This document shows positions 1 through 42,766 of a stretch of 42,766 nt of DNA, piece after piece. The DNA is from Candidatus Omnitrophota bacterium. Its GTDB lineage: Bacteria > Omnitrophota > Gorgyraeia > Duberdicusellales > 4484-171. The notes under the pieces are model-generated. The model had not been told where the DNA came from and did no database searches. It saw only the letters and a list, made by a program, of their open reading frames with translations. The position numbers and the translations under genes are program-made. Location: contig QNCE01000003.1 of assembly GCA_003644405.1 (NCBI GenBank), positions 1-42,766 on the forward strand. Reading direction: 5' to 3'. The first letter of the stretch is position 1, and every line of letters begins with the position of its first letter.

Positions 1-278
1 GCTTCTTTTCGAGACAAAGCTCTTTTAAAATCATCAAAATCTATAAGTTGGAACTGGGGATTTTCCTTTTTAAGTTTATCTATCAAAGAAGGATGTGCCT
101 TTCTTCTAAATCCTATATACTTAAATTGAGTATGGCAATTAGGGCATTCCTTTAAAGGGAGCTTTAGCCCTATCTTGTGACAAGAAAAACATTCCCCTGA
201 TAGTTCACCTAATACAAAGAGGTGTTTTTCTATATCATCCAAATCTAAAAACTCCCACACTCTTAAGAAACCTTTCAT
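1..278 (-). CDS. Partial zinc-ribbon protein, function unknown
   Basis: This open frame starts with ATG at 278 and runs off the left edge of the window without a stop, so at least 92 codons are visible. The ORF track omits it because it is unfinished. The visible part carries a four-cysteine zinc-ribbon pattern, CFSC at about residues 30-33 and CPNC at about 45-48, followed by a basic, helical-looking stretch. Its ATG overlaps the TGA of the LOG-family gene in an ATGA junction, so the two are probably translationally coupled. I do not recognise the family. A metal-binding or nucleic-acid-binding role is possible but only inferred from the ribbon. Confidence 0.75.
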   Translation of the reverse strand, partial: MKGFLRVWEFLDLDDIEKHLFVLGELSGECFSCHKIGLKLPLKECPNCHTQFKYIGFRRKAHPSLIDKLKKENPQFQLIDFDDFKRALSRKE

Positions 279-934
279 TTTTTTCTATAGAATTTTCTTA
301 TTGCTTTTAAAACCTCTTGAGGAGCATCAACAACTTCGAAGAGAGATAAATCTTTTTTTACAATTGTTCCCTCACTTAATAAGGTGTTTTTAAACCAAGC
401 TAACATACCTTTCCAGTAGTTACTAACTACCAAAATTATAGGAAAGGGCTTTATGCGGTGAGTTTGAATTAATGCCAAAGCTTCAAAAAGTTCATCTAAA
501 GTTCCGTACCCCCCAGGAAAGACTACAAAGGCACATGAGTATTTTGCAAACAACACCTTTCTCACAAAAAAGTATTTAAACTCTAAGAGATAGTTTACGT
601 AGGGATTAGGAACCTGTTGTTCAGGAATAAGGATATTTAAACCAATGGATCTTCCTTTTGCATGGTAGGCTCCTTTATTAGCTGCTTCCATAATTCCCGG
701 GCCTGCACCGGTAATTATACTGTAGCCATTTTTGACTAAAAACTTTGCACATCGGTAAGCAAGTTTATAGTAGGGATGGCTAGAGGTCACTCTTTTAGAG
801 CCAAAGAAAGATACCGCTTTTTTTATGCGAGAAAGTCCCTCAAAACCCTCTACAAATTCACTCATTATGCGGAATATGCGCCAAGTATCCTGTTTAATAA
901 AACTATTGGTAAAATCAATTTTTTTATTATTCAT
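275..934 (-). CDS. LOG-family (TIGR00730) Rossmann-fold protein
   Basis: 219 aa. The family, once misnamed lysine decarboxylase, includes cytokinin-activating phosphoribohydrolases that cleave nucleoside 5'-monophosphates to base and ribose 5-phosphate. The nucleotide-binding signature GAGPGIMEAANKGA is near residue 80 and the family-defining PGGYGTLDE near residue 140. The N-terminal segment (WRIFRIMSEFVEGFE) is typical of the longer bacterial subgroup. The gene follows the DUF4870-like gene by 4 bp and overlaps the downstream zinc-ribbon ATG, so the three form a short operon. Fold and family are clear; the physiological substrate cannot be told from the sequence. Confidence 0.9.
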   Translation of the reverse strand: MNNKKIDFTNSFIKQDTWRIFRIMSEFVEGFEGLSRIKKAVSFFGSKRVTSSHPYYKLAYRCAKFLVKNGYSIITGAGPGIMEAANKGAYHAKGRSIGLNILIPEQQVPNPYVNYLLEFKYFFVRKVLFAKYSCAFVVFPGGYGTLDELFEALALIQTHRIKPFPIILVVSNYWKGMLAWFKNTLLSEGTIVKKDLSLFEVVDAPQEVLKAIRKFYRKK

Positions 935-938
935 TTTT

Positions 939-1271
939 TTAAATCACTAATTTCTCCGCGATATCAGTTACTATAGGAATTCTGCATAATCTGCCAGTTA
1001 GGGCAGAGTAAATACCGTAGAGAGAAAGAACCGAAAAGATAATTATTCCTAAAACATAGAATATCCCTCCAATCAGAGGAATAAGAGAAAGTACAGCGAA
1101 AATAACCTCTCCTATAAAGATTACTAAACCATGTCTAGCATGGTAGTGGGTAAAACGGTTATCTTTCTTTATAAGAAAAGCTAAAATCCATAAAAAGAAT
1201 ACATAAGAAAGTGCGGCTAACCCTGCCCCTTTTTTAATCTCTTCTAAACTTAAATCTTCCTTTTTACTCAT
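939..1271 (-). CDS. Small membrane protein, DUF4870/Tic20-like
   Basis: 110 aa. A short charged N-terminus is followed by about three hydrophobic segments (residues about 17-34, 48-70 and 72-92). The phrase HARHGLVIF after the first segment is characteristic of DUF4870/Tic20-like proteins, where a transmembrane helix is followed by a His/Gln-rich turn. No biochemical function is established for the bacterial family. The start is supported by a strong Shine-Dalgarno, GGAGGAGGTG, a few bases upstream. Its own sigma70-like promoter lies immediately upstream, so it is the first gene of the three-gene operon with the LOG-family and zinc-ribbon genes. Confidence 0.85.
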   Translation of the reverse strand: MSKKEDLSLEEIKKGAGLAALSYVFFLWILAFLIKKDNRFTHYHARHGLVIFIGEVIFAVLSLIPLIGGIFYVLGIIIFSVLSLYGIYSALTGRLCRIPIVTDIAEKLVI

Positions 1272-1306
1272 CTTTCACCTCCTCCAAATTTAAAAATCTT
1301 ATTTAT

Positions 1307-1334
1307 ATTATAGACAATTTACAGTTAATAACAA
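1307..1334 (-). promoter_or_regulatory. Sigma70-like promoter of the DUF4870-LOG operon
   Basis: Read on the minus strand, a perfect -10 TATAAT (1312-1307) is preceded after 16 bp by TTGTTA (1334-1329), a four-of-six match to the -35 consensus. Transcription would start near 1300, leaving a leader of about 30 nt that includes the strong Shine-Dalgarno of the 110-aa membrane protein. The -35 box overlaps the T-tract of the porin terminator. Confidence 0.6.
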
Positions 1335-1380
1335 TAAAAAAAATTGCCCCCCTGCTTTTTAATAAAGCAGGGGGGCAATT
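1333..1380 (-). terminator. Intrinsic terminator of the porin gene
   Basis: Perfect inverted repeat with 17-bp arms at 1342-1358 and 1364-1380 and a 5-nt loop. The arms contain six consecutive G-C pairs. On the minus strand the stem is followed by a run of eight T, the classical Rho-independent arrangement. It begins 15 bp after the porin stop codon and is the only clear intrinsic terminator in the window. Confidence 0.95.
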
Positions 1381-1395
1381 AGTTAGCTAATGACC

Positions 1396-2679
1396 TTAGA
1401 AGGTTATCTTCATTTTTCCAATAACCTGGGAAGCACTATCATCGTTGGAGTCATTAAAAGCATCACCAGGATTAAAATAACCATACATTAGGCTGAACTG
1501 AACATCCTCAGTGTAGTTGTAAGTAAGATGTAAATCTATTTCGTTACCTAAATCTTTCTCCTGATCCATAGTGTAACCACCCCAGGGTTGAGTGACAGAA
1601 TTGGTATCACCAGAAAGAGTGCTTACCTTACCTACCAACCTTAAGTTAGCATAGCGTAAGCTTAAAGAGACATCATCGGTAAGGTCAGCACCTAAATTTA
1701 CGCATATTGCTTGATAGTTAGAATTCTTAAATAGAGCATTTGCAATATCAGCAGGAGTAATTTCCTCATACATCGGGTCCCATTTATCACTTATTCTGAT
1801 GTAATCTAAACCTATGCTCATAGGAACCCAGGTATCAGTGAGTTTGTAAGTTGCACTAGCTAAAATTGCTAAGTCACTGCTGTGTTTATCGGTTCGGGGA
1901 GCAGAAGAAAATCCAACATTAGCGTATCTCTGATACTGATAAGCTATCTCTCCGGTTAAGATTAAATTCTCAACAGGAGAAGAAACCACTCTTACACCTA
2001 TGTTACCAATATCTGCCTTTTTCCTGTCATCGAGGATGTAGTAAAGCTCAGCGCTGGTAGTTTCGTCAACTTCATAGTTAGCATCTAAAATGTAAATATC
2101 TCTATCATCGCTGTCGTACTCATCACCTTCTGAATTCTTAATTAATCCTAAATTAAGAACTAAAGGAGAATAATCTAAAGTTGCCATTATCCCTTCAAAT
2201 GTCTTTGCTCCACAGAGATCAGAAAAAGCGGTTCCTGCAAAATTAGAAGCTCCTTTGTAGTTGGTGTTAGGGTCAGCAACAATCAAGCCACTTCCTATCT
2301 TTACTCCCTGCTTACCAATCTTTAAGGTAAGAGGATAGTCAAGGAAGTTTTTTAATGTGATCCATAACCCTCCTAATAACATATTACCACTTGCGGTAGG
2401 AGTTCCTGAGGCACTAGTTCCTCCACCCCATATTCTCTCATGGAAAAGCACAGTATTTGCTGATACATCTTCAGTTAAATCAGCACTGATAGAGAGTTTA
2501 AGAATAGATGCCAGAGCACTGGCATCATAGTCGGTTCCTCCCCCAAGGTGAAAGTCACTGCGGGAAAGAGCGTACATATCAATTTTCCCGCCCACTTTAA
2601 CATTCTCTACAGCAGCAAAAGCAGTACCTAAAAAAGATACTGCTAAAATTGCTACCAAAACAGTTAATTTCTTACTCAT
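1396..2679 (-). CDS. Outer-membrane beta-barrel porin-like protein
   Basis: 427 aa. A Sec signal peptide with lysines, a hydrophobic core and an AFA cleavage site (cut near residue 22) is followed by alternating hydrophobic strands broken by Gly/Asn/Asp-rich turns, and the chain ends in a phenylalanine (GKMKITF), as in proteins folded by the Bam machinery. It resembles the alginate-export/porin-like barrels abundant in Omnitrophota-type genomes, but the substrate cannot be predicted. The start has a strong Shine-Dalgarno (AAAGGAGGTCG). The gene is monocistronic: its own promoter and an unusually long structured leader lie upstream, and a strong terminator follows. Beta-barrel assignment is confident; the exact family is not. 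Confidence 0.85.
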   Translation of the reverse strand: MSKKLTVLVAILAVSFLGTAFAAVENVKVGGKIDMYALSRSDFHLGGGTDYDASALASILKLSISADLTEDVSANTVLFHERIWGGGTSASGTPTASGNMLLGGLWITLKNFLDYPLTLKIGKQGVKIGSGLIVADPNTNYKGASNFAGTAFSDLCGAKTFEGIMATLDYSPLVLNLGLIKNSEGDEYDSDDRDIYILDANYEVDETTSAELYYILDDRKKADIGNIGVRVVSSPVENLILTGEIAYQYQRYANVGFSSAPRTDKHSSDLAILASATYKLTDTWVPMSIGLDYIRISDKWDPMYEEITPADIANALFKNSNYQAICVNLGADLTDDVSLSLRYANLRLVGKVSTLSGDTNSVTQPWGGYTMDQEKDLGNEIDLHLTYNYTEDVQFSLMYGYFNPGDAFNDSNDDSASQVIGKMKITF

Positions 2680-2717
2680 TATTCGACCTCCTTTCTCAAG
2701 AATTTCTATTTATCTCC

Positions 2718-2741
2718 AACAAGGTTTAAAGAATCCTTGTT
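2718..2741 (-). promoter_or_regulatory. Small hairpin in the porin leader
   Basis: A 7-bp perfect inverted repeat, AACAAGG/CCTTGTT, with a 10-nt loop lies about 40 nt upstream of the porin start codon inside the predicted transcribed leader. It is not followed by a T-tract, so it is not a terminator. It may shape or stabilise the 5' UTR; no known element was recognised. Confidence 0.4.
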
Positions 2742-2759
2742 AATATCTTGCCTATCTAT

Positions 2760-2865
2760 GTTATATCATCCACTTCTCCAACAATCTCTCAGGATTTTTT
2801 TAGGTTACTTTAATAAATTTCACCTCCTTTCCTCCTGGATTGAGATTGTTTGTGGATGGTATAAC
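2760..2865 (-). promoter_or_regulatory. Large leader hairpin with an orphan Shine-Dalgarno in its loop
   Basis: The outer arms 2760-2773 and 2852-2865 are complementary over 14 positions with one C-A mismatch. Inside them, 2780-2788 pairs with 2842-2850 (9 bp) and 2790-2794 with 2833-2837 (5 bp). The loop of about 38 nt carries AGGAAAGGAGGTGAAATT on the minus strand, nearly a perfect complement to the 3' end of 16S rRNA, yet no start codon with a usable frame follows (all frames stop within a few codons). It lies about 80-185 nt upstream of the porin start and downstream of the predicted promoter, so it should be in the mRNA leader. An mRNA-stabilising or ribosome-standby function is inference. 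Confidence 0.6.
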
Positions 2866-2900
2866 CTTTCTGTAAACGTTTTCAAAGAACTCACTATTCT

Positions 2901-2929
2901 TTTTTAGCAAATAATTATTTAGTTGTCAA
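2901..2929 (-). promoter_or_regulatory. Sigma70-like promoter of the porin gene
   Basis: On the minus strand a perfect -35 TTGACA (2929-2924) is followed after exactly 17 bp by TAAAAA (2906-2901), preceded by the TG of an extended -10 motif (TGCTAAAAA). The start site would be near 2894, giving a leader of about 215 nt for the porin. The -10 is imperfect, so the call rests mainly on the -35, the spacing and the extended -10. Confidence 0.55.
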
Positions 2930-3069
2930 GATTTTTTTACCTTTTTCTTCCCATAAATTGTTATCATTATTTTTAAAAACCCTATATATTGTGTCCAAAT
3001 TTAACAACTAAGTTTTTATCCTAATTTTTACTATTTTTCTTATCCTTTTTGTGATATTTTTACTTCTCT
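2930..3069 (-). other. Non-coding spacer between tRNA-Arg and the porin promoter
   Basis: This AT-rich stretch contains no open frame of note on either strand and no hairpin followed by a T-tract. How transcripts passing through the tRNA end is therefore not visible here. Nothing else could be supported in it. Confidence 0.6.
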
Positions 3070-3142
3070 TGCCCCCAGCCCGATTCGAACGGGCCCACCA
3101 GGCTTAGGAGGCCTGTGCTCTATCCTCTTAAGCTATGGGGGC
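3070..3142 (-). tRNA. tRNA-Arg (anticodon CCU)
   Basis: The minus strand folds as a complete cloverleaf: 7-bp acceptor stem GCCCCCA/TGGGGGC with discriminator A, a D arm, anticodon stem CAGGC/GCCTG enclosing CTCCTAA (anticodon CCT, reading AGG), a short variable loop, and a T arm GCCCG-TTCGAAT-CGGGC. The 3' CCA is not encoded. It starts 11 bp after the apt stop codon with no room for a promoter, so it is probably processed from the long upstream transcript. Confidence 0.97.
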
Positions 3143-3153
3143 AAAGATAGTCT

Positions 3154-3666
3154 TCAAAACTTTATTAATGAATAAACAGGATAAGATTTAAGTTTTTTTC
3201 TTCCTTTTAAAGAAAGGAGCTCGATGAGGAAAGCTATACCTACTATTTCTCCTTTCAGTTTCTTTACTAATCTCACGATAGCATGGGATGTGCCTCCGGT
3301 AGCTAAAAGGTCGTCAACTATCAAAACTTTTGCTCCTTTAGGAAAGGCATCACGATGAATACAAAAACTATCTTTTCCATACTCTAACTTGTAGCTTACC
3401 TTATAGCTTTTATAGGGGAGTTTGCCTGGCTTTCTTACAGGAATAAACCCACATCCTAATTTATAAGCCAAAGCCCCTCCTAAGATAAATCCTCTAGCTT
3501 CAGCACAGACGATATAATCTATCTTCTTATCTTTAAATAGGCTAGCTAAACGGTTAATAGTTATTTTAAATGCTCTCTTGTTATTAAGAAGAGTGGTTAT
3601 ATCTCTAAAAAGAATGCCTTTTTTGGGAAAATCAGGAATAGTCCTTATAAGATTCTTTAAATCCAA
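3154..3666 (-). CDS. apt: Adenine phosphoribosyltransferase
   Basis: 170 aa, the usual length for the family. It salvages adenine by transferring ribose 5-phosphate from PRPP to give AMP in the cytoplasm. The PRPP-binding motif VLIVDDLLATGGT lies near residues 114-126; the N-terminal IPDFPKKGILFRDIT and the AEARGF segment are characteristic of Apt rather than other type I phosphoribosyltransferases. It lies 11 bp downstream of the sigma factor gene and 11 bp upstream of the tRNA, so it is the last protein gene of the long co-directional train. Confidence 0.96.
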   Translation of the reverse strand: MDLKNLIRTIPDFPKKGILFRDITTLLNNKRAFKITINRLASLFKDKKIDYIVCAEARGFILGGALAYKLGCGFIPVRKPGKLPYKSYKVSYKLEYGKDSFCIHRDAFPKGAKVLIVDDLLATGGTSHAIVRLVKKLKGEIVGIAFLIELLSLKGRKKLKSYPVYSLIKF

Positions 3667-3677
3667 CTTTACCTCCT

Positions 3678-4499
3678 TTAAAATTCTATCTCTTTTTTCT
3701 GTTCTTGAGCAACATATTTTCTTAACTTCTTTATCGCTCCCTCCTCAATCTGCCTTACTCTTTCCCGGGAAACTCTTAGCTCCTTAGCTACTTCCGCTAA
3801 AGTATGCGGTTTACCATCGCTTATCCCGAACCTTAAATCTAAAACTCTCTTCTCTCTATCACTAATAGCATCTAAAAGATGAACGACCTCTTCATGTAAG
3901 AAGAAACTCTCTATTTCTTTCTCTGTATCAGCATATCCCGTAGCTTTAATAAAATCCCCTAATTGAGAATCCCCCTCTTCTCCTACAGGAGCTTCCAAAG
4001 AAGTTTTTTTCGTCATCAATCTCTCTAGTTGAACTATCTTTTCTACAGAAAGTTTCATTTTTTTAGCTAACTCTGAAGAGGTAGGTTCTCTCTTCAACTT
4101 TTGACGCAACTGCTCCTTTTTTTTCTTATACTTAGAGATTAACTCACTCATATATACGGGTATCCTTATAGTTTTACCTTGGTCAATTAAAGCACGGGTT
4201 ATTGCCTGTCTTATCCACCACGCAGCGTAAGTGGAAAATCGATAGCCTTTTTTTAAACTAAATTTATCAATAGCTTTCATTAACCCAATATTTCCTTCAG
4301 CAATTAAATCCATAAGTGGTAGACCTAAATGGGTATAATGTTTGGCAATATTTACTACTAACTTTAAGTTGGAATTTATCAATTTTCTCCGTGCATGTTT
4401 ATTGCCTTTTTTAGCTTTCCTTATCAGATCCTCTTCCTCTTTCTTAGAGAGTAAAGGGATATCTTTTATCCTCTCTAAGTAAGCTTTAATTGCATCCAT
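3678..4499 (-). CDS. RNA polymerase sigma factor, sigma70 group 1/2 (RpoD/RpoS-like)
   Basis: 273 aa. It begins directly at region 1.2 (AIKAYLERIKDIPLLS), followed by region 2 with the core-binding and -10-recognition segment (GLMKAIDKF..RFSTYAAWWIRQAITRAL, residues about 72-106), region 3, and region 4 with the -35-binding helix-turn-helix (TLAEVAKELRVSRERVRQIEEGAIKKLR, near the C-terminus). Region 1.1 and the large non-conserved insert of enterobacterial RpoD are absent. It could be the housekeeping factor of a lineage with a short RpoD or a group 2 factor of the RpoS type; the sequence alone does not decide. It follows ppdK by 6 bp. Confidence 0.93.
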   Translation of the reverse strand: MDAIKAYLERIKDIPLLSKKEEEDLIRKAKKGNKHARRKLINSNLKLVVNIAKHYTHLGLPLMDLIAEGNIGLMKAIDKFSLKKGYRFSTYAAWWIRQAITRALIDQGKTIRIPVYMSELISKYKKKKEQLRQKLKREPTSSELAKKMKLSVEKIVQLERLMTKKTSLEAPVGEEGDSQLGDFIKATGYADTEKEIESFFLHEEVVHLLDAISDREKRVLDLRFGISDGKPHTLAEVAKELRVSRERVRQIEEGAIKKLRKYVAQEQKKEIEF

Positions 4500-4505
4500 A
4501 AATAA

Positions 4506-7163
4506 TTATTTTCTTTTCTTTCCTTTTCTGATCTCTTTATCCTCTAAAGCTGCTTGAGCAGCAGCTAGTCTAGCTATAGGAACTCTAAATGGAGAACAAC
4601 TTACATAATCTAAACCAATTCGATGGCAAAATCTTACTGACTGGGGATCACCTCCTTGCTCCCCACATATCCCTACTTTTAAATTCTTCCTTGTCTTTCT
4701 TCCTAAGGTTACTGCCATCTCCATAAGTTTTCCTACCCCTGTCTCATCTACAGAGACAAAAGGGTCGTAAGGCAAGAGTTTATTCTCTAAATAAACTTTT
4801 AAGAATCTTCCTGCATCATCACGGGAAAAACCAAACGTCATCTGAGTAAGGTCATTAGTACCAAAAGAGAAAAATTCTGCATAAGCAGCAATCTCATCGG
4901 CAGTTAAAGCAGCACGAGGAACCTCTACCATCGTTCCTACACTATAGTTTAACTTTACCTTATACTTCTTACTTACTTCTCTAGCTACCTCATCAATATA
5001 ATTTTTAGTAATTATAATCTCGTTAACATGACCTACCAGAGGAACCATAACCTCTGGTTTTATTTTAATCTTTTCCTCTTTTATAAAGTAAGCTGCCGCC
5101 TCAAATATTGCCTGAGCCTGCATTTTTATAATTTCAGGATAAACTATTCCTAACCGGCAACCTCTAAATCCTAACATAGGATTAAATTCGTGTAGGCTAC
5201 TCACTGTATCTTTTATCTTCTGAGGAGAGATACCAATCTTTTGAGAAAGTTGTTCTATTTCTTCATCAGTTTTAGGAAGAAATTCATGAAGAGGTGGATC
5301 AAGTAACCTTATAGTTACCGGGAATCCTTTCATTACTTTAAATATCCCTTTAAAATCTTCTCTTTGAAGAGGAAGGAGTTCTTTTAAAGCCTTTTCTTTT
5401 TCTTCTTCACTTTCAGAAAGAATCATCCTCTGCATTTTAGGAAGTCTGTCCTTACCAAAGAACATATGTTCGGTTCGGCATAAACCTATGCCTTCAGCAC
5501 CAAAATCACGAGCAATTTTGGCATCGTAAGGAGTATCGGCGTTAGTTCTTACCCCTAACTTCCTTATTTGATCAGCCCATTTCATTAACTGTGCAAACTC
5601 TCCAGATAATTTAGGCTCAACTAATTTTACCTTCTCTAAGAACACCTCTCCTGTAGAGCCATCGATACTTATAATTTGACCTTTCTTTATTAGATTATCT
5701 TTCACCTTAAAATAACCTTCTTCTTCATTAACGATAACCTCAGAACATCCCACCACACAAGGCTTACCCATTCCTCTTCCTACCACTGCAGCATGACTGG
5801 TTAATCCTCCTGTGGAAGTAAGAATACCACAAGAAGTTGCCATGCCTCCTACATCTTCAGGAGAGGTTTCCTTCCTTACCAAGATTACCTCTTTCCCCTT
5901 TTCTGCTTCTTCAATTGCCTCCTCAGCAGTAAAAACAACCTCTCCTACAGCCGCTCCAGGAGAAGCAGCTAATCCTTTAGCTACAGGTATAGGTTTAGAA
6001 GAAGGGTCTATTGTAGGGTGAAGAAGTTGGTCTAAAGATTGAGGACTAACTCTTTTTACTGCCTCTTCTTTAGTGATTAGGCCTTCTTTAACCATATCTA
6101 CAGCAATTTTTACACTAGCTTGAGCAGTTCTTTTGCCCGTCCTTGTTTGAAGAAGATAAAGTGTACCTTTCTCGATAGTGAACTCTAAATCTTGCATATC
6201 TTTAAAATGCTTCTCTAATTTTTTCTGAATACGATAAAGCTGATTATATATTTTAGGCATAGTTTTTTTAAGTTCCTCTATGCTCTGAGGAGTCCTAATT
6301 CCTGCTACTACATCTTCACCTTGAGCATTCATTAAAAACTCTCCATAGAATTTTTTCTCCCCTGTAGAAGGATTTCTGGTAAATGCTACACCTGTGCCAG
6401 AATCAGGACCCATATTCCCAAACACCATAGCTTGCACATTTACCGCTGTTCCTAAAGTATGAGGAATTTTATTTAAATTCCTGTAAGTTATTGCTCGAGG
6501 ATTGTTCCAAGATTCAAAAACTGCCAGAATAGCCATCTTAAGTTGCTTCCATACATCTTGAGGAAAATTATAACCCATTGTTTCTTTAAAAAGCTGCTTA
6601 AACTTCTGTGTAATATCCCTCCAGTCATCGGCACCTAACTCTACATCTAACCTTACGCCTTTTTCTTTCTTTTTTTCTTCAATTATCTTCTCAAACTTAT
6701 CTTTCTCTATCTTTAAAACTACATCTGAAAACATCTGAATAAATCGGCGATAAGCATCAAAGACAAACCGTTCATCATTAGTCTGAGCAATTAATCCTTT
6801 AATAGTAGTATCGTTCAGGCCTAAGTTAAGAATTGTATCCATCATCCCCGGCATAGAAATCGCTGCGCCACTCCTTACAGAAACTAAAAGAGGGTTGTCT
6901 TTCGAGCCGAATTTTTTACCCATCGCCTCTTCAATCTTCCTCATATACTTTTTAACTTCCTCAAAAAACTCTAAGGGTAACTTTTTGTTATTCTTATAGT
7001 AATAAGTGCACATTTGTGTAGAAATTGTGAATCCTGCAGGCACAGGGATGCCTAAATTGGTCATCTCAGCAAGATTTGCTCCCTTCCCTCCTAAAATATC
7101 TTTCATCTTAGCATTCCCCTCTGCCTTTCCTTTACCAAAGAAGTAAATATATTTTTTTGCCAT
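4506..7163 (-). CDS. ppdK: Pyruvate, phosphate dikinase
   Basis: 885 aa, full length for a bacterial PPDK. It interconverts pyruvate + ATP + Pi with PEP + AMP + PPi, and in anaerobes often acts in glycolysis or gluconeogenesis in place of pyruvate kinase. The N-terminal nucleotide-binding domain starts with GGKGANLAEM and GIPVPAGFTIST; the swivelling phosphohistidine domain has GGLTSHAAVVGRGMGKPC with the catalytic His at about residue 457; the C-terminal TIM barrel has GIGLCRTEHMFF and the catalytic Cys in VGICGEQGGDP. The start is supported by an AGGAGGGAT ribosome-binding site. It lies between glyS and the sigma factor gene. Confidence 0.98.
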   Translation of the reverse strand: MAKKYIYFFGKGKAEGNAKMKDILGGKGANLAEMTNLGIPVPAGFTISTQMCTYYYKNNKKLPLEFFEEVKKYMRKIEEAMGKKFGSKDNPLLVSVRSGAAISMPGMMDTILNLGLNDTTIKGLIAQTNDERFVFDAYRRFIQMFSDVVLKIEKDKFEKIIEEKKKEKGVRLDVELGADDWRDITQKFKQLFKETMGYNFPQDVWKQLKMAILAVFESWNNPRAITYRNLNKIPHTLGTAVNVQAMVFGNMGPDSGTGVAFTRNPSTGEKKFYGEFLMNAQGEDVVAGIRTPQSIEELKKTMPKIYNQLYRIQKKLEKHFKDMQDLEFTIEKGTLYLLQTRTGKRTAQASVKIAVDMVKEGLITKEEAVKRVSPQSLDQLLHPTIDPSSKPIPVAKGLAASPGAAVGEVVFTAEEAIEEAEKGKEVILVRKETSPEDVGGMATSCGILTSTGGLTSHAAVVGRGMGKPCVVGCSEVIVNEEEGYFKVKDNLIKKGQIISIDGSTGEVFLEKVKLVEPKLSGEFAQLMKWADQIRKLGVRTNADTPYDAKIARDFGAEGIGLCRTEHMFFGKDRLPKMQRMILSESEEEKEKALKELLPLQREDFKGIFKVMKGFPVTIRLLDPPLHEFLPKTDEEIEQLSQKIGISPQKIKDTVSSLHEFNPMLGFRGCRLGIVYPEIIKMQAQAIFEAAAYFIKEEKIKIKPEVMVPLVGHVNEIIITKNYIDEVAREVSKKYKVKLNYSVGTMVEVPRAALTADEIAAYAEFFSFGTNDLTQMTFGFSRDDAGRFLKVYLENKLLPYDPFVSVDETGVGKLMEMAVTLGRKTRKNLKVGICGEQGGDPQSVRFCHRIGLDYVSCSPFRVPIARLAAAQAALEDKEIRKGKKRK

Positions 7164-7181
7164 TGCCTATCCCTCCTCTCT

Positions 7182-8519
7182 TTAAGTTAACTCCAATCTT
7201 TCCCTTAAGTATTCATAAACTCTATCTATCTCTACTCTTTGCTGAACCATACTATCTCTATCTCTTACGGTAACTTTTCTATCACTTAAACTCTCTACAT
7301 CCACAGTAACACAGAAAGGAGTTCCTATTTCATCTTGCCGGCGATATAGCTTACCAATAGCTGCTGTATCATCATAGACAGCAGCCATCTTATCTTTTAT
7401 ATCATAAAAAATTTTCTTAGCAAGTTCTACTAACTGAGGTTTGTTCTTAAGAAGAGGGAAAATTGCTACCTTATAAGGAGCCAAACGAGGATGAATTTTT
7501 AAAACCACTCGCACTCTTCCTTTTACTATTTCTTCAGTATAGGCATCACAAATTACTGCAAAGAAAGTCCTATCTACTCCTGCTGAAGGCTCAATTACAT
7601 AAGGAATAAATTTTTTACCTGTTTGATCATCGTAGTAATAGAAATCTTTTTTACTTACTTGAGAATGCCGGGTTAAATCATAGTCTCCTCTATCAGCTAT
7701 TCCCTCAAGCTCTGACCAACCAAAGGGAAAATTATACTCTACATCAGTGCAGGCACGGACATAATGAGCAAGTTCATCTTTTGAATGCTGACGTAACCGT
7801 AAATTTTCTTTCTTTATTCCTACCTTATCGATGTAAAAGTTATATCTGCCCTCTACCCACCAATGGTAAAATTTTTCTGCTTCTTCAGGTTTAGTAAAAT
7901 ACTCAATTTCCATTTGCTCAAACTCTTTCATTCGAAAAATAAAATTCCCTCCAGTAACTTCATTCCGAAAAGCTTTCCCAATTTGAGCAATACCGAAAGG
8001 AAGTTTCTTATGAGTAGTATTTATAACATTTATAAAGTTAGTAAAAATACCTTGAGCAGTTTCTGGGCGAAGATAAGCAATCTGTGGTTGATCCTCAGTG
8101 GCACTTATATTTGTCTTTAGCATTAAATTAAACTTTCTAGGCCTGTATTTAGAGGTATCAATACAAAAACCACAATTAGAACAACGGTAAGTGACTTTGT
8201 CTATCTTTTCCAGCTTATCTAAACGTTCTCTCTTTTTGCACTGAGGACAATCAAGAAGGAAATCAACAAATCCTTCAAGATGCCCACTGGCTACAAATAC
8301 ATCCTGATGCATTATGATTGCGCTATCTAAACCTACAATATCCTCTCTTTTCTCTACGTACTCATTCCACCAAATATCTTTTATCCTCTTTTTTACTATT
8401 GCTCCCAAAGGCCCATAATCCCAAATGCTAGAGAGCCCTCCATAGATTTCTGAACCTCCAAAGATAAATCCTCGACGTCGACAAAGAGATACAATTTTAG
8501 ACAATTTCTCTTCAGGCAT
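7182..8519 (-). CDS. glyS: Glycyl-tRNA synthetase, alpha2 (eukaryote/archaea-like) type
   Basis: 445 aa class II synthetase charging tRNA-Gly. This is the single-chain dimeric type, not the alpha2beta2 glyQ/glyS type. The N-terminus (KIVSLCRRRGFIFGGSEIYGG) matches the family; a zinc knuckle CPQC...CSNC lies at about residues 80-106; motif 2 is FRNEVTGGNFIFRMKEFEQ and motif 3 contains AGVDRTFFA; an anticodon-binding domain closes the protein. There is no Shine-Dalgarno before the ATG, but a promoter-like sequence ends 8 bp upstream, suggesting a leaderless start. It follows panB by 38 bp, the largest gap in the long gene train. Confidence 0.97.
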   Translation of the reverse strand: MPEEKLSKIVSLCRRRGFIFGGSEIYGGLSSIWDYGPLGAIVKKRIKDIWWNEYVEKREDIVGLDSAIIMHQDVFVASGHLEGFVDFLLDCPQCKKRERLDKLEKIDKVTYRCSNCGFCIDTSKYRPRKFNLMLKTNISATEDQPQIAYLRPETAQGIFTNFINVINTTHKKLPFGIAQIGKAFRNEVTGGNFIFRMKEFEQMEIEYFTKPEEAEKFYHWWVEGRYNFYIDKVGIKKENLRLRQHSKDELAHYVRACTDVEYNFPFGWSELEGIADRGDYDLTRHSQVSKKDFYYYDDQTGKKFIPYVIEPSAGVDRTFFAVICDAYTEEIVKGRVRVVLKIHPRLAPYKVAIFPLLKNKPQLVELAKKIFYDIKDKMAAVYDDTAAIGKLYRRQDEIGTPFCVTVDVESLSDRKVTVRDRDSMVQQRVEIDRVYEYLRERLELT

Positions 8520-8527
8520 AGATTTTT

Positions 8528-8555
8528 ATTATATCTAAAAAAAAATAAATTGCAA
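8528..8555 (-). promoter_or_regulatory. Possible internal promoter giving a leaderless glyS mRNA
   Basis: On the minus strand a perfect TATAAT (8533-8528) is preceded after 16 bp by TTGCAA (8555-8550), four of six matches to the -35 consensus. Only 8 nt separate the -10 from the glyS ATG, so the start site would fall at or within 1-2 nt of the start codon. AT richness makes chance matches more likely. Confidence 0.45.
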
Positions 8556-8557
8556 TT

Positions 8558-9433
8558 TTATCTTCTCTTAGCCAAGTAATCCTTTAGCTTCCTAAATTCT
8601 TCTTCACTCATTGAGAAACTTTCCTCAGCTAGAGGAAAGTTCCTGCCTTTAACATCACAGATAAAATCTTTCAATGCTTTAACTATTAAGGGGTATAAAT
8701 CGCAGTAAACTCTTACAAATTTTGCTTTCATCTTCTTATACAATCCTAACAAATCATAGAGGACAAGAACCTGTCCATCACAGTGAGGACCCGCCCCTAT
8801 ACCAATGGTGGGAATCTTAAGTGATTGAGTAATTAACTCTGCTAACTGCAGGGGCAGGCACTCTAAAACTAAGCTAAATACCCCTATCCTTTGAAGCTCT
8901 CTTGCTTGTTTCAGCAAACTCAAAGCTCGATGGAATTTTTTTCCCTGTACCCGAAACCCTCCTAATTTCTGTACTGTTTGAGGAGTAAGACCAATATGCC
9001 CCATAACAGGAATTCGATTAGCTATAAGTTGGCTAGTTACTTGGAGGCAGTTAGAGAACCACTCTATCTTCACCGCCTCTGCTCCTGCTTCGTAAATAAA
9101 CTTTTTAGCATAGTAAACTGCTTTCTTAGGAGCTTTCTGATAACATACATAAGGCATATCTGCTACTACCAAGCTATGTTGGACAGCTTTCTTTACTGCT
9201 TTGGTATGCTCAAACATTTCACGAAAACTTACTTCTTTGGTAAACTCTTTTCCCAAAACTACGTTGGCAAGAGAGTCTCCTACTAAAATTATATCTAGTC
9301 CCACCTGGTCTAAAATAGAAGCAAAAGAGTAATCGTAGCAAGTAACCATAACGATTTTTTCCTTGCCTTTCTTTTTAAGCAGCTTATCTATCTTTTCCGA
9401 ATTAGAAAATGTGGAGATGCTCTCCTTTTTCAT
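8558..9433 (-). CDS. panB: 3-methyl-2-oxobutanoate hydroxymethyltransferase
   Basis: 291 aa. It transfers a hydroxymethyl group from 5,10-methylene-THF to 2-oxoisovalerate, giving ketopantoate, the first committed step of pantothenate and CoA synthesis. Expected metal- and substrate-binding segments are present: VGDSLANVVLG (Asp near 52), VVADMPY (second Asp), VKIE (Lys) and VLECLP (Glu), then GIGAGPHCDGQVLV. The annotated ATG overlaps the apbE coding end by 32 bp and has a poor ribosome-binding site; a later start near residue 29 would cut close to the catalytic core, so I keep the longer form. panC and panD are not in the window. It uses the folate pool served by the folD/metF block. Confidence 0.95.
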   Translation of the reverse strand: MKKESISTFSNSEKIDKLLKKKGKEKIVMVTCYDYSFASILDQVGLDIILVGDSLANVVLGKEFTKEVSFREMFEHTKAVKKAVQHSLVVADMPYVCYQKAPKKAVYYAKKFIYEAGAEAVKIEWFSNCLQVTSQLIANRIPVMGHIGLTPQTVQKLGGFRVQGKKFHRALSLLKQARELQRIGVFSLVLECLPLQLAELITQSLKIPTIGIGAGPHCDGQVLVLYDLLGLYKKMKAKFVRVYCDLYPLIVKALKDFICDVKGRNFPLAEESFSMSEEEFRKLKDYLAKRR

Positions 9434-10358
9434 CTTTAGTAATTACAAAAATTTTTAATGTAGATAGGTTTTTAGAAAGAAACTCTTTTAACTTATCTAT
9501 CCCCATAATAAAAAATGCTGTGGCTAAACTATCGGCTGTAGTAGCATTCTTTGCTACCACACTCACACTTAAAATATTACCTCTTTGAGGAAAACCAGAA
9601 AAAGGGTTAATAAGATGGGAGTAAGTCTGACCTTTGTAAGTGAAAAACTGCTCGTAGTTACCTGAGGTAGCTATCGCTTGGTTATAAAGTTTGAGAGAGT
9701 AAACCAACTCACCTTTTCTTAGAGGATCACCTATCCCTACCTGCCAAAACCCTCCCTCTTTCTTACCCAAACAATAAATATCTCCTCCTGCATTAATTAA
9801 AGCACTATCTATATTGGCATCTTTTAACTTTTTCACTGCTTTATCTATCATATACCCTTTAGCAATTCCTCCTAAATCAATAATTAATCCTTTCTTTTTG
9901 ATAGTTATTGTGCCTTTTTCCTTATCTAAAAGGATATACTCCATACCTCCTATTTTCTTTATCTCCTCTATCACTTGAGAAGAAGGAAAAAACTCTTTTT
10001 TCTTATTATTTATTAAATCCTTCCAAAACTTATAAAGCGCGCCTCTGCTCACATCAAAATAGCCGCCAGTTAACTGATAAACCTGACTAGCCAAATTTAT
10101 AACTTCTATGAGTTCCTTTGACACTTTGACAGGTTTATTATAACTTCTGTTTAAAGAAGATAGTTCAGAATAAGGGGCATAAAGGTTAAAAATCTTATCT
10201 AATCTCTTAAATTCCCTATAAACTATTTTAGCCGCATCAGGGTATGGAGAAATTACCTCTAAAAATGTAGAACTAATAACAAACTTGTCTTTATAGAGGG
10301 GGGGCTGAGCACAATCTAATAAAAGAAGCAGGAGAAAAATAAAAAGTATTTTCTTCAT
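9402..10358 (-). CDS. apbE: FAD:protein FMN transferase (ApbE), lipoprotein
   Basis: 318 aa. ApbE covalently attaches FMN to a Thr/Ser of extracytoplasmic flavoproteins such as RnfG/D or NqrB/C. The N-terminus is a lipoprotein signal with lipobox LLDC (Cys at about 16), so the enzyme should be anchored outside the cytoplasmic membrane. Family motifs are visible: LGGIAKGYMIDKA, NAGGDIYCLG, IATSGNYEQFF, SHLINPFSG (the HIxDPxTG equivalent) and TTADSLATAFFIMG near the C-terminus, which includes a metal-binding Asp. It ends inside the panB start region (32-bp overlap) and lies 9 bp downstream of polX. Its target proteins are not in the window; its presence implies a flavinylated membrane or periplasmic redox protein elsewhere. 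Confidence 0.94.
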   Translation of the reverse strand: MKKILFIFLLLLLLDCAQPPLYKDKFVISSTFLEVISPYPDAAKIVYREFKRLDKIFNLYAPYSELSSLNRSYNKPVKVSKELIEVINLASQVYQLTGGYFDVSRGALYKFWKDLINNKKKEFFPSSQVIEEIKKIGGMEYILLDKEKGTITIKKKGLIIDLGGIAKGYMIDKAVKKLKDANIDSALINAGGDIYCLGKKEGGFWQVGIGDPLRKGELVYSLKLYNQAIATSGNYEQFFTYKGQTYSHLINPFSGFPQRGNILSVSVVAKNATTADSLATAFFIMGIDKLKEFLSKNLSTLKIFVITKDEKGEHLHIF

Positions 10359-10367
10359 AGAAGTATT

Positions 10368-12092
10368 CTATTTTTTTAACCACTTCAGAAGCTTATCCAA
10401 AGACCAACAATTCAAAACATCTTCTTTCTCCAACCATCCTCTTCTTGCTACACTTACTCCCAAATCCATATTAAGCATCTGATCAAGAATATGGGCATCG
10501 GTTCCTAAAGCAATTTTTACTTTTTTTGCTCGTGCGCGCATACAGTTTATATCATTTAAATCCAACCTCTGCGGAAAACAGTTAAGTTCTAAGGCAACTT
10601 GATAATCACTAGCCACTTTGAGGATTTCATCAAAATCAATTTCGTAAGAATCTCTTACTCCGAAAAGTCTCCCTGTGGGATGAGCAATAACATGCACGTA
10701 CTTATTTTTACAAGCACTTACTATTCTCTTAGTGAGTTGGTGTTGGGGCTGTTTAAATCCTGAATGAATAGCAGCAATAACTAAATCGAACTCCTTTAAA
10801 ACACTATCAGGATAATCAAGGCTTCCGTCGTTTAAAATATCCACTTCTGTACCGCATAAAACCTTTACTTTTTTAAGTTGGCGATTAATCTTTCTTACTT
10901 CTTCAATCTTAGCATAAACGTCTTTTACAGAAACCCCTCCTGCCACTTTAAGTCCTTGAGAGTGATCACAAATTCCTACATATTGGTAACCCATCCTCTC
11001 TGCATAAAGAGCTATATCCTTTATAGTAGATGTTCCATCACTATACTTAGAGTGAACATGTAAATCACCTTTAATATCCTTCCTATCTATAATTTTAGGT
11101 AGTTTATTCTTTAAGGCTAACTCTACTTCTCCTCTATCCTCTCTTAACTCGGGAGCAACAAAAGGCATCTTAAAAAGTTCAAAGATTTCCTCCTCAGTTC
11201 TACCTGCTACCTTTTTTTCTTTACCCTTAGTTAAAGCAAATACCCCATACTCATTTATCTTGTAGCCATCTTTACTTGCCAGTTGTCTTAACTTTATATT
11301 AAATGCTTTAGAACCGGTAAAGTACATAAGAGCTGAACCAAAGCTTTCTTTCTCTACTACTCTTAAATCAACTTGAATTTCATTCTCACCTGCTCTCACT
11401 GAAGACTTGGTCTCTCCTTTAGCAAGAACTTCTCTAACATAACTTAAATTCACAAACTTATCCATAACTTCAGAAGGATTTTTAGAAACTATAAGGATAT
11501 CTATATCTCTTATCGTTTCTTTTCTCCTCCTTACAGAACCAGCTACTTCAATTTTTTCTACTTCCTTCATTTGCCTTAAAGGTTCTAAAAAACCTTCTGC
11601 TATTTTTAAAGCAAGATAAAGGGGTGTTCTTTCTCTTCCCTTCTTTAGGAGACTAATGCCTTTTAAAATATTCTCCTCAGTCTTTTCTCTTATACCATCT
11701 AACTTCCTTAACTTACCACTTTTAGCAGCCTCTTCTAACTTTCCTATAGAATCTATCTTAAGTTTTTCATAAATAAGCTTTACTGTCTTAGGACCTAAAC
11801 CAGGTATTTCCATCATCTCTAATAAACCCTTAGGCACCTCCTTTTTTAACTTCTCATACTGAGTTAACGTCCCTGTCTTGATTATCTCCTTTATCTTATT
11901 AGCTAAATCTTGACCTATACCGGGAAGAGAGGTAAGTTTATTCTCTTTAGCAAAGACTTCTACATCTTGAGTAAGGCTTTCTATATTCTGACTCGCTTTC
12001 TCGTAAGCTCTAATTCGAAAAGGATTTTCTCCTTTGAGCTCTAAGAGCTTAGCAATCTCTCTAAAAATATCAGCTACAAGCTTATTTTTCAT
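10368..12092 (-). CDS. polX: DNA polymerase/3'-5' exonuclease PolX
   Basis: 574 aa, full length for bacterial PolX, a repair polymerase with a second nuclease site. The N-terminus has helix-hairpin-helix motifs (LPGIGQDLANKI, IPGLGPKTVKLI); the nucleotidyltransferase palm carries GSVRRRKETIRDIDILI, with the metal-binding DxD in RDIDIL; the C-terminal PHP domain begins at about residue 339 with DLHVHSKYSDG and continues with ICDHSQG, the metal-dependent exonuclease site. The start ATG overlaps the queF stop as ATGA. It probably acts in base excision or gap repair. Confidence 0.97.
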   Translation of the reverse strand: MKNKLVADIFREIAKLLELKGENPFRIRAYEKASQNIESLTQDVEVFAKENKLTSLPGIGQDLANKIKEIIKTGTLTQYEKLKKEVPKGLLEMMEIPGLGPKTVKLIYEKLKIDSIGKLEEAAKSGKLRKLDGIREKTEENILKGISLLKKGRERTPLYLALKIAEGFLEPLRQMKEVEKIEVAGSVRRRKETIRDIDILIVSKNPSEVMDKFVNLSYVREVLAKGETKSSVRAGENEIQVDLRVVEKESFGSALMYFTGSKAFNIKLRQLASKDGYKINEYGVFALTKGKEKKVAGRTEEEIFELFKMPFVAPELREDRGEVELALKNKLPKIIDRKDIKGDLHVHSKYSDGTSTIKDIALYAERMGYQYVGICDHSQGLKVAGGVSVKDVYAKIEEVRKINRQLKKVKVLCGTEVDILNDGSLDYPDSVLKEFDLVIAAIHSGFKQPQHQLTKRIVSACKNKYVHVIAHPTGRLFGVRDSYEIDFDEILKVASDYQVALELNCFPQRLDLNDINCMRARAKKVKIALGTDAHILDQMLNMDLGVSVARRGWLEKEDVLNCWSLDKLLKWLKK

Positions 12093-12535
12093 CCTTTAAT
12101 AAACTTAAGGTTTAAAGGATATGAAGTAGACACTTTGTTCTTAATTCCTCCTCGTGCGGTAAACTCTCCTATAACCAAAATTTCATAGGGCTCTATGGTT
12201 TTTTTTAAATCTATTAAAATTTTATTTACTGCGTGCTCATTATAAATTTTAACGTTGCGGTAAGCGTAGAGATAGTACTTTAGAGACTTAAGCTCTATCA
12301 ACTTCTTTTTAGGAACATACTTTATAGTAAGTCTAGCGAAATCAGGAAGTCCTGAAAAAGGACAAAGACAAGTAAATTCATCAGTAGTAAGTTCTACTAT
12401 AGTTTTACGTTGAGAATAAAGATAATCAATAGTCTTAAGAATTGATGTATCTATATCTTGAGGAAGAAACGTTTGGCCTTGTGTTTTCTTTGCTTTTTTT
12501 TCTATTTCTGATTCCTTCCTATCTGAATAAATCAT
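12089..12535 (-). CDS. queF: NADPH-dependent 7-cyano-7-deazaguanine reductase
   Basis: 148 aa, unimodular QueF type. It reduces preQ0 to preQ1, which Tgt (also in this window) inserts into tRNA on the way to queuosine. The catalytic cysteine sits in LCPFSGLPD, the expected context (FTxLCPxTGQPDF in the family), and the substrate-binding ELKSLKYYLYAYRNVKIYNEHAVN segment follows. Overlaps by 4 bp (ATGA) at both ends, with recO upstream and polX downstream, indicate tight translational coupling. The earlier preQ0 genes (queC, queD, queE) are not in the window. Confidence 0.96.
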   Translation of the reverse strand: MIYSDRKESEIEKKAKKTQGQTFLPQDIDTSILKTIDYLYSQRKTIVELTTDEFTCLCPFSGLPDFARLTIKYVPKKKLIELKSLKYYLYAYRNVKIYNEHAVNKILIDLKKTIEPYEILVIGEFTARGGIKNKVSTSYPLNLKFIKG

Positions 12536-13260
12536 TGTAGATAAAGATTACTAAATAGATTAAAATTTAAATGGTGTGTAAGAAATCCATTTAAAATATT
12601 TAAAATTTCCTCTTCATCGTTAGAACTAGGTTCTATCCTGAGTACCAGGGGAAAATCTGTATTCTGAATATAAGAAATAATAGCAACTACCGAAGAACTG
12701 ATAGGAAAGACATCGGGATAAAAAGCTCGACATGTCTCGCAGAGAAGCCCTCCGCAAGAGATACTAAAAGAAAAGCCCAAAGATAACTTCTTATGACACT
12801 TAATACACTTAGTAAACTCTGGCTTGAATCCACAAAAAGTTAAAAACTTGGTAAAAAAAATACACAACAGTTTCGTAAGTCGATAATGGGTAAGAGATGA
12901 GAGAGAATTTTTAAGAAGGGAAAACACCAAAGGATTTTTGTCCCAAAGAGGAAGAGTTTTGTCAACAATCTCTATAAATTTACAAGCAACAGAGTTCTTC
13001 CCTAAATTCTTTCTTAAAAATGGAAAATCTTTAATTAAATCAGCGAATGATATAAGCCACAGAGTAGACCTTTTAGGGTAAAATACAAACTCGTTGTAAG
13101 TGAAAATATCCATAGAAGAGGAAAATTCTTTTTTAAGAGTGTAGAAGCCTTTTAAAATACCATTAATTTTACCAAACCTTTTAGTGAATACAGTAACAAT
13201 CAAACTTGTTTCTCTAAAATTCATCCTTTTGAGTACAAACCCAAAATCTTTAGCAATCAT
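12532..13260 (-). CDS. recO: DNA repair protein RecO
   Basis: 242 aa. RecO works with RecR to load RecA on SSB-coated single-stranded DNA in the RecFOR pathway. The N-terminal OB-fold starts with DFGFVLKRMNFRETSLIVTVFTKRFGKI; a zinc-finger pattern CIKCHKK...CGGLLCETC lies in the C-terminal half (about residues 157-180). The ATG is 11 bp inside the ybeY end and the stop overlaps the queF start. Position after phoH-pgpH-ybeY is a common bacterial arrangement, which supports the call. Sequence conservation is low, as usual for RecO. Confidence 0.93.
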   Translation of the reverse strand: MIAKDFGFVLKRMNFRETSLIVTVFTKRFGKINGILKGFYTLKKEFSSSMDIFTYNEFVFYPKRSTLWLISFADLIKDFPFLRKNLGKNSVACKFIEIVDKTLPLWDKNPLVFSLLKNSLSSLTHYRLTKLLCIFFTKFLTFCGFKPEFTKCIKCHKKLSLGFSFSISCGGLLCETCRAFYPDVFPISSSVVAIISYIQNTDFPLVLRIEPSSNDEEEILNILNGFLTHHLNFNLFSNLYLQ

Positions 13261-13675
13261 TCTCCAAAAAAAGTAAAACCTCTTTTTCTTTTTTCTGCAT
13301 TTTTCTTTTTTCCGCTAAATTTTTATCTCTATACCCTAAAAGGTGAAGTAATCCATGGATAATACAAAGAAGAAGCTCTCTTCTAAAAGAGGTCCGATAT
13401 AATTTAGCGTTATTAGCCACTTCTTCTGTAGAAATAATCACCTCCCCTAAGAGACCATCTGGGTAGTTATCTGCTAAAGGGAATGCAATGACGTCAGTAG
13501 AGGTATTTTTTTTAAAATACTTTGCGTTTAGCTTCTTTATTAAATCATTACTACAAAAAGTTAAGTTAACTTCTTTTTGAACCCTTAAGAAACGTAAAAT
13601 CTTCTCAACTTTTCTCCTAATCTCTCTTAGATTAACTTTCTTTCTGGTTTGGAGATTTTTTATTCGGACTTTCAT
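13250..13675 (-). CDS. ybeY: Endoribonuclease YbeY (rRNA maturation factor)
   Basis: 141 aa. YbeY is a zinc-dependent endoribonuclease needed for 16S rRNA 3' maturation and ribosome quality control. The characteristic segments are present: STDVIAFPL, GLLGEVIISTEEV and HGLLHLLGYRD. The first two zinc-ligand histidines are at 107 and 111, but the third ligand position (117), normally His in HGxLHLxGYDH, is Asp here; a similar substitution occurs, as I recall, in some other phyla. The start lies 44 bp inside the pgpH end and has only a weak ribosome-binding site, so the true start is uncertain and coupling is likely. Neighbours phoH and pgpH are its classic partners. Confidence 0.93.
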   Translation of the reverse strand: MKVRIKNLQTRKKVNLREIRRKVEKILRFLRVQKEVNLTFCSNDLIKKLNAKYFKKNTSTDVIAFPLADNYPDGLLGEVIISTEEVANNAKLYRTSFRRELLLCIIHGLLHLLGYRDKNLAEKRKMQKKEKEVLLFLENDC

Positions 13676-15017
13676 CCTTAGGGTAATTTATCCGAGTATG
13701 GAATATAGCATTTAAAATACGGATAAAACTCTGAGTTATGCGCTCCAAATCTCTAAGAGTAAGACTACTTTCATCTAACTCTCCTTCCATAAATTTTTTC
13801 CTTATCACCTCTCTTACCATCTCCTCCACTCGAGAAGGTGTAGGTTCCTCTAACGTGCGGGAAAGAGCCTCAACAGTATCTGCTAAAGCTACAATCGCTA
13901 CCTCTTTTGACTGGGGACGTGGCCCAGGATAACGGTATTCTTCTTTGTGTTCTTTGTCAGGCTCCAGTTCCTTGGCTCTTTGATAGAAGTAGTAGACTAA
14001 ACTTCTGCCATGGTGCTGGTGAATGAAATCTATTATCCGAGGATTAAGATGGTATTTTTTTGCTAACTCTACACCTTCTTTTACATGATTTATAATAATT
14101 AACTTACTTATGGAGGGTTTAAGTCTTTTATGAACATCTTGATAGGGAATTTGATTCTCTACGAAGTAGTGCGGTTTGATAACCTTACCTATATCATGAT
14201 AGTATGCTCCTACTCTGGCTAGAAGAGAATTTGCTCCAATCGCTTCAGCAGCTGCTTCCGCTAGATTAGCTACTACCAACGAGTGCTGATAAGTTCCTGG
14301 AGCTTCTAAGATCATTCTCCTCAAGAGAGGATGATTAAAATCAGAAAGCTCTAGTAAGGAGATATTAGTCACTACCTTAAAAATGAATTCAAATATAGGA
14401 AGAATACCAATAACTACAATAGAAGATGCAACTCCATTGATAAGACAAATTCTAAGAAGATCTAAGTTGAGAGAGGAAATACTAAACCCGGTTTGAGAGT
14501 TCTCTACTGTAAAAGCGATGAAGAATTGGATAAAACCAGCAACTACTCCTGCTCTTATAATCTGTAATCTTCTCCTTAACCGGTAGCTTAAAAGAGCCGT
14601 AGATAAAGATGCACAAAATAAAGAAATGCCTACATCGAAACTGCCTCCCTGCATACTTGCAGAAAGATAAGAGATAAATATGGAAAATAAGAGCGCTAAC
14701 TCTAAATTATCAAACAAAAAAGTAACTAACATTATGAAACCAATAGCAGGAATAGCATAGCCTGATTGTCTAAAAGTCACTGTAGTAAAAAAAGCAATTA
14801 TTACTCCAATGCTTGTTAAAAGAAGCAAATCTATATAAGAAGGCAAATCTTCTATCTTTCTAAAAAATTTAGCATAGACAAAAAGAAGTAAAGCAAGGAT
14901 AAGAGGAGAGAAATCTATACTATAGAGATAGAAAACAAAGCCACTTATTAAGAAAAAGCTGGCAGAAAGAGATATAGTTCCTAGATGGAATTTATTCTTT
15001 TTCGTAAAAATCTTCAT
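13632..15017 (-). CDS. 7TM-HD phosphohydrolase, PgpH family (c-di-AMP phosphodiesterase-like), short form
   Basis: 461 aa. The first about 215 residues form six or seven transmembrane helices of the 7TMR-HD type; the rest is a cytoplasmic HD phosphohydrolase domain with metal-binding His245 (APGTYQHSLVV), HD at 274-275 (YYHDIGK), NHV and IHQHHG, and ADTVEAL. In Firmicutes, PgpH degrades cyclic di-AMP. The family usually has a large extracytoplasmic 7TMR-HDED sensor domain before the helices, giving 700 or more residues; it is missing here. The gene sits between phoH (26-bp overlap) and ybeY (44-bp overlap), the standard family neighbourhood. c-di-AMP as substrate is inferred from family. Confidence 0.92.
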   Translation of the reverse strand: MKIFTKKNKFHLGTISLSASFFLISGFVFYLYSIDFSPLILALLLFVYAKFFRKIEDLPSYIDLLLLTSIGVIIAFFTTVTFRQSGYAIPAIGFIMLVTFLFDNLELALLFSIFISYLSASMQGGSFDVGISLFCASLSTALLSYRLRRRLQIIRAGVVAGFIQFFIAFTVENSQTGFSISSLNLDLLRICLINGVASSIVVIGILPIFEFIFKVVTNISLLELSDFNHPLLRRMILEAPGTYQHSLVVANLAEAAAEAIGANSLLARVGAYYHDIGKVIKPHYFVENQIPYQDVHKRLKPSISKLIIINHVKEGVELAKKYHLNPRIIDFIHQHHGRSLVYYFYQRAKELEPDKEHKEEYRYPGPRPQSKEVAIVALADTVEALSRTLEEPTPSRVEEMVREVIRKKFMEGELDESSLTLRDLERITQSFIRILNAIFHTRINYPKDESPNKKSPNQKES

Positions 15018-15936
15018 AAGCTTGAATTATTTTCTGAATTAAAGGATGCCTAACCACATCTTTTTTAGTAAGGTAAACAAATTTTATCCCTTTTATAGGT
15101 TTTAAAATTTTTACTGCTTCCATTAACCCAATAGGTTTTCCTCCTGGTAGGTCACTTTGAGTAATATCTCCTGTGATTACTGTTTTGGAATCAAACCCTA
15201 AACGAGTAAGAAACATCTTAAGCTGCTCAGAAGTACAGTTTTGTGCCTCATCCAGAATGATGAAAGCATTATTTAAAGTCCTTCCCCGCATGTAGGCTAA
15301 AGGAGCAATTTCAATAACTCCTGTCTCTAAATACTCCTCAATGGTATCCGGCTCCATCATATCGTACAAAGCATCGTAAAGAGGTCTTAAGTAAGGACCT
15401 AGCTTCTGGTACATATCACCAGGTAGAAAACCTAAAGATTCTCCCGCTTCAATTGCTGGACGGGTTAAAATTATCCTACTTACCTTTTGGTTGGTAAGGT
15501 AATTTACTGCGTAGGCCATAGCTAGGTAAGTTTTTCCTGTACCCGCAGGCCCAATAACAAAAGTTATATCGTAATCCTTCATTGCTAGGAGATACTTTTT
15601 CTGTCCTTCAGTTTTGGGAAAAACAAATCTTTTCTTAGGGGAAGGAACCTTTATTCTAAATGACTGTAGATAATCATCTAAATCTGTAGCTGAAGAAAAG
15701 TTTAACTCTAACTCCTTTGGAGTAAAAACGATACCTCTCTTAAAAAGCTCATACATCTTACCAAGTAAATTAGCTACTTTTTCTACCTGTTTCTCTCCCC
15801 CCTTTACTGAAATACCTTCACTCCTTAGAATAATCTGAACCTTAAATTTTTTTTCGAGCTCTTTAACGTTTTTATCTCCTACACCAAAGAGTGACTTTAT
15901 AAACTCGTTATCCTTAATCTCTATAAGTTTTTCCAT
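14992..15936 (-). CDS. phoH: PhoH-family ATPase/RNA-binding protein
   Basis: 314 aa. An N-terminal KH-like segment (IKSLFGVGDKNVKELEKKF, residues about 13-31) precedes a P-loop ATPase with Walker A GPAGTGKTYLA (about 129-139), Walker B ILDEAQN, and the family's LTRPAIEAGE and GDITQSDLP motifs. PhoH proteins have been linked to RNA processing and ribosome maturation, and their constant pairing with ybeY supports that. It overlaps pgpH by 26 bp and lies 15 bp downstream of the LysM lipoprotein gene. Family is certain; the precise biochemical role is not. Confidence 0.96.
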   Translation of the reverse strand: MEKLIEIKDNEFIKSLFGVGDKNVKELEKKFKVQIILRSEGISVKGGEKQVEKVANLLGKMYELFKRGIVFTPKELELNFSSATDLDDYLQSFRIKVPSPKKRFVFPKTEGQKKYLLAMKDYDITFVIGPAGTGKTYLAMAYAVNYLTNQKVSRIILTRPAIEAGESLGFLPGDMYQKLGPYLRPLYDALYDMMEPDTIEEYLETGVIEIAPLAYMRGRTLNNAFIILDEAQNCTSEQLKMFLTRLGFDSKTVITGDITQSDLPGGKPIGLMEAVKILKPIKGIKFVYLTKKDVVRHPLIQKIIQAYEDFYEKE

Positions 15937-15951
15937 TCTCTACCTCTGGGA

Positions 15952-16494
15952 TTAATCTTTCAAAGGAATCTTTATAACTAACCCTGGGTAAATTTTATCG
16001 GGATTCTTAATTATATCCTTATTTTCCTCATAAATTACTGGCCATTTCTTCGTCGTCCCATAGAATTTTTTAGATATCTTTTGGAGAGTGTCATTTTCTT
16101 TAACTTTATAAGTAATGTACCTAGGAATAACCTTTTGTTGGGGTATAGCTAATTTAGACTCCTGCTCGTTTTCTTGAGGTCTTTGTTCAATAACTTCCTC
16201 TTCTAAGATGGTTTCTTCGAAAGAAGTACTTTCAGGGGCAGAGGCTGGTTCTTCCTCCTTAGAAATAGAAGGTATAGAGGTCTCTTTAGGTTGATGGGGA
16301 CCTAATTCTATCTCAAATACAGTGAATGTTCTAGTAGTCTTAGAAGGAGTGGGGCTCTCCTTTGGTGTGCCCATCAGATATCCTTGATTACCTTTAATAT
16401 CCAAATCTCTCCTCGGCTTCTGGATTGTATAAGTTCTTATCAAGCATCCACTAAATACCCCTATCACTAATAAAAGTGCCAATATCCTTTTCAT
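15952..16494 (-). CDS. LysM-domain lipoprotein
   Basis: 180 aa. A signal peptide with lipobox FSGC (Cys about 17) indicates a lipoprotein. A Pro/Ser/Glu-rich low-complexity linker (about 40-130) leads to one C-terminal LysM domain (YKVKENDTLQKISKKFYG... to GLVIKIP, about 132-178) that would bind peptidoglycan glycan chains. It probably bridges a membrane and the cell wall. No enzymatic domain is visible, so a cell-envelope scaffold or division/spacing role is only inference. The ATG overlaps the aspS stop as ATGA. Confidence 0.9.
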   Translation of the reverse strand: MKRILALLLVIGVFSGCLIRTYTIQKPRRDLDIKGNQGYLMGTPKESPTPSKTTRTFTVFEIELGPHQPKETSIPSISKEEEPASAPESTSFEETILEEEVIEQRPQENEQESKLAIPQQKVIPRYITYKVKENDTLQKISKKFYGTTKKWPVIYEENKDIIKNPDKIYPGLVIKIPLKD

Positions 16495-17879
16495 TGTTCA
16501 CCTCCTTCTTCCAATAAATCAATATATAACTCCTTCAATTGAGTTTCATCCACAGAGGAAGGAGCCTGAGTAAGAAGACAAATCCCCTTTTGTGTCTTAG
16601 GAAAAGCAATCACATCACGAATACTCTCGGAATTAGTGATCAAAGCATAGAGTCTATCCAACCCAAAAGCAATACCTCCGTGAGGAGGAGCACCAAATTC
16701 TAAAGCACGAAGGAAAAAACCAAAATTCTCCTCCACTTCTTGAGAAGTTATCCCTAATAGAGAAAAAATCTTTTTTTGAAGTGATAAAGAATTTATTCTT
16801 ATCGAACCACTAGCTATTTCTACTCCATTTAAAATCAAATCATAAGCTTGAGCTCTCACTTTACCTATCTCTCTATCTAAAAATTCTATATCCTCATCTT
16901 TAGGAGCAGTAAAAGGATGATGGTTTGACTTCCATCTTTTCTCTTCTTGGCTATACTCAAAAAGAGGAAAATCGTAAATCCATAAGAAACGGAATTTTCC
17001 CTCACCGATATCCGGTTTATCACAGGAATATCTATTGATAGCTTCCTGGTAACTCATACGAGGAAAGGGAGTTTTAACTTCCACACCCAAAACATCTTTA
17101 AAGGTGTAAACAAGCATTTCCTCTACTAAAGAAAATATATCTTCCTCCTCTATAAAAGAAGCCTCAATATCCAGTTGTGTAAACTCTGGTTGTCTATCTT
17201 TTCTTAAATCTTCATCACGAAAACACCTCACTATCTGATAATACCTGTCAACCCCTGAAACCATCAGAATCTGTTTAAATAACTGAGGAGATTGAGGAAG
17301 AGCATAAAATTTATTAGGATTTAGCCGTGAAGGAACTAAAAAATCTCTAGCTCCCTCAGGAGTAGATTTAGAAAGATAAGGAGTTTCTATCTCTATAAAT
17401 CCTTTTTTATATAAGAACTCCTTAAATTTATAGTTAAACTTACTCCTTAAGATAAATTTCTCTAATACAGAAGGGCGACGAAGGTCAAGATAACGATGGT
17501 AAAGTCTTATCTCTTCAGAAACCTCAACATTTTCTTCTATGGAGAAAGGTAACTCCTTAGAAGGAGCAAGAATGTCTAACTCCTTTACTAAAACCTCAAT
17601 CTCTCCAGTAGTAATTTTAGGATTTTCTGTACCCTGAGGACGCCTATTAACCACTCCCTTTACTTTCACTACGTCTTCGTTGTTTAGCCTTTTTGCTTTT
17701 TTATAAGTATCACTATAGGGTTTAGGGGTAAATACTAACTGAGTTAAGCCATATCTATCTCTTAAGTCAATGAAAATTATCTTCCCATGGTCACGGCGAC
17801 TATGAACCCACCCGCAGAGGGTAACCTCTTTCTCTATATCTTTTTGCGTTAATTCTCCACAGGTATGAGTCCTCAACAT
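16491..17879 (-). CDS. aspS: Aspartyl-tRNA synthetase lacking the GAD insert
   Basis: 462 aa, whereas bacterial-type AspRS is usually about 580-600. The N-terminal OB anticodon-binding domain (TLCGWVHSRRDHGKIIFIDLRDR) and class II core are bacterial: motif 2 RCFRDEDLRKDRQPEFTQLD, motif 3 GIAFGLDRL. The chain runs directly from MSYQEAINRYSCDKPD to RFLWIYDFPLFEYS near residues 275-310, exactly where the GAD domain (about 110-120 residues) normally sits. All catalytic motifs are intact, so it is probably active and simply lacks that insert. It follows hisS by 5 bp, a common pairing. Confidence 0.97.
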   Translation of the reverse strand: MLRTHTCGELTQKDIEKEVTLCGWVHSRRDHGKIIFIDLRDRYGLTQLVFTPKPYSDTYKKAKRLNNEDVVKVKGVVNRRPQGTENPKITTGEIEVLVKELDILAPSKELPFSIEENVEVSEEIRLYHRYLDLRRPSVLEKFILRSKFNYKFKEFLYKKGFIEIETPYLSKSTPEGARDFLVPSRLNPNKFYALPQSPQLFKQILMVSGVDRYYQIVRCFRDEDLRKDRQPEFTQLDIEASFIEEEDIFSLVEEMLVYTFKDVLGVEVKTPFPRMSYQEAINRYSCDKPDIGEGKFRFLWIYDFPLFEYSQEEKRWKSNHHPFTAPKDEDIEFLDREIGKVRAQAYDLILNGVEIASGSIRINSLSLQKKIFSLLGITSQEVEENFGFFLRALEFGAPPHGGIAFGLDRLYALITNSESIRDVIAFPKTQKGICLLTQAPSSVDETQLKELYIDLLEEGGEQ

Positions 17880-17884
17880 AGCTC

Positions 17885-19129
17885 TTAAGAAAGAAAGAAA
17901 TCAAGTATACGAGAACACTCCACGGTTCTTTGACAGGATTTTTTCATATCCCTTACTATTAAATGACCTCGTTTTATTTCCTCATCGCCTACGATAATAA
18001 CAAAATTTGCGCCTGCTTTTTCAGCGCTACGTAATTGACTTTTAAGAGACTTTTCTTTATAACTGATATCTGAAGAGACTTTATTTTTTCGAAGGGTATT
18101 CAACAACTTGTAAGCTTGGGGGTAAACATTGAGTGAAGTATAAGCAACAAAAACTAAAACTTTAGAGGTAAGATCTGGCTTCTTTAAAAGCAGTAACATT
18201 CTCTCCAAACCTAAAGCAAAACCTATTGCTGGAATGGAAGGTCCTCCTAGATTTTTTACCAGATCATTATATCGCCCTCCTGCTCCACAAGCATCTTGAC
18301 TACCTAACTGTTTATGAACCAGCTCAAATACAGTATTAGTGTAGTAATCTAACCCTCTTACTAAAGTAGGTTGGTATAAAAAATCAATTTCTAGCTCCTT
18401 TAAAAGAGAAAGAACTTCATTAAAATGGCAAAGACATTCCTTACACAAAAATCTATCCGAAATATCCAAATGACTTACTACCTTTCTACAACTTTCCTCT
18501 TTACAATCAAGAACCCTTAAAGGATTAGTTGTCAGCCTTCTTTGGCATAAAGGACATAGCTTACTTCTATAGGAAATTAGCTCTTTCTTTAAAAAATTAG
18601 TAAGATTAGCTTTATCTTGCTGGCATCCTAAGCTATTTACTTTTAGTTTAATACCTTTTATCCCACATTCCTGAAGAATAGATAAAGCAAGTTTGATTAC
18701 CTCTACATCTAAGTAAGGGCTGTTAGAACCAAATGCTTCACAACCTATATGGTGGAACTGACGTAAGCGTCCTTTTTGAGGTCTCTCTCCCCTAAACATT
18801 GGTCCAATATAGAAAAACTTGTAAAAATCTTTCTTGGTATAGAGGGCATTCTCTATGAATGACCTTACCATACCTGCAGTACCTTCGGGTCTTAATACAA
18901 TATCTTTACCCTCTACTCTAAACATTTGCTTCTCTCCCACAATATCAGAAGTTTTCCCTACGCTCTTAGTAAAAATTTCTTCTCGCTCTAAAATAGGAAG
19001 AATAACTTCTTGGTAGCCAAATGTATTAAATAAATTTCTAGCTTTACCTACAATCTCTTGGATAAGGTCGGATTCTGGAGGATAAAAGTCAAGGGTACCT
19101 CTTAGGCGCTGATAACTCTTCTTCATCAC
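17885..19129 (-). CDS. hisS: Histidyl-tRNA synthetase
   Basis: 414 aa, normal length. Class II synthetase charging tRNA-His. Motifs: RGTLDFYPPE at the N-terminus, motif 2 MFRGERPQKGRLRQFHHIGCE, the histidine-binding LVRGLDYYTNTVFE and AGGRYNDLV, and motif 3 GFALGLERML; a C-terminal anticodon-binding domain follows. A cysteine-containing insert (CPLCQRRL...CKECLCHF, about residues 195-235) corresponds to the insertion domain and may bind zinc. Lies 5 bp upstream of aspS. Confidence 0.97.
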   Translation of the reverse strand: MMKKSYQRLRGTLDFYPPESDLIQEIVGKARNLFNTFGYQEVILPILEREEIFTKSVGKTSDIVGEKQMFRVEGKDIVLRPEGTAGMVRSFIENALYTKKDFYKFFYIGPMFRGERPQKGRLRQFHHIGCEAFGSNSPYLDVEVIKLALSILQECGIKGIKLKVNSLGCQQDKANLTNFLKKELISYRSKLCPLCQRRLTTNPLRVLDCKEESCRKVVSHLDISDRFLCKECLCHFNEVLSLLKELEIDFLYQPTLVRGLDYYTNTVFELVHKQLGSQDACGAGGRYNDLVKNLGGPSIPAIGFALGLERMLLLLKKPDLTSKVLVFVAYTSLNVYPQAYKLLNTLRKNKVSSDISYKEKSLKSQLRSAEKAGANFVIIVGDEEIKRGHLIVRDMKKSCQRTVECSRILDFFLS

Positions 19130-19134
19130 ATAAG

Positions 19135-19416
19135 TTAGAGGGGAACCTGGGAGCTGGGTTTCATTTTTAAGCCTGGCTTAAAAACAACTACCATCCTTTC
19201 AGGAATGGGAACTACTTCGCCAGTTTTGGGATTCCTGCCGATTTTCTTCTTCCTCTTCTTAAGAAAAAATACTCCAAAGTTGCGTATCTCCACCCTCTCC
19301 CCTCTCTGTAAGCTTTCTAAGATAGCATCAAAAGTACCCTGAACTATTCTTTTAACTACTGTTTGCTTTACTCCACAAGCTTCACTAATTTTTAGAACAA
19401 TATCTCTTTTAGTCAT
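19135..19416 (-). CDS. HU/IHF-family DNA-binding protein
   Basis: 93 aa, family-typical. It should form a dimer that bends DNA and compacts the nucleoid. The N-terminal helical part (MTKRDIVLKISEACGVKQ) and the beta-arm region (VEIRNFGVF, GRNPKTGEVVPIP, VVFKPG) are all present, including the proline that intercalates in the minor groove. It lies between dnaE and hisS, 25 bp after the dnaE stop. A purine-rich GGAGGGGGTGAT lies upstream, although spaced somewhat far from the ATG. HU versus IHF-like behaviour cannot be decided. Confidence 0.95.
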   Translation of the reverse strand: MTKRDIVLKISEACGVKQTVVKRIVQGTFDAILESLQRGERVEIRNFGVFFLKKRKKKIGRNPKTGEVVPIPERMVVVFKPGLKMKPSSQVPL

Positions 19417-19441
19417 GATTTATAAATTTATCACCCCCTCC

Positions 19442-22400
19442 TTAAAGTGTCAAGGATAAGTTTTCTCTGCCCACGCAGGAGGCAATTTCCTCTAATACTT
19501 CCTCATTTAAATTGAGGTGAAACTCTTTAGCTGTCTTTACTTTTAAACCATTAAATCTTTTATTGTGAAGAATAAAGCTAACTTTTACTTCGCCTCTATT
19601 ACGGGTAAAAATTTCTTTAAGCTTTTTTAAGTTAAGCCCTCCGTTTTTAACAACGATATTTAATGCCTTTACATCTTTCCATAACTCTTGAATACCCAGC
19701 ACCTTAGTAGCGATTATCTTAGGAATCTTTTCCTTAAACTCCACCCTCCCCTTTACTGCTACTATTTGAGATTGCTGAAGATATTTTGCACTCTGTTCAA
19801 AAATTTTAGGAAAAATAAATACTTCAATGGAACCAGTCTCATCCTCAATTTTTAAAATAGCCATCCTTTCTCTCTCTTTACGGGTAGTCACCAACTTCAC
19901 TTTATCTACCAAACCTATCACAAAAGTATCTCCAGATTCCTCTTTCTCATAGAGAGTAGTGATTTTTGGCGTCTTAAGAGTAGCAATGAGATTTTCATAC
20001 TTTTTCAGAGGATGGCTAGAAACATACATACCTAACAGAGCTTTTTCAAAATGAAGAATTTGCTCTTGAGGCCACTCCTCTATTTGAGGTACTTCTTCCT
20101 TGAGAGGGGAGGAAAAAAAGAAAAGTTGAGAGGTATCCCTCTTTATTTTTCTTCCACTTCTCTCCAAAGTTTTATCTAAAATACTCATCATTTGAGATCG
20201 CTTAAGCCCCAAACTATCCATAGCTCCAGATTTTATTAAGCTTTCTATAACTTTTTTATTCACTGTACGGGAATCCACTCTAGAAATAAAATCAAAAAAG
20301 TCTTCGTACTTTTTCTCCTTACGTACTCTAATTATATTCTCTAAGGCTGCTTCACCAACATTTTTTATAGCCAAAAGCCCAAAACGAATATTACCTTCTT
20401 CGGTAACGGTAAAGTTGGCAAAGCTAGTATTTATATCAGGAGGAAGAACCTCTATGCCCATCCTTTTTGCTTCGTTAATATACTCCACTACCTTATCGGT
20501 ATTGGTACGCTCACTAGTAAGAAGAGCGGCCATAAATTCTACCGGGAAGTTTGCTTTTAGATATGCAGTACGATAAGAAATTAATGCGTAAGCAGTGGAG
20601 TGACTCTTATTAAAACCATAACCAGAAAAGTAATCAATTAAATTAAAAATCTTGTAGGCTACTTCTTGAGCGATACCGTTTCTTCTGCATCCTTCTATAA
20701 AGAGAGAACGTTGCTCCTCCATAATCTCAGGAATCTTTTTCCCAATAGCTTTTCTTAAAAGATCAGCCTGGGCTAAGCTAAATCCAGCTAACTGAGAAGC
20801 TATCTCCATAGTCTGCTCCTGATAAAGGATAATCCCGTAGGTTTCTTTCAGGATAGACTCAAGTTTAGGATGTAAGTATCCAATAGGCTTTTTACCTCGT
20901 TTACGTTCAATAAAATCGGAAACTAGACCACTCCCTAGTGGTCCTGGTCTATATAAAGCAAGCACTGCGATAAGGTCCTTGAAATCATTAGGTTTTAGCT
21001 CTTTTAAGATACGACGCATTCCTGCACTTTCTAACTGGAAAACCCCAATACTCTCTCCGCGAGAAAGCATTCTAAAAGTCTTTTTATCATCTAAAGGAAT
21101 GGTTCTTATATCTATATCTACTTTTTTCTTCGTTCTCTTTATTATCTTAAGAGTCTCCTCTATAACGGTGAGGGTCTTTAGCCCTAAAAAGTCCATCTTA
21201 AGCATCCCAATCCTTTCCAAAGAGTCCATATCAAACCCTGTGATTATTTCTCCTTCAGGACCCCGAACTAAAGGTATCCTCTCCATAAGGGGTCTATCAG
21301 AAATAACTACTCCGGCAGCATGGGTAGAAGCATGACGAGAAAGACCCTCTAACTGAACGGCAGTATCAATAAGTTTCTTTACTTTTGAATCACTCTGATA
21401 AATATTCTTCAAATCAGGATTAATCTTTAAAGCCTCTTTTAAACTAATATGGTGACCTACAGAATAAGGAATCATCTTAGCGATTCGGTCTACTTCAGAA
21501 TAACTAAATCCTAATACTCTTCCTACATCTCTTACTACCGCTCTAGCTAAGAGAGTCCCAAAGGTTATTATTTGTGCTACACAATCCTTTCCGTACTTAG
21601 CACTTACATAATCTAGAACTTTTTGACGACTCTCATAACAAAAATCTATATCTATGTCAGGCATAGAAACCCTTTGAGGATTTAAAAATCTTTCAAAAAT
21701 AAGCCCATACTTTAAAGGATCAATATCAGTAATCTCTAAAAGATAACTTACAATACTTCCTGCTGCGCTTCCTCTTCCTGGTCCTACAGGAATACCTTTT
21801 TCCTTAGCAAATTTTATCAAGTCCCATATGATTAAAAAATAAGAGGAAAAACCCGTTCTCTTAATAACTTCTAATTCATTCTCTAAACGAGTAATAACTT
21901 CTTTTGTAGGTTGAGGATAGCGTTTCTTCAGGTTAGTATAACATAACTCTCTTAAATATTCATACTCGTTAGTTTTATCAGGAGGAAGAGGAAATTTAGG
22001 AATATGTACTTCCGAGAAATCTAAAGTCAAGTTACACTTTTCAGCAATCTCTAATGTAGCTTTAACTGCCTGGGGTAAATCTCTAAAAAGTTGCTTCATC
22101 TCCTCAGGAGACCTAAAATAAAATTTATCGCTTCCGAACCTAAAATGATCCTTATCAAGAAGAGTGCTCTGAGTCTGTAAACAAAGAAGGACTTGGTGAG
22201 CAAATGATTCTTCTCTAGTAAGGTAATGGACATCGTTAGTAGCTACTAAAGGGATACCTAAATCTTGAGAAATCTTTAGAAGGTATTTATTTACCTTATG
22301 TTGCTCTTTTAAATCATTATCCATTATCTCCAAATAGAAGTTACCTCTACCAAATACTTCCTGATAGGTGTCTGCTAGTTTATAAGCTGTATTTACCTCA

Positions 22401-22876
22401 CCCTTCAACACAAAGTAGGGAATCTCTCCTTTAAGGCAGGCGCTCAAAGCAATTAAACCATCGTGGTATTTTTCTAATAATTCCATGTCCACTCTAGGCT
22501 TATAGTAGAATCCCTCTAAGTTGGCTAAACTTACCAATTTAATAAGATTTTGATAGCCCCGCTTATCTTTGGCTAAAAGAAGCAGATGGAAAGCACTTTC
22601 TTCAGAATTTTTGTAATTTTTTGTAAACCGTGAAGGTTTTGCTATGTATACCTCACACCCAATAATGGGCTTTATTCCTTTATCCAGACAGAGCTGATAA
22701 AACTTTATAGCACCAAAAAGATTTCCATGATCAGTAATAGCTAACGCAGGTAAATTATACTCTTTAGCTTTATCTATTAACCTTTCTAAATGACATGCTC
22801 CGTCTAAGAGGCTATACTGAGTGTGAACATGAAGGTGAACAAAATCAGAACTTCCCATTTTACTGACTATTCCCAC
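19442..22876 (-). CDS. dnaE: DNA polymerase III alpha subunit (DnaE)
   Basis: 1144 aa, full length DnaE1 type: the replicative polymerase catalytic subunit. The N-terminal PHP domain has [18 protein letters not shown] and ITDHGNLFG; the catalytic palm aspartates are in [14 protein letters not shown] (about 400); the [10 protein letters not shown] motif, the fingers, HhH and the OB-fold ([12 protein letters not shown]) follow. The track start is a GTG at 22876 overlapping guaA by 10 bp; an ATG six codons later (22858), just after the guaA stop, is an equally good or better start. No proofreading domain is present, as expected for DnaE. Confidence 0.97.
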
Positions 22877-24408
22877 TCAATAGTTGCGGGAGGTTTAGAA
22901 CTGATATCGAATACTACCCTATTTATCCCTTTTACTTTATTAATTAAAGTGCTGGAAATCTCCTCTAAAACTGGATAAGGAAGTTTAGCCCAATCAGCAG
23001 TCATTCCATCCAAACTAGTTACCGCTCTTATTGCTACTACGTATTCATAAGTCCGCTTATCTCCCATAACTCCTACTGTCTTTAGAGGCAAAAGGACACA
23101 GAAAGCCTGCCACAGATCTTTATACAAACCTCTTTTTTTTATAATTCCTTCCAAGAGGCGGTCAGCGTCTCTTAAAATCTTTAACCGCCTTCTAGTTATC
23201 TCTCCCACAATCCTTACGCCCAACCCTGGCCCTGGGAAAGGATGGCGAAAAACTATCTCTTCCGGTAAATTTAGCATCCTAGCAATTTCTCTAACCTCAT
23301 CTTTGAATAATTCTCTAAATGGCTCAATCAACTTCAACTTCATCCTCAGGGGCAAGCCTCCTACATTATGATGAGTTTTTATCCTTGAAGTAGGTCCTCC
23401 AAAAAAAGAGATCGACTCAATAACATCAGGATAAAGAGTTCCTTGAGCTAGAAATTCTACACCTTTTATTTTTTTTGCTTCTTCTTCAAAAACCTTTATA
23501 AATTCATGACCGATAATCTTCCTTTTTTCCTCAGGATCAGTTACCCCTTTAAGTTTTGTTAAGAATCTAGAGGAAGCATTGATGAAACGAAGATCTATTT
23601 TGAAATTTTCTCTAAATATTTTTATAACCCTTCTAGCTTCTCCATATCTTAATAGACCATTATCTACAAAAATACATTTAAGTTTCTTCCCAATAGCTTT
23701 ATGAACAAGCACTGCTAAAGTAGAAGAATCCACTCCTCCACTTAAACCACAAATGACTTTTTTATCCTTAACAACCTTCCTTATCTGTTTTATCTTCCTA
23801 TCTATGAAATCTTCCATCTGCCAGCTAGCAAAACAATCACATATACGAAAGAGAAAATTGGAAATTATCTGAAGTCCATACTGAGTATGAACGACTTCAG
23901 GATGGAACTGGACTCCATAAATTTTTTTCTCTCTTAAAGCTACAGAGGCGTAAGGAGTATTTGCTGTATGACTTAGGCACTCAAATTTATGAGGTAATTT
24001 AACTGCAAAATCTCCGTGACTCATCCAAGAGGTAATTTTAGCGGGAAGAGAAAAAAATAGATCTTGATGATCGTCTATATACATTAATGCCCTTCCATAC
24101 TCCCTCTTAGGAGCCTCTTTGATTTCTCCTCCTAATGTCTTTATAATGAGCTGCATACCATAGCATATTCCTAAAATAGGAATACCTAAATTCAATATCC
24201 GAGGGTTTAAAGAGGGAGCTTTCTCTTCATATACACTGTGAGGCCCACCAGAAAGAATAATCCCTTTAGGGGCTATCTTTTTTATCTTTTCTATAGTAAT
24301 ATTAGGAGGTTCAATTAAACTAAAAACTTTAAGCTCCCTAATTCGGCGTGCAATGAGCTGAGTATACTGAGAACCAAAATCTAAAATAAGAATTATATCT
24401 TTAGGCAT
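22867..24408 (-). CDS. guaA: GMP synthase (glutamine-hydrolysing)
   Basis: 513 aa single-chain enzyme converting XMP to GMP with glutamine and ATP. The N-terminal class I amidotransferase has the nucleophile in GICYGMQLI and the His-Glu in VQFHPEV; the PP-loop ATP pyrophosphatase domain has [13 protein letters not shown]; the C-terminal dimerisation domain has [15 protein letters not shown] and ends in PPATIEWE, as expected. It follows the GuaB3-type gene by 2 bp, which places the two successive GMP-forming steps side by side. Confidence 0.98.
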
Positions 24409-24410
24409 AC

Positions 24411-25571
24411 TTACTTACCCATTCCTACTCTCTGAACTACCTGAAAAATTTTCCCTTCAGTTTGAATAGAAGGGGCAATAATAATCTCTACGAAATGCAT
24501 CTCTTTTATATTTCTTGCTCCCAAGGCTCCCATAGAAGTAGCTAAGGCTCCTACTAAGTTTTGCGAACCATCGTCTACCACCGCTGGACCAAAAAGAATC
24601 TGTTCTAAACTTCCAGAAATTCCTACTTCAATCCTTGTTCCTCGAGGAAGGTTGGTGTGACTGGTAGCCATTCCCCAGTGGAACCCTCTACCAGGAGCTT
24701 CTTTTGCTCTAGCAAAAGCAGAACCGATCATCACTGCATCTGCTCCGCAAGCAAAAGCTTTACAAACATCGCCTCCTGTACGCATTCCTCCATCGGTAAT
24801 GATAGGAATATACTTTCCTGTTTTTTGAAAGTAAAAGTCCCTAGCAGCAGCACAATCAATGGTAGCGGTAACTTGAGGAACTCCTATCCCTAATACCCCT
24901 CTCGTAGTACAAGCAGCTCCTGGACCTACTCCTACCAGAATTGCAGAAACTCCTGTCTCTAGGAGTTCTAAAGTAACTTCGTAAGTGACACAGTTTCCTA
25001 CAATTACAGGAATTTTTCTTTCTTTACAGAATTTAAACAAATCCAGAGGCTTATACTTGGTAGAGATATGTTTAGTAGTAGTGACGGTAGACTGCACTAC
25101 AAAGCAATCCGCTCCTGCTTCCTCAGCAATGGGAGCAAACTTTTGGGCATTTTGAGGAATACAGCTTACCGCAGCATAACCTCCTTTAGATTTTATTTGG
25201 TGAATACGTTCAGAAATAAGCTCTTCTTTAACAGGTGTAGTATACACCTTCTGAATTAAATTAGTTGCCTCTTTCTGTGTGGCATTAGCAATTTGAGATA
25301 AAACTTCCTCAGGATCCTTATAACGGGTCTGTATCCCATCCAGATTAAGCACAGCAATTCCTCCCAAACGTGACATCTCTACCGCAAAATTAACATCCAC
25401 TACCCCATCCATAGCTGCTGCCAATATAGGAACAGAAAACCTTCTTTGAGCAAATTCCCAAGATGTATCTACTTCCTCCGGATTAATGGTAACTTTACCT
25501 GGCACTAAAGCAATTTCATCAAAACCATAACATCGTCTTGCTCTTCTTCCTATACCAATCCACTCTGCCAT
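24411..25571 (-). CDS. guaB3: IMP dehydrogenase-family protein, GuaB3 type
   Basis: 386 aa TIM barrel of the IMPDH/GMPR family without CBS domains. The opening [22 protein letters not shown] and VDTSWEF match the GuaB3 subgroup found in actinobacteria and cyanobacteria rather than canonical GuaB of about 490 aa. The catalytic loop [18 protein letters not shown] keeps the active-site Cys, and [13 protein letters not shown] and AVMIGSAFA bind phosphate. Adjacency to guaA suggests it supplies XMP from IMP, but GMP reductase-like activity cannot be excluded from sequence. A good Shine-Dalgarno (AAGGGGGAG) supports the start. Confidence 0.93.
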
Positions 25572-25600
25572 ACTCTCCCCCTTTTACTCAAATTTGCTTA

Positions 25601-26560
25601 TTAACTTATCCAAGATAAAACCTTTTTCTCGTTAAACTCCTCATCTAAAAAACTCTCAATATCCTGAAGAGTATAAACTTTAGGGAAAAAATAGCCTTCT
25701 CCTCTTTCTGTAATCTTCTCTGCTAAAGCTTTTGCTTCCCGGTAGACATTTATGCTATTAAAAATAAAAAAATACTCTTTCTCTATATTCTTCCTTGCTA
25801 CATCTCCTAAAAGCATTACTTGGGGAGGTAGCTCTCCTTCTTTAAGGGAAGTCTCCAATATCTTTAGATTGGGTAAAAGATGCGTATCAACAACTACCAC
25901 ATTTGAAGAAAAGACTTTGGGAAGAGAAATCTTTGTTGCTTTAACTATTGAGTTACCAATAACTTCAGTAATCTCCGCATTTTCATAGATATCTATATTT
26001 CTTCTCTTTAGGATAGAGATTACCTCTTCTTTCTTTCTTCCTAAAAAATCTAATGAATTACTTATTAGTTTTATTTCCTTATTAAAAAAGGAAAGGCAAA
26101 ATGCTAATCTTACCCCTAAGATAGTAGAAGCAAAGATAACAAAATCTGAAGCTATCTTTATGTAATTTCGAAAAGAAAGAGGGTCTATTTCTGACATATA
26201 AAAGAAACCTTCGCGATGTTCTCCTTTTATGGACAACTCTTGAGAAATTAAACCAGTGCAAACGATTAAGTTTTTAAACCCCATGGTACTTTTATCTTTA
26301 AAATATAAATTCTTCTTAGAAAAGCTTACTCTTTCTACTTCTTTATTAATAAAATTTATTCCTACATTAGAAAAAAACTCATTTAAGTTTATAACTTTCT
26401 CTTTCTCTTTATTAAAAAGAAGAGGAAAGAAGTAATTCTTATCGAAGAAATAACTCTTTTTATCTATTACTGTAATATCTAAACTTCCCTCTTCTTTTTT
26501 TAGCAACTCTGCTAAAGTTATACCTCCCCGTCCTGCTCCTAAAATACAGATACTCTTCAT
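25601..26560 (-). CDS. FAD-dependent pyridine nucleotide oxidoreductase-like protein
   Basis: The supported start is the ATG at 26560 (MKSICILGAGRGG), which overlaps the metF stop as ATGA and gives 319 aa; the track's upstream start lies inside metF and should be ignored. An N-terminal Rossmann FAD motif GAGRGG, the NLIVCTG segment and a C-terminal VMLLGDVA motif mark the NADH dehydrogenase/rubredoxin reductase fold. No CxxC redox disulfide is seen, and no obvious membrane anchor. Its tight link to metF suggests an electron-transfer partner of methylene-THF reduction, but this is inference; sulfide:quinone reductase-like or other roles are alternatives. Confidence 0.8.
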   Translation of the reverse strand: MKSICILGAGRGGITLAELLKKEEGSLDITVIDKKSYFFDKNYFFPLLFNKEKEKVINLNEFFSNVGINFINKEVERVSFSKKNLYFKDKSTMGFKNLIVCTGLISQELSIKGEHREGFFYMSEIDPLSFRNYIKIASDFVIFASTILGVRLAFCLSFFNKEIKLISNSLDFLGRKKEEVISILKRRNIDIYENAEITEVIGNSIVKATKISLPKVFSSNVVVVDTHLLPNLKILETSLKEGELPPQVMLLGDVARKNIEKEYFFIFNSINVYREAKALAEKITERGEGYFFPKVYTLQDIESFLDEEFNEKKVLSWIS

Positions 26561-27411
26561 AGAAAAAGTTCTCTTGCAGTGGAATACCATCCTAAAGACA
26601 TAATATGAACTCCCTGACAAATATCTTTTAACTCTGCTATTATTTCTTTAGCAATTCTTATTGCTTCCTCTTTTTTGTTTTTTGCTTTCTCTAACCTATC
26701 TAAGTATAAATGAGGAACCTCTATCCCCTCTACATTTTCATTAAGGTACTTAGCCATTTTATGGGATTTTAAAAAAATAACTCCTGCTATAACTTTAGTT
26801 CTTAATCTCCTTATCTTTTTCATAAAAACATAGAACTTCTTTACATCAAATATAGGCTGGGTCTGAAAAAAAGATGCTCCCAATTTTATCTTTTTCTCTG
26901 CACGCTTTAGCTCCCTATCTACATCCTTAGCCATAGGGTTGAGAGCAGCTCCAATGTAAAAGTTAGGTTTCCCTTTCAAAAGATTTCCGGATAAATCATA
27001 ACCAGAATTCAATTGAGAAGCAATCTTTATAAGACCTAAAGAATCCACTTCAAAAACTTCTTTAGCTTTAGGATGGTCTCCACAAATAGGTCTATCTCCT
27101 GTAAGAAGAAGAAGGTTCTCTACTCCTAAGGCATAACTTCCTAAAAGATCTCCTTGCAAAGCTAAACAGTTTCTGTCTCGAGTAGTAAGTTGTAAGATAG
27201 GTTCTAAATTATTAAGTTTGAGTTTGGCTGCTAACGCCCAACTACTTAGGCGCATATTTGCCGACTGCATATCAGTTACATTGAAAGCATCTATATATTT
27301 TTTAAGAGGTAAAACCTCTTTTAATGTAGTTTCGATGTCTACTCCTTTAGGAGGCTCTACTTCTAAAGTAAAAACAAATTTATTCTTTTCTAACTTCTCC
27401 CGAAACTTCAT
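26557..27411 (-). CDS. metF: Methylenetetrahydrofolate reductase
   Basis: 284 aa TIM barrel using FAD to reduce 5,10-methylene-THF to 5-methyl-THF, for methionine synthesis or the methyl branch of the Wood-Ljungdahl pathway. Motifs: FTLEVEPPKG with the catalytic Glu, NVTDM, TTRDRNCLALQGDLLG (FAD and folate contacts), LLTGDRP with the conserved Asp, and FFQTQPIFD. It overlaps folD upstream and the FAD oxidoreductase downstream by 4 bp each. The TRDRN-type sequence is the form seen in many anaerobes. No MetV-like zinc-binding partner is in the window. Confidence 0.95.
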   Translation of the reverse strand: MKFREKLEKNKFVFTLEVEPPKGVDIETTLKEVLPLKKYIDAFNVTDMQSANMRLSSWALAAKLKLNNLEPILQLTTRDRNCLALQGDLLGSYALGVENLLLLTGDRPICGDHPKAKEVFEVDSLGLIKIASQLNSGYDLSGNLLKGKPNFYIGAALNPMAKDVDRELKRAEKKIKLGASFFQTQPIFDVKKFYVFMKKIRRLRTKVIAGVIFLKSHKMAKYLNENVEGIEVPHLYLDRLEKAKNKKEEAIRIAKEIIAELKDICQGVHIMSLGWYSTARELFL

Positions 27412-28238
27412 CTCTCTGCTAACTTTAGAAGATTATCAAAAAGAAATAAGGGGGTAAAACTACCTACTCCTCGAGGTACAGGAGTAATAAATGAAGCCTT
27501 CTTTTTTGCTTCCTCAAACTCTATATCTCCACACAATTTCCCTTTCCAATAGGATATTCCTACATCAATAACTACTGCCCCTTTTTTAATCCAAGCACCT
27601 TTTATAAAGCGAGGTTTACCTACACAAGAGATAAGAAGATCAGCACTTCGTATGTAGAAGGACAACTTCTTAGCTTGATAAGTGCCAATATGGGTGATAA
27701 TTACAGTAGCAAATTTATCCGCTAAAATTATACTTAAAGGCTTGCCGATATGGGGAGAAAATCCCACCAGAGTTACATTCTTACCATAGAGAGAAATGCT
27801 TGAAATCTTTATTACCTCTAGAATACTCCGTACTGTAGGAGGAAGAATTTTCTCTTTCTTTAGAAAAATTCTTCCTAGATTATAAGGGTTGAGTCCTTCC
27901 ACATCTTTGGACGGCAAAATACTAGAAAATAATTTAAACTCATCCCAATTCTTAGGGAGGGGCTTATGGATAATTATTCCTTTGGTAAATCTATCTCTGT
28001 TTAACTTATCTAACACTTCTAAAGCTAAAGAAAACTGACTTCTTTTAAATTCAAATACTTTATAATCGATGTTGAGTTTTTGAGCAATCTTCTCTTGGGA
28101 ACGAATGTAAACATCAGCGGAATTGTTCTCGCTAATTTTGAAAGAAGCCAGCGAAATTTTACCAAAAGACTTTCTTTTTCTCTTTAGTCGATTGAGCATT
28201 TTTTCTAAAAATGGTTGAGAATTTAAAACTTTTCCCAT
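27408..28238 (-). CDS. folD: FolD-like methylenetetrahydrofolate dehydrogenase with altered active site
   Basis: 276 aa, FolD length and architecture: N-terminal folate domain, Rossmann NAD(P) domain (VTLVGFSPHIGKPLSIIL), CGDIEFEEA, and ITPVPRGVG near the end. Normal FolD is bifunctional (dehydrogenase and cyclohydrolase). Here the catalytic positions are changed: the YxxxK Lys is Gln48 (YIRSQEK), the Gln of VQLPLP is His91 (IIHKPLP), and the Asp of KDVDG is Glu114 (KDVEG); GRS in the nucleotide loop is GFS. By homology with human MTHFD1 (Lys56, Gln100, Asp125) cyclohydrolase should be lost. The adjacent fchA may supply it. Dehydrogenase activity is likely but unproven. Confidence 0.88.
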   Translation of the reverse strand: MGKVLNSQPFLEKMLNRLKRKRKSFGKISLASFKISENNSADVYIRSQEKIAQKLNIDYKVFEFKRSQFSLALEVLDKLNRDRFTKGIIIHKPLPKNWDEFKLFSSILPSKDVEGLNPYNLGRIFLKKEKILPPTVRSILEVIKISSISLYGKNVTLVGFSPHIGKPLSIILADKFATVIITHIGTYQAKKLSFYIRSADLLISCVGKPRFIKGAWIKKGAVVIDVGISYWKGKLCGDIEFEEAKKKASFITPVPRGVGSFTPLFLFDNLLKLAER

Positions 28239-28753
28239 ATACTAACTTTCTTAAACTTTTTACTTAAATTATTGATTGTTTCTCTATTATCCACTTTAAA
28301 CATTATCTGATTTGCCTGCAAATTTTTTATACAGGCAAATAAAGCTAACTCCACCAGTCTTAAACCAATCTCTAAATCGCCCTTAAGAGATAATTTAACC
28401 CTATTCTTTACCTTTTTTATCATAGAAAGTATTTCTAAACTTTTTTCTCCTATCTTTATGAGATTCTTTTGTGACTTACTTATGAGATATTTTTTCTTTT
28501 GCAAACTCCTCTCCTTAATTATCTGAGAAAACAATTTGCCATCTAAATCTATAAGAGGTAGTATTTTCTTTCTTTCTTTCTTTAAAATTGAAAAAAAATC
28601 TTTAAAATTTCCTTTACTAAACTTTAGAACCATCTCTATTAAGGAGGTTCCTACACAAAAACATAAACTAGCAACACTCCCTCCTCCTGGCTGAGGAGTA
28701 GGTTGAGATAAATCTTCTAAATATATTTTAAACTTATCGCTGTATCTTTTCAT
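28223..28753 (-). CDS. fchA: Methenyl-THF cyclohydrolase/cyclodeaminase family (FTCD C-terminal/FchA-like)
   Basis: 176 aa, all-helical FTCD_C domain. The signature [13 protein letters not shown] is at about 18-30 and the Asp-containing LIDLDGKLF at about 67-75, where the family has its catalytic Asp. Members act as formimino-THF cyclodeaminase or, in clostridia-like anaerobes, methenyl-THF cyclohydrolase (FchA). It overlaps folD by 16 bp and yraN by 20 bp. Next to a FolD missing its cyclohydrolase residues, the cyclohydrolase role is favoured; a cyclodeaminase role would need formimino substrates for which no genes are seen. Confidence 0.85.
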
Positions 28754-29093
28754 TCTCTAAAAAAGCATTCTTTATAAGATGATAACTACGCCAATCTTTT
28801 CCTTCCTCAATAGCAACTACATCAAAACGATAGCTACCCTGAGGATACTTTTTGCTGTATAGTTTACCTGCCAAAACTAACTTTTTTCTTTTTAATTCAT
28901 CCACTGCTTCTTGGGGAGAAACCCAGAAATTTTTCCCTCGAGCTTTCACTTCTACTAAAGCAAAACAATGTTTATCTTTAGCCACAATATCAATTTCCCC
29001 CCAGCGGGTATTAAAATTCCTCTCTAAAATTCTGTAGCCCTTTAACCTCAGAAACTCTTCTGCTCTATCCTCATAGAAGTTTTCTCTAACCAT
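28734..29093 (-). CDS. yraN: YraN family (UPF0102) nuclease-like protein
   Basis: 119 aa, typical size. The endonuclease-like core is visible: [29 protein letters not shown] and ALVEVKARG, i.e. the D-(E/V)xK arrangement of Holliday junction resolvase-like/restriction-type folds. Cellular role remains unestablished for the family. It overlaps rnhB by 8 bp, a widespread bacterial arrangement (rplS-rnhB-yraN), and overlaps fchA by 20 bp. Confidence 0.94.
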
Positions 29094-29664
29094 TTAAAAA
29101 ACTTCTCCTATGAAAAGGAGTAAGTCCCTTTTCTTTTAGTAACTCCTTATGAAGTCTGGTAGGATATCCTTTATGTTTAGCTAATCCCCAATGAGGATAA
29201 AGAAAATCTAAAACTCCCATAAGGTAATCTCTAAAGACCTTAGCAATGATAGAAGCTGAAGCAACTTCTCTTATTTTCTCATCAGCTTTTTTTATGCATA
29301 TATAATTTACTTTTAAATTAGTTTTAAAAATGTTGCCATCAATAACAAAGAGTGCTTCTTTTAAAAAAGGAGCACGCTTAATTATTCCCTTTATTGCTCG
29401 ATTAAATGCCAGCATAGTAGCTTCCAAAATGTTAAGTCTATCTATTTGAGAAGGATTAACTACAACTAGAGAAAAAATACCCCTCTTTACCAGAATATCA
29501 AACATCTCTTCTCTCTTAAGAAAATTAATCTTTTTTGAATCTTTTATCTCTAAATTCTTACTAATCTTTTTCTTAAAACAGAAAGCACATGCTACGAGAG
29601 GTCCACATAAAGGACCTCGACCAGCTTCATCTATCCCTACAACTAAATCTTTAAACATCTTCAT
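29086..29664 (-). CDS. rnhB: Ribonuclease HII
   Basis: 192 aa. It removes single ribonucleotides and RNA primers from DNA. The family motif [14 protein letters not shown] contains the first catalytic Asp-Glu pair, ALFVIDGN the next Asp, and [11 protein letters not shown] the C-terminal segment with the last acidic residue. It follows rplS by 3 bp and overlaps yraN by 8 bp, the standard order. Confidence 0.97.
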
Positions 29665-29667
29665 AGT

Positions 29668-30015
29668 TTAAGCAATCATAGCTTTGCGCCCTATTCTCTT
29701 CCTTAAATAGTAAAGCCTCTTTCTTCGTGGTCGTCGGCGTGAAGGAGTAACAATCTCAATCTTTTCAATAAAAGGAGAATAGTAAGGAAAACTAACTTCA
29801 TAGGCTTCTCCATAAGAAATTCTTCTCACTGTAAAAGACTTACGGTGAAGTTGACCCTGAATTTTTATCACTACTCCTTCGATAGGATGAATTCTTTCTT
29901 TATCTTTCTCTTTAATCTTGTACCAAACTCTTATAATATCTCCTTGTTTAAAGGAAGGGTAATCTTTTTTCATCTCTTGAAGGATTTTCTTTTCCACATC
30001 TAAGAGTCTTGACAT
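29668..30015 (-). CDS. rplS: 50S ribosomal protein L19
   Basis: 115 aa, standard length. A component of the 30S-50S interface. The diagnostic FKQGDIIRVWYKI, RIHPIEGVVIKIQG, FTVRRISYGE and the basic C-terminus RRRPRRKRLYYLR are all present. A strong Shine-Dalgarno (AAAGGAGGCAG) marks the start 16 bp after trmD. Confidence 0.98.
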   Translation of the reverse strand: MSRLLDVEKKILQEMKKDYPSFKQGDIIRVWYKIKEKDKERIHPIEGVVIKIQGQLHRKSFTVRRISYGEAYEVSFPYYSPFIEKIEIVTPSRRRPRRKRLYYLRKRIGRKAMIA

Positions 30016-30031
30016 ATCTGCCTCCTTTTTA

Positions 30032-30754
30032 CTAAATTTTTCTAGAATATACTCTTTTCTTCCATAAGTCAGGTCTCAACTTCTTGGTCAACTCTTCTGC
30101 TTTTTTTATTCGCCATTTCTCTATCTTATCATGGTCTCCAGAGAGTAATATTTTGGGAACCATTAAACCCCTAAAATTTTGAGGTCGAGTATATACGGGA
30201 TAATCTAAAAGATAATCTTGGAAACTTTCCTTTTTTACGGAAGAAAAATTAGATACTACACCGGGAAGAAGTCTTACTAAACAATCAATAAAAACCATAC
30301 AAGGAAGCTCTCCTCCGCTAAGTACATAATCTCCAATAGAAATCTCATCCTCTGCTAGATATTTTCTAACTCTTTCATCCACACCTTCATACCGAGGAGC
30401 TAAAAGAATTAAACGCTGATATTTTAAGAATTTTTTTACCAACTCCTGATTAAGAAGCCTTCCTTTAGGAGTAAAAAGAATAATTCTTTTGGTGGTATCT
30501 CTTCTTTTTTTAGGATATACCTTGTATTTTAAAACATCCTCTACTGCAGAAAAAAGGGGTTGGCATTTAAATACCATTCCTGGGCCACCACCGTAGGGAG
30601 ACCCGTCCACTTTACGATGGGGATCACCAGAATAATCCCTTAAGTTGATGAGATTAATCCTTACTAACCCCTTCTGCTGAGCTCTTTTGATTATAGATTC
30701 CTCTAGAATTGGCTTAAACATTTGAGGGAAAATAGTAATAACATCGATTATCAT
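30032..30754 (-). CDS. trmD: tRNA (guanine-N1)-methyltransferase
   Basis: 240 aa. It methylates G37 of tRNAs reading CNN codons with S-adenosylmethionine, preventing +1 frameshifting. The SPOUT knot and substrate motifs SPYGGGPGMV, LLAPRYEGVDERV and DEISIGDYVLSGGE are intact. The usual upstream partners rpsP and rimM are absent; tgt precedes it instead with an 11-bp gap. Confidence 0.98.
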   Translation of the reverse strand: MIIDVITIFPQMFKPILEESIIKRAQQKGLVRINLINLRDYSGDPHRKVDGSPYGGGPGMVFKCQPLFSAVEDVLKYKVYPKKRRDTTKRIILFTPKGRLLNQELVKKFLKYQRLILLAPRYEGVDERVRKYLAEDEISIGDYVLSGGELPCMVFIDCLVRLLPGVVSNFSSVKKESFQDYLLDYPVYTRPQNFRGLMVPKILLSGDHDKIEKWRIKKAEELTKKLRPDLWKKRVYSRKI

Positions 30755-30765
30755 GGTATAACTAA

Positions 30766-31890
<1,125 letters not shown>

Positions 31891-32115
31891 TCACTTTCTG
31901 AAAATAAGATAGAGAATTAAACTTAAAACAATACTTACAAGGATTGAGGTGGCGAGAGGAAAATAAAAGATGAAATTGTCTTTCTTAATCAAGATATCAC
32001 CAGGTAGCCTTCCTAGAAAAGGAATCTTAAACTTAGAAAATACAATTACCCCTACACCTAAAATGATTAGAAATAACCCTAATACAATTAGAAACTTCCC
32101 TAAGGTGTTAATCAT
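31891..32115 (-). CDS. DUF2905 small membrane protein
   Basis: 74 aa with two transmembrane helices (about 5-26 and 50-72) separated by the conserved hairpin PFLGRLPGDILIKKDNFIFYFP, the hallmark of DUF2905. Such genes commonly sit beside ruvB, queA or tgt, as here, with gaps of 2-3 bp on both sides. No function is established. Confidence 0.9.
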   Translation of the reverse strand: MINTLGKFLIVLGLFLIILGVGVIVFSKFKIPFLGRLPGDILIKKDNFIFYFPLATSILVSIVLSLILYLIFRK

Positions 32116-32117
32116 CT

Positions 32118-33143
32118 TCAGAACAACTTTTCCTGGGCTTGTCTAGGGAAGGCAATATTTAAATGTTTATAGGTAGCTAGAGTAACTTCTCTCCCTCTCG
32201 GCGTTCGTCTAATAAACCCTTTCTTTAAAAGGTATGGTTCAACAACCTCTTCTAATGTATCTTTCTCTTCACCTAAGGAGGCAGCAATAGCCTCTATTCC
32301 TACTGGCCCACCACCGTGAATCTCAATTATTGCTCTTAAGTATTTTCTGTCTAACTCATCTAAACCTTCCTCGTCAATTCTTGCTTTATGACAAGCATCT
32401 TTGGTTATCTGAGAAGTAATTATCCCCTCTCCTAAAACTTGGGCATAGTCTCTTACCCGTCTCAGGAGACGATTGGCTAACCGTGGAGAACCTCGAGAAC
32501 GAGAAGCAATCTGAAAGCTACTTTCATCATCTATCTTTATTCCTAAGAGCTTAGCACTCCGTTTTACTACTAACGTTAGTTCTTGAGGAGTGTAAAAATC
32601 AAAATCAAAGAAAAAGCCAAACCTTCCCCTCAAGGGAGCACTTAAAAGACCCTTTCTAGTTGTAGCTCCAATGAGAGTAAATGGTTTTAAATTAAACTTT
32701 ATGGTTTTAGCATAGGGACCTTTATCTATAATAAAATCTATCTGAAAACTTTCCATAGCAGGATATAGAAACTCTTCTATTACTCGAGAAAGGCGATGAA
32801 TCTCATCAATGAAAAGAATATCACCTCGTTCTAAATTAGTAAGAATTCCCACTAAATCCCCTGCTCTTTCAATAGCAGGACCACTGGTGGAAACAAATTT
32901 CGTTCCCATCTCTTTAGCAATACACCAAGCAAGAGAAGTTTTACCTAAACCTGGTGGTCCAGATAGTAAAATGTGTTCTAAAGATTCTTTCCTTTTCTTC
33001 GCTGCCTCAATAGCTATCTTTAGAGAAGAGATGACGTTTTTCTGACCAATAAACTCACTTAAGTTGGTAGGCCTTAAAGAAAGGTTAACTATCTTTTCCT
33101 CATCGTTCTCTTTAAAGTAATCCACGAATCTTTCTTTTTTCAT
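32118..33143 (-). CDS. ruvB: Holliday junction DNA helicase RuvB
   Basis: 341 aa, standard length. It is the AAA+ motor for branch migration. Walker A GPPGLGKTSLA (about 66-76), Walker B ILFIDEIHRL, sensor ATTRKGLLSAPLRGRFG and the C-terminal winged helix (GFIRRTPRGREVT) are present. ruvA and ruvC, often adjacent, are not in the window. Its start overlaps the scpA stop by 4 bp. Confidence 0.98.
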   Translation of the reverse strand: MKKERFVDYFKENDEEKIVNLSLRPTNLSEFIGQKNVISSLKIAIEAAKKRKESLEHILLSGPPGLGKTSLAWCIAKEMGTKFVSTSGPAIERAGDLVGILTNLERGDILFIDEIHRLSRVIEEFLYPAMESFQIDFIIDKGPYAKTIKFNLKPFTLIGATTRKGLLSAPLRGRFGFFFDFDFYTPQELTLVVKRSAKLLGIKIDDESSFQIASRSRGSPRLANRLLRRVRDYAQVLGEGIITSQITKDACHKARIDEEGLDELDRKYLRAIIEIHGGGPVGIEAIAASLGEEKDTLEEVVEPYLLKKGFIRRTPRGREVTLATYKHLNIAFPRQAQEKLF

Positions 33144-33844
33144 ATAGAGGAGTAAATCTTATCTCTTCTCACAATAAGGATCTCTGAGAAAAGATCCTTC
33201 TGGATAGCTACAATCTCTCTTAAACGAATCAATTCTAAGATTGCTAAGAAAGTCACAATTATCTCTAATTTATTCTGTGCAGAAGAAAAAAATTCCTCCA
33301 AAGAAATCTTTTCTCTCTCTAATAGAAGGTGAAGAAGATCGTGCATTTTCTCTTCCACCGTAAATTCATCTCTTACTACTTCAAAAAATATATCTTTAGG
33401 AACCTCTTTTAAGGCGGATTTGAAAGCACTTATAAGGTCAAATATGGAAGCCTCAATATAAACTTCTCTTTCTTTATCAGGAGTGGAACGGCTGATATAC
33501 CTTAATCTTTCCCTTTCTCTCTGCTTAAGATAAGCAGCTGCTTCTTTAAATTTTTGGTACTCTAAGAGTTTTTTTATCAACTCTTCTTTAGAAGAAACCT
33601 CTTCAGGTTCTTCGGTAGTCTCTTGAGGTAAGAGAAGCTTTGATTTTATATTTATTAATGTAGCAGCCATCACCATATATTCGGAAGCAATATTGATATC
33701 TAAAACTTGCATAAGATTTATAAACTCTAAATATTGCTCAACCACATTAGAAACGCATACCTGACTGATATCTATGTGATTCTTCTTAATAAGATAAAGA
33801 AGTAAATCTAAAGGTCCTTCAAATATATCCAGCTTTACTCTCAT
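33140..33844 (-). CDS. scpA: Segregation and condensation protein A
   Basis: 234 aa. This is the kleisin subunit that bridges the SMC dimer. The N-terminal motif FEGPLDLLLYLIKKNHIDI is diagnostic, followed by the YLEFINLMQVLDINIASEYMVMAATL helix bundle, an acidic linker and the C-terminal winged-helix portion. scpB, which usually follows, is absent; ruvB comes next. Confidence 0.96.
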   Translation of the reverse strand: MRVKLDIFEGPLDLLLYLIKKNHIDISQVCVSNVVEQYLEFINLMQVLDINIASEYMVMAATLINIKSKLLLPQETTEEPEEVSSKEELIKKLLEYQKFKEAAAYLKQRERERLRYISRSTPDKEREVYIEASIFDLISAFKSALKEVPKDIFFEVVRDEFTVEEKMHDLLHLLLEREKISLEEFFSSAQNKLEIIVTFLAILELIRLREIVAIQKDLFSEILIVRRDKIYSSI

Positions 33845-33845
33845 C

Positions 33846-34823
33846 TTATAAACCCATTACTTTCTTTGCTTCCTTTAGAGTAGCTTCTGCAAAAGAAGAA
33901 GCTTTTTTTCTCCCTTCCTCTAATATATTATAAAGCATTTTTTTTTCTTTTAAAATTTTTTTCTTCTTCTCTCTGTGGGGTAAAATGAATTCTTCAATTA
34001 TATCTGCTAAAATAGCTTTGCATTCTTTACAGCCTTTCTCTGCCTGTCTACACCAATTCTCTACTTGAGAACTCATCTTAGGAGAAAATACATTATAGTA
34101 GCTGAATACATTGCATACGTGAGGGCGGCCAGGCTGATGTTTATACTTCCTTTCTGGATCAGTAAACATAGAAAGAACTTTTTTTCTCAAAGATTCTTTT
34201 TCCTCATCTAAACTAATATAGTTATTATAGCTTTTACTCATTTTTCTGCCATCTAAACCTAAAAGTTTAGGGATTTTAGTAAGAAGAGGCTGGGGTTCTA
34301 TAAAAACCTCTCTTTTATAAAGAAAGTGAAAACGTCTTACTAATTCCCGAGTAATCTCTAAATGAGGAAGTTGATCCTCTCCTACAGGTACAAAATCTGC
34401 TCTATAGAGAAGGATATCTGCTGCTTGAAGTACAGGGTAACCTAAGAAAGCATAAGTATTCACTTCCTTGTCTTTAAGCTGCCTTATCTGCTCTTTAAAA
34501 GTAGGACAACGCCAGACCCATCCCAAAGGAGTTATCAAAGAGAGAATTATAAACAACTCTAAGTGTGCAGGAACTTGAGATTGAATGAATACCACTGACT
34601 TTTCAGGATCAATTCCCCATGCAAGCCAATCCGCTACGTTATCTAAGAGAAGTTGTTGCATCTGGCCAGTATTTTTATATTCACTCATCAAAGCATGCCA
34701 GTCAGCTACCATAAAAAAACACTGATAGTTATCTTGAAGACTAACCCAGTTAGATAAAGCTCCTACCCAATGACCTAAATGAAGTTTACCGGTAGGACGC
34801 ATCCCACTAAGAATTCTCTTCAT
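33846..34823 (-). CDS. trpS: Tryptophanyl-tRNA synthetase
   Basis: 325 aa class I synthetase. The HIGH-equivalent is in SGMRPTGKLHLGHWVGAL at the N-terminus and the KMSKS loop in GRKMSKSYNN near residue 197; the GEDQLPHLEITRELVRRF segment binds tryptophan/ATP. No domain is missing. It lies 5 bp after infB and 1 bp before scpA. Confidence 0.98.
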   Translation of the reverse strand: MKRILSGMRPTGKLHLGHWVGALSNWVSLQDNYQCFFMVADWHALMSEYKNTGQMQQLLLDNVADWLAWGIDPEKSVVFIQSQVPAHLELFIILSLITPLGWVWRCPTFKEQIRQLKDKEVNTYAFLGYPVLQAADILLYRADFVPVGEDQLPHLEITRELVRRFHFLYKREVFIEPQPLLTKIPKLLGLDGRKMSKSYNNYISLDEEKESLRKKVLSMFTDPERKYKHQPGRPHVCNVFSYYNVFSPKMSSQVENWCRQAEKGCKECKAILADIIEEFILPHREKKKKILKEKKMLYNILEEGRKKASSFAEATLKEAKKVMGL

Positions 34824-34828
34824 CTTAA

Positions 34829-36730
34829 TTACAACCTTCTTTCTACTACCTCTTCACTAAAAGCTTCGATAATATCTCCTTCTTTAACTTCGCTGTAGCC
34901 AATATTTACTCCACACTCCAATCCTTCGCTAACTTCTTTTACATCATCTTTAAATCGTTTCAAGGAAAGTATCTTTCCTTTAAAAACCACCTCATTTTCC
35001 CTTAAAACTTCACAGAGAGCTTGTCTCTGGAGTTTACCTTTTTCTACAATAACTCCTGCTATCACTCCCCGAGATAATTTAAATACTTTCTTAACTACCG
35101 CTCTCCCCAAAAATACCTTTCTAATTTGAGGAGTAAGCATACCTTCTAAAGCTAACTTTAAATCGTCAACTAATTCATAAACTATTTGATAAAGCCTTAT
35201 CTGAATTCCCTTAGCTTTAGCTAAATCTCTAGCATTAGTATCCACACTTACCTTAAACCCTATAACAACTGCATCACTTACTTCAGCTAAAAGTACATCG
35301 GAAGAGTTAATCGAACCTACTCCTTTATGGACTATATTAACCTCTACTTCCTGAGTACCCAAATCTTTTAGGGCATTTTCTACCGCCTCTAAAGTTCCTC
35401 CTACATCTGCCTTCAAGATAATCTTAAGTTGTTTTATACTTTTGTCTTTTACTCTTTCGTAAAGATCCTCTAACCTCATATGTACGGGAGGAGAAATTCT
35501 TTTTCTTTCCTCCTCCTCTCTTCTTCTATTTACAATCTCTTTAGCAGTACTTTCATCAGAAACAACAAAAAATCTATCTCCTGGGTTGGGAACTCCTCCT
35601 AACCCTAAAATCTCTACAGGATAAGAGGGAAAGGCTTGGTCTAACTGACGACCTCTGTCGTCATACATTGCCCTTACCCTTCCCCAATACAATCCACATA
35701 CACAAAGATCACCTTTTTTTAACTTCCCCTCTTGAATAAGTACAGTAGCCAACGGCCCTTTTCCTTTAGAGAGCTTAGCTTCTATAACTACTCCTAAAGC
35801 AGGGCGAGCATAATCGGCTTTCAGTTCCATAAGTTCTGCCTGTAAAAGGATCAATTCTAAAAGCTCATCTATTCCTTCCCCAGTTTTAGCAGAAACCCCT
35901 ACGGTAACAGTATTACCTCCCCAATCCTCTGGAACTAACCCTATCTTAGAAAGTTGTTGTTTAGTCATCTCTGTATCAGCATTAGGCTTATCAATTTTGT
36001 TAATAGCTACAATGATAGGAACCCCTGCGTCTCGGCCATGGTCATAGGCTTCTATAGTCTGGGGTTTTACCCCCTCATCAGCAGCAACAACTAAAACGAT
36101 AATATCAGTTATATTTGCTCCTCGAGCACGCATAGCAGTAAAAGTCTGATGTCCAGGAGTGTCTAAGAAGGTAATTTCTCCCTTCTCAAGAGTTACCCGA
36201 TAAGCCCCAATATGTTGAGTAATCCCTCCTGTTTCTCTTTCGGCAATTTTACTCTTTCTTATGTAATCTAAGATAGATGTTTTACCATGGTCAATGTGCC
36301 CCATAAGAGTTACTACTGGAGCTCTTTTTTTAACTTCTTTGGGTTCTACTTTTAAAATCTCTTCTTCTTTAGGAGGTTTTTTCTTAAGATTAACCTTATA
36401 GTGATAAGCAATCTCCTTAGCTATAGCTTCATCAAGACTCTGATTTATATTGTAGAATTTACCTTGACTTACAAGAAACTTGAGAATCTCCGAAGGTTTC
36501 TTATCCAACTTTACTGCTAATTCTTTTAAAGTAATAGGAAAATCAACTTCTACTACGTTTTCCTCTATTTCTTTCTTTTTTAAATCCTCTATCTCATGCT
36601 TTATAATCTCTGCAGTTTCTTCATCTACTACGGACATATGACTTTTTACAAAGAAATTCAAAGTCTTAAGTTTCTCAATAAGTTGTTTGGAATCCATCCC
36701 TAATTGCTTTGCTAACTCATAAATTCTCAT
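34829..36730 (-). CDS. infB: Translation initiation factor IF-2, short form
   Basis: 633 aa, at the short end for IF-2. Two small N-terminal IF2_N modules (about 1-45 and 65-112) lead directly to the GTPase domain: G1 GHIDHGKTS (about 144), G3 [16 protein letters not shown]4 NKIDK. Domains II, III and the fMet-tRNA-binding domain IV follow. The long charged linker of many bacterial IF-2 proteins is reduced. It is 1 bp after nusA, the common nusA-infB order, but rbfA and truB do not follow. Confidence 0.98.
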
Positions 36731-36731
36731 T

Positions 36732-37868
36732 TTACTCCTTCAAACAATTTCTTGCTTCCTCGATTATTTTCTCCGCTTTCTTCTTCCCTATCCCTTTTAT
36801 CTTACCTAAATCTTCAATGGAAGCAGAAGCTAACGATTTTATGTCGGAATAGCCAGCATTCACCAAAAGAGTAGCCATACGTTTACCTACATTCTTTAAC
36901 TTACTTAACTCCTTTAAACTCTGCTGAATCCCTTCTTTGGTCCGTACATCTATCTCCCAACCTACCAACTTAGAAGCTAACCTTACATTCTGCCCTCTCT
37001 TGCCAATAGCTAAAGAGAGCTGTTCGGAAGTTACCAGAACTTTCGCACGTTTGTTATCTCTATCTAGTTCGATACGAGAAACTACCGCAGGAGATAAAGC
37101 TGCCTTAATAAATTCTTTCATATCTTCGTGCCAGCGTACAATATCAATCTTCTCTCCTCGTAACTCTTCGATAATATTTTTAACCCGAGAACCTCTTATC
37201 CCCACGCATGCTCCTACACAATCTACTTTTTCATCTTTAGAATAAACCGCTATTTTAGTCCTTTCTCCTGCCTCTCTAGCTATAGCTTTAATCTCCACTA
37301 TCCCTTCGTAAACCTCGGGAACCTCTAGTTCGAATAGCTTCTTAACTAATCCTTCACTTTTTCTAGAGAGAATAATCTGAGGCCCTTTCTCTTTTTTTAC
37401 CTCTACTACCAAAGCTCTTACTCTTTCTCCCATACGGAACTTATCTAAAGGAGAGAGAAAACCTTTAGGAATTATTGCTTCTGCCTTCCCTAAAAGATCT
37501 AAAATTACACCTTTTTTCTCAATACGGTACACTACCCCCCCTACTATTTTCCCCACTTTATCTTTAAATTCGTTATAAACATTCTCTTTCTCTGCTTCTC
37601 TAATCTTTTGAATTATCACCTGCCGAGCAGTTTGAGCAGCAATCCTTCCAAATTGAGGAGAAGAAATCTCCTTACCGCCTATCCAAACATGAATATTGCC
37701 TTTCTCTTTATCTATCTCTACCTTTACCTCTGCACCAGGAGAAGTTATCTTAGCAATTTTTTTTGCTGCTACAATTAAAGCTTGTTTTACTGCCTCAATG
37801 AGAACTTCTCTATTTAGCCCTTTTTCTCTTTCTAACTGTTCCAAGATACTTAAAAATTCTTTATTCAT
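36732..37868 (-). CDS. nusA: Transcription factor NusA
   Basis: 378 aa. The RNA polymerase-binding N-terminal domain, an S1 domain (near GVILDLLGKAEAIIP, about 120-190), and two KH domains (CVGIRGSRVKNIIEEL, LAIGKRGQNVRLASKL) are followed by a C-terminal helix-hairpin-helix (LGKIKGIGKKKAEKIIEEA). It modulates pausing, termination and antitermination. It overlaps rimP by 4 bp. Confidence 0.97.
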   Translation of the reverse strand: MNKEFLSILEQLEREKGLNREVLIEAVKQALIVAAKKIAKITSPGAEVKVEIDKEKGNIHVWIGGKEISSPQFGRIAAQTARQVIIQKIREAEKENVYNEFKDKVGKIVGGVVYRIEKKGVILDLLGKAEAIIPKGFLSPLDKFRMGERVRALVVEVKKEKGPQIILSRKSEGLVKKLFELEVPEVYEGIVEIKAIAREAGERTKIAVYSKDEKVDCVGACVGIRGSRVKNIIEELRGEKIDIVRWHEDMKEFIKAALSPAVVSRIELDRDNKRAKVLVTSEQLSLAIGKRGQNVRLASKLVGWEIDVRTKEGIQQSLKELSKLKNVGKRMATLLVNAGYSDIKSLASASIEDLGKIKGIGKKKAEKIIEEARNCLKE

Positions 37869-38332
37869 ATCTCTAACTTTTGTTTAGCAAACTTAACATT
37901 ATCTAAAGGAATCTTAAGTAACTGTTTTTTACCCTTGATAAATAAATCTTTCTCCTCTATATCCATAAGTCGTCCCTCCCAATACTCTTTACCTTCAATA
38001 GGAGTGTTAAGCCATAAAGCTACGAACTTATTCTTCACTCTTAAAAAATCCTCTTTTGTAGTCAACTTTCTATCTATCCCTGGGGAAAGAACCTCGACTA
38101 CAAAATCATCCCCTAAAATCTTTTCTTCATCTAAGTAAGAAAATATCAACTTATTGAGTCTGGCACAATCATTGATAGTAATTCCACCTTCAGGGTAATC
38201 AGTTATCACTCTTACAGCAAAACTATTTCCCTTCAAGAACAATTTAAACTCTACTAAACTTAACCCTTCGGATTTTAAAAACCCCTCTATCTTCTCTCTA
38301 ATTTTACTCTTTTTACTCTCTTCAATTAACAT
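37865..38332 (-). CDS. rimP: Ribosome maturation factor RimP
   Basis: 155 aa, family length. It assists 30S subunit maturation. The N-terminal domain has GGITINDCARLNKLIFSYLD and the conserved DFVVEVLSPGIDRKLTTKEDF, which are diagnostic; a small SH3-like C-terminal domain follows. The rimP-nusA-infB order is the widely conserved one. Its ATG lies 11 bp inside the end of proS. Confidence 0.96.
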   Translation of the reverse strand: MLIEESKKSKIREKIEGFLKSEGLSLVEFKLFLKGNSFAVRVITDYPEGGITINDCARLNKLIFSYLDEEKILGDDFVVEVLSPGIDRKLTTKEDFLRVKNKFVALWLNTPIEGKEYWEGRLMDIEEKDLFIKGKKQLLKIPLDNVKFAKQKLEI

Positions 38333-39554
38333 TTTTGAAAAAGTTTATAAGTTCTTCTTTATTAAAGTTAAACTTTTCTTTTGTTGCTCTTACTTCCAAT
38401 TCATACTTTTTATCCTGGAGATACTTTTTCCCTAAAATTAGAATATAAGGAGACCCAATTAAATAAGCATCATTAAATTTAACTCCTACCTGCTCTGGTC
38501 TGTCATCCACTAACACAGTTAATCCCAAATCCTGAAGGATACCCTCTAATTCCAACCCTTGAGCAAAAAGGCTTTGATTATCAATATCCACTATGATTAG
38601 ATCAACTTCAAAAGGGGCTAGAGAAGAAGGCCAGATGATGCCTTTATTATCATGATTCTGCTCTATAACTGCACTAATTATTCTACTTACTCCTATACCA
38701 TAGCAACCCATAATAAAATACTTCCTTTGGTTAGATCTATCTAAGAAGGTAGCCTCCAAACTCTTAGAATACTTATCTCCCAACTTAAATACATGCCCTA
38801 TCTCGATAGTTCTCTTTTCTTTAAGAGGCATCCCACACTTTTTACACCGAGAGATATCACGGAAATAAAGATTGCAATTAGAGCAGTAAAATAGAATGTC
38901 TTCTCCAATCTCTGCAGGAGCCATAAACTCATGAGAAATACTTCCTCCCATCACTCCTGGATCCGCCTCTACCACTATAAAATCTAATCCGCATTCTTTA
39001 AAAATTTTACTATAAGCATCGAGCATTTTACGATAGCTTTCCTCTAAACCATCTTCGTTTTCATCAAAACTATAAGCATCCTTCATTACAAATTCGCAAC
39101 TTCTCATAAGACCATAGCGGGGGCGAGTTTCATCTCTAAATTTTGTCTGAATCTGATAAAGAATTAGAGGTAGCTGCTTGTAACTAGTAACATAGTGACT
39201 CACAACTTCCGTAATTTGTTCCTCATTGGTAGGACCTAAACATAAATCTCTTCCCTTTCTATCTTTAACCTTAATCATTACCTCCCCAAGCTCAGAATCT
39301 CTTCCTGTTTTTTCCCAAATTTCTAAAGGCTGAAGGTAACTGGTGACTAATTCTATTGCCCCTTTATCGTTCATATGTCTTCTTACGATATCACTCACCT
39401 TCTTTAATACCTTTAGCCCTAAGGGAAGATAAGCATAAATTCCACTCAACATCATATAAAGATAGCCCCCTCTTAAGAGGAATCGATGACTTACGCACTC
39501 TGCACCTTGAGGATTTTCTCTTAAAGTAGGAATAAAAAACTTACTGTAAAGCAT
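38322..39554 (-). CDS. proS: Prolyl-tRNA synthetase, short form with a zinc ribbon in place of the editing domain
   Basis: 410 aa against about 570 for the standard bacterial enzyme. The class II core is bacterial: GIYAYLPLGLKVLKK, motif 2 FRDETRPRYGLMRSCEFVMKD, motif 3 GCYGIGVSRIISAV, and a C-terminal anticodon-binding domain. Between ISHEFMAPAEIGED and IEIGHVFKLGDKYS, where the roughly 180-residue INS domain hydrolyses mischarged Ala-tRNA-Pro, there are only about 30 residues, containing CSNC...CKKC (Cys224, 227, 237, 240). Cis-editing should therefore be absent. It overlaps ispG by 14 bp. Confidence 0.96.
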   Translation of the reverse strand: MLYSKFFIPTLRENPQGAECVSHRFLLRGGYLYMMLSGIYAYLPLGLKVLKKVSDIVRRHMNDKGAIELVTSYLQPLEIWEKTGRDSELGEVMIKVKDRKGRDLCLGPTNEEQITEVVSHYVTSYKQLPLILYQIQTKFRDETRPRYGLMRSCEFVMKDAYSFDENEDGLEESYRKMLDAYSKIFKECGLDFIVVEADPGVMGGSISHEFMAPAEIGEDILFYCSNCNLYFRDISRCKKCGMPLKEKRTIEIGHVFKLGDKYSKSLEATFLDRSNQRKYFIMGCYGIGVSRIISAVIEQNHDNKGIIWPSSLAPFEVDLIIVDIDNQSLFAQGLELEGILQDLGLTVLVDDRPEQVGVKFNDAYLIGSPYILILGKKYLQDKKYELEVRATKEKFNFNKEELINFFKNVN

Positions 39555-40587
39555 TTCTTACTTCTTCTAATAAATCTTTAATTGCCCGGTCTTCCTTAGT
39601 AATCTTTATAATTCTGTTCTTTTTAAAAATAGTTCCCCTTTTTTCTCCAAAAGCTAACCCTATATCTGCCTGGTAAGCTTCACCAGGACCATTTACTACA
39701 CAACCCATAATAGCTATCTTTATCGGTAAACTAACCTCATCCATTTTCTCTATCTCTTTCTTAAACTTCTCCACTATCTTTATTAAATCTACTTTGCACC
39801 TGCCACAAGTAGGACAGGAAATTATCTCAGCAAAGAAATTTCTTATCCCTAGAAACTGTAAAATAGTCTTAGCTATTCTAACTTCTTCTTTAGAAGAACC
39901 AGTAAGAGAAACTCTTAAGGCATCTCCCAAGCCTTGAAAAAGTAAAATTCCTGCCCCCATTGATGATTTAACCACGCCTTCTAAGTATGGTCCAGTAGCT
40001 GTGACTCCCAACTGAAGAGGATAGTTAAACCGTTGAGAAAAAATTCTATTTGCAAGAACAGTTGATTTAACCTCCGAAGTTTTTAAAGAAACTATTATAT
40101 CAAAAAAACCTTCCTCCTCCAAAATCTTTACATAATCACTAGCAACTTTGGCCATCTCTTTAGCTAATTTTAAAGGGGAACTAAACTCTTTTTTGAATCC
40201 TCCACTGTTTACTCCTACCCTTACTGCTACTTTCCTCTTTTTTGCCTCAGCAATAATCTCTCTCACCTTGTTTTTTTTATAGATATTTAAAGGATTTAGT
40301 CTTATTCCCTCTAAACCTGCCTCCATTGCTAAAAAAGCCAGTTCCCAGTTAAAATGAATATCAGCCACTAAAGGAACGTTTATCTCTTTCTTTAAAATTT
40401 TAGCTATTTGGACATCTTTTTTCTCCTTAAATGCTATTCGTATAATCTCAGCTCCCTCTCTCTCTAGAACTTGCGCTTCTTTTACTAACTTTTTAATTTC
40501 CTTAGAAGGAGTCTTAACCATCCCTACTATCCTTACAGGATTTTTACCTCCTAAGGAAACTTTCCCTATATTAACTTTCCTACTCAT
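39541..40587 (-). CDS. ispG: 4-hydroxy-3-methylbut-2-en-1-yl diphosphate synthase
   Basis: 348 aa, compact bacterial form. It converts MEcPP to HMBPP in the non-mevalonate isoprenoid pathway with a [4Fe-4S] cluster. The cluster ligands are visible in CPTCGRC and MGCVVNGPGEA; the TIM barrel includes VADIHFNWELA and RLNPLNI. It lies between rseP (8-bp overlap) and proS, in the frequent dxr-rseP-ispG arrangement, with another MEP pathway gene (dxr) two genes upstream. Confidence 0.97.
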   Translation of the reverse strand: MSRKVNIGKVSLGGKNPVRIVGMVKTPSKEIKKLVKEAQVLEREGAEIIRIAFKEKKDVQIAKILKKEINVPLVADIHFNWELAFLAMEAGLEGIRLNPLNIYKKNKVREIIAEAKKRKVAVRVGVNSGGFKKEFSSPLKLAKEMAKVASDYVKILEEEGFFDIIVSLKTSEVKSTVLANRIFSQRFNYPLQLGVTATGPYLEGVVKSSMGAGILLFQGLGDALRVSLTGSSKEEVRIAKTILQFLGIRNFFAEIISCPTCGRCKVDLIKIVEKFKKEIEKMDEVSLPIKIAIMGCVVNGPGEAYQADIGLAFGEKRGTIFKKNRIIKITKEDRAIKDLLEEVRNALQ

Positions 40588-42202
40588 TATCTAACCTTAC
40601 TCTTATGACTTTTAGAGAATTCCGCCAAGAACTTAACACTTTTTGTGTATCTAGAGAAGAAATATCTTTGAGTTTCTCTTTCAGCTCTTTCTCACTCACT
40701 TCCCAAAAGATATAATCACCATCATTCTCTATCTCTTTAACTATCCCTACCTGAGAAAGTCTTTTGGCTAAAGAGTAGCTAATTTTTGGTGTTCTCTCTC
40801 TTAAACGTATAATATCATTGTAGGAAACAATTACCATAAGAGCAACAAGAATACTTAAACCTATACGATTCACTACCTCCTCACACTTTTCTGAAAGAGG
40901 TTTTTTTTTCAACTTCTCTAAAAGCATAAGAAAAAGATGCCCTCCATCTAATACAGGAAAGGGGAAGAGATTTATTATCCCTAAACTTAAGCTCAAAACT
41001 CCTACCAAGTTAAAAAAAGGAACTAGGCCCGCCTTGGCTACTTGGACAGTAAGAAACCCTACTCCTATAGGGCCAGCAACTGCTTCTTTAAGAGGCAACT
41101 TTTTAAGGATGAGCAAAAGTAAGCTTTTACCAATGATAAAACAAAGTTCTCCCATTCTTCCCCATGCTTTGAAAAATGAAACAACAAAATTTCCCTCCAC
41201 TACTTTACTCCCTATTCCTACTATAGCAATCTGTTCTTCTTCTCCCCATGGATTTTTAAATGTGAATCTGTAAGGATTTACCTTAACTAATAATTCTTTA
41301 TCTTCTCTTAAAATCTTAAAGGTGAGCAAAGAATTACTTTCTCTTATTAATTGGCTTAGCTCTTGCCAACTTCTAACTTTTTTACCATTTACTTCTAAAA
41401 TTCTATCTCCCTCTTTAAGCCCTGCTCGGTAGCCAGGGTAGGAATACTTCTCCAGAATTTTGAATAAATGAGAAGTATCTACCCCCTTAAGCTGAGAGAG
41501 TTTCTCCTCTAGGTTTTTTCGAGGATAACTCCAGTAAATAAGCTTATGAGAAGCAAGACCTTTTTGGACAAGAGTAGCCACTTCTTCAGAAGAAAAATTT
41601 TTTTTAGCTACAGCTCTTAAAGAATCCCCATAAGCAGAAACTACTGCTTGAATTTGGTATTGAGTAAAGCCCAAAGATTTTAATCTCTCTAAGTTTATTT
41701 TAGGAATAGTCCAGGCAAAATACTTTTCTCTATCTTCCTCATAAACAAGATGGTTCTCTTTAAGTTTTTCTAACTCTTTAAAAGTAAATTCACTCTTAGG
41801 AATAGGAGCGTATTTTATAATCTTTCCTATAATAGGTTGAGAGGAAGGAAAACCCGTAGTAAAGATACCCCAAAAAATGAGAAGAGTAAGAATAAAGTTG
41901 AATAAGGGACCAAAAAAAACTATCTTAGCTCTTACTCCCACAGGTTTAGAAAAAAACTCATAATCCTCATAATGGGAAGCACCCCTTTGGTCTCCTGCTA
42001 ACTTAACGTATCCCCCTAAAGGTATAAGACATACTAGAAGAGTTGTCTCTTTTAAATTGAATTTAACTAAAGGAGGGCCAAAACCTAAAGCGAACTTTTC
42101 CACTTTTACTCCACTAAGTCGTGCGCCAAGAAAATGACCAAATTCATGAGAAACTACGAGTAAACTTAAAGTAAAAAGAAATATTAAAATATTTAACAGC
42201 AT
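40580..42202 (-). CDS. rseP: Site-2 intramembrane zinc metalloprotease RseP, enlarged
   Basis: 540 aa; the usual range is about 350-450. The active-site HEFGH (His19-His23) lies in the first transmembrane helix and NLFPFPVLDGGH (about 411-421) gives the third zinc ligand, so the membrane protease core is complete. The PDZ region starts at about 122 (PIIGKII), is interrupted by about 120 residues, and resumes with GYRAGLKEGDRILEVNG (about 257). About 75 extra residues follow the last membrane helix. The insert and tail share a repeated motif centred on Trp164, Trp224 and Trp500, which I do not recognise. It overlaps dxr by 10 bp. Confidence 0.95.
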   Translation of the reverse strand: MLLNILIFLFTLSLLVVSHEFGHFLGARLSGVKVEKFALGFGPPLVKFNLKETTLLVCLIPLGGYVKLAGDQRGASHYEDYEFFSKPVGVRAKIVFFGPLFNFILTLLIFWGIFTTGFPSSQPIIGKIIKYAPIPKSEFTFKELEKLKENHLVYEEDREKYFAWTIPKINLERLKSLGFTQYQIQAVVSAYGDSLRAVAKKNFSSEEVATLVQKGLASHKLIYWSYPRKNLEEKLSQLKGVDTSHLFKILEKYSYPGYRAGLKEGDRILEVNGKKVRSWQELSQLIRESNSLLTFKILREDKELLVKVNPYRFTFKNPWGEEEQIAIVGIGSKVVEGNFVVSFFKAWGRMGELCFIIGKSLLLLILKKLPLKEAVAGPIGVGFLTVQVAKAGLVPFFNLVGVLSLSLGIINLFPFPVLDGGHLFLMLLEKLKKKPLSEKCEEVVNRIGLSILVALMVIVSYNDIIRLRERTPKISYSLAKRLSQVGIVKEIENDGDYIFWEVSEKELKEKLKDISSLDTQKVLSSWRNSLKVIRVRLDNE

Positions 42203-42766
42203 CTTTTCTCTAGGTATTCAGACGCCTTCCTTCTTGCCCAATTATCCCAAAAAATAATATCTTCCAGAGAAGAAACTTTTCTAGAAGGATAGTTAGAAAA
42301 CATATATTCTATTACTTTATATAGGGATAAAAAGTTTACTTTCCCTTTTAAAAAATAATCTATCCCTACTTCGTCAGCAGCATTTATCACTATCAGAGAA
42401 TTATCATTTCTAATTGCTGCTTCTAAAACTAACTTTAGAAGGGGAAACCTAGCATAATCAAGTTTATAGAAAGTCAAAATCATCTTATCTTCAATTTTAA
42501 AGTAGGGAATATTTTTTAAAAGAGGAATGCGTTCAGGATAATAGAGAGCGTAACCAATAGGAAGACGCATATCAGGGAAGTAGAAACATAAGAAACTAAA
42601 CCCATCTTTTAACTCTATAAAGCTATGAATTTTAGATTCTCTGTGGATAACTATATCTATCAAGTCGTAAGGGATACTAAAAAATTCATGAGTCTCTATA
42701 ACCTCAAAGCCTTTATTTACTAAAGTAGCACTATCTATAGTAATACGTCTACCCATCTGCCAGGTA
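42193..42766 (-). CDS. dxr: 1-deoxy-D-xylulose 5-phosphate reductoisomerase, C-terminal part (cut by window edge)
   Basis: The reading frame continues without a start to the right edge of the window; the track's ATG at 42756 is internal (the frame reads TWQMGRRITIDSATL through it). The visible part has ITIDSATLVNKGFEVIE, the DIVIHRESKIHSFIELKDG substrate-binding segment and PDMRLPIGYALYYPER, all diagnostic of Dxr, which makes 2-C-methyl-D-erythritol 4-phosphate in the MEP pathway. The NADPH-binding N-terminus lies outside. It overlaps rseP by 10 bp. Confidence 0.96.
   Translation of the reverse strand, partial: TWQMGRRITIDSATLVNKGFEVIETHEFFSIPYDLIDIVIHRESKIHSFIELKDGFSFLCFYFPDMRLPIGYALYYPERIPLLKNIPYFKIEDKMILTFYKLDYARFPLLKLVLEAAIRNDNSLIVINAADEVGIDYFLKGKVNFLSLYKVIEYMFSNYPSRKVSSLEDIIFWDNWARRKASEYLEKRCC

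Follow-up and report, generated by a model that had tools for sequence, protein, structure and literature searches.

Shine-Dalgarno (SD) sequences that stabilise a message have precedents in STAB-SD (PMC4113751) and in the aprE leader (PMC3997798). In the portion of the literature cited here, STAB-SD of Bacillus thuringiensis cry3A is a strong, non-initiating SD in the 5' UTR that is complementary to 16S rRNA and has a highly expressed gene downstream; it lies near the 5' end of the transcript and blocks RNase J1 (Agaisse and Lereclus 1996; PMC4113751). The Bacillus subtilis aprE leader, as a later paper summarizes it, gains stability from a 5' stem-loop and from ribosome binding without translation (Hambraeus 2002, cited in PMC3997798), and the E. 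coli ompA 5' UTR, described through the same secondary source, is a long structured leader with a 5'-proximal hairpin upstream of an abundant outer-membrane protein (Arnold 1998, cited in PMC3997798). Over a distance, such shielding works far less well in E. coli than in Bacilli (PMC3997798). In the standby site of tisB, 30S subunits land some 100 nt ahead of the start, on a single-stranded region accompanied by a pseudoknot and a sequestered real site (PMC7708055). Lastly, boxA recruits NusB/S10 and blocks Rho termination in rrn operons, and it is necessary and sufficient for formation of the antitermination complex (PMC10250234).

The leader of a porin-like gene in Candidatus Omnitrophota shares features with all of these systems and differs from each. 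Like the cry3A site it carries a strong SD that does not appear to initiate. Unlike that site, as far as the cited account describes it, this SD is carried on the loop that caps a covarying three-part stem, and no RNase J was detected in the genomes searched. The aprE SD is the gene's own, whereas the Omnitrophota SD is separate, startless and about 134 nt upstream, in an unrelated phylum and before an unrelated gene. The ompA leader is unrelated in sequence, and we know of no startless SD in its hairpin loop. To our knowledge the tisB standby site has no strong SD, and known standby sites are single-stranded regions rather than ultra-strong SDs. As in rrn leaders, a boxA (GTTCTTTGAAAA) lies between promoter and long helix, but the porin-leader boxA precedes an mRNA and is mostly confined to one family and order.

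Results

A startless SD in the leader of a porin message

The window (the whole 42,766-nt stretch of Omnitrophota DNA that was analysed) contains a hairpin with a startless SD in the leader of a porin mRNA. The element is real and is larger than the initial annotation, made from this one sequence, could see. All of its parts lie on the minus strand and are given 5' to 3':

2901..2929 (-), sigma70-type promoter TTGACA-17-TAAAAA, predicted from sequence (TTGACA 2929..2924, TAAAAA 2906..2901)
2878..2890 (-), boxA-like GTTCTTTGAAAAC, resembling the boxA of rrn leaders
2852..2865 (-), 5' strand of P1, GTTATA-C-CATCCAC
2842..2850 (-), 5' strand of P2, AACAATCTC; compensatory changes at all 9 pairs in the set of 67 sequences
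2833..2837 (-), 5' strand of P3, CAGGA; GGC in most relatives, with 3 modelled pairs, all compensated
2816..2833 (-), loop with the orphan SD, AGGAAAGGAGGTGAAATT; core AAAGGAGGTGA at 2830..2820
2790..2794 (-), 3' strand of P3, TCCTG; 5 pairs in the window copy
2780..2788 (-), 3' strand of P2, GAGATTGTT; 9 pairs
2760..2773 (-), 3' strand of P1, GTGGATG-A-TATAAC
2754..2759 (-), single-stranded ATAGAT 3' of P1; invariant in alignment A1 and mostly retained in A2
2719..2740 (-), hairpin P4, ACAAGG/CCTTGT; 6 of 6 pairs compensated in the 67-sequence alignment A2
2687..2694 (-), the porin's own SD, AAAGGAGG; mean duplex -12.3 kcal/mol across relatives
1396..2679 (-), porin-like gene, 427 aa; weak match to PF13372, AlgE-like barrel (Pfam E 9.5e-11)

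The three-part stem of the initial annotation (14 bp with one mismatch, 9 bp and 5 bp) could be located pair by pair, with P1 comprising 13 pairs and one C.A mismatch. Folded by itself, the element reaches a minimum free energy of -34.2 kcal/mol; 200 shuffled versions average -17.35 +/- 3.3 (z = -5.11), and not one is as low. P4 takes the form CTAGG/CCTAG in other orders. It was considered as an intrinsic terminator or attenuator and ruled out, because no U-run follows it. Pairing of the loop with other parts of the leader as a pseudoknot was unsupported (the best partner averages only -8.2 kcal/mol), and a candidate third hairpin, P5, just 5' of the porin site is weak (9 of 56 sequences versus 4.4 expected).

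The 427-aa porin, whose ATG is at 2679 (-), has a weak Alginate_exp match, and a profile of its family (A3) matches AlgE (4afk/3rbh) with E of about 1e-3. The porin site reported downstream, GAGAAAGGAGGTCG at a distance of about 140 nt, is as described; the orphan site lies ~143 nt from the ATG, and across relatives this distance is 102-168 nt (median 134).

Upstream of the porin in the window (3069..4499, minus strand) are a sigma factor, an apt-like phosphoribosyltransferase and tRNA-Arg(CCT). A sigma C-terminus and tRNA-Arg(CCT) also seem, from the sequence alone, to lie upstream of the porin in a distant genome, G047 (L168). At another locus (L155; G006:C34:24832-27729), one leader element is followed by two tandem porin copies.

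Conservation of the stem

The annotation had staked the hairpin beforehand on stem pairing in relatives, and this pairing is conserved. Compensatory changes were found in 8 of 9 P2 pairs among 14 near relatives, and in 67 sequences double-sided changes occur at 29 of 31 pairs. The covariation score for the 67 sequences is 0.589, versus 0.238 when shuffled and at most 0.113 with the partner slid. In the same alignment 94.3% of cells pair, versus 75.4% shuffled, although such percentages lean toward the model, since the alignment was fitted to it. The structure that RNAalifold itself derived from this alignment reproduces the four helices almost unchanged, and 26 of its 28 pairs are compensated. 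The stem thus exceeds chance, and its pairing is maintained across the class.

Distribution among Omnitrophota

The element belongs to a structured leader RNA family that spans the phylum, is missing from Rfam and is tied to one porin. When 58 relatives were searched at the DNA level, 29 genomes had matches, many of which are due to chance; 14 sequences, the window's own among them, carry the element with its anchors and the same gene downstream. A DNA pattern scan of named genomes returned 16 records, 15 from Candidatus Omnitrophota and one from an uncultured bacterium. Searching genome contigs with the porin (tblastn) recovered no relative, the protein being too divergent. A first covariance model was built on the 14 sequences that include the window's own; applied to 384 Omnitrophota genomes of the class, it detected the element in 142. 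After retraining on 67 loci, the model had matches in 147 of 384 genomes in the phylum, including two from another class. The element is single-copy in nearly all positive genomes; the exception in the search with the first model was G069, a genome that is 8% contaminated. When the window was compared with the 4227 Rfam families, only a tRNA scored above its gathering threshold. At the element in six relatives Rfam gave nothing even at E up to 5, and such matches lie elsewhere.

We read 89 loci, and at every one whose contig continues the next gene belongs to this one porin family (L018 and L068 end at contig edges, and L102 has a porin with a broken N-terminal frame), and the element was not seen upstream of any other gene. 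In most of these loci the porin starts 15-85 nt after the element. Two genomes of genus g100 (G121 and G166) retain the porin and have lost the element; thus, the element is not essential.

Elsewhere the hairpin itself differs. The model does not recognise the porin leader of G009, a genome of the window's own family, which instead forms a simple and short hairpin displaying GGAGAAGGAGGTGATAA in the loop; in G060 the leader is a diverged version that the model matches weakly. Both leaders have a purine-rich GGAGG behind the promoter: the frame is another one, and the displayed site was retained. Two loci of family f18 (L163 and L166) have leaders unrecognised by the models, with purine-rich GGGGGAGG or GGAGGAG in a long GC-rich sequence; the element may have been replaced there by another version.

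Complementarity to 16S rRNA and depletion of start codons

The window's assembly holds no 16S gene, and the anti-SD was read from the 16S of relatives, whose 3' tail, GGATCACCTCCTTTCT, is the complement of the loop. The orphan site forms a stronger duplex with this tail than the porin's own site does (mean -17.8 versus -12.3 kcal/mol; Wilcoxon p 7e-10) and outpairs it in 59 of 63 cases. Matches to the model have a purine-rich GG-N-GG in the loop; several orders have GGGGGG with G.U pairs and a weaker duplex (-12 to -13 kcal/mol). Counting on model columns, where cells are sequences and not independent events, we found A-to-G changes in 28 of 268 cells at loop positions facing U, which still pair as G.U, and G-to-A changes in only 3 of 268 cells at positions facing C (p = 1e-6 for the contrast).

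Start codons are depleted behind the orphan site. ATG, GTG or TTG occurs 3-13 nt after it in 9 of 66 sequences, versus 26.7 expected, and the frames of the 9 are unrelated. Because substitutions follow the pairing and starts are depleted, we conclude that a strong ribosome-binding site is kept and that starts are avoided. The evidence from sequence strongly supports a ribosome-binding leader, and we infer that 30S subunits bind the loop in the cell.

The site has no ATG, as stated, but a GTG inside it could open VKFIKVT*, a mini-ORF that sits behind a second AGGAGG and is private to this copy, unconserved. This mini-ORF is what a translated leader peptide or a decayed start, also proposed in the initial annotation, has in its favor. 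Since start codons are depleted behind the site and there is no conserved short ORF, the site is not a leader peptide; we rejected this candidate and give it almost no weight.

The loop might instead sense a ligand or ribosomes, as in a riboswitch that controls porin expression. The compact core, its near-invariant unpaired bases (AA after P2, the GG-N-GG loop and ATAGAT) and the single target gene are what one might expect of such an RNA. However, we saw no alternative structure, terminator or sequestered site, no Rfam family matched, and conservation of the loop fits 16S pairing. We therefore consider a riboswitch very unlikely.

A promoter and boxA upstream of the element

The promoter is present as first described, and TTGACA is at the same position in most relatives. 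It predicts a transcription start near 2894 (-) in the window, and in most loci the predicted promoter is 20-40 nt upstream of P1, which would place the hairpin inside the mRNA, as the annotation had it. That reading of the leader recognized the hairpin and overlooked the boxA upstream. A strict G[TC]TCTTT is found in 21 of 66 upstream regions versus 0.9 expected, mostly in the window's own family and order, and a boxA-type GTTCTTTGA lies 40-62 nt upstream of 16S in relatives. By sequence the porin-leader boxA matches that of the relatives' rrn leaders. Most other families that retain the element are missing boxA, and boxA is an add-on, not the core of the element. Its presence suggests that, in the window's own lineage, the porin leader, long and untranslated, has to be protected while it is transcribed.

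One function that would follow is a shield against Rho, in which premature termination in the long untranslated stretch is prevented by boxA, together with NusB/S10, and by a 30S subunit that binds the nascent leader early. The rrn-like boxA between promoter and element, its sufficiency for the antitermination complex of rrn operons (PMC10250234) and the presence of Rho in practically all of the genomes are consistent with this. Rho gave only a weak match in the window's own incomplete assembly, however, and because boxA is missing from most families with the element, Rho shielding is not its general function; we regard it as improbable. It is similarly doubtful that the leader mimics an rRNA leader, with boxA and a long helix displaying a perfect complement of the 16S tail. 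The message would then read the supply of free 30S subunits, or assemble with S10/NusB and 30S during transcription, and porin output would be coupled to ribosome content.

A sequence overlapping the end of boxA, GAAAACGTTTACA at 2882..2870 (-), resembles a LacI-family operator, and AACGTTT-like sites occur in 8 of 66 upstream regions versus 1.2 expected. It is possible that a LacI-type regulator controls porin transcription.

Decay and regulatory proteins

RNase J (TIGR00649) was above cut-off in 0 of 18 genomes, with control genomes positive. RNase Y was found in 17 of the 18, and RNase E/G was above cut-off in 11. RNase E/G was not found in five genomes of the window's own family (G000, G004, G007, G010 and G020) and is present in most other families; a lineage loss, if true, would be of interest for mRNA decay.

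CsrA, a repressor that could recognize a GGA in a hairpin loop, fits the loops of most copies. It exceeded the cut-off in only 3 of the 18 genomes, and the window's genome was not one of them, so that the element occurs where CsrA was not detected; some loops (L097) have no GGA, and conservation spans the full 16S complement. We rejected a CsrA-regulated leader, the least probable of the readings considered.

Discussion

We propose, with a confidence only slightly better than even (about 0.55), that the element is a cis-acting leader RNA that protects and loads the porin mRNA through 30S docking. The stiff P1-P2-P3 stem would lift the purine loop and let AAAGGAGGTGA base-pair with the 16S rRNA 3' tail. 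Because there is no start codon behind the site, a bound 30S subunit could not initiate and would stay docked. The 5' stem and the parked 30S would then shield the roughly 200-nt untranslated leader from entry of RNase Y or E/G, and perhaps also from Rho, and 30S subunits would be held near the real porin site 100-170 nt downstream. Stabilisation of the mRNA as the outcome of docking is hypothetical. Counting against this proposal are the failure to find RNase J, the poorer efficiency in E. coli of protection exerted from afar (PMC3997798), the weaker 16S duplex in several orders and the loss of the element from genomes that keep the porin.

Among known systems the element appears to work most like STAB-SD and aprE. 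It has the complementarity to the 3' end of 16S rRNA that characterizes STAB-SD (duplex mean -17.8 kcal/mol), and the depleted starts and absence of a conserved frame point to the same lack of initiation. We do not claim membership in that class because RNase J was searched for and not found. For the same reason, the textbook account, a 30S roadblock to RNase J1, cannot be transferred whole: a stabiliser here must act against access by RNase Y or RNase E/G, or via Rho, or else the site serves loading or standby. Thus, of the ribosome-binding stabiliser first suggested for this site, the part that holds is a 16S complement kept with starts avoided, and the block to 5' exonucleases is weakened.

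In a purely translational version, 30S binds the orphan site first and reaches the porin site by moving or by being handed over, which raises initiation, and decay is beside the point. The bounded distance from orphan site to ATG (102-168 nt, median 134), the greater strength of the orphan site and the precedent of tisB, with a site about 100 nt upstream of a sequestered start (PMC7708055), all speak for such a standby role. The porin site is not specially sequestered, however (unpaired probability 0.47 versus a leader mean of 0.46), and the porin already owns a good AAAGGAGG. Nor is an ultra-strong SD known to serve as a standby site, the known ones being single-stranded regions. We consider standby alone unlikely, and we favor docking that both protects and loads the message.

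Omnitrophota are described as not yet isolated (PMC10066038). The leader is a structured RNA family on the scale of a phylum, new to Rfam and tied to one gene in these uncultured bacteria. It indicates that a startless SD can be under selection, and be stronger than the real one while start codons are avoided, outside the Firmicutes and where RNase J was not found. The effect on an mRNA of 30S binding without initiation can thereby be tested directly, and Gram-negative laboratory hosts could be given the module as a portable stabiliser or loader of mRNA. In Omnitrophota, the element probably parks ribosomes on the porin message and keeps that message alive.
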